Assembly (NCBI RefSeq): GCF_002836595.1
Contig: NZ_PJBB01000003.1
Location: forward strand, 2,479,001 to 2,543,000
Direction of reading: 5' to 3'
From: Tenacibaculum sp. Bg11-29
Lineage (GTDB): Bacteria; Bacteroidota; Bacteroidia; Flavobacteriales; Flavobacteriaceae
Length of the DNA: 64,000 bases
Positions 1 through 64,000 of the stretch are shown one piece after another (position 1 is the first letter of the stretch; the number at the start of each line of letters is the position of its first letter). A program made the position numbers and the translations under genes. Under the pieces are notes generated by a model. That model made no database searches. It was given only the letters and a program-made list of their open reading frames with translations, and was not told the DNA's origin.

Positions 1-1164
1 AGTTATCTAACAGCCATTCAAAAATCAGGAAAAGGAAAAAGAACAATTGCAAGTATTGCCCCAAGGAATACGGCACTTTATTTAAGTTTTGCTTTTGACA
101 GTTTTGAACTGTTTCAAGAAAACTTTGAAGATCTTAAAAAAGAGAAACCAGAAGAGTTTGAAATTTATAATAAGCAAATTACAGACATTGAAAGTAAGCT
201 AGGTATTAGTGTAAAAGAAAATGTATTTAGTTGGATAGGAGATGAGGTTGCTCTTATACATTTTAACTCTTCGCTTTCAAGAAATAAAAAAGATGTTGCT
301 GCTGTTTTTAAAACAACTGATATTGATGACGCTACTGAAAATTTAAACTTTATTTTATCTAAAATAAAAGAAAAAACACCATTACAGTTTAAACAAATTA
401 CTTACAAAGAACACACTATTAACTTTTTAGATTTAAAAGGTTTTTTTAAAATGATTGTTGGGAATATGTTTAAAAAAATGGAAAAACCATATTTTACTAT
501 TATTGACGATTTTGTTATTTTTAGTGCAAGCCCAAACACATTAAAAGAAATTATAAATAATAAAATAACAAATTATACACTGGCTTCTTCTAAAGAGTTT
601 GAAGAGTTTAATTATTTGTTTGATGATAAGTCAACTATTTTCACTTACATAAACACACCTTACATTTATACTGATTTGGTAAGTTTTGTTGATAGAAAAA
701 CACAGCTTCAAATAAAAAAACATAAAGATTATATTATATGTTTTTCACAACTAGGTATTCAGCTAACTTCTGAAGGGAATATTTTTAAAAGTAATATAAC
801 TACTACATTTAATGATCCTGTACTAGTAAAGGAGAAAATAAATTTAGATCGAAAATTAAAAAAGGAATTAACAAAGAAAATGGAATTAAGTACTGATTCC
901 GTAGCTAAAATAGAATCAAATTTCCAAATAAAAGAAATTAATCCTTCTGATTTAAGCGCACCAAATTACAAAGAGTATTATGATGATGGTAAGTTAAAAT
1001 TTGAAGTCGAATTAGATGATGGTATGTTAGATGGAAATTATAAAATGTACTATCCTAATGGAAATTTGAAGTTAAAAGGAAGCTATAAAAACGGGAAAAA
1101 ATCTGGTACATGGCGCGCTTACGATGAAAAAGATAGTAAGTTGTTAATCAAAAAAAGATTTTAA
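1..1164 (+). CDS. DUF3352-like protein with C-terminal YwqK/MORN-type repeats (5' end outside window)
   Basis: The frame is open from base 1 to the TAA at 1162-1164, so the gene starts upstream and the ATG at 451 is only an internal methionine. About 387 residues are visible. The first 280 or so look like the DUF3352 family of Bacteroidota (segments such as VFSWIGDEVALIHF and YFTIIDDFVIFSAS), whose function is unknown. The last 70 residues hold glycine-rich repeats (YYDDGKLKFEVELDDG, MYYPNGNLKLKGSYKNGKKSG) of the YwqK/MORN type. The N-terminus, and with it any signal peptide, is missing. The gene ends just before the yebC promoter. Confidence 0.75.
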   Translation, partial: SYLTAIQKSGKGKRTIASIAPRNTALYLSFAFDSFELFQENFEDLKKEKPEEFEIYNKQITDIESKLGISVKENVFSWIGDEVALIHFNSSLSRNKKDVAAVFKTTDIDDATENLNFILSKIKEKTPLQFKQITYKEHTINFLDLKGFFKMIVGNMFKKMEKPYFTIIDDFVIFSASPNTLKEIINNKITNYTLASSKEFEEFNYLFDDKSTIFTYINTPYIYTDLVSFVDRKTQLQIKKHKDYIICFSQLGIQLTSEGNIFKSNITTTFNDPVLVKEKINLDRKLKKELTKKMELSTDSVAKIESNFQIKEINPSDLSAPNYKEYYDDGKLKFEVELDDGMLDGNYKMYYPNGNLKLKGSYKNGKKSGTWRAYDEKDSKLLIKKRF

Positions 1165-1195
1165 TTGTAAATAATTAACGCAATAGTTACATTTG
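1165..1195 (+). promoter_or_regulatory. Bacteroidota-type promoter for yebC
   Basis: TTG at 1165-1167 and TACATTTG at 1188-1195 are 20 bases apart, matching the -33 TTG / -7 TAnnTTTG arrangement of the flavobacterial primary sigma factor. The -7 box lies 26 bases before the yebC ATG. The -33 box directly follows the stop codon of the preceding gene. Confidence 0.6.
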
Positions 1196-1221
1196 CCGTT
1201 GCGTAAACATAATTTAAAGAA

Positions 1222-1938
1222 ATGGGAAGAGCATTCGAACTTAGAAAAGGACGTAAAATGAAACGTTGGTCTGCAATGGCTAAAACATTTACCAGAATAG
1301 GTAAAGATATTGTAATGGCTATTAAAGATGGTGGGCCAAATCCAGATACAAACTCACGTTTAAGAGCTGTAATGCAAAATGCAAAGGCTGCAAACATGCC
1401 TAAAGAGAATGTAGAGCGCGCCATTAAAAAAGCTGCTGATAAAGACACTAGTAACTATAAAGAAGTTTTATTTGAAGGGTATGCACCGCATGGTATTGCA
1501 GTCGTAGTAGAAACTGCTACTGACAACAATAACAGAACAGTAGCCAATGTACGTGCTATTTTTAATAAATGTAATGGTAATTTAGGTACATCAGGTTCAG
1601 TAATTTTTATGTTTGATCGTGTCTGTAATTTTACAGTAAAGAAAGAAGATATTACTGTTGATTTAGAAGAGTTAGAGCTTGAATTAATAGACTTTGATGT
1701 AGAAGAAGTTTTTAATGACGATGAAGGAATTATTATTTACGCACCGTTTGAACAATTTGGTTCTATTCAATCATATTTTGAAGAAAATAATGTAGAGATT
1801 TTATCTTCAGGATTTGAAAGAATACCAACAACAACTTTAAAATTGTCAGAAGAACAACAAGCGGATGTTGAAAAGCTTTTAGAGAAACTAGAGGAAGATG
1901 ACGATGTTCAAAATGTATATCACAGTATGGTTATGTAA
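1222..1938 (+). CDS. yebC: YebC/PmpR family protein
   Basis: A 238-residue protein of normal YebC length. The N-terminus MGRAFELRKGRKMKRWSAMA and the segment GGPNPDTNSRLRAVMQNAKA are diagnostic for the family. YebC proteins bind DNA or ribosomes; recent work on YebC-type proteins links them to relief of ribosome stalling at proline-rich stretches, while older annotation calls them transcriptional regulators. The start is the first ATG after a good TAnnTTTG promoter. The gene appears monocistronic, with its own promoter and a terminator hairpin 28 bases after the stop. Confidence 0.95.
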   Translation: MGRAFELRKGRKMKRWSAMAKTFTRIGKDIVMAIKDGGPNPDTNSRLRAVMQNAKAANMPKENVERAIKKAADKDTSNYKEVLFEGYAPHGIAVVVETATDNNNRTVANVRAIFNKCNGNLGTSGSVIFMFDRVCNFTVKKEDITVDLEELELELIDFDVEEVFNDDEGIIIYAPFEQFGSIQSYFEENNVEILSSGFERIPTTTLKLSEEQQADVEKLLEKLEEDDDVQNVYHSMVM

Positions 1939-1965
1939 TACCAATAAACATAGTATCTATCACTT

Positions 1966-1998
1966 AAGCCCTCTATTTAATAGAGGGCTTTATTTTTT
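1966..1998 (+). terminator. Rho-independent terminator after yebC
   Basis: AGCCCTCTA-tttaa-TAGAGGGCT forms a nearly perfect hairpin (1966-1989) followed by a T-rich tract. It lies 28 bases after the yebC stop codon. Confidence 0.85.
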
Positions 1999-2040
1999 AT
2001 ATCTGTTATTTTTTGTTCATTTTATCGAAATAATGTACAA

Positions 2041-2230
2041 ATGAGTTTCAACCTACAAATTAACACTTATAAAAGGCAAAATGGCACTCAGGCTATTAGG
2101 TTATGATTTTTTACAAGTTAAAATGATATTCAATACATAAGTACAAATCTAAATCAATGAGATAAAAAAATAAAGAGTAAAAAAAGCATAATTTAGAAGA
2201 AAAGTTTAATGCTAAATTAGCAGCAGCATT
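2041..2230 (+). pseudogene. Decayed N-terminal part of a tyrosine recombinase (integrase)
   Basis: ATG at 2041 opens a 21-residue reading, MSFNLQINTYKRQNGTQAIR..., then a TGA at 2104. This resembles the N-terminal arm of flavobacterial phage-type integrases, which start with a short beta strand and a 'dGt..Irlr' segment. Downstream, short stretches in shifted frames (FNT, ISTNLNQ, KKIKSKKS) look like continuing remnants. The catalytic C-terminus of such a recombinase survives at 2808-2975 in the same orientation, so I read the two as ends of one broken gene. The resemblance is judged by eye and needs an alignment. Confidence 0.4.
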
Positions 2231-2390
2231 ACTTTTTGATCTTAAAATAATTTATTACAAAATTAGCAACGACTGAACATTATTTAAAATATTTTTATCA
2301 TAAAGATGAATCTGATACTATAAATAAACTATTTAATTAACTGTAAATAATCTTCAATTAAATACTTATAAACCTATTGTAAATTGACTA

Positions 2391-2747
2391 ATGAAAAAAC
2401 ACGAACTATACTGGAAAAATATTGATATTGGAACTTTAAAAGAAACAAATTGGGATATGAGAAGTTCTGGCGATATCCAATTCAAATTTAATTTTTTGGA
2501 CGAAACTTTTGATAACAATCAATTAGCTAGTTTCATTAAACACTCCATAAAAGCAAGTTACTACTTAGGTGAAGGGGATGATAAGAATTTTAATAGAATG
2601 TGTGAAGAAGAGGAATTAAAATATATTCATTTTATCAACAGTTCTGATTGGAAATTAATCAGTGAAAATCGAGAAGAAATAAAAATTCTTTGCCCAATAT
2701 TTCACGATAATAATGAAATAACTTGGCAAATAGATTTAGAGAAATAA
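2391..2747 (+). CDS. Hypothetical protein, 118 aa
   Basis: An intact 118-residue soluble protein, acidic, with no signal peptide or membrane segment (begins MKKHELYWKNIDIG, ends NEITWQIDLEK). I do not recognise a family. It lies in the same orientation between the N-terminal (2041) and C-terminal (2808) relics of a tyrosine recombinase and is followed 21 bases after its stop by an imperfect palindrome (2769-2796). That layout would suit a mobile gene cassette or an insertion into the integrase. Its continued integrity amid debris suggests it is recent or selected. Confidence 0.65.
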   Translation: MKKHELYWKNIDIGTLKETNWDMRSSGDIQFKFNFLDETFDNNQLASFIKHSIKASYYLGEGDDKNFNRMCEEEELKYIHFINSSDWKLISENREEIKILCPIFHDNNEITWQIDLEK

Positions 2748-2768
2748 ACTACTTACAATAACTAAGTG

Positions 2769-2796
2769 TATGGCGTGCCGATAGGCTAACGCTATA
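2769..2796. repeat. Imperfect palindrome, recombination-site-like
   Basis: TATgGCGTgCC-gata-GGctaACGCtATA can fold with arms TAT/ATA, GCGT/ACGC and CC/GG separated by unpaired bases. A gapped palindrome just after an orphan gene recalls integron attC sites, but the canonical RYYYAAC and GTTRRRY core boxes are not clearly present. It could equally be a transcript hairpin or a dispersed intergenic repeat. Confidence 0.35.
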
Positions 2797-2807
2797 TGCC
2801 TTGAACA

Positions 2808-2975
2808 ATGGTCCTTTATTTACAAGAATTATTAGGTCATAAAACTAAATCTACAACCGATATTTATTTAGATGTATTCCCGCAGGAAAAAATAGACAAT
2901 TATCATAGAATGGTTATTGATACGGTTCTTAATGTAGGTGCCATAAACGAGTACAAGAAAAAACCAACATGTTAA
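2808..2975 (+). pseudogene. C-terminal fragment of a tyrosine recombinase
   Basis: A 55-codon open stretch encodes QELLGHKTKSTTDIYLDVFP near its start. This is the classic end of the tyrosine recombinase catalytic domain: LGH carries the catalytic His and the Tyr of DIYLD is the nucleophile. All upstream catalytic residues (Arg, Lys, His/Arg) are missing, so it cannot be active. Its stop overlaps a terminator hairpin, as expected of the original gene end. With the relic at 2041 it marks a former integrated element. Confidence 0.75.
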
Positions 2976-2986
2976 TGTTGGGTTTA
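2961..2986 (+). terminator. Terminator of the former integrase gene
   Basis: AAACCAACAT-gtta-ATGTTGGGTTT hairpin overlapping the stop codon of the recombinase fragment, followed by a short T-rich stretch. Confidence 0.55.
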
Positions 2987-3097
2987 TTTATCTAATTTAC
3001 TTGTTATTAAACTTATAAAAACAGTTATAAATCGTATTGTTAAGGATAAGTGTAGTTAAACTGATTCCCCTTAATTAGAGGGGATAAAATCACATAA

Positions 3098-3358
3098 TTA
3101 ACAGCTACTTAATTTTTCTAAAAAGGGGATTATCTTCTTTTTATAAGAATCGTATAAATCATCAGGTATGCATGCAAAAGATTTTGATTGTTTATAATAT
3201 ACTGATTCTCCCTCACGTGCCCAAAAGAAAAGTATTTTACAATTAGGGTTTTGAGGTGAAAAATGAACTATACTAAATGTAAGATCACTAGGAAATTTAT
3301 TGTTTTCTAACTTTTTATTTAAATTAGCTTCTATAGTTTTCATGGTCTTTATATTCAT
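3098..3358 (-). CDS. Hypothetical protein, 86 aa
   Basis: An 86-residue protein with no recognisable domain (MNIKTMKTIEANLNKK at the start, DLYDSYKKKIIPFLEKLSSC at the end). The N-terminal half is basic, no membrane segment is visible, and two cysteines lie in the middle plus one at the end. A second in-frame ATG six codons in (MKTIEAN) is an equally good start. It stands alone on the minus strand in the accessory region between the integrase fragment and an orphan plus-strand gene; a hairpin with CCCCT/AGGGG arms lies just beyond its stop. Confidence 0.5.
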   Translation of the reverse strand: MNIKTMKTIEANLNKKLENNKFPSDLTFSIVHFSPQNPNCKILFFWAREGESVYYKQSKSFACIPDDLYDSYKKKIIPFLEKLSSC

Positions 3359-3575
3359 GATTTGATTGAATTAAAATTTTTAATAATGTAAAATTAATTA
3401 TAAATAAAACAACGATTTCACCTCTATAGCTAAAACAAACTTCTAATTGTGGTAATTTAATAAAAACTGTAGGTTCTCCGGCACCTAAAAAAAACGGAAA
3501 AGTTCATTGACATAATTGTGGTAAGTGTTAATTTTCAACTAATTTTAAGTGTGTGAAAAATTAACTATTTTAACT

Positions 3576-4370
3576 ATGAAACTTGAATCAAAGGAATTTT
3601 CAGAAAGCAATGAGTTTAGAAATTCAATGGAATTAATTATTGGAGATTATCTAGAAGGACTTAACTCACAAAATAAAGGTGATAAACAAAAACAATTAGA
3701 ACTTTGTCAAGTTGGAAAAATGTTAGTTACATATTTTCCTGAATTCAAAATTAAAGAGATGAGGGAAGTTCCTGATTTTATAATTTCGAATAATGAATTA
3801 ACTGTTGGTTTGGAACATGAGGTAGTTTCAAACTTTGAATTAAGAAGAAAACATGGATTTTTTGAAAATTTATTTCGATTAGCAGAAAGAGATTTATTAA
3901 AAAGTAACGACACACCAAATTTATTATTGAATTGTTTTCTGTATCAAGATCTAGAATTTCCAGCTGAATCAAAAGCTGAACTTATAGAAAATATTAAGGA
4001 GGTATTAAATCACTACTTCAAATATAATGAGATTATCGATAATGGATTAATCAAAGATATATTTAAGCAACCGCATAACACCTTAAGTCTTGCTCCAAAT
4101 TTTGGAGCTCATATGGTAAGTGATATTACGGAGGGAATTATTCAAGAAGCAATTAATAAAAAGGAAAAAAAGATAGAAAATTATAGACGAAAAACAGAAC
4201 TTCCTCAGTGGTTGCTTATAGTTGCAGGTGGAGTTTCTGAATATTCATATGATATTGAAGAATATTTTTTAAAAGATTTTAGAATTAAATCAACATTTGA
4301 TAAAGTGTTGTTGATGTCGGATTTTAAAAATAAATTATATGAATTAGAAACTGTAAAGGTTTTTCTATAA
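3576..4370 (+). CDS. Hypothetical protein, possible PD-(D/E)XK nuclease-like fold
   Basis: The frame can start at GTG 3549, but the ATG at 3576 (MKLESKEFSESNEF) is more natural, giving 264 residues. I do not recognise the family with certainty. The segment VPDFIISNNELTVGLEHEVV has the 'PD...(E)xE' look of PD-(D/E)XK nuclease cores, but the expected Lys is replaced (LEHE), so activity is doubtful. A later ELPQWLLIVAGG strand resembles the final core strand of such folds. It is soluble and Lys/Glu-rich. It lies alone in the decayed accessory region and ends at its own terminator, consistent with a horizontally acquired orphan. Its function is unknown. Confidence 0.6.
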   Translation: MKLESKEFSESNEFRNSMELIIGDYLEGLNSQNKGDKQKQLELCQVGKMLVTYFPEFKIKEMREVPDFIISNNELTVGLEHEVVSNFELRRKHGFFENLFRLAERDLLKSNDTPNLLLNCFLYQDLEFPAESKAELIENIKEVLNHYFKYNEIIDNGLIKDIFKQPHNTLSLAPNFGAHMVSDITEGIIQEAINKKEKKIENYRRKTELPQWLLIVAGGVSEYSYDIEEYFLKDFRIKSTFDKVLLMSDFKNKLYELETVKVFL

Positions 4371-4400
4371 TCCTTAAAATATAAATAACTTACCACAAAG

Positions 4401-4424
4401 CACCTTAATTAAGGTGTTTTTTTA
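4401..4424 (+). terminator. Rho-independent terminator
   Basis: CACCTTAATTAAGGTG perfect palindrome followed by seven T residues, 30 bases after the stop of the preceding gene. Confidence 0.85.
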
Positions 4425-4472
4425 TGTCCAAGATTTAAAAATTAAAAATTAAAATAACTGTAGTTAAAAAAA

Positions 4473-4793
4473 TTAATGGCTTTCCCATAGTGTTCCTAAG
4501 GCTAATAAAATTGGTAAAATTAATGAAGCGATGATGCCAAGTAAATTTAATATTAAACCAAAAGTGTAGTAAATTCGGTAGGATTTGTATGTGTTTATTA
4601 AGTAGGTAATAAACAAGGTGATGCAAAAAATAAATGCCCAAAATTTATAGTAAAATATGTAAATATTAAACTTTTCGATATCTAAATACAGAAATATTTT
4701 AGCATCTAAACAGATTAAACAAATAGTATAAAAGGAGAGGAATATCTTTTTAATACAGCAAAAATAAATAAAAAAGTATAAAAAAAGGAGCAT
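4473..4793 (-). CDS. Possible small membrane protein
   Basis: A very hydrophobic reading of up to 106 residues, with about three candidate membrane segments and the C-terminal stretch LILNLLGIIASLILPILLAL. The only ATG in frame lies inside a minus-strand terminator hairpin (4786-4807), so a true gene would probably start downstream at a non-ATG codon. Alternatively the reading may be a fluke of very AT-rich DNA. The last 60 residues look the most protein-like. I cannot assign a family. Confidence 0.4.
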   Translation of the reverse strand: MLLFLYFFIYFCCIKKIFLSFYTICLICLDAKIFLYLDIEKFNIYIFYYKFWAFIFCITLFITYLINTYKSYRIYYTFGLILNLLGIIASLILPILLALGTLWESH

Positions 4794-4807
4794 AATTACA
4801 TGCTCCT
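4779..4807 (-). terminator. Minus-strand terminator hairpin
   Basis: Read on the minus strand, AGGAGCA-tgtaatta-TGCTCCT is followed by a run of seven T. It would end a transcript coming from the right, where the ABM-type pseudogene (5115-5405) lies. Confidence 0.6.
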
Positions 4808-5114
4808 AATTTAAAGTAAATACACTTTGAATAATTCAAATTCATTGAGTTAGACGTTCTAATGTTTTAAAACTTACAAAAGATTTATAGATAGCTATAA
4901 TTATGAAAGAAAAATTAATTAATAAAATTAAATTTATAGAATAACCGTATCATTATTATTAATGCGAATAGGCTTGTATTTTTCATGATAATAGGAATAC
5001 CTCTAGAAGAAGTTTGTGCGATTTTAGGTGAAAAATGGTTAACTTGTATTGAATCTGATTTACAATCATATCACTTTGCATTCATAAAGTAAGAAGTATA
5101 GTTTTTCTAAACTA
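4808..5114. other. AT-rich stretch without a convincing gene
   Basis: No supported gene. A 35-codon plus-strand reading starts at 4985 (MIIGIPLEEVCAILGEKW) but has no promoter or known relative that I can see. The region lies between pseudogene debris and is probably decayed DNA. Confidence 0.4.
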
Positions 5115-5405
5115 TTATAAATTAACAATATCGAAATATTTTATTTCAGGTGTTGATACGGTAAAAGATAAAAGCTTTTCCATAATACCATTTTCAGTAA
5201 TAAAATTAAGGTACTCTTTATGATGTGCTGTAGTTTTCCATGTTTCATCAAATATCATTTTCGAATCATCAGCATTTTAATAAACCTTAACTTGTGAACA
5301 ACCTTTAAAACTTCTGACATTTTCTAAATTATTTTCTAGAAAATTCATTAGCTCTTTTATTTTTCCTGAATTTACTTTTAATTCTAAAATTACTTTTTTT
5401 TTCAT
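5115..5405 (-). pseudogene. Antibiotic biosynthesis monooxygenase (ABM)-domain pseudogene
   Basis: Conceptual translation gives an about 96-residue ABM-type small monooxygenase: VILELKVNSGKIKELMNF, LENNLENVRSFKGCSQVKVY, then IFDETWKTTAHHKEYLNF. Three lesions are visible. Right after the ATG (5403-5405) a run of eight A shifts the frame. A run of five T near 5340 shifts it back. A TAA stop at 5277-5279 then interrupts the domain before NADDSKMIFDETW. Family members are dimeric ferredoxin-fold proteins that oxidise small aromatics or quinones; this copy cannot make the full protein. Confidence 0.75.
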
Positions 5406-5852
5406 TTTTAGTTATATTTTATTTAAAGCGAAGATATTGTGAGTAAAAATGGTAAATATTAATCAAAATTAAGATTTACTTTTTTACTCACAGGTTTCAG
5501 TAGTTTATTCTCCTTTCGAAATATTATATAGATGTTGTTTTTTTAAGTTTTTTAAGTAGAAATTTTCTGTTATTTTAATGTGATACAAATCATGTCTGAG
5601 AATGTGATATTCTAAAGCTCTTACTGGGGTAATATGATTTGGATATTGAAGTATGGGGAATATTACTGATAAAAAGGTAAGTGAGTACTTGAAATATTAT
5701 AGAACATCAAAAAATGACAGTGATGATTTTATGCTAGAGTAATCGAGTACTGCTGGCTTTAGTCGGGTAAAAAAAATATTAATTTTTAGTTTATAGTGGT
5801 TTCGCTATATTTCAGCTTTCTTGTTTTTTGAATTCGTAGTTATTCTTGAAAA
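5406..5852. other. Non-coding or decayed stretch
   Basis: About 450 bases of AT-rich sequence without a supported gene. A 29-codon reading at 5653 (MGNITDKKVSEYLKYY) is too short to call. The motif AATGTGATA occurs twice near 5575-5610 but no clear operator symmetry follows. Confidence 0.35.
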
Positions 5853-6215
5853 TTAAGCACGGGGTATTTTACGTATTAAGTTAGCTGTGTGTTTTAAGAA
5901 TTCTCTATTTCTAATGCCGTAACCATCTAAACCTATTAATTTAACGTTATTGGGTTTGTCTCTATTTATTTCTAAGTAAAATCGAGTATAACCATTTTTT
6001 GAAGTGAATTTAAGTTTGTCTTTTTCTCGATATATAGTGTGTTTACTTAGTTTATCTGCATATGGGGAGTCACGTATCAATTCATAGTTTTCTATTGTTA
6101 AAAGTTTGCGGTCTTGTTCTTGTTTTTTTATTTCTTTTTTTTCAGAAGCGGCTAACATTAGAAGTAGAACTATTATTAAAACGATAACAAAAAAGATGAT
6201 TAAAACTATTTTCAT
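5853..6215 (-). CDS. Hypothetical membrane-anchored protein, 120 aa
   Basis: A single N-terminal membrane segment (IVLIIFFVIVLIIVLLLMLAA, residues 3-23) is followed by a Lys-rich linker and a soluble domain of about 85 residues ending FLKHTANLIRKIPRA. The topology is an N-terminal anchor with the soluble domain probably outside or periplasmic. No family recognised. It is an isolated minus-strand gene upstream of the glyoxylate regulator, with about 200 bases between them and no clear terminator. Confidence 0.6.
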   Translation of the reverse strand: MKIVLIIFFVIVLIIVLLLMLAASEKKEIKKQEQDRKLLTIENYELIRDSPYADKLSKHTIYREKDKLKFTSKNGYTRFYLEINRDKPNNVKLIGLDGYGIRNREFLKHTANLIRKIPRA

Positions 6216-6423
6216 TGGTAAATTAAGATTGTCAATAATTTTATTTTTAGTTAAGCCTATTTATTTGATGCTAATGTATTGAAATGCGTTTAGATAAATA
6301 GGTAATCGAAATTTTAAAAATTAATTAAACTGTATGAATTGAGGAGTTTATTTTTTATGTTTTTTAATACCTTGAAAAAAAATATAGAAGTTTTCTCGTT
6401 TCTTAACCGTAAGAATGAGGTTC

Positions 6424-7908
6424 TTACGTGCTGTGATACGAGAGTATTATGTTTTCAACCGCTTTAGAAATTTCTTCATATTGGTTTGAGCGTTCAAGTC
6501 TCCAAGGTTTAGCAACTCGCTCTTTGCAATTTTGAACAGCACAGGTTTCGCAAGTTACTCCAACAATTTTTTTTGTAAAAATGCCTTCTTTGAAAAAACG
6601 AAGCTTCTTTTTTAAGTGAGGGGATAGTAACATTCCTATACTAACACTTCTGTTAATTTCTTTTTTAAAAGGATCAGGTGTTGCTGAGGAAAGTACAAGG
6701 TATTCGTTTTTCTCATTCTCATAAGAGGAAATTTGAACACCAAAAGTTGCTTTACTCTTTTTTAAATCTTCTAGATCTTGAATGGTTTTTAAAGAAATCC
6801 ATCTTCTGCAATAATGCTCGTTATTTCTATTGGCATGCGGAGCTTGTTGTTGTGTAACGTGTAGTTCTTTACTTAATCTATGTATAGGGGAGTTAAGCTT
6901 ATGTGTAAACCGTAAAAAGAATAAATTCTTAATATTAAAATGTTTAGGTAAAATATTGGTTAGTCGTTGGTAAAAAGTTTCATGAGAACAATTATAGTGC
7001 TTAATTATTCTGTGTAGTTTAAAAGGTTTCCATTCTTCTAAAGCAAAGAAGTTTGTTAATTGTTGAATAAGTGATTTTTTAGGAATAATTAAAGCACCAG
7101 CAAAATAAGAGGCAATAAAATTATTTAAAACTTGATCAAAACTATCAAATTTTACCCACGGGAAGGTATATAATCTATTTTCAATTTTCAGAAAATTATA
7201 AGCTAATTCTTTGGCGTAAATAAACGTTTTTTGAGCTTCACTTATTCCATTGTATATTAATAACGCTTTCTTTTTAGGGATAAATATGGTTCGTAACTCA
7301 GAAAGATTTTGGTGTTTAGAAAGTTCTTCTGTGTCAATAGTATAGTTAAATTCTTCTATTAATATTTCTTCTAGATCTTTTGAAAGAACAGGTTTGTTTA
7401 AGTCTATATGATAAGATTTCGCAAAGTTTTCAGCTTCGATTTCAATTTCTCCAAAATAGTTGTTATGAGCTTCTTGATAAGAACGAAGAGCAGCTAAAAA
7501 AAAGCTTTCTCGAGTAAGATTATAGTTTTGAGATATTTTAATAATGGTGCTAATGAATGCATTTACCTTGGCGGGAGCATTAGCAATGATATCAATTAAA
7601 TTATTTTCTTTAATGCCGAATAAGTCTAGCGGAATTTCCTTTAAAATTTTAGATTGAAGAATTTCTCCAATAGGAGCAAGGTTTTTATCAAGTTTTAAGG
7701 AAACTAAATGATCGTATGGTACATCCAGGTTTTCTGATAGAAGCACTATTTTATCCGTTTTCGGATATTTTTTTCCTTTTTCAATTTCGTTTAAATAAGA
7801 TTTAGATAAGCCTGTGAGCTTGGCTAAGCCGAAAAGAGAAAGCTTTCTGTCAGTACGTATTTGCTTTAATTTAAGCCCAAAAATTAAGCGGATATATTCT
7901 TCTTCCAA
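6424..7908 (-). CDS. RamB/ScfR-type XRE regulator of the glyoxylate genes
   Basis: A 494-residue transcription factor. Residues 10-65 form an XRE helix-turn-helix (LTGLSKSYLNEIEKGKKYP). The middle part corresponds to the ImmA/IrrE-like domain, but the HExxH metal site is not visible; the matching helix reads YAKELAYNFL, so peptidase activity is unlikely. The C-terminus carries the cysteine-rich motif CETCAVQNCKERVAKPW typical of this acyl-CoA-sensing family. RamB in Corynebacterium controls aceA and aceB, and here the gene is divergent from aceB with 139 bases between them holding a perfect palindrome. Control of aceBA in response to acetate or acyl-CoA is inferred. Confidence 0.85.
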   Translation of the reverse strand: MEEEYIRLIFGLKLKQIRTDRKLSLFGLAKLTGLSKSYLNEIEKGKKYPKTDKIVLLSENLDVPYDHLVSLKLDKNLAPIGEILQSKILKEIPLDLFGIKENNLIDIIANAPAKVNAFISTIIKISQNYNLTRESFFLAALRSYQEAHNNYFGEIEIEAENFAKSYHIDLNKPVLSKDLEEILIEEFNYTIDTEELSKHQNLSELRTIFIPKKKALLIYNGISEAQKTFIYAKELAYNFLKIENRLYTFPWVKFDSFDQVLNNFIASYFAGALIIPKKSLIQQLTNFFALEEWKPFKLHRIIKHYNCSHETFYQRLTNILPKHFNIKNLFFLRFTHKLNSPIHRLSKELHVTQQQAPHANRNNEHYCRRWISLKTIQDLEDLKKSKATFGVQISSYENEKNEYLVLSSATPDPFKKEINRSVSIGMLLSPHLKKKLRFFKEGIFTKKIVGVTCETCAVQNCKERVAKPWRLERSNQYEEISKAVENIILSYHST

Positions 7909-7948
7909 AGTAATTGATTAAGGTATTCGTAATTCAAAGGTATGTAAA

Positions 7949-7999
7949 TTAGCGAATTAATAAAAATTAATTATTTTACGTAATTAGCGAACGTTCGCT
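7949..7999. promoter_or_regulatory. Candidate operator between regulator and aceB
   Basis: AGCGAACGTTCGCT at 7986-7999 is a perfect 14-base palindrome in otherwise AT-rich DNA. The half-site TTAGCGAA is repeated 35 bases upstream at 7949-7956, close to the regulator's start codon. This would suit autoregulation plus control of aceB. TAGTATTG near 8021 is a weak -7 candidate for aceB. Confidence 0.55.
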
Positions 8000-8047
8000 T
8001 GTGGAGTTCAAAAATATTTTATAGTATTGTAGTGTTGAATCGAAAAA

Positions 8048-9652
8048 ATGACAGTTATGCAACAAAATGGGATTACGAAAGAAATTGATTTTAAGGGTTT
8101 TGAGTTAGAAAGGTATCATCAGGTTTTATCTGATGAAGCAAAGAATTTCTTGTTAGAGTTACATGATAAATTTAATGAAGAAAGATTAAATTTATTAAAA
8201 GAAAGAGAAAATCAGCAAGTCTATTTTGATGCTGATAACTATCCGAAGTTTCCAAAAGAGACAAAAGAGATTCGCGAAAGTGATTGGGTGTGTGCCGAGT
8301 TGCCAGAAGATTTATTAGATAGGAGAGTAGAAATAACAGGTCCTGTTGATAGAAAGATGGTAATAAACGCTTTGAATTCTGGAGCTAAAACTTTTATGGC
8401 AGATTTTGAAGATAGTAATTCACCAGGCATAATAAATCAGTTAAATGGGCAAATAAATTTGCGAGATGCTAATAACAGAACAATTTCTTTTTATAATGAG
8501 AAGAAAGATAAAACCTATCAATTAAATGAGCAAGTAGCTGTATTGTTAGTGCGTCCGAGAGGGTTGCATTTAAATGAAAAGCATTTTTTGGTAGATGGTG
8601 TTGCTATGTCGGGATCTTTGGTAGATTTTGGATTGTATTTTTTTCATAATATTAAAACACTGCAAGAAAGAGGTTCGGGAGCGTATTTCTATTTACCAAA
8701 ATTAGAACATTATAAGGAAGTTCGTTGGTGGAATGAAGTTTTTGTTTTTGCGCAAAACTATTTAGGTATTGCTCAAAAATCTATAAAAGCAACAGTTTTA
8801 ATTGAAACAATTACAGCAAGTTTTCAGTTAGATGAAATTATTTATGAATTAAGAGATCACATGGCGGGGTTAAATTGTGGTCGTTGGGATTATATTTTTT
8901 CATATATCAAAAAATTTAGAAATCATCCAAATTTTGTAGTACCTAATAGAGATCAGGTAACTATGAGTACTCCTTTTATGAAGTCGTATTCATTGAGAGT
9001 AGTTCAGCGTTGTCATAAACGCAGAGTGCATGCAATGGGAGGAATGGCAGCACAAATTCCAGTAAAAAATGATGATAAAGCAAATGCATTAGCGTTTGCA
9101 AAGGTGTTAAAAGATAAGGAGCAGGAAGTTAAAAACGGGCATGATGGTACTTGGGTAGCACATCCAGGAATGGTGGATTTAGCGATGAATGTATTTAACG
9201 AAAATATGACTACTAAAAATCAAATTCATGTAAGCAGAGCAGATGTTAATATTCAAGAAAAAGATTTAGTAGAAATGCCTAAAGGAACAATTACAGAAGA
9301 AGGAGTTCGTAAGAATATTAATGTAGGTATTTTGTATATAGAATCTTGGTTAAGAGGAAATGGAGCAGCAGCAATATATAATTTAATGGAAGATGCGGCA
9401 ACAGCAGAAATTTCTAGAACTCAAGTATGGCAGTGGTTGCATAAAAATATTGAGTTAGAAGACGGAAGAGTTTTTACGCAAGAAATGTATCAACAATTAA
9501 AAGAAGAAGAAATTGAAAAGATTAAAAAATATGTTGGAGATACTCAATATGTAAATGGAAAATTTGAGCTAGCAATTCAGTTATTTGATAAGTTGGTATT
9601 AAATAAGGAATTTGTGGAGTTTTTAACCTTACCAGCATATCAATACATTTAA
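8048..9652 (+). CDS. aceB: Malate synthase A
   Basis: A 534-residue protein of normal malate synthase A length. It condenses glyoxylate with acetyl-CoA to malate, the second step of the glyoxylate shunt, in the cytoplasm. Recognisable motifs include KTFMADFEDSNSP, VLLVRPRGLHLNEKHFLVDG, LIETITASFQLDEIIYELRDH (catalytic Glu/Asp region), GRWDYIFSYIKKF and HAMGGMAAQIP. The ATG follows a divergent regulatory region shared with the RamB-like regulator. Isocitrate lyase follows after 84 bases, so the two are likely co-transcribed with a hairpin in the gap. Confidence 0.95.
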   Translation: MTVMQQNGITKEIDFKGFELERYHQVLSDEAKNFLLELHDKFNEERLNLLKERENQQVYFDADNYPKFPKETKEIRESDWVCAELPEDLLDRRVEITGPVDRKMVINALNSGAKTFMADFEDSNSPGIINQLNGQINLRDANNRTISFYNEKKDKTYQLNEQVAVLLVRPRGLHLNEKHFLVDGVAMSGSLVDFGLYFFHNIKTLQERGSGAYFYLPKLEHYKEVRWWNEVFVFAQNYLGIAQKSIKATVLIETITASFQLDEIIYELRDHMAGLNCGRWDYIFSYIKKFRNHPNFVVPNRDQVTMSTPFMKSYSLRVVQRCHKRRVHAMGGMAAQIPVKNDDKANALAFAKVLKDKEQEVKNGHDGTWVAHPGMVDLAMNVFNENMTTKNQIHVSRADVNIQEKDLVEMPKGTITEEGVRKNINVGILYIESWLRGNGAAAIYNLMEDAATAEISRTQVWQWLHKNIELEDGRVFTQEMYQQLKEEEIEKIKKYVGDTQYVNGKFELAIQLFDKLVLNKEFVEFLTLPAYQYI

Positions 9653-9666
9653 AATATAAAATAAAA

Positions 9667-9696
9667 GCCCCTAAAATGCGGCAACATTTTAAGGGC
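9667..9696 (+). other. Intercistronic hairpin between aceB and aceA
   Basis: GCCCcTAAAATG-cggcaa-CATTTTAaGGGC forms a 12-base stem with one mismatch. No T tract follows, so it looks less like a terminator than like an mRNA-stabilising or processing hairpin that could set different levels of the two enzymes. Confidence 0.5.
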
Positions 9697-9736
9697 GAAG
9701 CTATCAGTAATTAATAACTTATTAAAAAACAAACTT

Positions 9737-11368
9737 ATGAAAAATTTAGCTCAAGGAAGTTATAATTCAGCATTAGAAACAGTAAAATCTTTAAAGCAAA
9801 AGTATGGAAGTACTTGGAGTGCGATTACTTCTGAAAATGCAGCAAGAATGATTGCTCAAAACCGTTTTAAAACAGGTTTAGACATTGCTAAATATACAGC
9901 AGCGATTATGAGAGAAGATATGACAGCTTACGATGCTGATTCTTCTAAATATACACAGTCATTAGGTTGTTGGCATGGGTTTGTGGCGCAACAAAAAATG
10001 ATTTCAGTTAAAAAGCATCATAAAACAACGAGTAAGAGGTATTTGTATCTGTCGGGATGGATGGTTGCAGCATTACGTTCTGAATTTGGACCATTGCCTG
10101 ATCAGTCAATGCATGAGAAAACAGCCGTTGCTTCATTAATTGAAGAGATTTATGATTTTTTGCGTCAAGCAGATGCTATTGAGTTGAACGATTTGTTTAG
10201 AAGATTAGAAGGTGGAGAAGATGTACAGGGGCAAATCGATAATTTTGAAACACACGTAGTGCCTATTATTGCAGATATAGATGCTGGATTTGGAAATGAA
10301 GAAGCTACATACTTGTTAGCAAAAAAAATGATTCAGGCAGGCGCTTGTGCTATTCAAATTGAAAATCAGGTGTCAGATGCAAAACAATGCGGACATCAAG
10401 ATGGAAAGGTAACTGTACCACATGAAGATTTTATAGCAAAACTAAATGCAATTAGGTACGCATTCTTAGAATTAGGAGTAGAAGAAGGTATTATTGTGGC
10501 AAGAACAGATTCTGAAGGAGCTGGTCTTACTCAGAAATTACCAGTAAGTCAAGAGCCAGGAGATTTAGCTTCTCAGTATTTAGCTTTTGTTGAGGCTGAA
10601 GAAATAGCTGTAGACGAAGCAAGTGAAAATGATGTTTTATTAAAGCGTAATGGAAAACTAGTACGCCCGGTAAGATTAGCAAATGGATTGTATAAATTTA
10701 GAGAAGGAACGAATATCGATCGTGTAGTTTTAGATTGTATAACAAGTCTTCAGAATGGCGCAGATTTATTATGGATTGAAACGCCAACTCCGCATGTTGG
10801 GCAAATAGCTCATATGGTGAATCGAGTAAAAGAGGTGGTTCCAAACGCAAAATTGGTGTATAATAATTCACCTTCATTTAACTGGACACTTAATTTCCGT
10901 AACCAAGCTTATGATGAAATGCTTTCTGAAGGTGAAAATATGACTGATTATGATAGAAATAATTTAATGGATGCTCAGTATGATGGTTCAGAACTATGTT
11001 ATCGTGCTGATGAAAAAATTAAGACTTTTCAAGTTGATGGAGCAAGAGAAGCTGGTATTTTTCATCATTTAATTACATTACCAACCTATCATACTACAGC
11101 GCTTCACATGAGTGACTTAACAGCAGGGTATTTTGGAGAAGAAGGAATGCTAGCGTATGTAAAAGGAGTACAGCGTCAAGAAATTCGTAAAGGAGTGTCA
11201 TGTGTAAAGCATCAAAGAATGGCCGGTTCTGATTTAGGAGATGATCATAAAACATTCTTTGCAGGTGATAATGCTTTAATAGCTGGAGGAACAAAAAATA
11301 CGTCTAGTCAGTTTGGTTCAAAGAAACAAGAAACTAGTGTAAAAGTTCAAAGAGGTATTGCAGTTTAA
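9737..11368 (+). CDS. aceA: Isocitrate lyase
   Basis: A 543-residue isocitrate lyase that splits isocitrate into glyoxylate and succinate. The active-site loop reads SDAKQCGHQDGKV, with the catalytic Cys near residue 218, followed by the ARTDSEGA strand. VPIIADIDAGFGNEEATYLL supplies the metal-binding Asp residues, and YNNSPSFNW is also conserved. It is the longer form (about 540 residues), with extra sequence between residues 270 and 320 compared with the 430-residue enteric enzyme. It lies second after aceB in a probable operon and is followed by two terminator-like hairpins. Confidence 0.95.
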   Translation: MKNLAQGSYNSALETVKSLKQKYGSTWSAITSENAARMIAQNRFKTGLDIAKYTAAIMREDMTAYDADSSKYTQSLGCWHGFVAQQKMISVKKHHKTTSKRYLYLSGWMVAALRSEFGPLPDQSMHEKTAVASLIEEIYDFLRQADAIELNDLFRRLEGGEDVQGQIDNFETHVVPIIADIDAGFGNEEATYLLAKKMIQAGACAIQIENQVSDAKQCGHQDGKVTVPHEDFIAKLNAIRYAFLELGVEEGIIVARTDSEGAGLTQKLPVSQEPGDLASQYLAFVEAEEIAVDEASENDVLLKRNGKLVRPVRLANGLYKFREGTNIDRVVLDCITSLQNGADLLWIETPTPHVGQIAHMVNRVKEVVPNAKLVYNNSPSFNWTLNFRNQAYDEMLSEGENMTDYDRNNLMDAQYDGSELCYRADEKIKTFQVDGAREAGIFHHLITLPTYHTTALHMSDLTAGYFGEEGMLAYVKGVQRQEIRKGVSCVKHQRMAGSDLGDDHKTFFAGDNALIAGGTKNTSSQFGSKKQETSVKVQRGIAV

Positions 11369-11401
11369 TAATATATTTTTAACAGAATGATGTATAATTA
11401 G

Positions 11402-11443
11402 TTCCTGCATTTGTTTGGTTTATTAAGCAGTGCGGGAATTTTT
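11402..11443 (+). terminator. Possible terminator after aceA
   Basis: TTCCTGCA ... TGCGGGAA, an 8-base stem with one wobble pair and a 22-base loop, followed by ATTTTT. It lies 33 bases after the aceA stop. Confidence 0.5.
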
Positions 11444-11520
11444 AAAAGATTGATTTTAATATCAATCAGTAAATAGTGGATTTATAAGTAGTTGTTTATA
11501 AATTTTTAGTAATTGAAGTT

Positions 11521-11552
11521 ACTTCCTTGATAATAATCAAGGAAGTTTTTTT
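11521..11552 (+). terminator. Strong Rho-independent terminator
   Basis: ACTTCCTTGA-taataa-TCAAGGAAGT is a perfect 10-base stem followed by seven T residues. It closes the aceBA transcription unit. The rest of the 11369-11698 gap holds nothing else I can identify. Confidence 0.85.
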
Positions 11553-11698
11553 ATGGTTATAAATATGATTAAATAAGGTTTTTGTAACAAAAAGACCTCA
11601 GTTGCTACATATAAATTATGCGATTCATGTTTTAATTAAAAAAAAATAACGAAATTGCTTAACCAAAAATTGTTCAACTAAAAAAAACACGAAGCAAC

Positions 11699-13045
11699 AT
11701 GTCAGATGATTTTGATTTATTAGAAACTAATTCAAACGAAAAAACTGAGAAAGTAGATGTTAATTGGGGTAAAACCATAGACACAATGAAGTCTAAATTA
11801 GCACATGAAGAAGATCCACAAACACGTCAAAAAATACTAAATGCAACATTAGATGATGTGGTGCATATGGCAGAAAAGGATAGAGAAACTCTTTTAGATG
11901 CTATTAAAGACCTAACAGATTATCAAGATGAAGTAGGAATTATATTCGAAAAATTTTCGACATTAAACGCCAAAGAACAAAAAGTAATTGACGATGCTCA
12001 AAAAGCGTTAGAACGTGCTAAAATTAAATTAGAAGACGCACAAAATAAACCAGATACTTGGTGGAATAACCTTTGGGGAAGAAAAAGCAAAATTAAAAAA
12101 GCTGAAGACGAACTAAAAATTGTTGAAAAAACAAGAGAAGGCGCGGATAATAAAGCAAAGGCAATGTTTCAAGAGCGTATTGAAAGCGCAGATGTTCAAA
12201 CATTGTTAAATGAATTATCGTATAAATCTCAAGCAGCTGTTACAAGATTAAAAAACCGTGAAGTAGAAATTAAAGAAGTAGAAGATAAACTACAAACGGC
12301 CATTGTAGAAGCAACAAAAAACCATACAAAAGCATTAGAGAAAAAGCAAGAAGTAGAAGGTAAGTTAGAAGAACAATATGTTTTATTAAAACAAGTACGA
12401 CAAGAGTTAGAAGAAACGGTAGACAAACAATCACCAGCCTATTCAGAAATAATAGGTAAAATGACAAAAGTAGAGCAGAAGGTAGAAGAATTAGAAGGAC
12501 TTAAAAACGCCTATACAACCTTAGCAGCCAGTAAAGATAGTTTTGTACACAAGCATAATTTAACCATAAAAGTATTAACATCTTTACGTAGTAACTTACA
12601 AACACATAGAGCAAAACTAAAATCAGACACCGAAGAGCGTTTAAAGTATTATGACGGATATGTGGTTGCGTTAAAAGCAAGAACAGATCAAGAATTTGCG
12701 GCAATTTTAGAACACTTAGGTGTAAAAACCGATGAACATATCGGAGCAACCTTAGCATCAATGCATTCAGCAAGTGCAAAAGCACGTCAAGAAATGATGG
12801 ATAACATTCCTGTACACGAAAAAGTTATGCAAGGAGTATATGGTAGCTATGCTGAGGCATTACATGAAATTAGAGAGAAAGATATTGATATTCAAAAAAA
12901 CTTTGCTGACCGCTATGGTATAGATATGAAAGAACTTTTTGAAGACTATTACAAAGCAGATAAAACGGTACCTTCTGGAAAAGATTCAGAACCAGAAGCT
13001 GCTCCAGCTCCAGAAGCAAATAATGACGATGACATGTTATCATAA
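11699..13045 (+). CDS. Long coiled-coil cytoplasmic protein of unknown function
   Basis: A 448-residue protein without signal peptide or membrane segment. Residues 75-330 are dominated by Glu/Lys/Ala heptad-like coiled coil (VEDKLQTAIVEATKNHTKAL, KVEQKVEELEGLK), broken by a Trp-rich turn near residue 120 (TWWNNLWGRK). The tail is acidic and Ala/Pro-rich (EPEAAPAPEANNDDDMLS). TelA-type or other membrane-stress coiled-coil proteins have a similar layout, but I see no diagnostic motif and do not claim homology. It opens a cluster containing a AAA+ ATPase (15474) and membrane proteins, so a remodelled scaffold or ATPase substrate is a reasonable hypothesis. Confidence 0.75.
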   Translation: MSDDFDLLETNSNEKTEKVDVNWGKTIDTMKSKLAHEEDPQTRQKILNATLDDVVHMAEKDRETLLDAIKDLTDYQDEVGIIFEKFSTLNAKEQKVIDDAQKALERAKIKLEDAQNKPDTWWNNLWGRKSKIKKAEDELKIVEKTREGADNKAKAMFQERIESADVQTLLNELSYKSQAAVTRLKNREVEIKEVEDKLQTAIVEATKNHTKALEKKQEVEGKLEEQYVLLKQVRQELEETVDKQSPAYSEIIGKMTKVEQKVEELEGLKNAYTTLAASKDSFVHKHNLTIKVLTSLRSNLQTHRAKLKSDTEERLKYYDGYVVALKARTDQEFAAILEHLGVKTDEHIGATLASMHSASAKARQEMMDNIPVHEKVMQGVYGSYAEALHEIREKDIDIQKNFADRYGIDMKELFEDYYKADKTVPSGKDSEPEAAPAPEANNDDDMLS

Positions 13046-13095
13046 AACGTTTTTGAAAGAGGTTTTGAAATTTAAAAAAGAGAAAAAATAATAAT

Positions 13096-13195
13096 GAGGG
13101 CGTTACCTTCTTTTTGAAAATAAAAGAAGGTCAGGCTTTCATTTCAATCTTTTTTCGAAAAAGAAAAAAGGATACCAATTCAATCCTTAACGCAA
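13096..13195. repeat. Dispersed two-hairpin intergenic element of the Bacteroidota type
   Basis: The order is GGGCGTTA, hairpin 1 (CCTTCTTTT ... AAAAGAAGG), the spacer TCAGGCTTTC, hairpin 2 (CTTTTTTC ... GAAAAAAG-like arms), GGATACC, then TTCAATCCTTAACGCA. From memory, the fixed boxes GGGCGTT, CGGGCTTTC and AGGATACC..TTCAATCC flanking two variable hairpins recur between genes of many Bacteroidota. It fills the gap between the coiled-coil gene and its 349-residue neighbour. Its function is unknown. Confidence 0.6.
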
Positions 13196-13246
13196 ATACA
13201 AGCAACAATAAAATAGCTATTAAACAAATATTGTTTACAAAATAAT

Positions 13247-14296
13247 ATGATTGTAACACCTTTAGATTCGGCAATATTAAATACAAAAGAACAATATGTT
13301 TTTTACCATAAAATGGTAGATTTTGCGCTGAAAGAATTAATAGTGAGTGTACAACAAAATGAGTTGTGCAGTTATCAAGAGCTAATCTTCTTCAAACAAT
13401 ATTCCGATTTGTTATTGTATTCAATAGAAGCAATGAGAGTTAAGTATATGTATGACGAAGAAGATAATATGAAAGTAGATTTAACCGATTCTGGCTTTCC
13501 AAATTATCTAGAATTTCGATATTTATACAACGATTTAGAGTTACGAAACGAGTATTTAGATAAATTACAAGACACAAGCATAATAAAAGAAGAGTTTTTA
13601 GATACACTATTGCGAAAAAAACAACCAATAAAAAAGAACGAACTCTTTAAAGCAGCATCAATTGTTTATTACAAATCTGTAAAACAGCAATACATATTTA
13701 ACAAATTTGTACAAGGAAAAATAATCGATGCACCAAAAAACAGCAATGCAAGTTTGTTAATAAGCTGGAGTTTTTACGATGTAAGTACAAATAGACCTTA
13801 TATATGTTTTATGTATTTCGATTACGATGGTAAACGAGTAGAAAAAGCAAAAGAAGAAATATATAAAGTACTAAAAGAAAGTGCCGATAGAGAAATGTCG
13901 TTAGATACAATGGCATATAATATCGACAGAAAATTGCCAGAAGTATATCCAAAACATATAAAAAGAATCGATTTAGGTCCTTTACATAATGTATTTGCAA
14001 AAGATGAAAATGAAATAACACATGCCGTTTTAGGTGGAATAGCAAAAAAAGAAATTCCTTTAGAGTCGTATGCATTGTCATTTAAAATAGATGAGGTTTT
14101 TTCTGGAGACACTTTTAAAGAAGGAAGTTTTTTTTCGAAACAAACCATGCAAAAATGGAATGCAGTAGAGCAGAAGAAATACGTTTTTGCTCCGCATAGA
14201 ATTATACAGATGCTACATAATAAAGTGCCAAATGTGCTTAATAATTTAGCAAAACCACCAATTCAAGTTGCAGAACTTAAAATAAGTAAGCAGTAA
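13247..14296 (+). CDS. Unknown protein of the AAA+ cluster, 349 aa
   Basis: A 349-residue soluble protein with no signal peptide or transmembrane segment. The first 130 residues look mostly alpha-helical. A more mixed region follows (LLISWSFYDVSTNRPYICFMYFDYDG near residues 170-195), then a conserved-looking DLGPLHNVFAKDENEITHAV segment and a C-terminal KYVFAPHRIIQMLHNKVPN. No family recognised. It follows the coiled-coil gene by 200 bases that are filled by a repeat element. The position suggests the two belong with the AAA+ ATPase encoded further on. Confidence 0.7.
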   Translation: MIVTPLDSAILNTKEQYVFYHKMVDFALKELIVSVQQNELCSYQELIFFKQYSDLLLYSIEAMRVKYMYDEEDNMKVDLTDSGFPNYLEFRYLYNDLELRNEYLDKLQDTSIIKEEFLDTLLRKKQPIKKNELFKAASIVYYKSVKQQYIFNKFVQGKIIDAPKNSNASLLISWSFYDVSTNRPYICFMYFDYDGKRVEKAKEEIYKVLKESADREMSLDTMAYNIDRKLPEVYPKHIKRIDLGPLHNVFAKDENEITHAVLGGIAKKEIPLESYALSFKIDEVFSGDTFKEGSFFSKQTMQKWNAVEQKKYVFAPHRIIQMLHNKVPNVLNNLAKPPIQVAELKISKQ

Positions 14297-14326
14297 AGTT
14301 AGTTTGAAAATAGATTTAGAAAAAAA

Positions 14327-15337
14327 ATGAAAATGAAGAGGTGCTTATATTTATTCTTAGCTAATTTATTTGTGCTAATTGCGCAAGGGCAAGAATTAAA
14401 AATTATAGAAAAAACAAAAATTAATTGGGATGATTATGCAGAAAGAGTTTATCTAGATAAAACAGAAAAAACATTTAAGAAGTCATATAAAAGATTAAAG
14501 AGTATTGATATTTTTAAAATTAAATATTTAAGTGATGGTCTTAAAATAGAAGCATTTGCAGCTATTCCAAAAAAAGAAAAAGACTATCCTGTTATTGTAT
14601 TTAATAGAGGGGGAAATAGAGATTTTAATGCTCTTAGCTTATTTGGAAACCGTAAAATGAAAGGGATTTCTGCAATAATGTATTTTTCTTATTTAGCAAG
14701 TAAGGGGTATGTTGTTGTTGGTTGTAATTATAGAGGTTGTGGTAATAGCGAAGGAAAAGATGAATTTGGTGGAAAGGATGTTAATGATGTTATTGCTTTA
14801 TTAGATGTTGTAGAAGAGTTGCCTAATACAGATACTAACAGAATAGGAATGTTTGGTTGGAGTAGAGGAGGTATGATGGCATATAGAGCGTTAACAAAAA
14901 CCAAAAAAATTAAAACAGCTGTTATTGGAGGAGCCGTATCTAATAGTTTTAAAAGTATTATTGCTAGACCAGAGATGGAAACTAGGGTTTTAGCAGAATT
15001 AGTTCCTAATTATTATAAAAATAAAGAAGTAGAACTTACGAAACGTTCTGCTGTAAAATGGGTAGATCAATTTCCTACTAATGTACCTATTTTTTTAATG
15101 CATGGAAGTGCAGACTGGAATGTAAGAGCAAATCAAAGTTTAGAGTTGGCATTAGAGTTTCAGAAATATAAAATACCATATCGTTTAAAGATATATGAAG
15201 GAGGAAACCACGGTATATCTCAATTTGGAAAAGAAAAGTTTAAAGATATAATAGCATGGTTTGATAAATATTTAAAAAATGATGCGCCTATACCTAACAC
15301 CGCACTTATAAACCCTTTTGAAAATAGAAAGAATTAA
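14327..15337 (+). CDS. Secreted alpha/beta hydrolase (S9/prolyl oligopeptidase-like)
   Basis: A 336-residue protein starting with a signal peptide (CLYLFLANLFVLIAQG). The fold is clear: oxyanion segment VIVFNRGGNRDF, nucleophile elbow GWSRGGMMAYRAL (catalytic Ser), acid in HGSADWNVRANQS and catalytic His in YEGGNHGISQFG. Such enzymes hydrolyse peptide or ester bonds in the periplasm or at the surface; the substrate is unknown. It starts 30 bases after the preceding gene but is unlike its cytoplasmic neighbours, and a palindromic repeat follows it. It may therefore have been inserted into the AAA+ cluster. ATG 14333 is an alternative start. Confidence 0.85.
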   Translation: MKMKRCLYLFLANLFVLIAQGQELKIIEKTKINWDDYAERVYLDKTEKTFKKSYKRLKSIDIFKIKYLSDGLKIEAFAAIPKKEKDYPVIVFNRGGNRDFNALSLFGNRKMKGISAIMYFSYLASKGYVVVGCNYRGCGNSEGKDEFGGKDVNDVIALLDVVEELPNTDTNRIGMFGWSRGGMMAYRALTKTKKIKTAVIGGAVSNSFKSIIARPEMETRVLAELVPNYYKNKEVELTKRSAVKWVDQFPTNVPIFLMHGSADWNVRANQSLELALEFQKYKIPYRLKIYEGGNHGISQFGKEKFKDIIAWFDKYLKNDAPIPNTALINPFENRKN

Positions 15338-15380
15338 TTTTTTAAATAAGATTAATAGTTGTGAAAAATAAAATAAATAA

Positions 15381-15456
15381 CGTCATCGCGAGAAGAAGAA
15401 AATAACAAGAGTATCCTTTTAAAATAAGAGATTACTTCATTTCATTCGTAATGACA
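15381..15456. repeat. Palindromic dispersed repeat (CGTCATYRCGA type)
   Basis: CGTCATCGCGAGA at the left and TTCGTAATGACAG at the right are imperfect inverted repeats of each other, with AAGAGTATCC / AGAGATTACTTC-like sequence inside. From memory, repeats of the form CGTCATTGCGAG...TTCGTAATGACG, with inner arms around GCAATCTC/GAGATTGC, are spread through many Bacteroidota and other genomes. This copy appears degenerate. It lies between the hydrolase and the AAA+ gene. Confidence 0.6.
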
Positions 15457-15473
15457 GATAACATTAAAATACT

Positions 15474-17438
15474 ATGGAACACAATTCAACTTTTCCAATA
15501 AAACAGAATGAACTTGATATGCTTCGAGATGAAGCAAGCGGATACTTAAAAAGTATTCAATGGGAGCAAGGACAACGAGCAAAAAATAAAAATAAAGACA
15601 CCAAAGACGACTCTATATTATTATATTTATCTAGAGCAAACAACGGAAGTTCAACAACAGAAGTAACTTCGGTATCTAAAACAATATTAGCATTAAAAAA
15701 ACGATTATTACCAGATTCTATCGCAATACCTGTGTATTTAAATCAAACACTGTACGCAGTTCAAGAAGGGCTTACCTTAGGTATTTGGATAAAAGATAGT
15801 TACTATGATGCATCAGGATTATCGAGCTTACGAGAACGAATAGCTGCGTTAGATGCAAATGGAAAACGAGAATTTGAAAGCAAAATGCAAACTGCAACAG
15901 CCTTTCAATTGTTTGCTACATCTTATAAAATAGTACACGACTTAAAACCGCATGCATCTGACGATTTATCAGTAATGAAACAGAAATTCGCAGGAATTCC
16001 TGAGGTTTCATTTATATCTCCATTAAAAGGAATAGCATGTAGTTTGTTTTATTATGAAAAATATTTAGGACATCCAGATATTATAAAATCAGATAAAGAC
16101 GTTATCGATTTTACGGTAGTGTATTTTGAAGCTTTAATTGATGAAATTCAATTGCGAAAAAGTAGTTTAGAATATACAGAGACGATTGTAGATAGAACCT
16201 ATAAATTAGAGAAGAGCGAATTTGCTATTTCTGGTTGGGAAAATGCTTTTTCAGGAACAGCAAAGAGTATCGAATTTAATAAAATTAAGTTTGAACAAAT
16301 TGTTGGTAATAGAGATGCAAAACACTTTGCACGTAGGTTAACAGAACGAATGTTAAGTTACGATTTTGAAGCAAAGAAAAATCCGTTTCAAGAATTGGGA
16401 GGGTTTATGCCTGTGTTTATGGGGTATGGAATTCCAGGTACAGGAAAATCGATGTTAATTGCCGCAATAGCAACACGATTAAAAGAACATAGTGATAATT
16501 TAGACATTCCGTTTTTATTTCACCCAATGCCAGACACCTTAATCTCTACATTTCAAGGAGGATCGGCAGAAAAAATGGTAGCATGGATGAAGCCAATGCA
16601 AGATCCATCAAAATTAATATTTGCCCCGATTGACGATGCTGAAAATAATTTACAAGAACGTACAGCACAAGGAGTATCAGCCGGAGTAAAAGAAGTTATC
16701 GGAGTTTTCTTACGATATACCGAAGGAGCATACGCTGTAAATTACGGGAATAGTTCTATTGGTTTATTCACAAATTTACCTGAAATGCTCGATAAAGCAG
16801 TTATTTCTCGTGTGCAAGGGCGGTTTAAAATTGACGGAGCAAGAACGGAGCATGACTTTTTAGATCAAGATCATTTATGGTGGCGTAAGTTGCAAAAAAC
16901 AATGCCCGATTTTGTAAATATGACAAGCCCTTCGGATTATGAGTATTTGAAAGATCAAGGATTGGCAAAAAGTATGGGAGATATTTTAAACTCTGTAGAA
17001 AAACCATCTGAGGCACGAGTTTTAGAAGCATATGATAAAGCAGAAAAACAACATAAAACGAATGATCATTTGTTTTATGCAAGTTTGTATAAAGAAATTC
17101 AGAATATATTTCCGTTTTTCTCATCAAGAGATGTTCGTAACATTCAGTCAGCAATATCATTACGATTAACCGATTTCGATTTAGAACAAGATTGGTTTGA
17201 TAAACCAGAAATTTATTTTAAGCAGAATTACGAAACAAAGTTTAATATGCTACAAGAATTAATGAAATCGAATATGAAAGGATTGAATTTTTCTGAAGTA
17301 AGAAGACAAGAAGTAGTTCGATATTTAGACAACGTAGCAACAATTGCTGATACCGATTTTAAACGAAAAGTAGATGCTAGAGTAAACCAAATGAATATTG
17401 ATTTAGAGGCTAGGGGACAGTTTAATGAAAGAAGCTAG
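15474..17438 (+). CDS. Classical-type AAA+ ATPase with large N-terminal domain
   Basis: A 654-residue protein. Residues 1-300 are an unrecognised, mostly helical domain. The ATPase core has Walker A GYGIPGTGKSM (about residues 317-327), a Walker B-like LIFAPIDDAEN (about 381-391, with DD where DE is usual), a sensor-1 region IGLFTNLPEMLD (about 428-439) and a likely arginine finger in ISRVQGRF. Sensor 1 followed by LDKAVISR is typical of FtsH/Vps4-like AAA proteins. Such ATPases unfold or remodel protein assemblies. The following gene starts three bases after its stop. The partner is probably one of the cluster products, for example the 11699 coiled-coil protein (inferred). Confidence 0.85.
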   Translation: MEHNSTFPIKQNELDMLRDEASGYLKSIQWEQGQRAKNKNKDTKDDSILLYLSRANNGSSTTEVTSVSKTILALKKRLLPDSIAIPVYLNQTLYAVQEGLTLGIWIKDSYYDASGLSSLRERIAALDANGKREFESKMQTATAFQLFATSYKIVHDLKPHASDDLSVMKQKFAGIPEVSFISPLKGIACSLFYYEKYLGHPDIIKSDKDVIDFTVVYFEALIDEIQLRKSSLEYTETIVDRTYKLEKSEFAISGWENAFSGTAKSIEFNKIKFEQIVGNRDAKHFARRLTERMLSYDFEAKKNPFQELGGFMPVFMGYGIPGTGKSMLIAAIATRLKEHSDNLDIPFLFHPMPDTLISTFQGGSAEKMVAWMKPMQDPSKLIFAPIDDAENNLQERTAQGVSAGVKEVIGVFLRYTEGAYAVNYGNSSIGLFTNLPEMLDKAVISRVQGRFKIDGARTEHDFLDQDHLWWRKLQKTMPDFVNMTSPSDYEYLKDQGLAKSMGDILNSVEKPSEARVLEAYDKAEKQHKTNDHLFYASLYKEIQNIFPFFSSRDVRNIQSAISLRLTDFDLEQDWFDKPEIYFKQNYETKFNMLQELMKSNMKGLNFSEVRRQEVVRYLDNVATIADTDFKRKVDARVNQMNIDLEARGQFNERS

Positions 17439-17441
17439 TAA

Positions 17442-17939
17442 ATGGCTACTATAAAGGAGGTGAAAACGATAATTGAGAATTCTACTATAGATTTAAATGA
17501 AATAGTAAAAAGGAATTGTTGGAATGTTTTATCAGATAATTATAAATATTTTTTACATGAAATTTCGAACGAAAGAGGTAACGTTGTAAAAAAGAAAAAA
17601 CTGAAATTAATAAAAGAGGTGTCGGAAGATTTATCTAAAATTTATTTTGATATATATGATTTGAACTTTCATATTTATGCTTCAAAAAAAGATGAAACAA
17701 TTATCGTAATTAAGTATTTTCTTAAGAAATTTTTAGATGAAGAGTTTTTTGAGGAGGTTAAAAATAATAAATCAATGATTCATTCTAAATTAAATATTCC
17801 TTTTTATAGGAAACATCAAAACCAAAAATTTGATGTTAATAGGGAGTTAGGAGGTTCAAGATATGAATGGAATTCTTTTTTTAGTAAATTATTATTTAAA
17901 TTAAGATATATAAACAGAGAAACTTTTATTAAAGAGTAA
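17442..17939 (+). CDS. Unknown protein of the AAA+ cluster, 165 aa
   Basis: A 165-residue, Lys- and aromatic-rich soluble protein (begins MATIKEVKTIIENSTIDL; contains FDIYDLNFHIYASKKDETI and ELGGSRYEWNSFFSKLLFK). No family recognised, and no membrane segment. It lies three bases after the AAA+ stop and seven bases before the next gene, so translational coupling is likely. An AGGAGG stretch just inside the coding sequence (17455) is probably chance. Confidence 0.65.
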   Translation: MATIKEVKTIIENSTIDLNEIVKRNCWNVLSDNYKYFLHEISNERGNVVKKKKLKLIKEVSEDLSKIYFDIYDLNFHIYASKKDETIIVIKYFLKKFLDEEFFEEVKNNKSMIHSKLNIPFYRKHQNQKFDVNRELGGSRYEWNSFFSKLLFKLRYINRETFIKE

Positions 17940-17946
17940 AATTATA

Positions 17947-19182
17947 ATGCAAAAATTAAAAGAAGCCAATTTATATAGAAGTGAGTTAATTCCTGTAAGC
18001 GGAAAGTTAGTAGAACGTTATAATAAATGCTTAATTAAATTAGGACTTACGGTAACAAAACTAGAATCATTTTCTATTGACGGACTCGGTTGGAGCCCTG
18101 AAATATCTGAAGAAAAAGAAGATATTCATTATTTAAATAATGGAGATGCAAACTCGCATTGTATTATTATTACACCATTTCAAAAAGGATTACCAATATA
18201 CAATCCGTTTCATTCTTTTGATAAAGACTTAATGAAGTTGATTTTTAAAATACATGAAACTAAAATTCAAAATATTACGAGAGATTCAGCAATTTGTGTC
18301 GATTTTGATCAGAATATAGATGTTTTTTACGAACCACTAGATGTTTTAAGATATACAGATGTTGTAATTCGTTTTCGACTAATAGATAATTTAGACAAAG
18401 TAAAAGAAGAGCAATTACAATTAATAGTAAACTTTAATAAAGATAATAACTTTATAGATGAAAAGATTCATCAACAATTATTAGATTCAGCTAATAAATA
18501 TGGGGATTTAAGAAATAGAGATTTAAACTTAGAAGATATTGTTTTTACATCAGACTCTTTTTATACAAAAGCATTTGGTGGTATCTATTTATTGCGTAAT
18601 TTTCTAACACCTATTTTAATCTTCGAAGAAAAAGAAGCTTATAAAGAAGCTATAAATGATACAGTACATGATGTTTTAATGTATCATATTTCTCATTCAG
18701 AATTAATGGAGAAATTGAGAGATCATTTAATAACAGAGTGTGATTTAAAAGAAGAAAGAACGTTTAATCGTTATGAGCGAATACAAAAATATTTATTTTC
18801 AAAACATTTAGAAGAAGTAAACCACCCAATAAAAGATATTTTAGAAGACAATATGTTATTTAAAAGTTATTTGAATAAATTAAATATTGAAACTCGTAAA
18901 AAAGTAATGAGTGTAGATAGATATTTAGATAAACTGAAAATTAACAACGAAACAAAAATTAAAGATATTATTGATAACAGTGTGTATTTTTCTTTGCATA
19001 AACCACACTCATCATTAAGGTCAAATCATCAAGATTTAATTTGGAAACTATTGGTTAACATTTCACCAAACGATGTGTTGTTTTTATATTGGTATGATAA
19101 AGAAGAGTTTTACAAACAATATTTAAATTGGGATGCATCTATGCAAGATTGGGTAATTGAAACAATTAATAAAAATATATAA
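17947..19182 (+). CDS. Unknown protein of the AAA+ cluster, 411 aa
   Basis: A 411-residue soluble protein with no recognised domain. The N-terminal third is mixed alpha/beta (SIDGLGWSPEISEEKEDIHY, SHCIIITPFQKGLPIYNPFH). The remainder is mainly helical, with an HISHSELMEKLRDHLITE segment and a C-terminal FLYWYDKEEFYKQYLNWDAS. It lies seven bases after the 165-residue gene and three bases before the next. Tight packing with an ATPase and membrane genes suggests a structural or adaptor role; this is inferred from context only. Confidence 0.7.
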   Translation: MQKLKEANLYRSELIPVSGKLVERYNKCLIKLGLTVTKLESFSIDGLGWSPEISEEKEDIHYLNNGDANSHCIIITPFQKGLPIYNPFHSFDKDLMKLIFKIHETKIQNITRDSAICVDFDQNIDVFYEPLDVLRYTDVVIRFRLIDNLDKVKEEQLQLIVNFNKDNNFIDEKIHQQLLDSANKYGDLRNRDLNLEDIVFTSDSFYTKAFGGIYLLRNFLTPILIFEEKEAYKEAINDTVHDVLMYHISHSELMEKLRDHLITECDLKEERTFNRYERIQKYLFSKHLEEVNHPIKDILEDNMLFKSYLNKLNIETRKKVMSVDRYLDKLKINNETKIKDIIDNSVYFSLHKPHSSLRSNHQDLIWKLLVNISPNDVLFLYWYDKEEFYKQYLNWDASMQDWVIETINKNI

Positions 19183-19185
19183 ATT

Positions 19186-19722
19186 ATGACACCAGAGCTT
19201 ATTGTATTTATTGCCGCCATATTATTTGGTATTTTAGTTTGTTGGAGAGAATCTAAAGGAAATAAACTATATCGATTTGTAAATAAAATTTTGAATTCGA
19301 AAGAATTGCAAATGAAAGCATCAAATAAAAAAGGATTTGTGTATGAACAAACTTTTTTATTAAGATTGGTTTTTATCGCAACATTCTATTTAATGAGTGT
19401 GGTTGTTATTCAGTTTTTAATACCAATAACATTGGCAACGATATCTGTTTTTATATTTATGATTGTAGGTACATTAATAGGTGTTTATGTGGCTGATTTA
19501 ATTTTTAAATCATCAAAAATAATTGAAGAGCAATCTGATTCTTTAGAGAATATAGTGCATGATTCAATAGAAAAAGGAAAAGATTTTATTGAAGATTTAA
19601 GAGGAGAATCAGATACTACATCAAGCAGTGTTGAAAACGATGAAGCACAAAAAAAAGTAGAAAAACCAAAAGCGCAAGAAAAAAGTGCTAGAGAAAGATT
19701 AAAAGATAAAGGGTTGTTGTAA
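19186..19722 (+). CDS. Membrane protein of the AAA+ cluster, 178 aa
   Basis: A 178-residue protein with a hydrophobic N-terminus (LIVFIAAILFGILVCW) and two further membrane segments around residues 60-105 (IATFYLMSVVVIQFLIPITL and VFIFMIVGTLIGVYVADLIF). A charged cytoplasmic tail follows that is rich in Glu, Lys and Ala, ending KSARERLKDKGLL. No named family. It starts three bases after the preceding stop. It could anchor the ATPase or its partners at the inner membrane (inferred). Confidence 0.7.
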   Translation: MTPELIVFIAAILFGILVCWRESKGNKLYRFVNKILNSKELQMKASNKKGFVYEQTFLLRLVFIATFYLMSVVVIQFLIPITLATISVFIFMIVGTLIGVYVADLIFKSSKIIEEQSDSLENIVHDSIEKGKDFIEDLRGESDTTSSSVENDEAQKKVEKPKAQEKSARERLKDKGLL

Positions 19723-19816
19723 TTAAGAAATAACAACAAAATAATCTTTCAGATTAAAATAAATAAACATTTTGCTATAACTTTACTAAAAGTGATGCAA
19801 TAATAAAATAAAGAGT

Positions 19817-21511
19817 ATGATTAAAAAATACTGGCAAAAAGGAGGGAAACAAAAGAGGAGAGTTATATTGTTTTCTTTTATATTACTGATTGCGTTATTC
19901 GTTTTAAGAGACGATTACCAACCAGCATTATTATTTATTAGAAAATACATTTTTATAATTCTGTTAAGTTTTTGTGTGTTGTTTTTCGGATTGAGAAATT
20001 TTAGAAAATCAGCAAGTTCAGGAAAAAGGGTTTTTATTTTAGGAATGTTAATTTTATTTTTTGGTGCTTTGTATGGTATTGGATGGCATTATAAAATGTA
20101 CGATTATATGAGAACCTATAATGTTTTTAATAATTTAAAACGCATTCAAATAACCGAATTGCCTTTAACACAAAATGAAAGAATACAACCTTTACGTAAT
20201 ATTTTTTCAATGGCAAATGAATCAGTCGGAGAAACAAAAGATATTTCTTTACCGCATTTAGTTAGAGTAGATTCAGTTAATAAATGGACGATGGCAATTC
20301 AGCCCACCGAAAAATATGTTTGGCAAGGAATTAGTGACAATACAGAAGAAGTTTTTTCAGTATCAAGTACAACACCATTTCCTCGGTTTTCAAGTGAAAA
20401 CAGAATTTCAGTAACCTTTTCAATAGGAGAATCTTTAAAGTTTAGTCGTAATACATACAATGCAGTTGTACAACGATTCAGTATTTTTCAGTTATTTAAC
20501 CTTGAGCCAAGCGATACTTTTTATATGAAAAACGATAAAGGAGCATGGGTGCAAGTAGTAAGTTTAATAAAGTGGAAAGGCTTTTTGTTTCCGTACCCAA
20601 GTTTTGGAGGCGTAATGGTTATTGAGAACGGAGAACATGATTTTGGAGATTATGTAGAACGTATTTTATTAGGAAAAGGAACTTATATTTCTCCTGAGGA
20701 AATGAAAAATTATCCATATTTAACAAGGCAAAATACGTTATCAGAAAAAGTATCACGTTTACAAGCAGAGTCTTTAAAGTTTTTAGGAGGATTTAGCGAT
20801 CCATTACCTTGGAATATGAAAACAGCGGTAAAAATACCAAACCTACCAGATGATCAAAATCAGCAACCGTTTGTAACGGATTTTGATTTTTCTGAAACAA
20901 ATTTAAACGCTTATAGTGGTTTATACCATTGGTTTGGGTTAGAACCTGTAGGAGATGAAAGAACAAGTTTAACTTACAGTGTTTTTGTACCTGCTGATGG
21001 TACTAATAAGTTTTATTATTACGACCATGCATCAAAAAAACAAGGTTATGCAGGTGTTTCGGCAATGCCTTTAAAAGTAATAGAATCACGTAAAGAATTT
21101 GATTGGTCGGTAAACAAACCAGTAGAATTTAGACCTTATATAAAAAATATAGCAGGTAAGAAAAGATTGTTTTTTATTGGTACTGTTTCAGCAATTAGAG
21201 AAGGTTCAAATAAATTTGATGGCTCAGCAACGCCAGATTTAGCGTTAATTGATAGTGAGTACAGAGACGTCGTTTGGATTGATGCAAAACACCCAAGTAA
21301 ATGGAACGCTTCGGTGTATGAGCAGTTAGGTGAAGCTTGGAAAGAAAGTGAAACTTCGAACGACTATTTTAAAAATATTAGCTTTGCTAAAGAAATAGAA
21401 CATATTAAAATAGATTCTATAGCGTTGGCTTCTAAACAAAAAATTGAAGCAGAAAAAATTAATAAACTCCAAAAACAAATAGATTCTATTAAAGAAAATT
21501 CGAATAACTAG
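19817..21511 (+). CDS. Large membrane-anchored protein of the AAA+ cluster, 564 aa
   Basis: The N-terminus has three hydrophobic segments (residues 18-30, 43-60 and 71-90; for example VFILGMLILFFGALYGIGW). After this comes a domain of about 420 residues, rich in beta-type segments, that probably lies outside the cytoplasm, and then a C-terminal coiled coil (KQKIEAEKINKLQKQIDSIK). No family recognised. It is the last gene of the cluster, 94 bases after the 178-residue membrane protein, and ends at a strong bidirectional terminator. The size and topology suggest a membrane-spanning or sensor component. Confidence 0.75.
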   Translation: MIKKYWQKGGKQKRRVILFSFILLIALFVLRDDYQPALLFIRKYIFIILLSFCVLFFGLRNFRKSASSGKRVFILGMLILFFGALYGIGWHYKMYDYMRTYNVFNNLKRIQITELPLTQNERIQPLRNIFSMANESVGETKDISLPHLVRVDSVNKWTMAIQPTEKYVWQGISDNTEEVFSVSSTTPFPRFSSENRISVTFSIGESLKFSRNTYNAVVQRFSIFQLFNLEPSDTFYMKNDKGAWVQVVSLIKWKGFLFPYPSFGGVMVIENGEHDFGDYVERILLGKGTYISPEEMKNYPYLTRQNTLSEKVSRLQAESLKFLGGFSDPLPWNMKTAVKIPNLPDDQNQQPFVTDFDFSETNLNAYSGLYHWFGLEPVGDERTSLTYSVFVPADGTNKFYYYDHASKKQGYAGVSAMPLKVIESRKEFDWSVNKPVEFRPYIKNIAGKKRLFFIGTVSAIREGSNKFDGSATPDLALIDSEYRDVVWIDAKHPSKWNASVYEQLGEAWKESETSNDYFKNISFAKEIEHIKIDSIALASKQKIEAEKINKLQKQIDSIKENSNN

Positions 21512-21530
21512 AATTTTCTTTAATATCTTT

Positions 21531-21566
21531 AAAAATAGGATAAGTCATATGACTTATCCTATTTTT
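21531..21566. terminator. Bidirectional terminator between convergent genes
   Basis: A perfect 36-base palindrome, AAAAATAGGATAAGTCAT and its complement, with A and T flanks serves both strands. The stop codon of the minus-strand MarR-GNAT gene (21554-21556) lies inside the stem. Confidence 0.9.
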
Positions 21567-22510
21567 AATTCCATTTTTATATCAGAACGCTCATAAGGGC
21601 AGTTTTTTTCAACAGGAATTTCTATAAAACCATATTTTTTATAAATATAAATTGCATTTTCAAGTTTGGTATTTGAATATAGCGTAAGTTTTTTAAAACT
21701 ATTTTCTTTAGCAAAATCAATACATTTTTGCATAAGATGCTGTCCTATTTTGTAGCCCCTATGTTTTGGCGATACGGCCATTTTTGTTAATTCAAAAACA
21801 CCACTATTTATTGGCATTAAAGCAACTGTACCAACAACTTCATTATTAATTTTCGCAAAGAATATGTGTCCACCTTTATCGATAATGTATTTATCAGGGT
21901 TACTTAATACTTCTTCATCATAAGCCTCAACATAAAAAAAGCTTTTTAACCACTCTATATTTAAATTATAAAAATGAGAAGCATATTCATTTTTATAATT
22001 TGTAATTTCTAAGGCATTCATAATTTTAGTATTCATTTGTATATGTTCTGTAATAGCTTTGCTAAAAGATTTTTTGTTAAATTTTTCTTCTAGTATATTT
22101 AAAGTTTCAACTAAAGAGTTTGAAGATATTTTGGTATATTCTTTAATTATAAATTCAATACCATTCCAAATAGGAGTTACATTTTTAACTAATGTTTTCC
22201 CTTTTTTAGAAAGTATTATAACTTTTTTACGCTTATCAACTTTATCAATCTTTAAAAGGATTAGTTCTTTTTTTAAAAGCTTATTAATAGCTTGTGTTGT
22301 GGCAGGTTGAGAAATATGTAAACTATTTGTGATCTCAGTATTTGTTACGCCATTTTTACTTTTTATAATTCTAAAAGCAGGAAATAGATAAGGGTCAAAA
22401 TCAATATTAAATGTATTATATACTAATTGAGTTTCTCGCATCATATATTCACTAACTCTTTTTAAACGAGAACCAATACCAATTTCTCCTAAATTCTTTA
22501 ATGCATCCAT
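21554..22510 (-). CDS. MarR-type regulator fused to GNAT acetyltransferase
   Basis: A 318-residue fusion. Residues 30-140 form a MarR winged helix (TNTEITNSLHISQPATTQAI, then wing LLKIDKVDKRKKVIILSKKG). Residues 165-318 form a GNAT domain with the acetyl-CoA loop MAVSPKHRGYKIGQHLMQKC and the C-terminal YKKYGFIEIPVEKN. MarR-GNAT fusions are a known two-domain architecture, usually autoregulated; the acetylated substrate is unknown here. The upstream region carries ATAAGTA-type inverted repeats that would suit autorepression. It is convergent with the 564-residue membrane gene. Confidence 0.9.
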   Translation of the reverse strand: MDALKNLGEIGIGSRLKRVSEYMMRETQLVYNTFNIDFDPYLFPAFRIIKSKNGVTNTEITNSLHISQPATTQAINKLLKKELILLKIDKVDKRKKVIILSKKGKTLVKNVTPIWNGIEFIIKEYTKISSNSLVETLNILEEKFNKKSFSKAITEHIQMNTKIMNALEITNYKNEYASHFYNLNIEWLKSFFYVEAYDEEVLSNPDKYIIDKGGHIFFAKINNEVVGTVALMPINSGVFELTKMAVSPKHRGYKIGQHLMQKCIDFAKENSFKKLTLYSNTKLENAIYIYKKYGFIEIPVEKNCPYERSDIKMELKIG

Positions 22511-22519
22511 AGTTATTAA

Positions 22520-22559
22520 ATAAGTATTTATATAAGTACTTATGCAAATGTATACTTAT
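22520..22559. promoter_or_regulatory. Candidate operator of the MarR-GNAT gene
   Basis: ATAAGTA (22520-22526) and TACTTAT (22537-22543) are inverted with a 10-base gap, and a third half-site ATACTTAT lies at 22552-22559. The sites begin ten bases upstream of the start codon, where a MarR repressor would block transcription. Confidence 0.5.
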
Positions 22560-22611
22560 TTTATTATTTGGCAAAACAGTATTTTTGAAACAATTAACAC
22601 CCGTGATATTA

Positions 22612-22648
22612 TTTACCATGGAATATAAAAAATATTTTTGTACCTTTG
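22612..22648 (+). promoter_or_regulatory. Promoter with ATATTCC-type operator for the doxX-like operon
   Basis: The -7 box TACCTTTG is at 22641-22648. Thirteen bases upstream is TTTACCATGGAATATAA (22612-22628), whose reverse strand reads ATATTCCATGG. This closely matches ATATTCCTTGG found before the genes at 24091 and 24859. Confidence 0.5.
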
Positions 22649-22671
22649 TATTAAACTTAAAGTTAATTAAG

Positions 22672-23022
22672 ATGAAAAAAGACAAAATAATTTATTATTC
22701 AGCAACTGGTTTATTAACATTATTAATGTTGTTTTCTGCAGGTATGTATTTATTTAATCACGAAGCAGTAATGGGGATGTTTACAAGTTTTGGTTACCCT
22801 ACTTATATTATTTATCCGTATGCAGTTGCAAAACTTTTAGGAGTTGTTGCTATTTGGTTTGTAGCGAATAAAACAATTAAAGAATGGGCGTATGCAGGTT
22901 TTTTCTTTGCATTTATATTAGCGTTTTTTGCCCATGTAATGATAGGAGATGGTGAACAAAAGGGGGCTATAATAGCAATGATATTACTTATTGTATCATA
23001 TATTTATAGTAAAAAGATATAA
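22672..23022 (+). CDS. DoxX-like membrane protein
   Basis: The frame extends upstream to 22585, but a TACCTTTG promoter box lies inside that extension, so the ATG at 22672 is the start, giving 116 residues. Four membrane segments are visible (IIYYSATGLLTLLMLFSAGM; YPYAVAKLLGVVAIWFVA; AGFFFAFILAFFAHVMIGDG; IIAMILLIVSYIYS). The GMYLFNHE, PYAVAKLLG and AHVMIGDG segments fit the DoxX/DoxX-like family, inner-membrane proteins tied to redox or thiol stress. It is followed by an OsmC gene two bases after its stop, indicating one operon. Confidence 0.85.
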   Translation: MKKDKIIYYSATGLLTLLMLFSAGMYLFNHEAVMGMFTSFGYPTYIIYPYAVAKLLGVVAIWFVANKTIKEWAYAGFFFAFILAFFAHVMIGDGEQKGAIIAMILLIVSYIYSKKI

Positions 23023-23024
23023 AA

Positions 23025-23432
23025 ATGGCAGCAAAAGTATCATCAAAAGTTGTTTTAACCAATCGTAACTATTTAGCAGAGGCAAAGATGAGAAATCATT
23101 TTGCTGTGTTAGACGAACCAGTAGATAGAGGTGGAGACAATAATGGGCCAACTCCAGTAGAGTATTTATTAACAGCAATTGGAGGTTGTGTTTCAATGAC
23201 TTTAAGAATGTATGCAGAACGAAAAAAATGGGATGTAGGTGAAATCACTGTAAATGTAACTCAGAAAGAAGAACTAACATCTGATGGAATTAAAAAATCA
23301 TTGACTGAAGAAATTTCATTTGAAAAAGAAATTACAGAAGTACAAAAAACAAAATTGTTAGAAATAGCAGGAAAGTGTCCCGTAGCTAAAATGGTAAAAG
23401 GAGAAACAGAAATACGAACTAGTATTAAATAA
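23025..23432 (+). CDS. OsmC family peroxiredoxin-like protein
   Basis: A 135-residue OsmC-type protein. It has the two conserved redox cysteines, one in LLTAIGGCVSMTLRMYAERK (the signature helix) and one in AGKCPVAKMVKGE. Such proteins reduce organic hydroperoxides using dihydrolipoamide- or thioredoxin-type donors. It lies two bases after the DoxX-like gene and 48 bases before the FMN reductase, within one probable stress operon. Confidence 0.9.
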   Translation: MAAKVSSKVVLTNRNYLAEAKMRNHFAVLDEPVDRGGDNNGPTPVEYLLTAIGGCVSMTLRMYAERKKWDVGEITVNVTQKEELTSDGIKKSLTEEISFEKEITEVQKTKLLEIAGKCPVAKMVKGETEIRTSIK

Positions 23433-23480
23433 AAACAAATAGTTCGAGTGAATATTGAATTAATAAAAGAAATAAAAAAG

Positions 23481-24014
23481 ATGAAGAAAATAATAACCTT
23501 TTCAGGTAGTAATAGTAAAAAATCAATCAATAAAGAATTAGTAACGTATACAGCAAGTTTAATAAAAGAAGTTGAAGTAATTACTTTAGATTTAAATGAT
23601 TACCCATTACCTATTTATGGTGTAGATGAAGAGACAGCAAATGGAATACCTAAAAACGCTCAAAAATTCTTTGATTTAATTCAAGAAGGAGATGGTATTG
23701 TTTTATCATTGGCAGAACATAATGGAAACTTTACAGTAGCATTTAAGAATATGTTTGATTGGATGTCTCGTATCAATCAAAAATTATGGAATAACATACC
23801 AATGTTATTAATGGCTACATCACCAGGAGGAAGAGGTGGATCTTCTGTGTTATCAATAGCTAAAAATGGATTTCCACACATGGGAGGAAATATAATAGCA
23901 GATTTTTCTTTACCTAGCTTTTATGATAATTTTAAAGAAGGTGCTATCATTGAAACAGCTTTAAATGCACAATTAAATGAAGCTGTCAAAGCGCTTAAAA
24001 TTTCGTTACAATAA
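23481..24014 (+). CDS. NAD(P)H-dependent FMN reductase
   Basis: A GTG at 23448 is possible, but the ATG at 23481 gives the typical family start MKKIITFSGSNSKKSINKEL, with 177 residues. It is a flavodoxin-fold quinone or azo-type reductase: phosphate-binding SGSNSKKS, LAEHNGNFTVAFKNMFDW and TSPGGRGGSSVL are the FMN-binding segments. Enzymes of this family reduce quinones or FMN at the cost of NAD(P)H and protect against redox cycling. It is third in the doxX-osmC operon. Confidence 0.9.
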   Translation: MKKIITFSGSNSKKSINKELVTYTASLIKEVEVITLDLNDYPLPIYGVDEETANGIPKNAQKFFDLIQEGDGIVLSLAEHNGNFTVAFKNMFDWMSRINQKLWNNIPMLLMATSPGGRGGSSVLSIAKNGFPHMGGNIIADFSLPSFYDNFKEGAIIETALNAQLNEAVKALKISLQ

Positions 24015-24032
24015 AAATATTTGTATCGACTT

Positions 24033-24071
24033 TATATTCCTTGGAGTATAAAATAAAATTAATTAAATTTG
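24033..24071 (+). promoter_or_regulatory. Promoter with ATATTCC-type operator for the grx-like/marR pair
   Basis: TATATTCC-tt-GGAGTATA (24033-24050) is a near-palindrome. The -7 box TAAATTTG follows at 24064-24071, 13 bases later, the same spacing as at 22612/22641. A repressor bound here would cover the -33 region. Confidence 0.55.
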
Positions 24072-24090
24072 TATTAAAAATTTAGGAGAA

Positions 24091-24330
24091 ATGAAAGTGG
24101 TTTTATACGGTAAAAGAGGGCATGCGTATTCAGTTGCATTTAAAAATTACTTAAAATGCACAGATGTTGTTTTTGAATATAAAGATATTTCTATAGATGA
24201 ACAAGCTAGTGAGCATACTAAAATGCTATATGGAGGAGCGCTAAAAGTACCAACATTATTTGTTAATGATAAGGTGTATTTAACCCCAACTACAGATGAA
24301 TTTAATAGCATAATAAAAGAGTTATATTAA
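24091..24330 (+). CDS. Glutaredoxin-like protein lacking the active-site cysteines
   Basis: A 79-residue glutaredoxin-fold protein: the first strand MKVVLYGKRGHAYSVAFKNY, then FEYKDISIDEQ, then the cis-proline segment KVPTLFVNDKVY. Glutaredoxins normally carry CPYC or CxxS after the first strand; here the position reads GHAYS and the only Cys is at residue 23. Disulfide reductase activity is therefore unlikely, and a binding or sensor role is possible. It sits behind a shared ATATTCC operator and four bases ahead of a MarR gene. Confidence 0.8.
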   Translation: MKVVLYGKRGHAYSVAFKNYLKCTDVVFEYKDISIDEQASEHTKMLYGGALKVPTLFVNDKVYLTPTTDEFNSIIKELY

Positions 24331-24334
24331 GAAG

Positions 24335-24772
24335 ATGGGAGATATTTCTAAAGACATAAAATCTAAGTTTAAAAATAACAAGGTAAAAGCATTAATCAAT
24401 ATAAAGTACACTGCAAATTGGTTAAGTAGTAACGAAAATGATTTTTTTAAACCCTACGGAATATCTCCACAACAATTTAATATTTTAAGAATTCTAAGAG
24501 GTGCTGGAGAAGCTATAAAAGTTCAAGTTATTAAAGATAGAATGATAGAGCGAGCACCAAATGCAACTCGCCTAATGGATAAACTATGTGACAAAGAGTT
24601 TATAGAAAGAATTCGATGTGAACATGATAGAAGAGTTGTTTATATAAGTATATCAGAAAAAGGCTTGAGCTTATTGGCTACGATTGATAAATCATTAGAA
24701 CTAGATTTTTTAGAAAATTTAACTGAAAAAGAAGCTGGTCAATTAAGTGACTTATTAGATAAAATCAGGTAA
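24335..24772 (+). CDS. MarR family transcriptional regulator
   Basis: A 145-residue MarR protein. The winged helix spans roughly residues 40-110 (GISPQQFNILRILRGAG, then IERIRCEHDRRVVYISISEKG, the wing with the conserved DxR). Two cysteines (KLCDKEF and IRCEHD) flank the recognition helix and could act as redox switches, as in other MarR quinone or peroxide sensors (inferred). It lies four bases after the glutaredoxin-like gene. Three promoters nearby share an ATATTCC-wTGG motif, which makes it the likely local repressor of the DoxX, Grx-like and pirin units. Confidence 0.9.
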   Translation: MGDISKDIKSKFKNNKVKALINIKYTANWLSSNENDFFKPYGISPQQFNILRILRGAGEAIKVQVIKDRMIERAPNATRLMDKLCDKEFIERIRCEHDRRVVYISISEKGLSLLATIDKSLELDFLENLTEKEAGQLSDLLDKIR

Positions 24773-24818
24773 ATAGTTTCATGAAATTACTAAAAAAAAC
24801 AGAGAAAAATTTGTAAAA

Positions 24819-24840
24819 ATATATTCCTTGGAAAATATTT
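24819..24840 (+). promoter_or_regulatory. ATATTCC-type operator before pirin
   Basis: ATATTCCTTGGAAAATAT (24821-24838) shares the exact 12-mer ATATTCCTTGGA with the site at 24033 and lies 20 bases before the pirin start codon. No clean TAnnTTTG box is visible between the site and the gene. Confidence 0.5.
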
Positions 24841-24858
24841 TATTTAAAACTATTATCA

Positions 24859-25728
24859 ATGAAAAAACTAAAATCAATACAATATAAAGTAGGAAGTCCA
24901 TTAGTAAATATGGGACCAATAAAATTACGACAACCTTTACCTACTGAAGGTATCGAAAATGTAGATCCGTTTTTATTATTACATCATTATGGACCTTATG
25001 CAATTAGTCAATCTAATAATCCGTTTGATCTAGGACCACACCCACATAGAGGGTTTGAACCAATTACATTATTATTTAAAGGAGAGCAATTACACCGAGA
25101 TTCTTTAGGTAATGAAATGTTAGTAAAAGCAGGTGATGTACAATGGACAACAGCTGGTCGTGGAATTATACATGCTGAAGGACCATCAAAAGAATTTGTA
25201 GAAAAAGGAGGAGAATTAGAAGGTATTCAACTGTGGTTAAACCTACCAGCAGAAAAAAAAATGATGCCTGCAAACTATCAACACATAAAGAGTGAAGATA
25301 TTCCGTTAATTATAAATGAAGACAAAACAATTCAGCTTAAAATAATAGCAGGGAATCAAGCTAATGAAACGGGGTTAATTGAAACTCAAACTTCGGTAAA
25401 TGTATTTACAATGAAAACTGAAGTTAGGGGTGAAATGTTTATAGATATTTCGAAACATCATAGATCTTTAGTTTATTTATTAGAAGGTGAGGTTACTATA
25501 AACAATGAAGCTACATTAAAAAAAGGAGCAACACAAATGGTAACTTTTAACGAAGATGGTGAAACTATTCAAATAGAAGCAAAAAAAGAAAGTGTTTTAT
25601 TAATACTATCAGGAGAGCCAATTAAAGAAAAAATTGCACAATACGGCCCGTATGTTATGAACACGCAAACTGAAATTATGGAAGCAATGCGTGATTTTCA
25701 ACAAGGTAAAATGGGGTATTTATATTAG
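24859..25728 (+). CDS. Pirin family protein
   Basis: A 289-residue bicupin. The N-terminal metal-binding cupin contains PHPHRGFEPITLLFKGE and the later DVQWTTAGRGIIHAE, with the His/Glu ligands of pirins. The C-terminal cupin carries the characteristic GPYVMNTQTEIMEAMRDFQ ending. Pirins bind iron; some act as quercetin 2,3-dioxygenase and others as redox-linked regulators. It belongs with the neighbouring redox genes by shared operator motif. A bidirectional terminator follows. Confidence 0.93.
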   Translation: MKKLKSIQYKVGSPLVNMGPIKLRQPLPTEGIENVDPFLLLHHYGPYAISQSNNPFDLGPHPHRGFEPITLLFKGEQLHRDSLGNEMLVKAGDVQWTTAGRGIIHAEGPSKEFVEKGGELEGIQLWLNLPAEKKMMPANYQHIKSEDIPLIINEDKTIQLKIIAGNQANETGLIETQTSVNVFTMKTEVRGEMFIDISKHHRSLVYLLEGEVTINNEATLKKGATQMVTFNEDGETIQIEAKKESVLLILSGEPIKEKIAQYGPYVMNTQTEIMEAMRDFQQGKMGYLY

Positions 25729-25754
25729 TTTAGTTTATAGTTTTGATATTTTAT

Positions 25755-25784
25755 AAAACCTCTAAAATATTTTTAGAGGTTTTA
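25755..25784. terminator. Bidirectional terminator between pirin and lrp
   Basis: AAAACCTCTAAAA-tat-TTTTAGAGGTTTTA stem with T-rich flanks on both strands, between convergent genes. The stop codon of the minus-strand gene touches its right arm. Confidence 0.85.
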
Positions 25785-26246
25785 TTTTACAGTAATTTTA
25801 GTTTCATTTTTTAATTGTCGTATTACAAATGAGCTTTGAATATTTGAAATAATTTTAAGCTGAGACATTTTATGTAAAATAAAGTATTCATACTCTTTAA
25901 TATCTTTTACAATTACTTTTAATAGAAAGTCGTAACCACCAGCTATATATGAAACATCCATAATTTCATCTAAAGAGTTAATATATTTTTCAAATTCTTT
26001 AAACGCTGCATCTTGATGTTTCAATAAAGTAATTTGGCAATATACAATCAAACTTCGGTCTATTAATTCAGGATCAACAATGGCAACATATTTTTTAATA
26101 ATACCATTAGCTTCAATTTTTTTAATACGTTCATGTGTTGGAGTAATTGATAAATTTACTTTTTGAGAAAGTTGCTTTATTGATTGTTTTCCGTCTGTTT
26201 GAAGCTCATTTATTAGCTGCAAATCAATAATATCTAATTGTTGCAT
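25782..26246 (-). CDS. Lrp/AsnC family transcriptional regulator
   Basis: A 154-residue Lrp/AsnC protein. Residues 5-60 hold the helix-turn-helix (DLQLINELQTDGKQSIKQLS, VNLSITPTHERIKKIEANG). Residues 70-140 are the RAM/AsnC_trans_reg domain (VYCQITLLKHQDAA, SYIAGGYDFLLKVIVKD). These regulators bind amino acids as oligomers. It is divergent from histidine decarboxylase with 155 bases between, so control of hdc is likely (inferred). Confidence 0.92.
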   Translation of the reverse strand: MQQLDIIDLQLINELQTDGKQSIKQLSQKVNLSITPTHERIKKIEANGIIKKYVAIVDPELIDRSLIVYCQITLLKHQDAAFKEFEKYINSLDEIMDVSYIAGGYDFLLKVIVKDIKEYEYFILHKMSQLKIISNIQSSFVIRQLKNETKITVK

Positions 26247-26368
26247 AGTATATATTTCTGTTTCTGATTATTTAGAATAAAAGTAAAGTATATTTTTCTT
26301 TTATTTATGATTTTAAAAGCAAAATATTTCAAATTTTTGCTTTATATGAGTTTTATTTAATTGATTTT

Positions 26369-26376
26369 TATCTTTG
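26369..26376 (+). promoter_or_regulatory. -7 promoter box for hdc
   Basis: TATCTTTG matches TAnnTTTG and lies 26 bases before the start codon of histidine decarboxylase. No clear TTG box at the expected -33 distance was found, which would suit a regulated promoter. Confidence 0.5.
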
Positions 26377-26401
26377 TGTCGGAAAATAAACAACGTGATA
26401 T

Positions 26402-27517
26402 ATGAATAAAATAGATCAGATATATAATAGAATTAGTGAGAATACAAATACATTTTTAGGATATCCGTTGGCGAAAGATTTTTCTTATAAAGAGTTCGCT
26501 CCTTTTTTAGATTTATGTATTAATAATGTAGGTGATCCTGAGTCAGAATCAACATTAGCAATAGACACTAAAGAGCAAGAAAGAGAGTGTATTTCCTTTT
26601 TTGCAGACATACTTTCTTCTAATACGAAAGAAACATGGGGATATGTTACAAATGGAGGAACTGAAGGGAACTTGTATGGTTTATATCTTGCCAGGGAAAG
26701 TTACCCTAATGCAGTTGTTTATTATAGTGAATCAACACATTATAGTGTAAAGAAGAATTTACATTTATTAAATATAAATAATATTGTAGTTAGAAGTCAA
26801 GATAATGGTGAAATGGATTATGATGATTTAGAGCAAATATTAATGCTACGTAGAGATAAACCAGCTATTTTCTTTTTGAATATTGGTACTACTATGACTG
26901 AGGCTGTAGATAAGCTTGATGAGATTAAAAGAATAATTAAGAAGTACGCTATAAAAGATTATTATATACATTGTGATGCCGCATTTTTAGGAACTATAGC
27001 TCCATTTGTAACACCTAAACCAAAATTTGATTTTTCAGAGGGTGTAGATAGTATTGCAATATCTGGTCATAAATTTATAGGAGGGCCAATTCCTTGTGGA
27101 ATTGTAATGGTTAAGAGAAAACATAGAGATCGTATAGCTAACTCTGTATCTTATGTAGGTACTTTAGATACTACTATTACTGGATCACGTAATGGATTAA
27201 CACCTTTGTTTTTGTGGTCTTTTATAAAAAAACATGGAAAAGAAGGTTTAAAAAATAGAGTAAAAGAATCACAAGAATTGGCAGCGTATTTAGAAGTAGA
27301 ACTTAATAGAATAGGAGTAAAGGCATGGAGAAATAATGAAGCCTTAACTGTTGTATTAGAGAAACCTTCTAATAAAATATGTAAAAAGTATCAATTAGCT
27401 TCAGAAGAAAATATAGCACATATAATTTGTGTACCGGGTATAAAAAGAGAACAGTTAAATGTCTTTTTAGAAGACCTTAAAAAAGAAGTGGAAGAAAACT
27501 TAGTTGTCTTAGTTTAA
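26402..27517 (+). CDS. hdc: PLP-dependent histidine decarboxylase
   Basis: A 371-residue group II decarboxylase matching the Gram-negative PLP histidine decarboxylases in length (about 380). The N-terminus has GYPLAKDFSYKEFAPFL. The PLP motifs are TNGGTEGNLYGLYLAR, HCDAAFLGTIAPF (Asp to the pyridine nitrogen) and SGHKFIGGP with the Schiff-base Lys near residue 224. It converts histidine to histamine and CO2, a step used in acid stress, siderophore synthesis or putrefaction. No siderophore genes are adjacent, so an amino-acid or acid-stress role under the divergent Lrp is the simplest guess. Confidence 0.88.
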   Translation: MNKIDQIYNRISENTNTFLGYPLAKDFSYKEFAPFLDLCINNVGDPESESTLAIDTKEQERECISFFADILSSNTKETWGYVTNGGTEGNLYGLYLARESYPNAVVYYSESTHYSVKKNLHLLNINNIVVRSQDNGEMDYDDLEQILMLRRDKPAIFFLNIGTTMTEAVDKLDEIKRIIKKYAIKDYYIHCDAAFLGTIAPFVTPKPKFDFSEGVDSIAISGHKFIGGPIPCGIVMVKRKHRDRIANSVSYVGTLDTTITGSRNGLTPLFLWSFIKKHGKEGLKNRVKESQELAAYLEVELNRIGVKAWRNNEALTVVLEKPSNKICKKYQLASEENIAHIICVPGIKREQLNVFLEDLKKEVEENLVVLV

Positions 27518-27571
27518 AGTATTACCAAAATAATATTAGTATCTGTTAAGTAGATCTTTTTTTAAATTTAA

Positions 27572-27611
27572 AAAAACTCAAGTATTTTATTAAAAATACT
27601 TGAGTTTTTTG
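27572..27611 (+). terminator. Rho-independent terminator after hdc
   Basis: AAAAACTCAAGTATTTT and its complement form a long stem around a short A/T loop, flanked by A and T runs, 55 bases after the hdc stop. Confidence 0.85.
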
Positions 27612-27638
27612 TTTTCTAAAAAATTGTATATTGCAAAG

Positions 27639-27656
27639 TATTATGCATGCATAATA
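27639..27656. promoter_or_regulatory. Perfect 18-base palindrome before the dienoyl-CoA reductase-like gene
   Basis: TATTATGCATGCATAATA is perfectly self-complementary and ends 16 bases before the ATG at 27673. It is too short in stem energy and has no T tract to be a terminator, so it looks like a dimeric repressor site. Confidence 0.5.
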
Positions 27657-27663
27657 AATTTAA

Positions 27664-29697
<2,034 letters not shown>

Positions 29698-29718
29698 ATA
29701 AGAATTAATATATTTAAC

Positions 29719-29752
29719 AAAAAAAATCCTGTACGTTACAGGATTTTTTTTG
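29719..29752 (+). terminator. Rho-independent terminator
   Basis: AAAAAAATCCTGTA-cgt-TACAGGATTTTTTT, a strong stem with T tract, 22 bases after the stop of the preceding gene. Confidence 0.9.
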
Positions 29753-29800
29753 TTAAATAATTAAACACTATTTTTAGCAAACTAACTACTAGAAATCAAC

Positions 29801-30787
29801 ATGAAATCATTTACAATAAAAGAAATTAATTCACTAGTTAATGGGGAATTGATAGGGGATTGTTCTGAGAAAATTACTGCTCCAGAACAGATTGAAAAAG
29901 CAAGAAAAGGTGAAATTACTTTTATTGGAAATAAGAAATTTACACGTTTATGGGAAAAGTCTAATGCAAGTGCTGCTATTATAGATAATAAATTAGATAT
30001 TCAACCAGGAGAAAATAAAGCGTTTATAAAAGTTGCTAATGCAGACCTAGCTATGGCTACTTTATTAGAAGCCTTTCAGCCAGAAGCACCATATTTTGAA
30101 ATAGCTATTCACCCAACAGCAGTAATTGATAGTTCTGTTAAATTAGGTAAAAAATGTACAATAGGTGCAAATAGTTATATCGGTAAAAACGTAGTTATAG
30201 GAGATGGAGTAGTTATATACCCAAATGTTTCAATTTTTGATGATTCTATAATTGGAGATAATACCATTATTTGGTCTGGTACCGTAATAAGGGAACGAAG
30301 TGAAATAGGAAAAAACTGTATTTTTCATGCAAATGTGAGTATTGGTGCAGATGGGTTTGGGTATAGACCAAGTGAACAAGGATTAACAAAAATTCCACAT
30401 ATAGGAAATGTTGTAATAGGTAATCAAGTAGAAATAGGTGCTAATTCTTGTGTTGATAGAGGGAAATTTAGTTCTACTATTCTAGGAGACGGGTGTAAGA
30501 TTGATAACTTAGTTCAAATAGGACATAATTCTGTGCTAGGTAGGTTTTGTATTATGGCAGGAAATAGTGGATTAGCAGGTTCAGTTACTTTAGGAGATGG
30601 TGTTATTATCGGAGGGAGTGCTTCTATAAAAGATCATACAACTATTCATTCAGGAGCGAAAGTAGGTGCCGGATCAGGAGTTATTGCAGATGTGCCAGCA
30701 GGAAAGTCAGTTGTAGGTTACCCAGCAACCGATGCTCGTGAAATGATGAAACAATGGGTTACTTTGCGTAAGTTAGCTAGAAAATAA
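29801..30787 (+). CDS. lpxD: UDP-3-O-acylglucosamine N-acyltransferase
   Basis: A 328-residue LpxD, which transfers a 3-hydroxyacyl chain from ACP to the 2-amino group of UDP-3-O-acylglucosamine in lipid A synthesis. The N-terminal uridine-binding domain has KITAPEQIEKARKGEITFIG. The rest is a left-handed beta helix of hexapeptide repeats (VVIGDGVVIYPNVSIFD, IGHNSVLGRFCIMAGNSGLAG), with the catalytic His in the QIGHNS segment. It is monocistronic with terminators on both sides. Flavobacteria often keep a second LpxD fused or adjacent to LpxC elsewhere, so this may be one of two copies. Confidence 0.93.
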   Translation: MKSFTIKEINSLVNGELIGDCSEKITAPEQIEKARKGEITFIGNKKFTRLWEKSNASAAIIDNKLDIQPGENKAFIKVANADLAMATLLEAFQPEAPYFEIAIHPTAVIDSSVKLGKKCTIGANSYIGKNVVIGDGVVIYPNVSIFDDSIIGDNTIIWSGTVIRERSEIGKNCIFHANVSIGADGFGYRPSEQGLTKIPHIGNVVIGNQVEIGANSCVDRGKFSSTILGDGCKIDNLVQIGHNSVLGRFCIMAGNSGLAGSVTLGDGVIIGGSASIKDHTTIHSGAKVGAGSGVIADVPAGKSVVGYPATDAREMMKQWVTLRKLARK

Positions 30788-30805
30788 AAAGTAAATGTTA
30801 TATTT

Positions 30806-30833
30806 AAAACCTCACTTTTAGTGCGGTTTTTTT
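30806..30833 (+). terminator. Rho-independent terminator after lpxD
   Basis: AAACCtCACT-ttt-AGTGcGGTTT stem with one internal mismatch, followed by T residues. Confidence 0.75.
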
Positions 30834-30908
30834 ATGCAATTTTTTTAAATAGAAATTATAAAATAAATACGATATTTGTAGTTCACATTTTTTATAAAAA
30901 AGTAAATC

Positions 30909-31091
30909 ATGGCAATGAATAAAAACACGGTTCTAAGTTGGGCTACATTTATAATGATTTTAATTGGTCTTTTATTAATATGTTTAGGAGCTTTTAGATA
31001 TAATGAAGTAGCAGGTTATGGGTTTGCAGCAGTTGGACTAGGTTTTTTTGCGAATGCCTGGGTGTTTAATGCTTTAAAAGGACGAGTTTAA
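30909..31091 (+). CDS. CAL67264-type small membrane protein
   Basis: A 60-residue protein with two membrane segments (ATFIMILIGLLLICLGAF and GYGFAAVGLGFFANAWVFNA) joined by a short loop. The N-terminus MAMNKNTVLSWATFIMILIG matches my memory of the flavobacterial family named CAL67264 family membrane protein, whose role is unknown. The EttA gene starts 20 bases after its stop, so co-transcription is likely. Confidence 0.8.
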   Translation: MAMNKNTVLSWATFIMILIGLLLICLGAFRYNEVAGYGFAAVGLGFFANAWVFNALKGRV

Positions 31092-31111
31092 TTAATAAAA
31101 TATAAAATAAA

Positions 31112-32803
31112 ATGTCAGACGATAAGAAAGTCATTTTTTCAATGAATAAGGTCTCTAAGACCTTTCAAAGTACAAATAAGCAAGTTTTAAAAGATATTTA
31201 TTTAAGTTTCTTTTATGGAGCTAAAATTGGTATCCTTGGTCTTAATGGATCGGGTAAATCTACATTATTAAAAATTATTGCTGGAGTAGAAAAAAACTTT
31301 CAAGGAGATGTTACATTTTCTCCAGGTTATAAGGTTGGATACTTAGAGCAAGAACCAAAATTAGATGATACTAAAACGGTTATAGAAATCGTAAGAGAAG
31401 GTGTTGCTGAAACCGTAGCTATTTTAGAAGAGTACAATAAAATCAACGATATGTTTGGTTTAGAAGAAGTGTATTCTGATGCTGATAAGATGGATAAGTT
31501 AATGGCGCAACAAGCAGAGCTTCAAGATAAAATTGATGCTTCTAATGCTTGGGAACTTGATACTAAATTAGAAATTGCTATGGATGCATTGCGTACTCCA
31601 GATGGTGATACTCCAATTAAAAACTTATCAGGAGGGGAAAGAAGAAGAGTTGCTTTATGTAGATTGTTATTACAAGAACCAGAAATATTATTATTAGATG
31701 AACCTACCAATCACTTGGATGCAGAATCTGTACACTGGTTAGAGCATCATTTAGCACAATATAAAGGAACTGTAATTGCTGTAACGCACGATAGATATTT
31801 CTTAGATAACGTTGCAGGTTGGATTTTAGAATTAGACAGAGGTGAAGGAATTCCTTGGAAAGGGAATTATTCTTCTTGGTTAGATCAAAAATCTCAAAGA
31901 ATGGCGCAAGAAAGCAAAACAGCTTCTAAACGTCAGAAAACGTTAGAGCGAGAATTAGAATGGGTTCGTCAAGGAGCAAAAGGACGTCAAACAAAGCAAA
32001 AAGCACGTTTGAAGAACTATGATAAGTTGATGAGTCAAGATCAGAAACAAACAGATGAGAAATTAGAAATATACATTCCTAATGGACCTCGTTTAGGTAC
32101 CAATGTAATTGAAGCTAGTGGTGTTTCGAAAGCATTTGGAGAAAAATTATTATATGATAATTTAGAGTTTAATTTACCACAAGCAGGAATTGTTGGAATT
32201 ATTGGTCCCAATGGAGCAGGTAAAACAACTATTTTTAAAATGATTATGGGTGAGGAAACTCCTGATGGTGGAAGTTTTAAAGTAGGTGAAACTGCTAAAA
32301 TTGCCTATGTAGATCAAGCGCACTCTAATATTGATCAAGATAAATCTATTTGGGAAAATTTTTCTGAAGGGCAAGATTTAGTAATGATGGGAGGAAAGCA
32401 AGTAAATTCTCGTGCTTACTTAAGTCGTTTTAATTTTGGAGGAAGTGAGCAGAACAAAAAAGTTTCTACATTATCTGGTGGTGAGCGTAACCGATTGCAT
32501 TTAGCAATGACTTTAAAAGAAGAAGGAAATGTGCTATTATTAGATGAGCCTACGAATGATTTAGATGTAAATACACTAAGAGCATTAGAAGAAGGTTTAG
32601 AAAACTTTGCAGGTTGTGCGGTTGTTATTAGTCACGATAGATGGTTTTTAGATCGAATTTGTACACATATTTTAGCTTTTGAAGGAAATAGTGAAGTTTA
32701 TTTCTTTGAAGGAGGTTTCTCTGAATATGAAGAAAACAAGAAGAAACGTTTAGGTGGAGATTTAATGCCAAAACGAATTAAATACAGAAAGCTAATTAGA
32801 TAA
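31112..32803 (+). CDS. ettA: Energy-dependent translational throttle protein EttA
   Basis: A 563-residue soluble ABC-F protein. It has two ABC domains: Walker A GLNGSGKST and GPNGAGKTT, signatures LSGGERRRVALCRLLL and LSGGERNRLHLAMTL, Walker B/D-loop LLLDEPTNHLD and LLLDEPTNDLD. The linker (residues about 245-300, with QGAKGRQTKQKARLKNY) is the P-site tRNA interaction motif of EttA. EttA gates the first elongation step according to the ATP/ADP ratio. Length and the absence of membrane domains support EttA over other ABC-F members. Confidence 0.93.
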   Translation: MSDDKKVIFSMNKVSKTFQSTNKQVLKDIYLSFFYGAKIGILGLNGSGKSTLLKIIAGVEKNFQGDVTFSPGYKVGYLEQEPKLDDTKTVIEIVREGVAETVAILEEYNKINDMFGLEEVYSDADKMDKLMAQQAELQDKIDASNAWELDTKLEIAMDALRTPDGDTPIKNLSGGERRRVALCRLLLQEPEILLLDEPTNHLDAESVHWLEHHLAQYKGTVIAVTHDRYFLDNVAGWILELDRGEGIPWKGNYSSWLDQKSQRMAQESKTASKRQKTLERELEWVRQGAKGRQTKQKARLKNYDKLMSQDQKQTDEKLEIYIPNGPRLGTNVIEASGVSKAFGEKLLYDNLEFNLPQAGIVGIIGPNGAGKTTIFKMIMGEETPDGGSFKVGETAKIAYVDQAHSNIDQDKSIWENFSEGQDLVMMGGKQVNSRAYLSRFNFGGSEQNKKVSTLSGGERNRLHLAMTLKEEGNVLLLDEPTNDLDVNTLRALEEGLENFAGCAVVISHDRWFLDRICTHILAFEGNSEVYFFEGGFSEYEENKKKRLGGDLMPKRIKYRKLIR

Positions 32804-32833
32804 ATTAGTTACTACTTATTATTTTTATAAAAC

Positions 32834-32865
32834 AAAACTCGAAGCTAGCATACTTCGAGTTTTTC
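32834..32865 (+). terminator. Rho-independent terminator after ettA
   Basis: AAAACTCGAAG-ctagcata-CTTCGAGTTTTT stem with T tract, 31 bases after the stop codon. The remaining bases to 33100 contain no gene I can support. Confidence 0.85.
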
Positions 32866-33100
32866 TTTCTTTTTCATTTAACAATTTCCCCACCAATTTA
32901 AACTGTTTTGTAAATAGTTCATCATAGTTTGTAGTTTATGTTAAAGCTTTGTTAAATCCAATAATCGTGCCGAAATCTCAATTTTGTAGTTCTTTTTAAT
33001 TATTAGTATTTTTTTGTACTATTTGTGGGGGTATTTAAAAGAGGTTTTTTCATTTAATATGAAAAAACTTTTTTCTTATTTTGAGTTTTTAATATAGCAA

Positions 33101-33133
33101 CAAAAAAACTCCAAGAACTTAAGTTCTTGGAGC
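33101..33133 (-). terminator. Minus-strand terminator of the 56-aa peptide gene
   Basis: CTCCAAGAACTT and its complement form a perfect 12-base stem (33109-33132). On the minus strand it is followed by seven T residues, so it ends transcription coming from 33335. Confidence 0.85.
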
Positions 33134-33164
33134 TAAATTAAAGTTTATGATAATTGTCTTTTAA

Positions 33165-33335
33165 TTAAAAACCATTACCTGGTGCTTCGGGGCTAGATGC
33201 TTGTGCTTTTTGAGGGTTTAATACAAGGTAGGTACCAATAGCTGTTAAAGCAGCGTATTTACCATATTTCCCCATTTTTTTTAAAGCTTCGCCACGAGTT
33301 ATATTTGTGTCTTTAGATATATTTTGTTTTTTCAT
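33165..33335 (-). CDS. Short exported peptide, 56 aa
   Basis: The 56-residue reading begins MKKQNISKDTNITRGEALKK and contains a hydrophobic stretch (YAALTAIGTYLVLN) with an AQA-like cleavage site (QKAQA|SSPE). The mature tail would be only SSPEAPGNGF. It ends at a clean minus-strand terminator and lies 15 bases downstream of the giant M43 protease gene on the same strand, so the two probably share a transcript. From memory, short flavobacterial proteins with a similar pre-sequence and a PxxPGxGF tail exist, but I know no function. Confidence 0.7.
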   Translation of the reverse strand: MKKQNISKDTNITRGEALKKMGKYGKYAALTAIGTYLVLNPQKAQASSPEAPGNGF

Positions 33336-33350
33336 CTTAAAATTCTTTTC

Positions 33351-36300
33351 TTAATTTTTTAAAATAATTTTTTTATTAATCTTTTCTCCTTCACTAGTTA
33401 CATTTACAATATAAATCCCAGAAGAAATTTCAGGTAAGTTTATTGCTGTAACTCCATTAGATTTAAAGGCTTTAACCATAACCGTTTTACCAATTGGAGA
33501 GTAGATTTTAATTAAGTTATTTTTAGCTTGTAACCCTTTAATAGTTAATTGGTTTTTTGAAGATTGGTACACAGATATGTTACTTAAAGTATGTCTATCA
33601 TTGTTAATTTTATTAGAAGTTGTGTGTATAAAGAATTGACTAGGTGTATTCGCTTTTTTCTTTAAGGATACACTATATTTTTCTTTAGATAAGTTAATGA
33701 ATTTGTTATTAACTTTATCTTCTATATAAACTTGCGTATCACTAGGTAAATTAAACGATTCAGCAGAAAAGACAATTGTTTGATTTGTGTTTACTTCTAA
33801 GCCAACAGGAACAATAGTTGTTTCTAAGTTTTCTTTAGGTAAAGATTGAATAGCATATTCTTTATTATTCTCTTTATTAACTAATTGAGAATAAAAATTA
33901 AAGTTGCTTTTAGTTCCTTTAAAAGTACTACCATCATATCCATTATCAAAGCCAGTGGTAGCTCCTTCTAGGTAATATAGTTTGGTTGTTTTAGTAGTGC
34001 CGTTACTAGCTGTAGCTGTTATGTTAATTTGAGTTTTAGAGTTGGATTGTCTTTGAAAAGTACCTGAAGTATGAGATTGATTAGCTTTATCAAAAGTTAC
34101 ATTTGAGTTTGCACTTGCACTAATAAAGAAACCTTGCCCTGGAGCTATTTGAAAGGCTCCATCAATACCCGCTAATTTTAAATCATAACTACTAGTAGTT
34201 TGATTCCATACCCAAGCTGTAGCTTCAGATACAACTGTGTTTAAAGGATTCGCATTAAAAAAATCACCTAAATTGATGTAAGAAGTATAAGGGTTTCCTA
34301 CTAGGTTGTAACTGTTTGTGTTCATTGTAACAGGATAAGTTACAGTAGTTGAATTTGTAGTCCCTGTAAATTTAAGGTCAGCTGCTAAATTAAGTTTAAC
34401 AGAATACCCTTTTCCTGAAGTAATATTTCCTAAAGTGTTTGCGTTTTGGTAGTTCCAAGCAGTTCCATCATTTTGGTAAGGAGCTAAGCCAATATTATTA
34501 CCAGTCCCTAAAGCAAAAACGTTGTTATCTAATAAGTTGGTTATAGTCTCATTTTTTAAGGGTGAACTTACCAAATACCAATTATTGGTCGCTAAATTTC
34601 TATTATAAGTAACAGTAGCAGTTAATTCGCTATTTGTAATTAAAGAAGCTCCAGATTCAATAATAACAGCGCCAATTGTAGTTGGAGAATCGATTATTGG
34701 AAACATATTAGCATTTGCTGGTATTATAACTCCACTAGTAATTGTAGGTACGGTATTTGTACTCCAGTTATCAGGATTGGTCCAGCTAGTATCAATAGTC
34801 CCCGTCCATGTAATAGTGTTAGGTAATGTAGTACTACCTGCTACAATAGGGCTTTCAGGTTTGTTGTAGAAAGCATATTCATTAACGGTATATCCTGTTC
34901 CGTTAGCAGCTACAGTAACTTTTAACCATCCATATACAGTTTTACCTTTATATTGAGATTCAAAACCGATATAACCAGTTCTGTTACTCCATTCAGTATG
35001 AGTTGAAGTATATAAATCTAATTGATCAGGGTATGCTCCAGGAGCAGTAAAGTTACTAGTTGATGAAATTAATTCTCCATTCTCTAATAGTGTAATGTTT
35101 CTGGTAGTAGCATTTGTAACTAATCTTTTACCATATGTTTCTATTTTTAAATGATTAGCACCAAAATACCATGAACCATAGTCATAATATGCACCATCTA
35201 ATTCGGGAATATAAAACCAGTCCCATGCAGAAGCACTATCTACAGATTCATTAAGTGTTCCTGTGATTATAGTGTAAGGATCAATAAAATTAATGTCGAT
35301 ACTATTAGCATAGTTTATAATGTTAGTAAAACCATTGTTAAAAGCAGAAGTATTAAAAGTTACGTTATAAGAAGTGTTGTTTGCTTCCGTATGATTTATA
35401 GCTGTACCAACAGCTACTAATTTAACTTCCGTGCTGTTTACATAAATAACTTTAAGACTATAATTGCTAGGTGCTGTAGTGGTAAAATCTACACCATTTA
35501 CAAATGTTTTATTGCTAAATTGGGCTGCACCAGAAATATTAATTTCTGTAGCGAAATTAATGTTACCATTATTACCTGAACTTTCAGAGGCAGTATTAGA
35601 TGTTAAAAGTAATTCAGCCGCATTAGGGTCAATTAATGTTTGACCAGCTGTAATGTCACCGTTTGGTTTAGTAGAAAAGGCATATTCATAAACAGTTAAA
35701 GTTTCTCCGTTGTCAGAAACACTAGCTTTCATCCACCCGTTAATAATTTCACCATTGTGATTTGTGGTAAAGCCAATATAACCTGTTTTTCCTTCCCAAG
35801 CAGTATATCCGTCATATCTCATATCTAATTGACCAGGATAGTCTTCTGGGGCAGTAAAATTGCTAGCTGTAGATATAAGATTACCTTGTTTTAAAAGAGT
35901 AATATCTCTTGTGCCAGTATTTGTAACTAATTTTTTACCATAAGTTTCAATTTTTAAATGTTTGGTTACATATACCCAAGTACCATAATTGTTGTTTCCA
36001 TTAATAAGAGTTAAGTTGAGGTTATCCCATGTAGCTCCTGTTGTAGCTGAAACATCGGCAATATTTTCATAAATAATTTCAAAAGGATTATAAAATTTTA
36101 AATTTAAACTGATTGAGGTACAAGATAAATTAGAAGCTCCAGAAAAAGAAGAAACATTAAAACTTAAATTTTTAGTTTCATTGTTTGTTACTAAATGACT
36201 ACTTGCTGTACCAGCAATGGTTAATATAGCAGTCGTTAAAGAAGTAATCTGAATAGAAGAATTTAAACCTTGAGGTAAAGCTAAAGTATAATCTGTATTT

Positions 36301-37427
36301 TCAGTAAGAGAGCCTGAAGCTGCAGAGAAATTAGCGTTATCAAGGGTAACATTTACTGTTTTATTAAAGCTACCATCATTAGCAACTAATTCTTTAATAT
36401 CGTTAGTATCTACAACTAAAGATCCTCCAGTGTTATTAACACCAGTATCTATTAAGTTTTGAGCAGTCCATAATGTTTTACGTGCATCATGTTGTAATGC
36501 AGCTAACATACGATCTGTTTGTCCTTTTGTAAACATACTATAACAACCGTATGCAGCACCATTGTACCCCATGTAGTTTTCGTAGTTAATATTTTCATTA
36601 AAACAATTTAAACTAGGTGTACAAGATCCATCAGGAACTACTGATTCTGCTTCGGCAGGAGTATCATCTACTTCATCATTAGGAAGTGTACAGCCGCCAT
36701 CAAAAGTATGTATAAGGTTAAAAAAGTGACCAAATTCATGTGTTAATACAGAAGCAAATTCATCACTATTAGCATTTCCATGTAAATAAGCACCATTATA
36801 TACAATTCTTGCAATACCGTCATCAGACATCCATGTAGTTGGATACCAAGCTACACCAGAGTTTGTTGTAGCACCATCACCATATAAATCATTCTGGATG
36901 TATACATTAACATATTTATAATTATCCCATGCATCAGCAGCAACAGCAGCATTAGAACCTGTTCCACCATAACCAGCTTTTTCATCATAATAAACAACAC
37001 CACTACTACAATTTCCGTTAGGATCTAGTTGTGCTAATTTAAATTCAATATCTAAAGTACTTTTTATAGGCGCAAATTGTGCATCAACAGTTGCAAAATC
37101 AGCATTTAAACCTTGAAAGTCTTCATTCATTTTATGTAAAGCTACTTTAATTTTATCAGTAGTTACAGTTAAACCATTTTGTACTTCACCATAAACATGA
37201 AAAACAACAGGTATGGTGTAAGTGCTAGCTAGTTTACTTTTTTGTTTTTTAGATATTTTTCTTGAATAGTTGTTGAACTCAATATATTCTTTTCTCGCTT
37301 CAGGATGATTTTTAAAATAAATCTCATTTTGAATACTAGCTTTACAAGCGCGTTTTGATTGTGAGTAGATTTTGGACTGTAAAGCAGAAACCAAAATAAA
37401 TAGAACAATAGTAAAATTATTTCTCAT
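33351..37427 (-). CDS. Secreted M43 (pappalysin-type) zinc metalloprotease with T9SS sorting domain
   Basis: 1358 residues with a signal peptide (FTIVLFILVSALQSKIYSQ). The M43 catalytic domain includes HEFGHFFNLIH at residues 230-240 (HExxHxxxxxH) and a downstream Met-turn region around MGYNGAAYGCYSMF. Next come two copies of a domain of about 270 residues, each holding HLKIETYGK-(K/R)-LVTN and TGYIGF motifs (starting near 489 and 757). A beta-rich region follows, then a C-terminal type A sorting domain (residues about 1285-1358: IKIYSPIGKTVM, SGIYIVNVTSEGEKINKKII). It is exported by Sec, then across the outer membrane by the type IX system. Role: extracellular protein degradation. Confidence 0.9.
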   Translation of the reverse strand: MRNNFTIVLFILVSALQSKIYSQSKRACKASIQNEIYFKNHPEARKEYIEFNNYSRKISKKQKSKLASTYTIPVVFHVYGEVQNGLTVTTDKIKVALHKMNEDFQGLNADFATVDAQFAPIKSTLDIEFKLAQLDPNGNCSSGVVYYDEKAGYGGTGSNAAVAADAWDNYKYVNVYIQNDLYGDGATTNSGVAWYPTTWMSDDGIARIVYNGAYLHGNANSDEFASVLTHEFGHFFNLIHTFDGGCTLPNDEVDDTPAEAESVVPDGSCTPSLNCFNENINYENYMGYNGAAYGCYSMFTKGQTDRMLAALQHDARKTLWTAQNLIDTGVNNTGGSLVVDTNDIKELVANDGSFNKTVNVTLDNANFSAASGSLTENTDYTLALPQGLNSSIQITSLTTAILTIAGTASSHLVTNNETKNLSFNVSSFSGASNLSCTSISLNLKFYNPFEIIYENIADVSATTGATWDNLNLTLINGNNNYGTWVYVTKHLKIETYGKKLVTNTGTRDITLLKQGNLISTASNFTAPEDYPGQLDMRYDGYTAWEGKTGYIGFTTNHNGEIINGWMKASVSDNGETLTVYEYAFSTKPNGDITAGQTLIDPNAAELLLTSNTASESSGNNGNINFATEINISGAAQFSNKTFVNGVDFTTTAPSNYSLKVIYVNSTEVKLVAVGTAINHTEANNTSYNVTFNTSAFNNGFTNIINYANSIDINFIDPYTIITGTLNESVDSASAWDWFYIPELDGAYYDYGSWYFGANHLKIETYGKRLVTNATTRNITLLENGELISSTSNFTAPGAYPDQLDLYTSTHTEWSNRTGYIGFESQYKGKTVYGWLKVTVAANGTGYTVNEYAFYNKPESPIVAGSTTLPNTITWTGTIDTSWTNPDNWSTNTVPTITSGVIIPANANMFPIIDSPTTIGAVIIESGASLITNSELTATVTYNRNLATNNWYLVSSPLKNETITNLLDNNVFALGTGNNIGLAPYQNDGTAWNYQNANTLGNITSGKGYSVKLNLAADLKFTGTTNSTTVTYPVTMNTNSYNLVGNPYTSYINLGDFFNANPLNTVVSEATAWVWNQTTSSYDLKLAGIDGAFQIAPGQGFFISASANSNVTFDKANQSHTSGTFQRQSNSKTQINITATASNGTTKTTKLYYLEGATTGFDNGYDGSTFKGTKSNFNFYSQLVNKENNKEYAIQSLPKENLETTIVPVGLEVNTNQTIVFSAESFNLPSDTQVYIEDKVNNKFINLSKEKYSVSLKKKANTPSQFFIHTTSNKINNDRHTLSNISVYQSSKNQLTIKGLQAKNNLIKIYSPIGKTVMVKAFKSNGVTAINLPEISSGIYIVNVTSEGEKINKKIILKN

Positions 37428-37959
37428 TGAAATGTTTTTTTGAATTAATTAATAGATAGCTCCCCGTTAAAATTTTATTAATTTTCAGTAAACATACTGT
37501 TAATTGCTTTATCTGTATTATTTTAGTATTGTTATTGGTAATATCGTATGTGTATGTGTTTATTTTTTAATTTTATTTTAAAAATTATGATAAAAATTGG
37601 TTATGTAGTGAAGCTGTTTTTTGGTTTTTATTATCAGAATAGAGGTGTGGTGAAAGGTGTTTTTTATGTATCGTATTAAAGTGAGTTGTTTATTGATGTG
37701 TGTTGAGAGAGACAATTACTTGAAACTTGTTTGTCTGTTTTTGTTTCTTAGTTAGATAAAAATTAGTGTAATTATAAGTAATGGTAGTTTGAGTTTGTGG
37801 TTCGAAATACTATCACTTTAACTAAATAGGTTGTTTTGGTGAAAAAGGGAGGGGTTTGTTAAAAATAAATGCTTCTTCGGAGTGAAGAATATTGATGATT
37901 AGCGTAACTATTAATCTAATAAACTTATCTTAAGCTTATCTTTTTTACTCTTATGAAGT
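37428..37959. other. 532-base intergenic stretch
   Basis: AT-rich DNA between two minus-strand genes. I see no gene, strong terminator or clear promoter box; it must hold the promoter of the M43 protease on the minus strand, but no TAnnTTTG stands out. Confidence 0.4.
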
Positions 37960-39138
37960 TTATTCATTTACTACATTATAAAGCTTTACTTTCTTTACGT
38001 TTTTTAAACTACCTGTTAAAGAGTTCACATCACCTTTTAAGTTATAGGTTTTTCCGTTAATTTCTACGATTATTCCTATCTTAATTATTTTGTTTTGATG
38101 GTGAGTGTTGTATATTTTATAAGTTGCTCCATTGTTATTGAAGGTTAGTTTATCTTCAGTTTTATTAATTTTAAAATCTGATTTTTCTAAACTCAATTTT
38201 ATCGGGTACGAAAATTCAATTGTTTTATTAGGTTTAATTAATGCGTAATATAGCATTCGATTATTTACGTTAAACACTACAACTTGTTTTTGATTTTTTA
38301 TAAGTTTAAATGAGGTTATTTTAGTGATTTCTTCTTCTTCTAGATTAATATATTTTGTAATTTCTATACTTTTTTTATTTCCATTCCATGTTGTTTTAGT
38401 TCTTTTTCTAAAAGGAGATATAGAAATTGAACCTTCTTCTGTATTATTGAAAATAGGGTTTTCTTCAACTATTAAAAAGGGCTTAGGAATGTTGTTAATT
38501 ATTTTAAAATAAGTGTCTGTGAATCTACAACATCCACTCTTAATCATAGTGTGAATAGTTTTAGTTTTGTAATTAGGTTTAAACATTCCACAATACTCTT
38601 GTGCTAATCGGGTAAATTCAGGACTATGTTTTAACCCTTGTTTTGTTTCTAAGTAAATTTGATATGTTGGGCTACCGTAACAACTATATGCTCCATCGAG
38701 TATGGCTAAATCATTTATTCCATCAAAATTAAAATCTTGGTATATTATAATATTTTGATCAGCATAAGGTAGCTTTAAAGCATTTGTTGTTGTAACTCTA
38801 CATTTATCGATGTTAACATGCAAGGCGTTCGATTTAATTTCTATAACCTCCTTATTGGTTTTTATATCAATAATTGTAGTTTTTCCTTTTTTTATAATTT
38901 CATTTTTAAGGCCTTTTTCAAGCGTTATCATTCCTTTATACTTGTCAGAAAAACTATTTATTATAAAGTTGGTTTGGCTAAATGTGTTAATAGTTGTAAA
39001 GCCAATAATAAAAAATAATAATACTCTTAATTTTTTACTTCCTTTTGGGTAATGATTAGCGAAAAGAGTATAGGAAAATAAATAAGTGTTTTGGTTTATT
39101 AATTCTTTAAGTGTACTTCTTTTTTCTTTTTTTTTCAT
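37960..39138 (-). CDS. Exported XAC2610-like protein
   Basis: 392 residues. The hydrophobic segment VLLFFIIGFTTINTFSQ (about 39-55) looks like a signal peptide end, with an unusually long 38-residue basic leader before it; no later ATG replaces it, so the start may be right or may lie at an alternative codon. The segment IIYQDFNFDGINDLAILDGAYSCYGSPTYQIYL carries a DxNxDGxxD calcium-binding loop and matches the XAC2610-type family of exported proteins. The remainder is unrecognised and has a beta-type look. A TATATTTG promoter box lies 30 bases upstream. Confidence 0.7.
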   Translation of the reverse strand: MKKKEKRSTLKELINQNTYLFSYTLFANHYPKGSKKLRVLLFFIIGFTTINTFSQTNFIINSFSDKYKGMITLEKGLKNEIIKKGKTTIIDIKTNKEVIEIKSNALHVNIDKCRVTTTNALKLPYADQNIIIYQDFNFDGINDLAILDGAYSCYGSPTYQIYLETKQGLKHSPEFTRLAQEYCGMFKPNYKTKTIHTMIKSGCCRFTDTYFKIINNIPKPFLIVEENPIFNNTEEGSISISPFRKRTKTTWNGNKKSIEITKYINLEEEEITKITSFKLIKNQKQVVVFNVNNRMLYYALIKPNKTIEFSYPIKLSLEKSDFKINKTEDKLTFNNNGATYKIYNTHHQNKIIKIGIIVEINGKTYNLKGDVNSLTGSLKNVKKVKLYNVVNE

Positions 39139-39168
39139 AGCGATTAACTCTTGTCATTAGCAATAGTA

Positions 39169-39176
39169 CAAATATA
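39169..39176 (-). promoter_or_regulatory. -7 promoter box for the XAC2610-like gene
   Basis: On the minus strand this reads TATATTTG, a perfect TAnnTTTG, 30 bases before the start codon at 39138. It supports the long reading of that gene. Confidence 0.5.
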
Positions 39177-39397
39177 CGCAGACCTTTTAATTAAGTGTAA
39201 ATAAGTAATGTTTATGCTTTATGTTTTTACGAGGTAAAATTGAAAGAATAAAAGTGAAGTAAATGCCCTTGAGTGTTGATTGCTATATTTTTTCGAAAAT
39301 AACTTTAGAGGAGGTATAAAATTAATACTAAAAAATATTGGTTAGAGTTACCTTGTAATAAATGTTTGTTTAAAATATTGTTTATATTAGTATAATA

Positions 39398-39432
39398 AGC
39401 TCAAAATACTATGATGTACTATTTTGAGCTTA
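39398..39432. repeat. Inverted repeat in the gap before the MBL pseudogene
   Basis: AAGCTCAAAATA and its complement pair around an 11-base loop. Neither side has a real T tract, so it is not a typical terminator, though it would lie about 50 bases after the stop of the minus-strand MBL gene. The rest of 39139-39480 holds only a promoter. Confidence 0.5.
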
Positions 39433-39480
39433 AATTGCTATTCTGTGGAGTTAAGGAATATTTTATTTTAACTGTATTTT

Positions 39481-40250
39481 TTAGTTTATTTCGAGTATTT
39501 CACCATCTTCAGGAATTAAAACTTTATTTATTAGTTGATGTTGTGTTAGTGTTTTTTTTAACTCTTTTCGAGTTAATGGACAATGGTTTATAGATTCCAT
39601 ATGATTAGCTATAACTTTTCCTTGTGTGTTTTTAATAAACTTTAGAATATCATCAATATTCATAATAAGTTGTTTAAATAAATCGAATTGCACGATTCCG
39701 CAAGCTAAGACACTAATGTCGGGCTTATATTTTTTTAGAACTTTATTAACTGAGTCTGTGTAAATTGTATCAGAACTGAGGTAAATAGATTTTTGATTGG
39801 GTAATTTTATGTAGAAACCAATTACATTTCCCATTGTTTTAGCAACAAAGCCATAACCATATTTTACTGGAATACCTTCAATGGTTCCTCCTAATAATTT
39901 TTGTTTTTCCCAGTATTTTAGTGACTGAGTAACGTGTAAGCCTCTTTTTATAAAACCCTTTTTATCTTTAGTGCGACAGGTAATAGGAATGTTATTTTTT
40001 ATTAAAAATTTAACTCCTGCTTTATCAATATGATCTGGGTGTTGATGTGTAATTATACAGTGTGTAACTCTATTTAATATAAAAGCTATGTTCTTAGTAA
40101 GGGAACAATCGGGTTTTTTCTTGCTTTATGTCTAAATAATGTAAAAGAAGGCATAATACCTATATCTCCTAACATTGGATCGATTAAAATTACATCTTTT
40201 TCTGTTTCAAGAATCATAGTTGCATTTCTAATGTGATGAATTTTTAACAT
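39481..40250 (-). pseudogene. MBL-fold metallohydrolase with a frameshift
   Basis: Two frames together give a protein of about 256 residues. The first part runs from ATG 40248-40250 (MLKIHHIRNATMILETEKDV, DPMLGDIG) to a TAG at 40086-40088. In the shifted frame it continues IAFILNRVTHCIITHQHPDHID, containing the HxHxDH metal motif as HQHPDH, through LSSDTIYTD to EDGEILEIN. Losing one base in the short A run near 40092 explains the break. UlaG-like hydrolases of this sort act on small phosphate or lactone substrates. The intact part from 39834 is too short to be active alone. Confidence 0.8.
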
Positions 40251-40313
40251 TTTGTATGTGTTTTAAATTTATACAAAAGTCTAGTAAAGCATGGCTATTT
40301 CCATTGATTCAAA

Positions 40314-40881
40314 TCAAGAAGTACGTTTTCTAATACGGCTTAATGTTTCAGGAGTTATGTTTAAATAAGAGGCGATGTGGTATTGATTGAAGCCATTCTG
40401 GTTTATAGATGAATAACTCGTTGTATAACTCTTTTGGTGTTTTAGTAACCCGATTAAACTCTAGCATTTCTTTTTGTTTTAGTAGTTTTTGAAATGATGC
40501 ATCAATAAAAGATTTACCGCATTGGTATTTTTCTAATAAATCAAAAAAAGGATTTCTATCAATACATAAAACTTCAACAGAAGAAAGACATTCTTGATTT
40601 TTGTTAGTGTTAGAATTCTGGCTAAACGTTAGTAAGTCGGAAATAAATTGTGGTTTTATGTAGAAATTAATATTTACTTCTTTTTCTTGATTAGAGTAGT
40701 ATTCTCTTACTATTCCTTTATTTAGAAATCGAAGTTGCTTTTCTTTGCTTTGAGCTTGAATTAATAAACTTCCTTTTCTGTGTTTTATAACCTTAATTAA
40801 TGAGAATAGTTCTTCTATTCCATCTTGATTTAATGAATATTCAGTTTTAAAAAAATTAGATAGTTTGGAGAAATTTGTCAT
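40314..40881 (-). pseudogene. Crp/Fnr-family regulator with disrupted C-terminus
   Basis: From ATG 40881 a cyclic-nucleotide-binding-type domain runs intact (HRKGSLLIQAQSKEKQLRFL, NINFYIKPQFISDLLTF). Near 40382 the frame changes. The continuing helix-turn-helix QYHIASYLNITPETLSRIRK is in another frame, ending at 40314. The intact frame instead ends IPHRLLFKHNS at 40348. Collapse of a direct CAATACCA repeat could account for it, since the homologous sequence would read IPQYHIASYL (inferred). It lies next to the frameshifted MBL gene, as its probable regulator. Confidence 0.75.
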
Positions 40882-40933
40882 TTTCTAGTTTCTAGATGAT
40901 CTTTTTAAGTTACAGGTTTATGTAATGATTACT

Positions 40934-41740
40934 TTATTTGTTTTTAAGAAATGGATTGTACATCATAATAGCGTGGTTTTCTACAATAATTTTTTCTGTT
41001 TCAGAATTTTCTGTTGAAATTATTTTAATAATTTGATTATGTCTTGAGTATCCACCCCAAGATTGTTGTTTTATTTGATGGTTTCTTTCCTCAATTCTAT
41101 AAGATTCATTTAACTTTTCTTTTGATAATAACTCTCCATATAAATGTGTTTTATCCATCCATAAATTAATAACAAAATGATTCTTTGTTTCATTTTTTAT
41201 TTGAAGATCAATGTAGTTATATGATAAAGTTGCTCCGGCACCAAAAGGGACTTTTCTGTTTACGTCAGGAAAAACATCAAATCCATGTCTGTATCTTTCT
41301 TTAATGGTTAAAGGGCTGTGTGCGAAAATCCAAAAAAGTAAATTACCCAGTTGGCAAAGTCCACCACCAATATCTTTGTCAATCCTCCCGCTTTTTAAAA
41401 TTAAGCCCTCTAGGTAACCTTTTCTTTTAGTAGGACGTCCTACTAATTTCCAAAGTGAAAAATATTCATTTGGTCTAATTTCAATTCCATTTAAATGTTT
41501 TATTGCAATTTCAAGATTTGTTCTCTTGTTTTCTTGAAGATACATTTCTACATCTTTAAGAGGTCTTAAAATAAGTGATTTATGTTTAAATACTGTATGT
41601 TTAAGATTGTTTTTATTAATATGTTTTGAGTATTTCTTGGTGGAGAAAAACCAATTCCATTTTCGTTTTAATACAAAGTATTCTTTTCCTAAAAAGAGCC
41701 TTAGGGTTCCTCTTTTAATTGGTTTTTCAATTTCGTTCAA
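40934..41740 (-). CDS. VanW family protein
   Basis: A 268-residue protein. The VanW domain is clear: IRPNEYFSLWKLVGRPTKRKGY, GLILKSGRIDKDIGGGLCQL (the GGGLCQ signature), HSPLTIKERYRHGFDVFPDV and VPFGAGATLSYNY. VanW was named from the VanB-type vancomycin gene cluster, but its biochemical role is unknown and it occurs widely without glycopeptide resistance. No signal peptide is visible. No other van genes are nearby, so resistance should not be inferred. Confidence 0.88.
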   Translation of the reverse strand: MNEIEKPIKRGTLRLFLGKEYFVLKRKWNWFFSTKKYSKHINKNNLKHTVFKHKSLILRPLKDVEMYLQENKRTNLEIAIKHLNGIEIRPNEYFSLWKLVGRPTKRKGYLEGLILKSGRIDKDIGGGLCQLGNLLFWIFAHSPLTIKERYRHGFDVFPDVNRKVPFGAGATLSYNYIDLQIKNETKNHFVINLWMDKTHLYGELLSKEKLNESYRIEERNHQIKQQSWGGYSRHNQIIKIISTENSETEKIIVENHAIMMYNPFLKNK

Positions 41741-41787
41741 GTTCTTATTATATTAATAGGTTAGTGTAAGAATAAAAGAAGTCATTT

Positions 41788-42015
41788 TTACTTTCGTAGC
41801 TCTTTTTCTGACATTTCTAGATTATATGTTTTTCCGTCTTTGTTAAAATTCCAAATATTTGAAACTTCTCGCAGTTTAGGTAAAATAGTTTCACCTGAAC
41901 TTACTTTTTGTTTTGTAGTTCTACGTAATTTTCGGTTTGCATCTTGCTTGTTTTCTTTTTCAGATTTGGCAGTTGTATTTCCGTGTATTTTGTTTTTCTT
42001 TTTTGAGCGACTCAT
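41788..42015 (-). CDS. Small basic conserved protein, 75 aa
   Basis: A 75-residue, strongly basic protein (MSRSKKKNKIHGNTTAKSEK, ANRKLRRTTKQK), then a small ordered end (EVSNIWNFNKDGKTYNLEMS). From memory, the MSRSKKKxxI start and the ANRKLRR stretch recur in small conserved bacterial proteins of unknown function. The charge suggests RNA or ribosome binding, which is only a guess. It starts 23 bases after the stop of the CDP-alcohol phosphotransferase gene on the same strand. Confidence 0.65.
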   Translation of the reverse strand: MSRSKKKNKIHGNTTAKSEKENKQDANRKLRRTTKQKVSSGETILPKLREVSNIWNFNKDGKTYNLEMSEKELRK

Positions 42016-42038
42016 TCTTTTGTTTTTCAGTAGCTTAT

Positions 42039-42650
42039 TTATCCGTTTAAATATTTATTCTTTTTAAAGTTAATATTTTTTCTTATTAAATATGCGTGAT
42101 ATGCACTTGGTATATCGTGAGTCCACTTAGGTAAAATTAATATTATTAGAATTACATCGATATGGGAAATTAAGCCAATTATTACTGCGCTATAAAATGG
42201 TATTCCAGCATGGTTGAATCCAATTAAAGAGGTAAAAGCAATTAGTAGCGTAATTCCCCAAATTTTGGAAAGAAAAGCATGAGTGCAAGTTTCTTTTTTA
42301 AATTTTATAAAGCTTATTGCGTAGCAAGCTAATTCCATTCCGAGAATTGTCCAAATAACAATTGAATTATCAGAAATCAATTTAGGATATAATATCCAAG
42401 TAGCAAGCCCAATGGATACCCAAAATACCATATCTGTTTGACTGTCCATTCGTCTTAGTTTAGGAGAAGAGATGTTTTGTTTCCTAGCAATTATTCCATC
42501 TAAGATATCAGAAATCAATCCTAAATACATTAAGATTACAATAATTATTTTGGCATTTTCTCCTATAAAATATGCTAGTAGTAAAATTATTGGTGCTAAT
42601 AATAATCGAAATAATATTAATGAAAGAGGTGTGTTCATTTTAATTTTCAC
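42039..42650 (-). CDS. CDP-alcohol phosphatidyltransferase-like membrane protein
   Basis: A 203-residue polytopic inner-membrane protein (about six membrane segments). The CDP-OH-P signature is D-x2-DG-x2-AR-x8-G-x3-D-x3-D. Here it reads DILDGIIARKQ then LRRMDSQTD: the aspartates, Gly and Arg are present, but the second glycine position holds Leu. Family members join a CDP-activated lipid or alcohol to glycerol, inositol or serine type acceptors; which one here is unknown. It is in a minus-strand series with the small basic protein and VanW. Confidence 0.8.
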   Translation of the reverse strand: MKIKMNTPLSLILFRLLLAPIILLLAYFIGENAKIIIVILMYLGLISDILDGIIARKQNISSPKLRRMDSQTDMVFWVSIGLATWILYPKLISDNSIVIWTILGMELACYAISFIKFKKETCTHAFLSKIWGITLLIAFTSLIGFNHAGIPFYSAVIIGLISHIDVILIILILPKWTHDIPSAYHAYLIRKNINFKKNKYLNG

Positions 42651-42889
42651 AAGTTTGTTTTTGTTGTGTAAATTACTTTATTCCTTTTACTAATTAAAAT
42701 AAAAGTGGTAAAAAAAGAAGTATCGTTGTTGTTTATGGGGTAGCGGTAAATTTAAAAATAAGATAGGAGATAATATATGAGGTGTCCACAATTTGAAATG
42801 TGGTTTTCCGCAAAAAAAACTATTCGTTATAAAGAAAGTAATGGGAGAGTGAATAAATAAAAATTATTTCACTTTAGAAGAAATGATAC

Positions 42890-43198
42890 TTATTTGTCTT
42901 TAAAAAGAAACCCTAACCCCATACGACCTAAAAATTTCTTTTCGAAAGCCCAAAAGAATTTAAATTGACCAAATAACCAACCAACTAAAGGTAGTGTAGT
43001 TTGGTAAATAGGAAAAATAAGTAAAATACGTAAAGGCCAATATATCCAAGGGGAAGTGGTTTCAGGAGAAAGCCCAACAAAAGCTGTAATAGGTTTTGCA
43101 ACCCAAGAAGCAAACGAGCCGTTAATAGAAAATACGATTAATACGGCAATTACATCCCAAGTAGTATTTAAACCCCAACGTTGTTTTAATTTTTCCAT
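42890..43198 (-). CDS. Small membrane protein (DUF6787-like)
   Basis: The frame opens at 43267, but MEKLKQRWGLNTTWDVIAVL at 43198 is the natural start, giving 102 residues. Two or three hydrophobic segments are visible (VIAVLIVFSINGSFASWVA; WPLRILLIFPIYQTTLPLVG). KQRWG near the start and FNGSF-like INGSF match my memory of a flavobacterial family called DUF6787, whose function is unknown. It lies 72 bases after the start of the DUF937 gene, same strand. Confidence 0.7.
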   Translation of the reverse strand: MEKLKQRWGLNTTWDVIAVLIVFSINGSFASWVAKPITAFVGLSPETTSPWIYWPLRILLIFPIYQTTLPLVGWLFGQFKFFWAFEKKFLGRMGLGFLFKDK

Positions 43199-43270
43199 GG
43201 CGGCAAAAATAGTTAAAAGAAAAAGGGCAAACAAATGTTTACCCTTTTTGATATTATAAAAATGCAATAT

Positions 43271-43915
43271 TTATTTTTTTCCAAAAATACCACCTAGCAA
43301 TCCTCCTAATAATCCACCACTAGATTTTTGGCTTCCACCACCTAAAACCATACCAGCAACATCATCAACAATACTTCCGTCACCGTCAGCATCTAAAATT
43401 TGTTCTAAAAAGCTTTGTTCTTTATCAGCAGAGTTTCCACCTAATAAACCGCCTAATAAACCACCTAAATCATTAGAACTACTTACATTGTTTTGACGTG
43501 ATTGTTTACCTAAAAGCCCCATTAAAAGAGGAGCTGCAGTTTTTAAGATACTAGCAACGGCACCAGAATCCATTCCAGATTTCTGACCAATTACTTGCTC
43601 AACACCTTGTTGTTTGTTTCCTAAAACATGCTTTAAAATATTACCTCCGTCTTGTAAAACGTTATCATTTACACCACCATTAAACAGATCTCCTAAATTA
43701 TCTAAAATACCACCATCGTGTTTATTTAAAGCCCCCATTAATCCTTCAGCACCTTCTGGAGTTGCAGAATTACGTTGCATTGCTTTCATTAAAACAGGTA
43801 AAGCCATTGTTAAAACACTACTTGTTTTACCGCTATCTTGTCCTGTTGATCCTGCTACTCCAGATATGATTGATTTACCTAAGTCGCTGTTTAATAAGTC
43901 TAAAATTCCTGCCAT
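43271..43915 (-). CDS. DUF937 domain protein
   Basis: A 214-residue Gly- and Leu-rich protein with DUF937 features: GILDLLNSDLGKSIISGVAG at the start, then repeats ending in segments such as TMALPVLMKAMQRN and TAAPLLMGLLGKQ. The C-terminus holds repeated GGLLGGLLGG runs around an acidic QILDADGDGSIVDDVAG stretch, which resembles a single calcium-binding loop. The function is unknown; related YidB proteins are also uncharacterised. Confidence 0.85.
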   Translation of the reverse strand: MAGILDLLNSDLGKSIISGVAGSTGQDSGKTSSVLTMALPVLMKAMQRNSATPEGAEGLMGALNKHDGGILDNLGDLFNGGVNDNVLQDGGNILKHVLGNKQQGVEQVIGQKSGMDSGAVASILKTAAPLLMGLLGKQSRQNNVSSSNDLGGLLGGLLGGNSADKEQSFLEQILDADGDGSIVDDVAGMVLGGGSQKSSGGLLGGLLGGIFGKK

Positions 43916-44036
43916 TTTTCCGTTTTAATAAGATTAGTAATTAGTTCTATAGTAATTATGACACAAGTTACGTATTAATGGTCACATTTTAAATATTTAT
44001 TTTATCTTACACCTTTTAAAAAATAATATAGATTAC

Positions 44037-45362
44037 ATGAAGAAACTAGCATTACACTGGCGTATTTTAATTGGAATGGTTTTAGGGATCTTATTTGGAT
44101 TTTTAGCATTGCAATTTGGCTGGGATAATTTTATTGAAGATTGGATAAAGCCATTAGGAACTATTTTTGTAAAATTATTAAAACTAATAGCGGTACCATT
44201 AATTATAGCTTCTTTAATTAAAGGAATTTCTGATTTAAAAGATATTTCTAAATTTAAAAATATTGGCGTAAGAACCATGTTAATTTATATAGGAACAACA
44301 GTAATTGCTATTACAATTGGTTTGGTGTTGGTAAATGTAATTCAACCAGGAGACGGAATTTCACAAGAAACAGTTGAGAAATTAACAAATACCTATGCTA
44401 AAAGTTCTAGTATAACAGCTAAAATTACTGAAGCAACAAGACAGCAGAGTAGTGGGCCTTTACAGTTTGTGGTAGACATGGTGCCTGATAATGCTGTAAG
44501 TGCCATGAGTAATAATAAAGCAATGTTACAGGTAATTTTCTTTACCATTTTCTTAGGAATTTCAATGTTGCTAATTGGTGAGAAAAAAGCGAAACCATTA
44601 AAGAAATTTTTCGATTCGTTAAATGAAGCCATTTTAAAAATGGTAGATCTTATAATGTTAATCTCTCCGTATGCAGTATTTGCTTTATTAGCAAATGTTG
44701 TGGTTACCTCAGGTGATCCCGATATTTTATTAGCTTTATTAAAATATGCAGGAGTTGTAGTTTTAGGCTTATTAATTATGATTGTTTTTTACTCAGTTTT
44801 AATAAGTGTTTACACAAAGAAAAACCCATTATGGGTTTTAAAACAATTAAGCCCTGCACAATTATTAGCTTTTTCTACAAGTTCGAGTGCAGCAACATTG
44901 CCTGTTACTATGGAAAGAGTAGAGGAGCATATTGGTGTAGATAAAGAAGTGTCTAGTTTCGTGTTGCCAGTAGGTGCAACTATAAACATGGATGGAACAA
45001 GTTTGTATCAAGCAGTAGCGGCAGTATTTGTGATGCAAGTTTTATGGCCTGAAGGATTAGGTTTTGCAAATCAATTATCAATTGTTTTAACAGCTTTGTT
45101 AGCTTCTATTGGTAGTGCAGCTGTTCCTGGAGCAGGTATGGTTATGTTGGTAATTGTATTAGAGTCTATAGGTTTTCCAAAAGATTTATATCCGGTAGCA
45201 TTGGCGTTAATTTTTGCGGTAGATAGGCCTTTAGATATGTTACGTACAACAATTAATGTAACAGGAGATGCAACAGTATCTATGATTGTTGCAAAATCAG
45301 TAGGTAAATTACATGACCCTAAACCTAAAAACTGGGATGATAATTACGATGAAGTAAAATAA
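44037..45362 (+). CDS. Dicarboxylate/amino acid:cation symporter (DAACS family)
   Basis: A 441-residue inner-membrane transporter of the GltP/DctA family. The re-entrant loop signature STSSSAATLPVTMERVEEH and GATINMDGTSLYQAVAAVF are diagnostic, as is SIGSAAVPGAGMVM. These carry glutamate, aspartate or C4-dicarboxylates with Na+ or H+. The exact substrate cannot be read from the sequence. It is monocistronic and ends at a strong terminator; no promoter box stands out in the 120 bases before it. Confidence 0.92.
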   Translation: MKKLALHWRILIGMVLGILFGFLALQFGWDNFIEDWIKPLGTIFVKLLKLIAVPLIIASLIKGISDLKDISKFKNIGVRTMLIYIGTTVIAITIGLVLVNVIQPGDGISQETVEKLTNTYAKSSSITAKITEATRQQSSGPLQFVVDMVPDNAVSAMSNNKAMLQVIFFTIFLGISMLLIGEKKAKPLKKFFDSLNEAILKMVDLIMLISPYAVFALLANVVVTSGDPDILLALLKYAGVVVLGLLIMIVFYSVLISVYTKKNPLWVLKQLSPAQLLAFSTSSSAATLPVTMERVEEHIGVDKEVSSFVLPVGATINMDGTSLYQAVAAVFVMQVLWPEGLGFANQLSIVLTALLASIGSAAVPGAGMVMLVIVLESIGFPKDLYPVALALIFAVDRPLDMLRTTINVTGDATVSMIVAKSVGKLHDPKPKNWDDNYDEVK

Positions 45363-45390
45363 AAAATTATCTTAATATATAGCATATAAG

Positions 45391-45428
45391 AGCATCAATG
45401 TATAAATAATCATTGATGCTTTTTTTTA
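45391..45428 (+). terminator. Rho-independent terminator after the symporter
   Basis: AGCATCAATG-tataaataat-CATTGATGCT stem followed by eight T residues. Confidence 0.9.
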
Positions 45429-45458
45429 GATAAAAAATGAATTATTAAATGAAGATAA

Positions 45459-46298
45459 ATGAAACTTAAAGTTCCAAGTCCGTTAGTTACTGTTAATTGG
45501 TTGTCTGAAAATATTAACGCAGAAAATTTAATTGTTTTAGATGCAACTATTCCTAAAGTAGGAGGCTCTAAAGGTGATGAAAAAGAAAGGAGGCAGATAT
45601 TAAATACAGTATTCTTTGATTTAAAGAATGTTTTTTTAGATTCAAAAGGAGTATTTCCAAATACAATTCCGAATGAAAATCATTTTGAAAAACAGGCTAG
45701 AGAACTGGGGGTAAATAACGACAGTTGTATTGTTGTTTATGATGATATAGGCGTGTATTCATCAGCGAGAGCTTGGTGGTTATTTAAAATTTTTGGTTTT
45801 AAGAATGTAGCGGTTTTAAATGGTGGATTGCCTAAATGGCAAGAGTTGAGTTTTTTAACAGAAGAAATTAAAAAAACAAAAATAAAGAAAGGTGATTTTA
45901 AGGTGAACTTTAATGTAGAAAAAGTAAGTGGTACTATAGAGGTGTTAAAGGCTTCAAATGATAAGAAATGTATTTTAGATGCACGTTCGAAAGCACGATT
46001 TAATGCAACAGTAGCCGAACCAAGAAAAGGTTTAAGGGGTGGGCATATCCCGAATTCAAAAAGCTTGCCATACACGGAATTGCAAGTAAATGGAAAAATG
46101 AAATCAGTTAAAGAGCTTAAAGAGATTTTTTTAGATCTAAACCCTAAAAAAGAGAATGTTGTGTTTTCTTGCGGATCAGGTATTACAGCTTGTATTTTAG
46201 CTTTAGGTAATGAAGTTGCAGGAAATGAAAATTATACAGTGTTTGATGGTTCTTGGACCGAATGGGCAAGTAATTTAGAATTACCAATAGAAAAATAA
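45459..46298 (+). CDS. Sulfurtransferase with two rhodanese domains
   Basis: A 279-residue tandem rhodanese. The N-terminal inactive domain has NLIVLDATIPK and IVVYDDIGVYSSARAWWLFK. The C-terminal domain has KCILDARSKARFN, RGGHIPNSKSLPY and the active loop FSCGSGITACILAL. The CG-SG-IT loop favours 3-mercaptopyruvate over thiosulfate as donor (SseA-like), though the family is hard to split by motif alone. It has no signal peptide and is cytoplasmic. Confidence 0.9.
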   Translation: MKLKVPSPLVTVNWLSENINAENLIVLDATIPKVGGSKGDEKERRQILNTVFFDLKNVFLDSKGVFPNTIPNENHFEKQARELGVNNDSCIVVYDDIGVYSSARAWWLFKIFGFKNVAVLNGGLPKWQELSFLTEEIKKTKIKKGDFKVNFNVEKVSGTIEVLKASNDKKCILDARSKARFNATVAEPRKGLRGGHIPNSKSLPYTELQVNGKMKSVKELKEIFLDLNPKKENVVFSCGSGITACILALGNEVAGNENYTVFDGSWTEWASNLELPIEK

Positions 46299-46536
46299 AA
46301 ATTCTTATTTTGTAAAAGGAAAGGTTATTTGTAATACTGTTTTTTATTAAAATTTATATGTAATGGTGTGTAACCTGTAAGGAATAAAGCAGTAAAAGAA
46401 ATGAGTTAGGTTATATAATTGCTGTTTTTGGATGTGAAAATAAATAAGTAGTTAACACTACTCTTTTAATTATGGTGTTTTAGGTTGAATTTATGTAGTT
46501 TAAAATTAAACTAGAAAAAGAATATAAAATTACGCT

Positions 46537-47049
46537 TTAAATTAATTTTTTAACTTCTTGTTTTAAATAAGCAATCGATGTTTGTGTTGGGTTTTCGTTT
46601 TGAGAATAATCAATTAATACTTTTTCGCGTAAATCTTTTGCGTTTTCAGCTGTTTCAGCTGTTTTTCTAAGTTTAGAAATAATTGTTAATTTAGCAGCTA
46701 TAATTGCTTTCCAGCTATCTTCAGATACATACAATTGCTGTACCATGTTGTGCTCATACTCTTGCTCAATATTGGCAATTAATAATTGTAAATAACTGCT
46801 AGTATTATCTCCAATAGGATTTACTCTAAGCAATAGTTTTGTAGGATTAATACGTTCGCAAAATAAAAGTAAACGTTCGTAAGCTTGCAGTTTTACAGGT
46901 AAACTCTCACGTTTTTTATTAACTAAAGTTTCAAATTTTTTCTCGTTATTATCTTGCTTAATAAAAGCGCCTAATATAAAATATGCAACACCACCTGTAA
47001 CTAAGGCAGGTAATATGTACGCTAAACTTTCAATAATTTTACTTTCCAT
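46537..47049 (-). CDS. Membrane-anchored conserved protein, 170 aa
   Basis: The frame opens at 47064 but MESKIIESLAYILPALVTGG at 47049 is the better start, giving 170 residues. One N-terminal membrane segment (SLAYILPALVTGGVAYFILG) is followed by a helical cytoplasmic domain (KRESLPVKLQAYERLLLFCE, SWKAIIAAKLTIISKLRKTA). From memory it resembles an uncharacterised flavobacterial family; I do not claim a function. It is divergent from the UvrD-type helicase across 340 bases. Confidence 0.7.
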   Translation of the reverse strand: MESKIIESLAYILPALVTGGVAYFILGAFIKQDNNEKKFETLVNKKRESLPVKLQAYERLLLFCERINPTKLLLRVNPIGDNTSSYLQLLIANIEQEYEHNMVQQLYVSEDSWKAIIAAKLTIISKLRKTAETAENAKDLREKVLIDYSQNENPTQTSIAYLKQEVKKLI

Positions 47050-47064
47050 AATGCGAATATACAA

Positions 47065-47389
47065 GTCCTGTTAAAATTGCCAATCCGAATTTTAATAAAA
47101 ATTTTAATAAAAATACATTTAGTTAATTTATAACTTTTGTACTAAGGGGTAATTTAAAAAAAGGAGAACACATTTATTTAAAGTAATGTATATAAATTAT
47201 AAATTAAAAAGACATGTTTTTTATTGTTGACACGCAAATAAAAAAAAATATTTGAGACAAGAAAATATGATATAATTTTAGCTGTTTTTGAGTATGTAAA
47301 AAAAGTGAATAAAAAAAAGCATACATTCTTTATAATAGTTAAAAGAATGGTTAAATTTCCGTTTTAAAAATTCTTTCAATCTTTTTCTA
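47065..47389. other. Divergent intergenic stretch
   Basis: Very AT-rich DNA between divergent genes. No gene, terminator or perfect TAnnTTTG box is seen. It must contain promoters for both neighbours. Confidence 0.4.
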
Positions 47390-49717
47390 TTGAGCACTTA
47401 TTTAGAGCAACTTAACGAACCACAAAGAGCAGCCGTTTTACAAAAAGATGGCCCAATGATTATTATAGCAGGAGCCGGATCGGGTAAAACGAGAGTTTTA
47501 ACGTATCGTATAGCTCATTTAATGAAGCAAGGAGTCGATTCCTTTAACATTTTATCGTTAACCTTTACTAACAAGGCAGCACGTGAAATGAAAGAGCGTA
47601 TTGGCGGAGTAGTGGGCTTTAGCGAAGCTAAAAATTTATGGATGGGAACCTTTCACTCGGTTTTTTCTAGAATTTTACGATCAGAGTCAGATCGTTTAGG
47701 CTACCCATCTAATTTTACAATTTATGATTCGCAAGATTCTGTGCGATTAATATCTACGATCATTAGAGAAATGAAACTAGATAAAGATCGTTATAAGCCA
47801 AAGCAAATTTTAAGTAGAATCTCATCTTTTAAAAATAGTTTAATAACTGTTAGAGCCTATTTTAAAAACGCTGATTTACAAGAAGCCGATTTAGAAGCAA
47901 GTAGACCTAGAGTAGGAGATATTTATAAAGCCTATGTAGAAAGATGTTTTAAGGCAGGAGCTATGGATTTTGATGATTTATTATTAAGAACCAATGAGTT
48001 GTTAACACGTTTTCCTGAAGTACTAGCAAAATATCAAAGTCGTTTTAAGTACATAATGGTTGATGAGTATCAAGATACAAACCACTCCCAATATTTAATA
48101 GTAAGAGCTTTAGCAGATCGTTTTCAAAATATTTGTGTGGTAGGTGATGATTCGCAAAGTATTTATAGTTTTCGTGGAGCAAACATTAATAACATCTTAA
48201 ATTTTCAAAAAGATTATCCTGATGTTAAAACATTTAAACTAGAGCAAAACTATCGATCAACAAGTAATATTGTAGAAGCAGCCAATAGTGTAATAGATAA
48301 AAATAAAACAAAACTAGATAAAGAAGTTTGGACAGCGAATGATCCTGGTGAAAGCATTAAAATAATGCGAACAATTTCTGATGGAGAAGAAGGACGTTTT
48401 GTAGCGCAGTCTATTTGGGATAACAAAATGAATAATCAATTAACAAATGATTCTTTTGCTATTTTATACCGTACCAATGCCCAATCAAGAGCAATGGAAG
48501 ACGCTTTACGTAAAAAAGATATTAAATATAAAATTTACGGAGGGATGTCTTTTTATCAACGTAAAGAAATAAAAGATTTATTATCGTATTTACGTATACT
48601 AATAAACCCAAATGATGAAGAAGCTTTAAAACGAATTATTAATTACCCAGCACGAGGTATAGGTGCAACGACAATTGATAAATTAGCAATCGCTGCAAAT
48701 CATTATAAAAAATCAATTTTTGAGATTTTATTAAATTTAGATAAAGTTGATTTAAAAATAAATATAGGAACAAAAAATAAGCTAGCTAATTTTACGAGAA
48801 TGATTCAGCGTTTACAAATAGACGCACAAAAAATGAATGCCTTTGAAATTGCCGACTTAGTTGTAAAGCAAACACAATTAGTTAAAGATTTACAAAAAGA
48901 TGGTACACCAGAGGGGGTAAATAAGGTTGAAAATATTCAAGAATTATTAAACGGAATAAAAGATTTTATTACGGATAAAATTGAAGCAGGAGATGATGCA
49001 TCGTTGCCTATTTTCTTAGAAGATGTTGCATTAGCAACAGATTTTGATAGTGAGAGCGATGATACACCAATGGTTTCGTTAATGACAATTCACTTATCAA
49101 AAGGATTAGAATATCCGTATGTATATATTGTAGGTTTGGAAGAAAGTTTGTTTCCTTCAGGTATGAGTATGAATACACGTAGTGAATTAGAAGAAGAACG
49201 ACGTTTATTTTATGTTGCATTAACTAGAGCAGAAAAAGTAGCTTACTTAACGTATGCGCAAACACGTTATCGTTGGGGTAAATTAACAGACGGTGAACCT
49301 AGTCGTTTTTTAGAAGAAATAGAAGGTAAATTTGTAGAACATTTAGCACCTAAAGTTCCTCAAGGTTTAGCGAATAGATTTATTGATGCAAGTGTGTTTG
49401 ATGATGATTCGCCTAAAAATATTCGTTTTCAGAAGCCTATTCAAAAGAAACGAAAAGAGTTTTTAGCTAAAAAAGAGAAAGCAGATTTGATACCACCAAA
49501 AAGTAAAATGAAAAAGGTATCAGAAGTAAACCCGAAAATGAACTTATTTGAAGGTGAAATTGTTGTAGGTAATTTTGTTGAGCATAATCGTTTTGGAACA
49601 GGCGAGGTAATTGCCTTAGAAGGTAAAGGCCCCAATAAAAAAGCCGAAATTAAGTTTGGTACCGTAGGAAAAAAGAAATTATTATTACAATTCGCAAAAT
49701 TAAAGGTAATCGGATAG
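47390..49717 (+). CDS. UvrD/PcrA-type ATP-dependent DNA helicase
   Basis: A 775-residue superfamily 1A helicase starting with TTG, since MSTYLEQLNEPQRAAVLQKD matches the family N-terminus and no ATG lies nearby. Motif I is IAGAGSGKTRVLTYR, motif II VDEYQDTN, motif III VVGDDSQSIYSFRGA, motif IV QNYRSTSNIVEAAN, with MTIHLSKGLEYPYVYIVGLE and ALTRAEKVAYLTYAQTR near the end. The C-terminus has a tudor-like VVGNFVEHNRFGTGEVIAL segment. It acts in nucleotide excision or mismatch repair and removal of protein blocks from DNA. Confidence 0.93.
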   Translation: MSTYLEQLNEPQRAAVLQKDGPMIIIAGAGSGKTRVLTYRIAHLMKQGVDSFNILSLTFTNKAAREMKERIGGVVGFSEAKNLWMGTFHSVFSRILRSESDRLGYPSNFTIYDSQDSVRLISTIIREMKLDKDRYKPKQILSRISSFKNSLITVRAYFKNADLQEADLEASRPRVGDIYKAYVERCFKAGAMDFDDLLLRTNELLTRFPEVLAKYQSRFKYIMVDEYQDTNHSQYLIVRALADRFQNICVVGDDSQSIYSFRGANINNILNFQKDYPDVKTFKLEQNYRSTSNIVEAANSVIDKNKTKLDKEVWTANDPGESIKIMRTISDGEEGRFVAQSIWDNKMNNQLTNDSFAILYRTNAQSRAMEDALRKKDIKYKIYGGMSFYQRKEIKDLLSYLRILINPNDEEALKRIINYPARGIGATTIDKLAIAANHYKKSIFEILLNLDKVDLKINIGTKNKLANFTRMIQRLQIDAQKMNAFEIADLVVKQTQLVKDLQKDGTPEGVNKVENIQELLNGIKDFITDKIEAGDDASLPIFLEDVALATDFDSESDDTPMVSLMTIHLSKGLEYPYVYIVGLEESLFPSGMSMNTRSELEEERRLFYVALTRAEKVAYLTYAQTRYRWGKLTDGEPSRFLEEIEGKFVEHLAPKVPQGLANRFIDASVFDDDSPKNIRFQKPIQKKRKEFLAKKEKADLIPPKSKMKKVSEVNPKMNLFEGEIVVGNFVEHNRFGTGEVIALEGKGPNKKAEIKFGTVGKKKLLLQFAKLKVIG

Positions 49718-49766
49718 ATAATTAATCCGTAATAATTACCTATTTTGCAGCTATAAATACAGAGAA

Positions 49767-50420
49767 ATGACGTTTGATTTAGAGTACAATTCAGAGAGAG
49801 ATCACTTAATAATTCCAGAATACGGAAGACATATACAGAAATTAATAAATCATTGTATTGCTTTAGAAACTAAAGAAGAAAGAAATATAATGGCAAAAGC
49901 AATTGTCGATGTAATGGGAAATTTACAACCTCATTTACGTGATGTGCCAGATTTTAAACATAAGCTCTGGGATCAGTTGCATATTATAGCCGATTTTCAG
50001 TTAGATGCTGATTCTCCATATGAAATACCATCAAAAGAAGAATTGATAGAGAAGCCAAAGAAAATGGATTATCCAAAATCAGCTTCAAGGTATCGTTATT
50101 ATGGAAACAATATCCAAACAATGATAAATATCGCGTTGACATGGGAAGAAGGAGAAAAAAGAGAAGCATTAGTCTTTACGATAGCAAATCACATGAAGAA
50201 ATGCTATTTAAATTGGAATAAAGATACCGTTGATGATGCAGTTATCTTTAAGCATTTATATGATTTGTCTGACAAGGAAATAGATTTAAGAGAGTCTAAA
50301 GAAAGGTTATCTGAAAGTAAAAATTTATTAAGAAAACGTAGTAGTCAAGGGCAATCAAATCATAAAAACAACCCAAAGGTAAAATCTAATTATAGTAATA
50401 ACAAATACAGAAAAAAATAA
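49767..50420 (+). CDS. DUF4290 domain protein
   Basis: A 217-residue soluble protein typical of Bacteroidota: LEYNSERDHLIIPEYGRHIQ and DVPDFKHKLWDQLHIIADFQ are hallmark segments of DUF4290. The tail is basic and Asn/Ser/Lys-rich (KNNPKVKSNYSNNKYRKK), which suggests nucleic-acid contact. Its stop codon is immediately followed by the murA ATG, so the two are translationally coupled; the DUF4290-murA pairing is, from memory, common in flavobacteria. Its function is unknown. Confidence 0.88.
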   Translation: MTFDLEYNSERDHLIIPEYGRHIQKLINHCIALETKEERNIMAKAIVDVMGNLQPHLRDVPDFKHKLWDQLHIIADFQLDADSPYEIPSKEELIEKPKKMDYPKSASRYRYYGNNIQTMINIALTWEEGEKREALVFTIANHMKKCYLNWNKDTVDDAVIFKHLYDLSDKEIDLRESKERLSESKNLLRKRSSQGQSNHKNNPKVKSNYSNNKYRKK

Positions 50421-51734
50421 ATGGCATCATTTAAAATTGAAGGAGGTCACAAGCTTAACGGAGTAATTACACCTCAAGGAGCAAAAAATGAAGCGTTACA
50501 AATTATATGTGCTGTATTGTTAACAGCAGAGAAAGTAACGATAAATAATATTCCTGATATTATTGACGTAAATAAACTTATTTTTATTTTAGGAGAATTA
50601 GGCGTTAAAATTGAAAAATTAGGAAAGAATTCGTACCAATTTCAAGCAGATGCTATTAACTTAAAATATTTAGAATCTGCTGACTTTAAAAGAGACGGAA
50701 GTTCATTAAGAGGTTCAATAATGATTGTTGGTCCTTTGTTAGCACGTTTTGGGAAAGGATATATTCCAAGACCTGGAGGTGATAAAATAGGGCGTCGTCG
50801 TTTAGATACCCATTTTGAAGGGTTTATTAACCTAGGAGCAAAATTTCGTTATAATAAAGAAGAATATTTTTACGGAGTTGAAACCGAAACAGGCTTAGTT
50901 GGTACAGATATGTTATTGGATGAAGCTTCGGTAACAGGTACGGCTAATATTTTAATGGCATCAGTTTTAGCAAAAGGAACAACAACGATATATAATGCAG
51001 CTTGTGAGCCTTACATTCAACAACTATCAAAAATGTTGAATTCTATGGGGGCAAAAATATCAGGTGTAGGTTCCAACCTGTTAACTATTGAAGGAGTAGC
51101 CTCTTTGAGTGGTTGTGAGCACAGAGTATTGCCTGATATGATAGAAATTGGTAGTTGGATTGGTATGGCAGCAATGACTCGATCTGAATTAACAATTAAA
51201 GATGTTAGTTGGAAAAATTTAGGACAAATACCAAACGTATTTCGTAAACTAGGAATTCAATTAGAAAAAAGAGGAGATGATATTTTTATTCCTGAGCAAG
51301 ATAGTTATGAAATTCAAAACTACATCGACGGATCTATTTTAACAGTAGCCGATGCACCTTGGCCTGGTTTTACTCCCGATTTATTAAGTATTGTATTGGT
51401 AATCGCAACACAAGCAAAAGGAACAGTCTTAATTCATCAAAAAATGTTTGAAAGCCGTTTGTTTTTTGTTGATAAATTAATAGATATGGGGGCTAAAGTG
51501 ATTTTATGTGATCCGCATAGAGCAACTGTAATAGGGCATGATTTTCAGTCAATGTTAAAAGCTACAAAAATGACTTCGCCAGACATACGTGCTGGAATTT
51601 CCTTATTAATAGCAGCCTTATCGGCAAAAGGTACTAGTATTATTAATAATATTGAGCAAATAGATAGAGGATACGAAGATATTGAAGCTAGATTGAAGTC
51701 TATCGGAGCAAAAATCGAAAGAATAGAAGATTAA
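50421..51734 (+). CDS. murA: UDP-N-acetylglucosamine 1-carboxyvinyltransferase
   Basis: A 437-residue MurA, which adds enolpyruvate from PEP to UDP-GlcNAc, the first committed step of peptidoglycan synthesis. QGAKNEALQIICAVLLTAEK carries the substrate Lys-Asn pair, and DMIEIGSWIGMAAM and APWPGFTPDL are also typical. In the catalytic loop the usual CxIGxRPVDxH is RPGGDKIGRRRLDTHFEG. The position of the fosfomycin-target Cys115 is therefore Asp (residue 121 here), as in naturally fosfomycin-insensitive MurA enzymes. It is directly joined to the DUF4290 gene. Confidence 0.95.
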   Translation: MASFKIEGGHKLNGVITPQGAKNEALQIICAVLLTAEKVTINNIPDIIDVNKLIFILGELGVKIEKLGKNSYQFQADAINLKYLESADFKRDGSSLRGSIMIVGPLLARFGKGYIPRPGGDKIGRRRLDTHFEGFINLGAKFRYNKEEYFYGVETETGLVGTDMLLDEASVTGTANILMASVLAKGTTTIYNAACEPYIQQLSKMLNSMGAKISGVGSNLLTIEGVASLSGCEHRVLPDMIEIGSWIGMAAMTRSELTIKDVSWKNLGQIPNVFRKLGIQLEKRGDDIFIPEQDSYEIQNYIDGSILTVADAPWPGFTPDLLSIVLVIATQAKGTVLIHQKMFESRLFFVDKLIDMGAKVILCDPHRATVIGHDFQSMLKATKMTSPDIRAGISLLIAALSAKGTSIINNIEQIDRGYEDIEARLKSIGAKIERIED

Positions 51735-51754
51735 TTTAAGAAGTTAATTTAAAT

Positions 51755-51791
51755 AAAAAAACCAGCAACTTTTATAAGTTACTGGTTTTTC
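51755..51791 (+). terminator. Rho-independent terminator after murA
   Basis: AAAAAACCAGcAACTT-ttat-AAGTTaCTGGTTTTTC stem with one mismatch and a T tract. It may also serve the convergent Cys-rich peptide gene. Confidence 0.85.
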
Positions 51792-51806
51792 TTTTAAGAT
51801 ATAGTA

Positions 51807-52001
51807 TTACATTTCTTGGTCACAAGTATATACTTGTGGACAAGCAATAATCTTATGACAATAGAAAGGACCTGTAACACGTCCTGCGCAATCACAACCA
51901 CATTTACTAGCATCTACAGAAGAGATACCTCCAGTTAGATTTTTTTGTTCTTGTCTAGTTAAAATTGTTGCGCCAGTAATACTTAATAAGTTATTTTTCA
52001 T
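51807..52001 (-). CDS. Double-glycine leader, Cys-rich RiPP/bacteriocin-like peptide
   Basis: A 64-residue peptide. The leader MKNNLLSITGATILTRQEQK plus NLTGG ends in a double glycine at residues 24-25, the cleavage mark of C39-type peptidase/ABC exporters; from memory, the ILTRQEQKNLTGG pattern is common among Bacteroidota GG-leader peptides. The 39-residue core has six cysteines (residues 34, 36, 38, 48, 54 and 60), three of them in KCGCDCAG. No exporter or modification enzyme is in the window, so processing would depend on genes elsewhere. The product could be a bacteriocin, signal or other secreted peptide. Confidence 0.7.
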   Translation of the reverse strand: MKNNLLSITGATILTRQEQKNLTGGISSVDASKCGCDCAGRVTGPFYCHKIIACPQVYTCDQEM

Positions 52002-52089
52002 AATTAATGAGGGACTTAAATGTTAATTAAATTTATTTCCTATAAATATAGGAATTATACACGATTAAAAAAAGAGATGAATTAATTAA

Positions 52090-52128
52090 TGTCAAGTTGA
52101 CACAATTTTTTTATTGGCAATATTATTG
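52090..52128 (+). promoter_or_regulatory. Promoter and palindrome before grpE
   Basis: TGTCAA-g-TTGACA (52090-52102) is a perfect palindrome around one base. Its right arm holds the -33 TTG (52097-52099), 21 bases before TATTATTG (52121-52128), a -7-like box. A repressor here would control grpE and possibly the divergent peptide gene. The promoter position argues for the grpE start at 52167 rather than 52137. Confidence 0.45.
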
Positions 52129-52166
52129 ATAAAAGTATGCTGAAGAATTTAAAGAGACTATTTACA

Positions 52167-52745
52167 ATGAGTAAAGATCAATATACAAAAGAAGACGAGT
52201 TAAAAGACGCAATTGATAATGCGCCAGTAGAAGAAACTCAAGAAGCAGAGAAAGCACAAGAGGTTGAGGAGGTTGAAGAGAAAGTAGTACCTACAACTGA
52301 AGAATTGCTTCAAGCAGAAAAAGATAAGTATTTACGTTTATTTGCTGAGTTTGAAAATTATAAAAAACGTACTTCTAAAGAACGTATGGAGCTTTTTAAA
52401 ACAGCAGGACAGGAAGTAATGACAGTTTTACTGCCAGTTTTAGATGATTTCGAACGAGCTTTATCACATGTTGAAGATGATAAAGATGATAAAAACGCTG
52501 AAGAACTACGTAAAGGTGTGCTATTAATTCACCAAAAAATGGTATCAACTTTAGAGCAAAAGGGATTAACAGCTATAGAGGTAAAGCCAAGTGATGTTTT
52601 TGATGCAGAAGTGCATCAAGCAATTACACAAATACCTGCACCATCTGATGATTTAAAAGGAAAAGTTGTTGATTGTGTAGAAAAAGGGTATAAGTTAGGA
52701 GATAAAATTATTCGTCATCCGAAAGTGGTGGTAGGACAAGCATAA
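52167..52745 (+). CDS. grpE: Nucleotide exchange factor GrpE
   Basis: The ATG at 52137 adds ten residues, but 52137 is only nine bases after the -7-like box, so MSKDQYTKEDELKDAIDNAP at 52167 is preferred, giving 192 residues. The acidic N-terminal tail is followed by the coiled coil (EKDKYLRLFAEFENYKKRTS) and the beta domain (HQAITQIPAPSDDLKGKVVD, GYKLGDKIIRHPKVVVG). GrpE releases ADP from DnaK. dnaJ follows after 93 bases, giving a heat-shock pair; dnaK is not in the window. Confidence 0.93.
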   Translation: MSKDQYTKEDELKDAIDNAPVEETQEAEKAQEVEEVEEKVVPTTEELLQAEKDKYLRLFAEFENYKKRTSKERMELFKTAGQEVMTVLLPVLDDFERALSHVEDDKDDKNAEELRKGVLLIHQKMVSTLEQKGLTAIEVKPSDVFDAEVHQAITQIPAPSDDLKGKVVDCVEKGYKLGDKIIRHPKVVVGQA

Positions 52746-52838
52746 ATAATAGGTCATTAAAAAGGTTTTACTTTTAAAATTTTTTTACAAAGTTATATAA
52801 CATCACTTTAATTATGGCACTGACAGAATAGAATAAAA

Positions 52839-53966
52839 ATGGCAAAACAAGATTATTACGAAGTATTAGGTATATCAAAATCGGCATCGCAAGCTGAAAT
52901 TAAAAAAGGATATCGAAAAATGGCGATTAAATATCATCCAGATAAAAACCCGGATGATAAAAGCGCAGAAGAAAAGTTTAAGTTATGTGCTGAAGCATAC
53001 GAAGTGCTTAGTGATGATAATAAAAAAGCTCGTTACGATCAATATGGTCATGCAGCTTTCGATGGTCCACAAGGTGGCGGTGGCGGTTTTGGCGGCGGCG
53101 GAATGAATATGGATGACATATTTAGTCAGTTTGGAGATATTTTCGGCGGTGGCGGTTTTGGTGGTTTCGGCGGTGGCGGAGGTCAACGACAAGCTAGAGT
53201 TAAAGGATCTAATATGCGTATTCGTGTAAAGCTAACTTTAGAAGAAATAGCGAATGGTGTAGAAAAGAAAGTTAAAGTTCGTAGAAAGGTTCAGGCAGAA
53301 GGAGTTACTTATAAAACATGTACAACATGTAATGGTAGTGGGCAACAAATGCGAGTTACCAATACAATTTTAGGTAGAATGCAAACAGCAACTACTTGTG
53401 GTACTTGTCAAGGAGCTGGAGAAATAATTAGTAATAAACCTAACGGATCAGATGCTCAGGGTTTAATTATTAAAGAAGAAACAGTTTCAATTAATATTCC
53501 TGAAGGGGTTACTGAAGGAGTACAATTAAAAGTAGGAGGAAAAGGAAATGAAGCTCCAGGTAAAAACTCTATTCCAGGAGATTTATTAGTGTTAATAGAA
53601 GAAGTTCAGCATGAAACATTAAAAAGAGAAGGGAGTAACATTCACTACGATTTATATATTAATTTTTCTGAAGCAGTTTTAGGTATTTCTAAAGAAATAG
53701 AAACAGTAACAGGAAATGTAAAAATAAAAATAGAGGCAGGAACTCAATCTGGAAAAATTTTAAGATTAAAAGGAAAAGGATTGCCTAGTATAGAGCGCTA
53801 TGGTAATGGAGACTTTTTAATTCATATTAATGTTTGGACTCCGCAGGAGTTAACAAAAGATCAACGTAAGTTTTTTGAATCGATGCAAGAGGATGAAAAT
53901 TTTAGTCCAAACCCTCAAAGATCAGATAAATCATTTTTTGAGAAAGTAAAAGATATGTTTTCTTAA
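52839..53966 (+). CDS. dnaJ: Chaperone DnaJ with reduced zinc finger
   Basis: A 375-residue DnaJ. The J domain contains the HPD motif in [12 protein letters not shown] Gly/Phe linker follows (residues 72-125, strongly Gly-rich). The usual four CxxCxGxG motifs are reduced to two, CTTCNGSG (from residue 161) and CGTCQGAG (from residue 187); by spacing these match motifs 2 and 3, which form zinc site II. Site I (motifs 1 and 4) is lost. The C-terminal substrate-binding domains are complete ([18 protein letters not shown], [19 protein letters not shown]). It cooperates with DnaK and GrpE. Confidence 0.93.
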
Positions 53967-54001
53967 AGAATTATTTTAAATAAAATATTTTTAGACTACC
54001 T

Positions 54002-54038
54002 AAAACCCGCTCAAATACTGAGTGGGTTTTATTTTTTT
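54002..54038 (+). terminator. Rho-independent terminator after dnaJ
   Basis: AAAACCCgCTCA-aatac-TGAGtGGGTTTT followed by ATTTTTTT. The stem is very similar to the one at 54150. Confidence 0.85.
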
Positions 54039-54068
54039 ATAAAAAAAGATAATTTTTTAGTAAAAACA

Positions 54069-54099
54069 TTGTGTAAAGTAAAAAATATTTCTATATTTG
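54069..54099 (+). promoter_or_regulatory. Strong promoter upstream of the small RNA/rnpB
   Basis: TTG at 54069-54071 and TATATTTG at 54092-54099 are 20 bases apart, a full Bacteroidota -33/-7 pair. Transcription would begin near 54104, well before the mature 5' end of rnpB and directly into two hairpins. Confidence 0.65.
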
Positions 54100-54101
54100 C
54101 A

Positions 54102-54179
54102 GTGTCTATAAGACGTTATAGACACTTTTTCTTTTTCATAGCAATTTTCCCACTCAATTTATTGAGTGGGTTTTTTTTG
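54102..54179 (+). ncRNA. Candidate small RNA or rnpB leader with two hairpins
   Basis: A strong promoter is followed at once by hairpin GTGTCTATA-agacgt-TATAGACAC (54102-54125) and a U tract. After a short linker comes CCCACTCAA-ttta-TTGAGTGGG with eight T residues (from 54150), an intrinsic terminator. The expected transcript is about 75 bases. It could be a stand-alone small RNA or a leader through which rnpB is transcribed. No open reading frame of useful size is inside. Confidence 0.4.
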
Positions 54180-54209
54180 AAAAATTATGAACTCATTTAA
54201 AAATAAATA

Positions 54210-54510
54210 AGTAGACCTATCTTATCGACTTATATTTAGTATAAGTAGGAAAGTCTGGACACCAAAGAGTAGTATAGCGGATAACAACCGTCCGATGCAA
54301 ATCGAGGACAAGTGCAGCAGAAAGTATGTACAGGTAATGCTGTAGTGAAACCAGGTAAACTCTATACGGTGCAATGTCATGTACATTAGAGCTTGAGCGC
54401 TACTCGCGCGATTCTAAGGGGTAGGCAGATTGATTTTACAAGTAATTGTAAAACTAGATAAATGATAAGAGTCTTATTTATAAGAAACAGAATCCAGCTT
54501 ACTGGTCTAC
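54210..54510 (+). ncRNA. rnpB: RNase P RNA (bacterial class A)
   Basis: An RNA of about 300 bases that removes 5' leaders from tRNA precursors. Helix P1 is GTAGACC (54211-54217) with GGTCTAC (54504-54510). Conserved segments are present in order: GGAAAGTCTGGACACC near 54250, AGTGCAGCAGAAAGTATG near 54315, GAAACCAGGTAAACTCTATA near 54350, and ACAGAATCCAGCTTACTGG near the 3' end. A T-rich stretch follows. The gene lies between dnaJ and acnB; the nearest promoter is at 54092. Confidence 0.9.
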
Positions 54511-55027
54511 TTTTTTATTTTTATATATTTGAGAAATAAGTAATTACTTAAGTTTTATAATATACTTCGTTTAATAAAAATGTATTAATTATTACTTGTT
54601 AGTTCGAGCTTTTTTCAGCACTATTTATCGTAAAAGGAGCTCAATGATGGTAAAGGATTAAAATTTTATATAAGAATTTACCTACTAATTTCTACCTTTT
54701 TATTACGAATCATTAATTTAAAACTTAAATCATTAGTTTTTGAATTATGAATTTGATTAAAAATTAACATTTAAATAGGTTTTTTTTTCGAATTGTGTTT
54801 TTTTTTATGTTTTATATCAAAGTTTATTTACTAATTAAGCTAGTTAAGTGTTTATTTTTTAAATTTTATTTATAAGTAGTACTTTTGCAATACAAAAACT
54901 AATAAAAATTACATTGTTTGGCTTTTCATATTAATATGATTAAAAATATTAAATGTAAATTTAAAGTGCGTTTAATATAAGCGATAGAATTTGCAAAATA
55001 AGCCATCAACATTAAAAGAAACCTTTT
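54511..55027. other. Intergenic stretch with acnB promoter
   Basis: About 500 AT-rich bases. TACTTTTG at 54890-54897 is a perfect TAnnTTTG box, 130 bases before acnB, giving a long leader. A weak pairing of GAGCTTTTTT with AAAAGGAGCTC lies at 54605-54642. No gene is supported. Confidence 0.45.
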
Positions 55028-57805
55028 ATGAACATTTATCAAGATTACATCAAGGAGATCGAAGAGCGAAAAGCTCAGGGGCTTCACCCAAAACCAGTTG
55101 ATGGTGCTGAATTATTAAGTGAAATTATTGAACAAATTAAAGATTCAGGTAATGAGCATAGAGAAGAATCTCTCAACTTTTTTATCTATAATGTTTTACC
55201 TGGAACTACAAGTGCAGCAACTGTAAAAGCAAAATTTTTAAAAGAAATTATCTTAGGAGAATTTGTATTAAAAGAAATTACACCTTCTTTTGCTTTTGAG
55301 CAATTATCACACATGAAAGGTGGACCTTCAGTTGATGTCTTATTAGATTTAGCCTTAGGAACTGATGTTTCTTTAGCAAGAGAAGCAGCAGCTGTTTTAA
55401 AGACGCAGGTTTTTCTTTATGAAGCGGATACAGAGCGTTTAGAGAATGCATTAAAAGCTGGAGATGATATTGCAAAAGAAATTATAGAAAGTTATGCTAA
55501 AGCAGAATTTTTCACCAAATTACCAGAGGTAGATGAAGAAATTGAAATTGTAACATTTGTTGCAGGAATTGGTGATATTTCTACAGATTTACTATCACCA
55601 GGTGCAGATGCACATTCTAGGTCAGATAGAGAGTTACATGGGCAATGTATGTTTGAGCATAATAAAGATATGCAGAATGAATTGTTAGCTCTAAAAAAAC
55701 AACACCCTAATAAGCGTGTTATGTTGCTTGCTGATAAAGGAACAATGGGAGTTGGTTCATCAAGAATGTCAGGTGTAAATAACGTAGCATTATGGACAGG
55801 TATATCGTCTAGTCCATATGTACCGTTTATAAATATTGCTCCAGTAATTGCTGGTACTAATGGTATTGCTCCAATTTTCTTAACAACTGTTGGGGTAACT
55901 GGAGGTATTGGTATCGATTTAAAAAACTGGGTAAAGCAAAAAGATGCTGATGGAAATACGGTTGTAGATGAAGAAGGAGATGCTATCTTAAAAGAAGAAT
56001 ATTCTGTGGCTACAGGTACGGTTCTTACAATTAATACTAAAGAAAAAAAGTTATACAACGGAGATAAAGAGTTAAAAGATATTTCTACAGCTTTAACACC
56101 ACCAAAAATGGAGTTTATAAAAGCAGGAGGTTCTTATGCTGTTGTTTTCGGTAAAAAATTACAAACTTTTGCCTGTAAATTATTAGGTATAGATGTTCCT
56201 CAGGTATATGCTACTTCAAAAGAAGTTTCAGTTGAAGGACAAGGTTTAACTGCTGTTGAAAAAATATTCAACAAAAATGCAGTAGGAACTACTCCTGGTA
56301 AAATATTACACGCAGGCTCTAATGTTAGAGTTGAGGTAAACATTGTTGGATCTCAAGATACTACAGGGTTAATGACTTCTCAAGAATTAGAGATGATGGC
56401 AGCTACTGTAATTTCTCCAGTTGTTGATGCTGGTTATCAATCAGGATGTCATACTGCTTCTGTTTGGGATGATAAGTCAAAAGCTAATATTCCAAGATTA
56501 ATGAAGTTTATGAATGACTTTGGATTAGTAACTGCACGTCACCCTGAGGGGAAATACCATGCAATGACTGATGTTATTCATAAAGTATTAAATGATATTG
56601 CTGTTGATGATTGGGATGTAATTATAGGTGGAGATTCACATACACGTATGGCAAAAGGTGTCGCTTTTGGAGCAGATTCAGGTACCGTTGCTTTAGCTTT
56701 AGCAACAGGAGAAGCTACAATGCCAATTCCAGAATCGGTAAAAGTTACTTTTAAAGGAGAGATGAAATCTTTTATGGACTTCCGTGATGTGGTACACGCA
56801 ACACAAGAACAAATGTTAAATCAGTTTGGTGGTGATAATGTATTTCAAGGAAGAATCATTGAAGTTCATATTGGAACATTAACATCTGATCAGGCATTTA
56901 CATTTACAGATTGGACAGCTGAAATGAAAGCGAAAGCTTCTATCTGTATTTCAGAAGATGAAACATTAATTGAATCTTTAGAAATATCAAGAGATCGTAT
57001 TCAAATCATGATTGATAAGGGTATGGATAATAAGAAGCAGGATTTTAAAGGATTAGTTGACAAAGCAAATAACCGTATCAAGGAGATTAAGTCAGGAACT
57101 AAATCGGCATTAAAACCAGATGCAGATGCTAAATATTATGCTGAAGTTGTTATTGATTTAGATAAGATTGTTGAACCAATGATTGCTGATCCAGATGTAA
57201 ATAACGAAGATGTATCAAAGCGTTATACGCATGACAATATTCAACGATTATCTTTTTACGGTGGAACCAAGAAAGTTGATTTAGGTTTTATAGGTTCGTG
57301 TATGGTGCATAAAGGAGATATGCAAATATTGGCGCAAATGCTTAAAAACGTAGAAGCGCAAAAAGGGAAAGTAGAGTTTAAAGCTCCCTTAGTTGTTGCC
57401 CCACCTACATACAATATTGTAGATGAATTAAAAGCAGAAGGAGATTGGGAAGTACTAGAAAAGTATGCAGGGTTTGTATTTGATGACAATGCGCCGAAAG
57501 GAGTTGCAAGAACTAAATACGAAAACAAGTTATATTTAGAGCGTCCAGGATGTAGTTTATGTATGGGTAATCAAGAAAAAGCAGAACCAGGAGATACTGT
57601 AATGGCTACTTCTACTCGTTTATTCCAAGGAAGGGTTGTAAGAGATACTGATGGTAAAAAAGGAGAATCGTTACTTGCTTCTACACCAGTAGTAGTATTA
57701 TCAACTATTTTAGGAAGAACTCCAACGATGGAAGAATATGAGAAAGCAGTTGAAGGTATCGTTTTAACTAAATTTAAGCCATCTACAAAGAAATTAGTAG
57801 TGTAG
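55028..57805 (+). CDS. acnB: Bifunctional aconitate hydratase 2/2-methylisocitrate dehydratase
   Basis: A 925-residue aconitase B, which interconverts citrate and isocitrate via a 4Fe-4S cluster and also hydrates 2-methylaconitate. The N-terminal HEAT-like domain (residues 1-160) is specific to AcnB. Cluster cysteines are in LGFIGSCMVHKGD and in RPGCSLCMGNQ; DVIIGGDSHTRMAKGVAFGA is another core motif. It feeds isocitrate both to the TCA cycle and to the glyoxylate enzymes at 8048-11368. A TAnnTTTG box lies 130 bases upstream and a terminator follows. Confidence 0.95.
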   Translation: MNIYQDYIKEIEERKAQGLHPKPVDGAELLSEIIEQIKDSGNEHREESLNFFIYNVLPGTTSAATVKAKFLKEIILGEFVLKEITPSFAFEQLSHMKGGPSVDVLLDLALGTDVSLAREAAAVLKTQVFLYEADTERLENALKAGDDIAKEIIESYAKAEFFTKLPEVDEEIEIVTFVAGIGDISTDLLSPGADAHSRSDRELHGQCMFEHNKDMQNELLALKKQHPNKRVMLLADKGTMGVGSSRMSGVNNVALWTGISSSPYVPFINIAPVIAGTNGIAPIFLTTVGVTGGIGIDLKNWVKQKDADGNTVVDEEGDAILKEEYSVATGTVLTINTKEKKLYNGDKELKDISTALTPPKMEFIKAGGSYAVVFGKKLQTFACKLLGIDVPQVYATSKEVSVEGQGLTAVEKIFNKNAVGTTPGKILHAGSNVRVEVNIVGSQDTTGLMTSQELEMMAATVISPVVDAGYQSGCHTASVWDDKSKANIPRLMKFMNDFGLVTARHPEGKYHAMTDVIHKVLNDIAVDDWDVIIGGDSHTRMAKGVAFGADSGTVALALATGEATMPIPESVKVTFKGEMKSFMDFRDVVHATQEQMLNQFGGDNVFQGRIIEVHIGTLTSDQAFTFTDWTAEMKAKASICISEDETLIESLEISRDRIQIMIDKGMDNKKQDFKGLVDKANNRIKEIKSGTKSALKPDADAKYYAEVVIDLDKIVEPMIADPDVNNEDVSKRYTHDNIQRLSFYGGTKKVDLGFIGSCMVHKGDMQILAQMLKNVEAQKGKVEFKAPLVVAPPTYNIVDELKAEGDWEVLEKYAGFVFDDNAPKGVARTKYENKLYLERPGCSLCMGNQEKAEPGDTVMATSTRLFQGRVVRDTDGKKGESLLASTPVVVLSTILGRTPTMEEYEKAVEGIVLTKFKPSTKKLVV

Positions 57806-57829
57806 AGTTATTATGCTGTTTTATATAAT

Positions 57830-57864
57830 TAAAAAGCTCGAGTGTATAACTCGGGCTTTTTAAT
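57830..57864 (+). terminator. Rho-independent terminator after acnB
   Basis: AAAAAGCTCGAG-tgtataa-CTCGGGCTTTTT stem with one wobble pair, 25 bases after the stop codon. Confidence 0.85.
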
Positions 57865-57989
57865 TATACAGTATTAATAAGAAATAGTATAGTTATTGTT
57901 ATATGTAATAATAGTAGATGGTTTTAATAATTATATTCTTCATTAAATAGGTCGTAAATTTATATATATAATAGAAGTTTTTTAAGCTA

Positions 57990-58046
57990 TGTGTAAGTTT
58001 CAATTTTATACTCGACTTAACAGTTGTATAATAAAATACTTACACA
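57990..58046. repeat. Long-loop inverted repeat before the lipoprotein gene
   Basis: TGTGTAAGT (57990-57998) and ACTTACACA (58038-58046) are perfect inverted 9-mers 39 bases apart. The second arm ends three bases before the start codon at 58050, so pairing in mRNA would cover the initiation region; alternatively the arms are two protein-binding half-sites. Confidence 0.45.
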
Positions 58047-58049
58047 ATT

Positions 58050-58982
58050 ATGAAAAAAGCATTTTTAAGTCTATTGGCTATTGCAGCAATTTCTTTCACT
58101 TCTTGTAGTGATGATAATGATGATATTGCAACGACAAAAACAGTAACACAATCATTTCAAAATTTACCAGATTTAGGTGATAACTATGTGTATGAAGGTT
58201 GGCTTATTGTTGGAACAGAAAAAGTATCGACAGGAAGATTTTCTCATATTGAGGGAGCTAGTAATACAAGTACATCTCTAGATATAACTAAAGTGAATGC
58301 AGCAACAGATTATGTGTTAACAATTGAATCAGCAACAGAAACAGGCACAGATTTATCAAGTCCAAGTGGATGGATTTTTTCAAAAGGAACTTTTATAAAC
58401 AGTACTGCATCTCCATCAACAGATAATACATTGTATAGTGGTTCAAGTAATTTAGAAACAGCAACAGGTCAAGGATTTTTAAAAGCACCTTCAGTTGGAA
58501 CTGTAGGAACAGATGCTAACGGAATTTGGTTTATCAATGCATTACCACCAACAGGAGGAGGCTTTACTAATTTACCAACACTTGCAGATGGTTGGATTTA
58601 TGAAGGATGGGTTGTTATAAATGATAATTCAGGAAACCCAACACCAATTTCAACTGGTAGATTTTCAGATTCTGATGCTGCGGATGTAAGTCTTTTCGGA
58701 GCTGCTAATAACAACGAATTTAAAGGACCAAATGGAGTTCCTCCATTTCCGGGAGAAGATTTTATCATTGACCCTAATAATAGATACCCTAATGTAACTT
58801 TTCCAATTGATTTAACAAGTGCTACAGTAGTAATTTCTATTGAACCAACAACAAATGATGCAGAAACTCCTTTCGGATTAAAACCTTTTGTACAGGCTTT
58901 AAGTAGTCAAACATTAGCAACGTCTTTTTCAGTAGATAATAAATATTCAGGTAAAGTAATATCAGGTACTGTAACTAGATAA
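58050..58982 (+). CDS. Surface-type lipoprotein with two RskA-like repeats
   Basis: 310 residues. The signal peptide ends in the lipobox FTSCS with lipidated Cys19. The acidic SDDND that follows fits the flavobacterial lipoprotein export signal, so the protein is probably surface-exposed. Two homologous modules begin NLPDLGDNYVYEGWLIVGTE (about residues 38-57) and NLPTLADGWIYEGWVVINDN (about 175-194), each continuing with STGRFS. This YEGWL...STGRF pattern resembles the C-terminal domain of anti-sigma-K factor RskA, but there is no anti-sigma N-terminus. The function is unknown. Confidence 0.8.
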   Translation: MKKAFLSLLAIAAISFTSCSDDNDDIATTKTVTQSFQNLPDLGDNYVYEGWLIVGTEKVSTGRFSHIEGASNTSTSLDITKVNAATDYVLTIESATETGTDLSSPSGWIFSKGTFINSTASPSTDNTLYSGSSNLETATGQGFLKAPSVGTVGTDANGIWFINALPPTGGGFTNLPTLADGWIYEGWVVINDNSGNPTPISTGRFSDSDAADVSLFGAANNNEFKGPNGVPPFPGEDFIIDPNNRYPNVTFPIDLTSATVVISIEPTTNDAETPFGLKPFVQALSSQTLATSFSVDNKYSGKVISGTVTR

Positions 58983-59022
58983 ATATAAATTTTTATATGA
59001 GTTTTTAATTCGTTCTATATAT

Positions 59023-59052
59023 TAAAACCGTCTTTTATAGATGGTTTTTTTT
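59023..59052 (+). terminator. Rho-independent terminator
   Basis: AAAACCGTCT-ttta-tAGATGGTTTT stem with a wobble pair, followed by T residues, about 40 bases after the lipoprotein stop. Confidence 0.7.
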
Positions 59053-59173
59053 GTAAATAAACTTATTACATAGTATATGTGTTGTCATTTTTTAGCTAGA
59101 ACTCTCTTTTTATTTAGTATTAATTTTCATAAATAAAATTGCTCATACCCTAATTTATTATTAAAATTGCCGA

Positions 59174-59641
59174 ATGAAGTACAGACAACTTACCAAAGAA
59201 CAATTTGAAGGATTGCATGAAGAATTTGCCCGTTTTTTGGCATCTCAGAGTATAAATGCAAAAGAATGGAAAGAATTAAAAGAAGAAAAACCACAAGTGG
59301 CTGAAGACGAAATGAATGTTTTTAGTGACGTTGTTTGGGATGATGTGCTTAATAAAACCGAATATTTAGAACACTTTTCTCCGAAAGTGGTTAATTTATT
59401 TAAATGTGATGAAAAAGAAACTCATCGTATCGTTATTAATATAGATAAAGATATAAATTTATTAGAGCAAGAAGGTTTTGAGTGGTTAATGAAAAACCCT
59501 AATGATGATAAAATTGAATTTCTTACAGGTACTAAAAAATACGACAAAGAACGAAATATTGAAGTTTTTGACTTAATAGAAAAAGGAAGTTCAATTTCTA
59601 AAGGAGAAATATTTGAATATTTTAATCGATTAACATCTTAA
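59174..59641 (+). CDS. Conserved flavobacterial protein (DUF6495-like)
   Basis: A 155-residue acidic cytoplasmic protein starting MKYRQLTKEQFEGLHEEFAR, with VFSDVVWDDVLNKTEYLEHF and EQEGFEWLMKNPNDDKIEFL as notable segments. From memory this corresponds to a conserved flavobacterial family named DUF6495; the function is unknown. Its 3' end overlaps the convergent sirtuin gene by 20 bases, so neither gene has a separate terminator. Confidence 0.8.
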   Translation: MKYRQLTKEQFEGLHEEFARFLASQSINAKEWKELKEEKPQVAEDEMNVFSDVVWDDVLNKTEYLEHFSPKVVNLFKCDEKETHRIVINIDKDINLLEQEGFEWLMKNPNDDKIEFLTGTKKYDKERNIEVFDLIEKGSSISKGEIFEYFNRLTS

Positions 59642-60308
59642 GTAATTGTTCGGTTCCTAAACTAGCAACGTCTTTAATAATTGTTAAATTATCAAAGGCG
59701 TTTTTATTTACAACAGGTTTTGGATCAATAAAGTAAATAGGGGTGCTTGCAGGTACATAATCAATTAAGCTCGCAGCAGGGTATACTTGCATTGAAGTAC
59801 CAATTATTATTAAAATATCAGCTTTTGCAGTAATTTCAATAGCTTTATCTAACATTGGTACATCTTCACCAAACCATACGATATGCGGCCGTAATTGAGA
59901 ATCTTTTTCACAGTGATTGCCAAGACTAATATCTTTTGTACAGTTATAAACTAAATTTTTGTCAAAAGTACTTCTCGATTTTAATAATTCACCATGTAAA
60001 TGTAAAACTTTAGTACTACCAGCACGTTCATGTAAATCATCTACATTCTGAGTAACAATATTAACATGGTAATTATCTTCTAACTTAACTAAATTTACAT
60101 GTGCTTTATTAGGTGAAACAGTAAGTAGTTGTTTTCTGCGTTGATTGTAAAAATTGAGAACTAATTCAGGGTTTGCACGAAAACCTTGTGGTGAAGCAAC
60201 TTCGTAAATATCATGACCTTCCCATAAACCATCAGCACCTCTAAAAGTTTCAATTCCACTTTCAGCACTAATACCAGCACCTGTTAATATTACCAACCTT
60301 TTTTTCAT
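59622..60308 (-). CDS. cobB: SIR2-family NAD-dependent protein deacylase
   Basis: A 228-residue sirtuin. NAD-binding GAGISAESGIETFRG, VTQNVDDLHERAG and the catalytic His in LHLHGEL are present; LRPHIVWFGEDVP is the class III end motif. The Tyr54-x-x-Arg57 pair (NFYNQRR) is the acyl pocket signature of desuccinylase/demalonylase sirtuins. The zinc region has only two cysteines (YNCTKDISLGNHCEKD) rather than four, so zinc is probably absent or bound differently. Likely role: removing acetyl or succinyl groups from metabolic enzymes. Confidence 0.92.
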   Translation of the reverse strand: MKKRLVILTGAGISAESGIETFRGADGLWEGHDIYEVASPQGFRANPELVLNFYNQRRKQLLTVSPNKAHVNLVKLEDNYHVNIVTQNVDDLHERAGSTKVLHLHGELLKSRSTFDKNLVYNCTKDISLGNHCEKDSQLRPHIVWFGEDVPMLDKAIEITAKADILIIIGTSMQVYPAASLIDYVPASTPIYFIDPKPVVNKNAFDNLTIIKDVASLGTEQLLKMLID

Positions 60309-60591
60309 CTATTTATTATGTTATAACAAGAGCTATTATTCAGTTATTAGAAAAAACACTAATTATCATTTTTCTTGATACTAAAGTATGAATTTTTAGT
60401 GTATTTGTTGTGTGGCTGATCAAGGATTATTAGTTGGTATTAAATCCATTCCTCTTTGATTATCTCATTCAATTTTTATATTCATTGAATTTTGACATAG
60501 CTCATTTATATTCACTTGCTAATAAATACATTTCACCTTTCATTTTTGTCGAGTCACTTAGATCTTCATAGTATGCTTTTGAGGTTCAGGA
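60309..60591. other. Intergenic stretch upstream of the sirtuin
   Basis: AT-rich DNA that must include the minus-strand promoter of the sirtuin. No gene or clear terminator seen. Confidence 0.35.
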
Positions 60592-60599
60592 TATATTTG
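60592..60599 (+). promoter_or_regulatory. -7 promoter box for the 48-aa gene
   Basis: TATATTTG is a perfect TAnnTTTG box, 24 bases before the ATG at 60624. No TTG at the right -33 distance is seen. Confidence 0.5.
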
Positions 60600-60623
60600 T
60601 ATAGAATTTAAAACTAAACAATT

Positions 60624-60770
60624 ATGACAACTCAAAATTTAACAATCAAGATTAATATAATTAATAAAATAGTTGAAATATTAAATAAAAAGGGAATGGA
60701 AATTTTAAAAAAAATAAGTAAAACTTTAAAAGAGTTAGGTAGTGGAGCAGGATATGCATTGAGGCATTAA
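60624..60770 (+). CDS. Possible small basic protein, 48 aa
   Basis: The reading begins MTTQNLTIKINIINKIVEIL and continues NKKGMEILKKISKTLKELGS, ending GAGYALRH. It is Lys/Ile-rich, with a possible amphipathic helix. A perfect -7 box lies just upstream and the next gene starts 33 bases after its stop, so it may be the first gene of an operon with the lipoprotein. No family is known to me. It could also be a chance reading within a 5' leader. Confidence 0.45.
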   Translation: MTTQNLTIKINIINKIVEILNKKGMEILKKISKTLKELGSGAGYALRH

Positions 60771-60803
60771 ACCAATTTTTAATCACTTTAAAACATCGTA
60801 ATC

Positions 60804-61460
60804 GTGAAAATATTTTTTAAAACATTCGGAATATTAGTATTAACTGCATTACAATTTAGTTGTTCGTCAGTTGAAACACTTAGTTCATGGAAAAAGGACA
60901 AGTCTTTAGGTTTAAAGAACAAAAATATTATTGTTTTTAGTAAAACAGAAGATAATTTAATAAGAAGGCAATTTGAAGAGAATCTCGTAAATCGTTTAAA
61001 TGATAATGGAGTACATTCTATAGAAAGCTATAAGAGCTTTCCTGTAATTGATAGTAATAAAAAACTTTCAGTTATAGAAGAAAGTGAATTAGTGAACAGA
61101 ATTAAAAATAAAGATATTGATGTAGTGGTTTTAACAACATTAAAGGAGATACAAGAATATACGAAATCAGTAGAATCTAGTGCTGAATATTCAGTAAGAA
61201 GTTATCCTGTTTATTTTTATAATAAGTATAGTGGTAATTTTTATATAGACTATGTAAATAACTATTATCAAACTAAACCAGCACGTATTGAAAATTTTGA
61301 AGTAAAAAAATATATTTTAGAAACAGTTGTTTTTGATTTGACAGAAAAGGATGATAACCAGTTAATTTCTGTGATTATTTCAGAGATAGATAACCCTAAG
61401 AATTTAAGAGCTATCTCTAAAGATTTTTCAAAAGAAATAGTGAAATTATTAATTGATTAG
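60804..61460 (+). CDS. Lipoprotein of unknown function, 218 aa
   Basis: Starts with GTG (MKIFFKTFGILVLTALQFSC). The lipobox LQFSC places the lipidated Cys at residue 20; the next residues (SSVET) are not acidic, so periplasmic retention is likelier than surface export. The soluble part is alpha/beta (NIIVFSKTEDNLIRRQFEEN, IDVVVLTTLKEIQEY), and the NGV..IESYKSFP segment recalls lipoproteins of the GNA1162/DUF4136 sort. I do not assign a function. Confidence 0.7.
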   Translation: MKIFFKTFGILVLTALQFSCSSVETLSSWKKDKSLGLKNKNIIVFSKTEDNLIRRQFEENLVNRLNDNGVHSIESYKSFPVIDSNKKLSVIEESELVNRIKNKDIDVVVLTTLKEIQEYTKSVESSAEYSVRSYPVYFYNKYSGNFYIDYVNNYYQTKPARIENFEVKKYILETVVFDLTEKDDNQLISVIISEIDNPKNLRAISKDFSKEIVKLLID

Positions 61461-61564
61461 GTTATCAGATTTCGTAAAAAAACTATCGCTAATTTCATAA
61501 CTAAGTAGTTTTTTAAGTGTAAAACAAATTTATAAAAAATAGACAAACCAATTATTTATAACAA

Positions 61565-62011
61565 ATGAAAAAAATTGAGACAAAAGTTATAAAAAGTATA
61601 GAAATAATAGAAAAGGGGATTCTAGTAATTTTATTATTAGCACTTTTATCAGTTGTTATTTACTCAGTAATAATGTTTATAGGACTACTTTTTAGTGACG
61701 TTATTTTAGGAGTACAAGATTCATTTTCTATAGAAAATGATATATTAATACATTTACATAAGGTCTTTGGCGGTTTTTTATCTGTCTTAATAGGTGTTGA
61801 ATTATTACACACTATAAAAATGTATTTGAAAGAAGGTATAGTGCATGTAGAAATCGTATTACTTGTTGCTTTAATAGGAATATCAAGACATGTTATTGAT
61901 TTGGATATAGCTCATATGAAACCTTTTGTTATTATGGCTATTAGTTCTTTGATTATAGCACTTTCTGTCGGTTATTTTTTAATAAAAAGAGGAATACGGA
62001 AACCTAAGTAG
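61565..62011 (+). CDS. PsiE-like membrane protein
   Basis: A 148-residue protein with four membrane segments (ILVILLLALLSVVIYSVIMF, FGGFLSVLIGVELLHTI, HVEIVLLVALIGISRHVIDL, FVIMAISSLIIALSVGYFLI). The HVEIVLLVALIGISRHVIDLD stretch is the core signature of the phosphate-starvation-inducible PsiE family, whose biochemical role is unknown. It lies 104 bases after the lipoprotein gene and 110 bases before the TolC-family gene. Confidence 0.85.
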   Translation: MKKIETKVIKSIEIIEKGILVILLLALLSVVIYSVIMFIGLLFSDVILGVQDSFSIENDILIHLHKVFGGFLSVLIGVELLHTIKMYLKEGIVHVEIVLLVALIGISRHVIDLDIAHMKPFVIMAISSLIIALSVGYFLIKRGIRKPK

Positions 62012-62123
62012 TTATCTTTATCCCCGCCTTAATAAAAAGAGCTTTTTCGTAAGAGAATATAACTTTAAAAGGTGAAAGTAAATTAATTGTTATATATTTA
62101 AAATGTTTATTTTACGTATTATT

Positions 62124-64000
62124 ATGTCGCAAATGAAAAAAATACTACCATTTTTGTTTTTTGTATTAATTTTTAATCTAAGCTATGCACAAACTATTAC
62201 TATAGGGCTTCTTACAGATAAAAATACTCCAGAAATTCAACCTTTATTAGAACAATTAAAAACAGAGATTAGCGCTGTTCTTGGGCAAGGCCAAATAATT
62301 AATTTTAATAAACCGTTGGAAAATAACTATAATTTAGAAAAAGCAAAAACAAACTATAGATCGCTAGTTGATAATAATGGTGTAGATATTATTTTATCTT
62401 TAGGTGTGTTAGATAATATTGCTATTTACCAGTATAAAACTTATGCAAAGCCAACAATTGTTTTTGGTTCTATAAATTCTGATTTTATAAACCTTTTACC
62501 AGAGCAGAAAACAAGTCAAATTAATAACATCACATATATCATTACGCCTTTATCTTATAAAAAAGATCTAGAGGCTTTTAAAACATTATTCGATTATAAA
62601 AATATTGGGATTATAGTTGATGACTATGTAGCTGATATATTACCACTTCAATCTGTATTTGAACCTTATTTTACAAAAGAAGGAAAGCAATATAAAATTA
62701 TTAGAATTACCGAAACAGGTTTAATGTCTGAGTCATTAGATGGTTTAGATGCTGTTTATCTAGGAGGAGGTTTTCAATTAAATAATACACAATTCAAAAG
62801 TTTAATAAATACCGTAAATGTTAAGAAATTACCCTCATTTTCTGCTAATAGAATTGCAGATGTTGAACGTGGTATTTTGGCAACCAATCAACCACAAACA
62901 AATTTAGATCAATTTTTTAGACGAATTGCTTTAAATATTGAAGCCATAACAAATGGAACAAATGCATCAGAATTGCCAATACTATTAGAATATAAAAATA
63001 AATTAACGATAAACTTTAATACAGCTAAACAAATAGATTTTCCGCTACGGTATGCGATGTTAGGTTTTGCTGACTTTATTGCAGGCAATGAAGAACCTAA
63101 TAAAAAAGATGCTTTATCTCTTTTAGATATAATGAATAGTGTTGTTGATAGAAATTTAGGGTTGTCTTCAGCTAAAAAAGGTATAGAGTTAGTTCAACAA
63201 GATATAAAATTGGCTAAAAGTGGTTATTTACCTAATGTTACAGCAAGTGTTAATGGTGTTTATTTAGATCCAAGGGTTGCTAAAATATCTAATGGAACAA
63301 ATCCTGAGTTTTCAACTTCAGGAGCTATTGTTGCCGAGCAACTTATTTATTCTGAAAGTGCATCAGCAAATGTTGATATTCAAAAAGAATTACAAAAGGC
63401 TGAAAAGGCAAAATACAACGCTAGTGAGTTAGATGCTTTATTGAATGCATCTGTCGCTTATTTTAATGCTTTAATATTAAAAACAAATGCCACTATTCAG
63501 AATCAAAACTTGCAGTTAACAAAACGAAATTTAGAATTAGCAGAACAAAATTTTGAAGGTGGAGCTTCAGGGAAATCAGATGTATTACGTTTTAAAAGTC
63601 AATTAGCACAAAATACGCAAAACCTTATAGATGCACGAAATCAACTTAAACAAGCATTCTTTACGATTAATCAATTAACAAATACGACCATAAATAAAGA
63701 CATAGATATTGCTGATGCAGTATTATCACAAGGTGTTTTTAAAAATTACAAGTACGAAGATTTTTATACGATTTTAGATAATCCAAAATTACAACCAGCA
63801 TTAATTGATTTTTTAGTTGAAGAAGCTAAGAAAAACGCACCAGAATTAAAGAGTTTAGATTATAATTTAAACATTACAAAACGTACTTATAAATTAAATG
63901 ATACAGGTCGTTTTATTCCAACAGTAGCATTGCAAGGACAGTATAATTTAGCTATTTCAAAATCCGGAGAAGGAACTACTTTTCCAACTGGTTTTCCAAG
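62124..64000 (+). CDS. TolC-family outer membrane protein with N-terminal substrate-binding-like domain (3' end outside window)
   Basis: The frame is open from several ATGs (62103, 62124, 62133) to the end of the window, over 620 residues. MKKILPFLFFVLIFNLSYAQ is a signal peptide. Residues 25-330 resemble a periplasmic ABC-transport-type substrate-binding domain (TITIGLLTDKNTPEIQPLLE, IILSLGVLDN, IVFGSINSDFI). From about residue 350 a TolC-type helical region follows (KGIELVQQDIKLAKSGYLPN, LTKRNLELAEQNFEGGASGK, SDVLRFKSQLAQ). TolC proteins form the outer-membrane channel of efflux pumps, so inner-membrane pump genes may follow to the right. The fusion is the odd point. Confidence 0.8.
   Translation, partial: MSQMKKILPFLFFVLIFNLSYAQTITIGLLTDKNTPEIQPLLEQLKTEISAVLGQGQIINFNKPLENNYNLEKAKTNYRSLVDNNGVDIILSLGVLDNIAIYQYKTYAKPTIVFGSINSDFINLLPEQKTSQINNITYIITPLSYKKDLEAFKTLFDYKNIGIIVDDYVADILPLQSVFEPYFTKEGKQYKIIRITETGLMSESLDGLDAVYLGGGFQLNNTQFKSLINTVNVKKLPSFSANRIADVERGILATNQPQTNLDQFFRRIALNIEAITNGTNASELPILLEYKNKLTINFNTAKQIDFPLRYAMLGFADFIAGNEEPNKKDALSLLDIMNSVVDRNLGLSSAKKGIELVQQDIKLAKSGYLPNVTASVNGVYLDPRVAKISNGTNPEFSTSGAIVAEQLIYSESASANVDIQKELQKAEKAKYNASELDALLNASVAYFNALILKTNATIQNQNLQLTKRNLELAEQNFEGGASGKSDVLRFKSQLAQNTQNLIDARNQLKQAFFTINQLTNTTINKDIDIADAVLSQGVFKNYKYEDFYTILDNPKLQPALIDFLVEEAKKNAPELKSLDYNLNITKRTYKLNDTGRFIPTVALQGQYNLAISKSGEGTTFPTGFP

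Follow-up and report, generated by a model that had tools for sequence, protein, structure and literature searches.

The described systems that can be set beside the locus reported here are the AAA ATPases Vps4 and CdvC with their ESCRT partners, the VCP-like/CDC48 ATPases, the PspA/Vipp1 phage-shock proteins, in which a coiled coil at the membrane is combined with an ATPase, and the anti-phage system IetAS. Our locus lies in a 64,000-nt window of Tenacibaculum sp. Bg11-29 (the whole stretch of DNA that was analysed) and centres on AAA654, a classical AAA ATPase encoded together with a coiled-coil protein (CC448), two soluble proteins (G349 and D411, the latter of the DUF6638 family) and two membrane proteins (M178 and M564).

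Like Vps4 and CdvC, AAA654 is a classical AAA protein with an aromatic pore loop, a feature that is not specific to ESCRT systems, and its AAA domain is weakly similar to those of CdvC (E 0.0035) and Vps4 (E 0.0017). The likeness to ESCRT extends to the membrane link and to a coiled-coil partner with a conserved C-terminal end after a variable linker, an arrangement paralleled by the MIM motifs of ESCRT-III. The unit differs in its extra partners, DUF6638, G349 and a predicted periplasmic protein, and AAA654 has no Pfam MIT match at E ≤ 1. Among solved structures, those closest to the AAA domain are VCP-like/CDC48 proteins (5vc7, E 5e-10), from which AAA654 differs by its single AAA domain, a DD Walker B motif and an N-terminal region of about 265 residues whose profile matched no PDB chain at E ≤ 1. 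Among the eight proteins scanned, Pfam and NCBIfam gave no PspA/IM30 match at E ≤ 1, and no IetS match accompanied the weak similarity of the ATPase to IetA. An earlier, sequence-only reading had likened the logic of the locus to ESCRT/Vps4 or phage-shock systems; of this, a weak similarity to CdvC and Vps4 stands for the AAA domain only, no similarity to ESCRT-III, PspA or MIT was found by sequence, and the comparison remains one of analogy.

DUF6638 loci in Pseudomonadota share the gene order CC-G-AAA-DUF6638 and encode homologous proteins, but M178 and M564 were not found there. We found no description of the system, or of the Pseudomonadota loci as a system, in the open-access papers searched, which covered TelA/XpaC/AAA, Tn-seq and membrane-remodelling topics. 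Open-access full-text literature yielded no papers on DUF6638, which is a named but uncharacterised family.

Six genes form one unit

All genes of the locus lie on the + strand. The ORFs for CC448 (448 aa; 11699-13045) and G349 (349 aa; 13247-14296) are followed by a gene for an S9-type alpha/beta hydrolase (14327-15337; PF00326), by AAA654 (654 aa; 15474-17438; PF00004), by the ORF S165 (165 aa; 17442-17939), by D411 (411 aa; 17947-19182; PF20343), and by M178 (178 aa; 19186-19722) and M564 (564 aa; 19817-21511), both predicted from hydropathy and charges to be membrane proteins. The ORF coordinates agree with the sequence-only reading, which had described a multigene system that has an AAA ATPase at its centre and includes membrane proteins, with four genes packed at gaps of 3-7 bases (3, 7 and 3 nt within 15474-19722). 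Terminator-like hairpins on the + strand separate the unit from aceA (11521-11546; 11-pair stem, T tail) and close it downstream (21529-21568; 18-pair stem, T-rich tail); the hairpin scan gave 8 terminator-like sites against 3.7 expected. A weak hairpin of 5 pairs also lies inside the unit at 13096-13110, so a single transcript is unproven. The -33/-7 pattern, which we take to be the Bacteroidota promoter consensus, was absent from the + strand between 10901 and 22200 and occurred seven times in the whole window, and sigma-70-like sites were no commoner than in shuffles.

With AAA654 as query we gathered 80 related loci (85-99% identity), 64 of them with full flanks. CC448 and G349 are present in 64/64 of the latter and M178 in 62/64; in 62 of the 64, neither the order nor the strand of the six genes CC448, G349, AAA654, D411, M178 and M564 changes. 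Judged from these sequence comparisons, the six are the core. The seven-gene set proposed earlier thus holds for this core and fails for the 165-aa gene, a passenger present in 1/80 loci (L013, from T. ovolyticum, the nearest named relative of the window); the hydrolase, which that proposal had omitted, is a passenger found in 0/80. Of the 74 loci with both AAA and D411, 56 have a NUDIX gene in between, and the two members from this slot that were scanned both match PF00293 (Pfam). The slot would accept passengers, mostly the NUDIX enzyme. Small mobile-type genes are inserted into the unit in some genomes; a PHROGs match of S165 (E 0.0099) we took as background.

Across 249 Flavobacteriaceae genomes, CC448, G349, AAA and D411 each occur in 78, with identical genome lists, and M564 in 79, namely the same 78 and G327, which keeps M564 beside a NUDIX gene without the other core genes. 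In G275, a single 2.95-Mb contig, CC-G-AAA, D411-M178 and M564 lie at three separate sites and all are retained. Pairwise distances correlate with those of AAA more strongly for D411 (r 0.83), M564 (0.80), CC448 (0.74) and G349 (0.70) than for the neighbouring ABC-F gene (0.58); M178, whose counts come from the loci, reaches only 0.46, below ABC-F. Among 392 Bacteroidota sampled, DUF6638 was found in Flavobacteriaceae only (6 genomes). We conclude that the six genes are one unit, well supported by linkage and phyletic coupling, which survived the refutation proposed in the sequence-only reading, namely genes that fail to co-occur or that belong to known pathways (five of the six in the same 78 of 249 genomes; gene order in 62 of 64 loci). 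Unrelated passengers within the unit, and the M564-NUDIX pair alone in G327, are what one would expect of separate genes with separate tasks that are merely neighbours. This reading, already disfavoured, has become scarcely credible in view of the identical genome lists, the retention of the dispersed genes in G275 and the same four-gene order in another phylum.

We also considered whether the locus is an ATPase-plus-effector system for phage defence or conflict; the mobile-type insertions would suit this, as would weak matches of AAA to IetA (E 1.6e-5) and of CC448 to JetC (MukB-like coiled coil, E 6e-5). However, any long coiled coil may give the JetC match, and the second component of neither IetAS nor Jet was found in the eight proteins. 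The ATPase also behaves otherwise: mean pairwise identity is 88% over 45 loci, distances track the ABC-F neighbour (r 0.58), and each positive genome in the 249-genome search has a single AAA match. Neither the window AAA nor its S. meliloti counterpart had relatives in 50,697 phage records, and pattern scans, which reach close relatives only, found neither the window AAA nor S. meliloti DUF6638 in viral contigs. A role in conflict is therefore very improbable.

A classical AAA ATPase with a DD Walker B

AAA654 matches PF00004 with 35.7 bits (cut-off 21.2), which places it among classical AAA proteins, and has no hydrophobic segments. Its Walker A (GYGIPGTGKS; 16422-16451, + strand), pore loop 1 (FQGGS, F/Y-Q-G in relatives; 16551-16565, + strand) and Walker B (FAPIDD, with DD replacing DE; 16620-16637, + strand) are each conserved in 80/80 loci and in 5/5 further sequences, four from Pseudomonadota and one from a more distant member of the Flavobacteriaceae; the unusual DD noticed at the outset is thus invariant in these sequences. 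Sensor 1 and the arginine fingers are found in the same 80 and 5. The sensor-1 pattern has merely three letters, and the invariance of N434, R446 and R450 in a 15-row alignment is better proof of sensor 1 and the arginine fingers. Walker A and the pore loop are also invariant columns of this alignment, the pore-loop aromatic varying between F and Y, and FQGGS aligns with KYYGQS and KWVGES of an archaeal VCP-like ATPase, which are Y/W-x-G loops. Matches of the AAA domain in PADLOC and PHROGs were weak and taken as background.

The exchange of DE for DD may slow hydrolysis and make AAA654 a switch rather than a motor. The locus could then be a regulatory system, in which the ATPase, as a slow ATP switch, senses the state of the envelope through M564 or a DUF2333 protein and sets free D411, G349 or CC448 to act as soluble signals. 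The universal DD argues for this, as does the large conserved part of M564 predicted to be periplasmic, and a weak lead comes from S. meliloti. There choX is presumably SMc02737. One paper gives shmR as SMc02726 (PMC8343143), and gene counting from the two would make SMc02733 the AAA gene; a second reports a ChvI-bound fragment inside SMc02733 (PMC3687685). Against a regulatory role, AAA654 keeps the aromatic residue of its pore loop and the two arginine-finger positions, which fits threading, and no core protein has a DNA-binding or signalling domain over the family cut-off. We regard a regulatory system as unlikely.

Partner proteins and their conserved tails

CC448 is a coiled coil without hydrophobic segments and is predicted to be soluble. 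It ends in the motif DD[LM]L[SGN] (13028-13042, + strand), which is present in 78/78 Flavobacteriaceae sequences and near-invariant although the preceding linker is variable. The motif is not visible in the Pseudomonadota CC homologues, so recognition of this tail cannot be universal. In a sequence search of the PDB, the CC448 profile gave six sequences at E ≤ 1, none of them ESCRT-III, PspA or Vipp1. A relationship to TelA, suggested by eye, was rejected (profile-comparison probability 0.1% with one TelA and 0.6% with five TelA sequences): PF05816 gave no match to CC448 at E ≤ 1 or to two Pseudomonadota homologues at E ≤ 0.5. PADLOC matches of CC448, weak for JetC and with E 0.18 for DruC, were treated as background.

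Hydropathy shows three segments in both M178 and M564, as expected from the initial description of a three-segment membrane protein and a 564-aa membrane-anchored protein. The three predicted transmembrane segments of M178 are followed by a C-terminal tail predicted from charge distribution to be cytosolic, with the motif SAR[EDQ]RLKDKG (19684-19719, + strand) in 71/72 sequences, again near-invariant although the linker before it is variable. A PADLOC match of M178 to a 2TM effector model (E 0.03) was taken as background. In M564, three predicted transmembrane segments precede a 474-aa part predicted from hydropathy and charges to be periplasmic, consisting of a conserved domain and then a C-terminal helix. 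Its AlphaFold model is poor (pLDDT 40) and its profile found nothing usable in the PDB. The transmembrane part has a sub-threshold 7TMR-DISM match (E 0.001). We rejected M564 as a relative of DUF2333 (PF10095), with no Pfam match at E ≤ 1 and probabilities of 0.3% in one comparison and 0.4% in another (hhalign, against two DUF2333 sequences).

D411 and G349 have no hydrophobic segments and are predicted to be soluble. That no component carries a nameable signature, as first noted, holds for most of the set and not for D411, a member of DUF6638 (PF20343, 114 bits, cut-off 27) and so of a family itself uncharacterised. Its structure model is confident (pLDDT 91.1, pTM 0.84); the predicted fold has no confident match, so the role of D411 is a guess, and the D411 profile found nothing usable in the PDB. 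G349 belongs to no Pfam or NCBIfam family; a similarity to Csm6 in a PDB profile search (E 0.036) was lost with a broader profile and taken as noise.

A four-gene core recurs in Pseudomonadota

In Vibrio and in the Rhizobiaceae Sinorhizobium, Shinella and Rhizobium the four genes CC-G-AAA-DUF6638 stand in this order again, at roughly 20-30% identity. CC448 is homologous to the product of the second gene upstream of AAA (Vibrio E 2e-7, Sinorhizobium E 4e-5), G349 is homologous to proteins of Sinorhizobium (E 9e-16) and Vibrio (E 8.5e-13), and the DUF6638 proteins score over the Pfam cut-off (Vibrio 199 bits, Sinorhizobium 256 bits). In the Sinorhizobium locus (L099) an endonuclease-domain gene and an IS4 transposase are inserted between AAA and DUF6638. 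M178 and M564 were not found at these loci. A DUF2333 gene follows DUF6638 in Sinorhizobium (L099) and Shinella (L101) and was not found in the Rhizobium (L102) or Vibrio (L098) loci, so a periplasmic partner may not be common to all loci. In one open-access paper DUF2333 is placed beside a T6SS hcp locus and called uncharacterised.

A candidate envelope machine

We propose that the products of the six core genes work together at the inner membrane as a single ATP-driven machine, in which AAA654 threads tails and resets a coiled-coil/membrane assembly. We give this proposal about an even chance: the gene unit is well supported, and the task of the machine is what we infer. AAA654 would form a ring that takes hold of exposed C-terminal tails, CC448 by its acidic end, DD[LM]L[SGN], and M178 by its basic end, SARERLKDKG, and, by pulling these tails through its pore, might dismantle or re-set the assembly. 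D411 and G349 could be dedicated adaptors linking AAA654 to CC448. M564 would transmit the action into the periplasm or out of it, a part that the DUF2333 protein, not detectably related, may play in two alphaproteobacteria. More tentatively, by analogy, it is possible that the unit represents a class of bacterial machine for envelope remodelling that was not known before, comparable to ESCRT/Vps4 and built from unrelated parts. In it a dedicated AAA threading ATPase would recycle a coiled-coil scaffold by way of tail peptides, DUF6638 and G349 would be the adaptors, and the periplasmic module would be exchangeable, being M564 in Flavobacteriaceae and DUF2333 in some alphaproteobacteria.

The unit makes a good candidate for a new machine of the cell envelope and a test case for AAA-driven coiled-coil remodelling at bacterial membranes beyond the PspA/Vipp1 type. 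Its linkage provides a first clue to the function of DUF6638, in part of DUF2333, and of four unnamed families (CC448, G349, M178 and M564). The four-gene core is shared by two phyla, where it has persisted at an identity of roughly 20-30%, and about a third of the Flavobacteriaceae sampled (78/249) hold the set, nearly all-or-nothing. Many members are marine polysaccharide degraders.

The core genes occur in the same genomes

We searched for five of the six core proteins in 249 evenly drawn Flavobacteriaceae genomes that were at least 90% complete. The ATPase AAA654 and the coiled-coil protein CC448 (both E ≤ 1e-20), and the soluble protein G349 and the DUF6638 protein D411 (both E ≤ 1e-5), were each detected in 78/249 genomes, and the four lists were identical. 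The membrane protein M564 (E ≤ 1e-10) was detected in 79/249, that is, the same 78 and one further genome, G327. Searches for phage or viral relatives with the AAA protein of the window and of Sinorhizobium meliloti, and on viral contigs with the window AAA protein and the S. meliloti DUF6638 protein, returned none within their reach, which extends to close relatives. The G349 and CC448 searches, together with the null viral searches for the window AAA protein, strengthened the coupling and lowered the likelihood that the six genes are merely neighbours with separate tasks, which we now consider very improbable. In our view, the six genes very probably form one functional unit.

G327 carries M564 and a NUDIX gene on a 19.5-kb stretch; this pair looks like a remnant, since the genome yielded no match to CC448, G349, AAA or D411. 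In G275, a single contig of 2.95 Mb, all parts are kept at three sites (CC-G-AAA, D411-M178 and M564). The gene adjoining both the G327 pair and the G275 CC-G-AAA part (L111 and L112), which by resemblance we take to encode an ABC-F-type ATPase, suggests a common ancestral location, because it neighbours both. Some core genes of G306, G431 and G385 lie on separate contigs, which may be assembly breaks, and G332 has an additional, partial M564. A single in-frame stop was found in the aligned stretch in 7/78 rows for G349 and in 2 for M564.

The ATPase was found in 14/36 genomes of the window's own genus, a set that includes the window's genome and some incomplete ones. Elsewhere in the order, 1/23 genomes belonging to other families showed a marginal match for AAA (E 9.7e-4, 29%). 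In a Bacteroidota sample, the ATPase occurred in 6/392 genomes (E ≤ 1e-20), and PF20343 was detected in 3/148 genomes, all Flavobacteriaceae in both cases; none of 14 control genomes contained PF20343.

Organization and co-inheritance of the unit

In the window, the unit is bounded by hairpins at 11521-11546 and 21529-21568 (18 pairs), between which the plus strand holds eight ORFs, smaller overlapping ORFs on the opposite strand being disregarded. Three products matched Pfam above curated cut-offs, an S9-type hydrolase (14327-15337), AAA654 (AAA domain) and D411 (DUF6638), and none of the eight matched NCBIfam above its cut-offs. The closest named relative of AAA654 is from Tenacibaculum ovolyticum (98-99%). 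Downstream, on the minus strand (21554-22510), lies a gene for a 318-aa protein that looks like a fusion of a MarR regulator with a GNAT acetyltransferase; its cluster (c8) comprises 56 ORFs across 80 loci, many close to the downstream end of the unit. Upstream (8048-11368) are malate synthase and isocitrate lyase genes, both present in 11/80 related loci; in G275 the two genes are some 4 kb away from the separate M564 site (L114).

These 80 loci from named genomes are the best 80 of 211 candidates, a choice that favours close relatives (85-99% identity); 64 have flanks of 10 kb on each side. Of these full-flank loci, 64/64 contain CC448, G349 and AAA and 62/64 contain D411, M178 and M564, and the 62 loci with all six genes share the same gene order and strand. 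In the exceptions, L026 and L033 (Tenacibaculum), AAA is followed by a large insertion and the match to D411 continues past the locus end; in a counterpart stretch for L033, D411-M178-M564 was found on the far side of the insertion. The insert encodes a 1490-1618-aa protein, whose start we take to resemble CheB-type methylesterases, and two genes of ~300 aa on the opposite strand.

Passenger genes vary. The S9 hydrolase was found in 0/80 loci and the 165-aa gene (17442-17939) in 1/80, and a NUDIX gene occupies the slot between AAA and D411 in 56 of the 74 loci holding both (PF00293 matched in two members). Further inserts in some loci include 23S-IVP four-helix, RDD, GIY-YIG and PemK/MazF genes. 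The 120-aa 23S-rRNA-intervening-sequence-type gene (PF05635 in one scanned member) sits at different positions within the unit in different genomes (L017, L018, L023 and others); its cluster numbers 25 ORFs over the 80 loci, with location inside the unit confirmed for part. In four Polaribacter loci (L032, L039, L044 and L048), two genes are inserted between CC448 and G349, one of them PemK/MazF-like (PF02452 in L032) and the other small and presumably antitoxin-like.

We compared protein distances in 45 loci that also carry the neighbouring ABC-F gene, presumably EttA by sequence. Correlations with AAA were 0.83 for D411, 0.80 for M564, 0.74 for CC448, 0.70 for G349 and 0.46 for M178, the last not exceeding the ABC-F neighbour (0.58); 0/999 permutations reached any of these values. 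This pattern resembles that of a cellular system inherited vertically and lost in some lineages more than that of a mobile defence island.

A putative remodelling machine at the envelope

Patterns for Walker A, pore loop 1, sensor 1 and the arginine fingers were found in 80/80 sequences and in 5/5 further ones (four from Pseudomonadota, one from Flavobacteriaceae at 73%), and Walker B reads IDD in 85/85. In a profile alignment, the F/Y-Q-G of the AAA654 family lines up with pore loops that read Y/W-x-G in the archaeal VCP-like ATPase. Given how AAA translocases work, this favours polypeptide threading.

CC448 ends in DD[LM]L[SGN] in 78/78 sequences and M178 has SAR[EDQ]RLKDKG close to its end in 71/72, each motif preceded by a low-conservation stretch (counts from the 80 loci, some incomplete, after dropping sequences outside 85-120% of expected length). 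Hydropathy and positive charges predict a cytosolic M178 tail and a periplasmic bulk of M564. D411 has a confident predicted structure (pLDDT 91.1), for which Foldseek gave no confident PDB match; no usable prediction was obtained for M564. The best single reading, to which we give an even chance, is a machine located at the envelope in which the AAA ATPase drives remodelling. In such a machine, AAA654 would recognise the CC448 and M178 tails, D411 and G349 would serve as adaptors and activity would be coupled to the periplasm.

Relatives in Pseudomonadota

DUF6638 was found in ten plasmid-collection records, the same ten that rank highest among 56 AAA records, and we compared five of these stretches. 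BLAST recovered the CC-G-AAA-DUF6638 order of the window in Vibrio vulnificus (L098), Sinorhizobium (L099), Shinella (L101) and Rhizobium leguminosarum (L102); a second Vibrio stretch (L100) was assessed from annotation only. In L099, labelled pSymB but presumably chromosomal by replicon length and genes, AAA is separated from DUF6638 by a gene with an endonuclease domain and by an IS4 transposase. E-values against Vibrio and Sinorhizobium, respectively, were 2e-7 and 4e-5 for CC448, 8.5e-13 and 9e-16 for G349, 1e-67 and 3e-53 for AAA, and 6e-10 and 9e-31 for D411, from a ten-sequence search, where low E-values are easily reached; with the Flavobacteriaceae CC profile the figures were 2e-9 and 3e-5. 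No relative of M178 or M564 could be detected in the compared set of Vibrio and Sinorhizobium proteins, and the DD[LM]L[SGN] tail was not seen in Pseudomonadota CC448 homologues.

The next gene is mfd in Vibrio and encodes a DUF2333 protein in Sinorhizobium and Shinella; the Sinorhizobium protein has two hydrophobic segments, and its remainder is 342 aa long. DUF2333 was not found in L102. Since the open-access literature searched contained no mention of DUF6638 and only a passing one of DUF2333, the system is undescribed as far as those searches go. For the Vibrio DUF6638 protein, 245 relatives were obtained; in the best 120, those with names are mostly Rhodobacterales. The Sinorhizobium G349 protein has 1596 relatives; among the 120 listed, those named are of Rhizobiaceae-type genera and none has a Pfam domain.

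The choX gene is presumably SMc02737. By gene counting from shmR to choX, SMc02733 would be the S. meliloti AAA gene. The locus tag of shmR is SMc02726 (PMC8343143), and a ChvI-bound fragment lies inside SMc02733 (PMC3687685), a link to ChvI that serves as a lead only.
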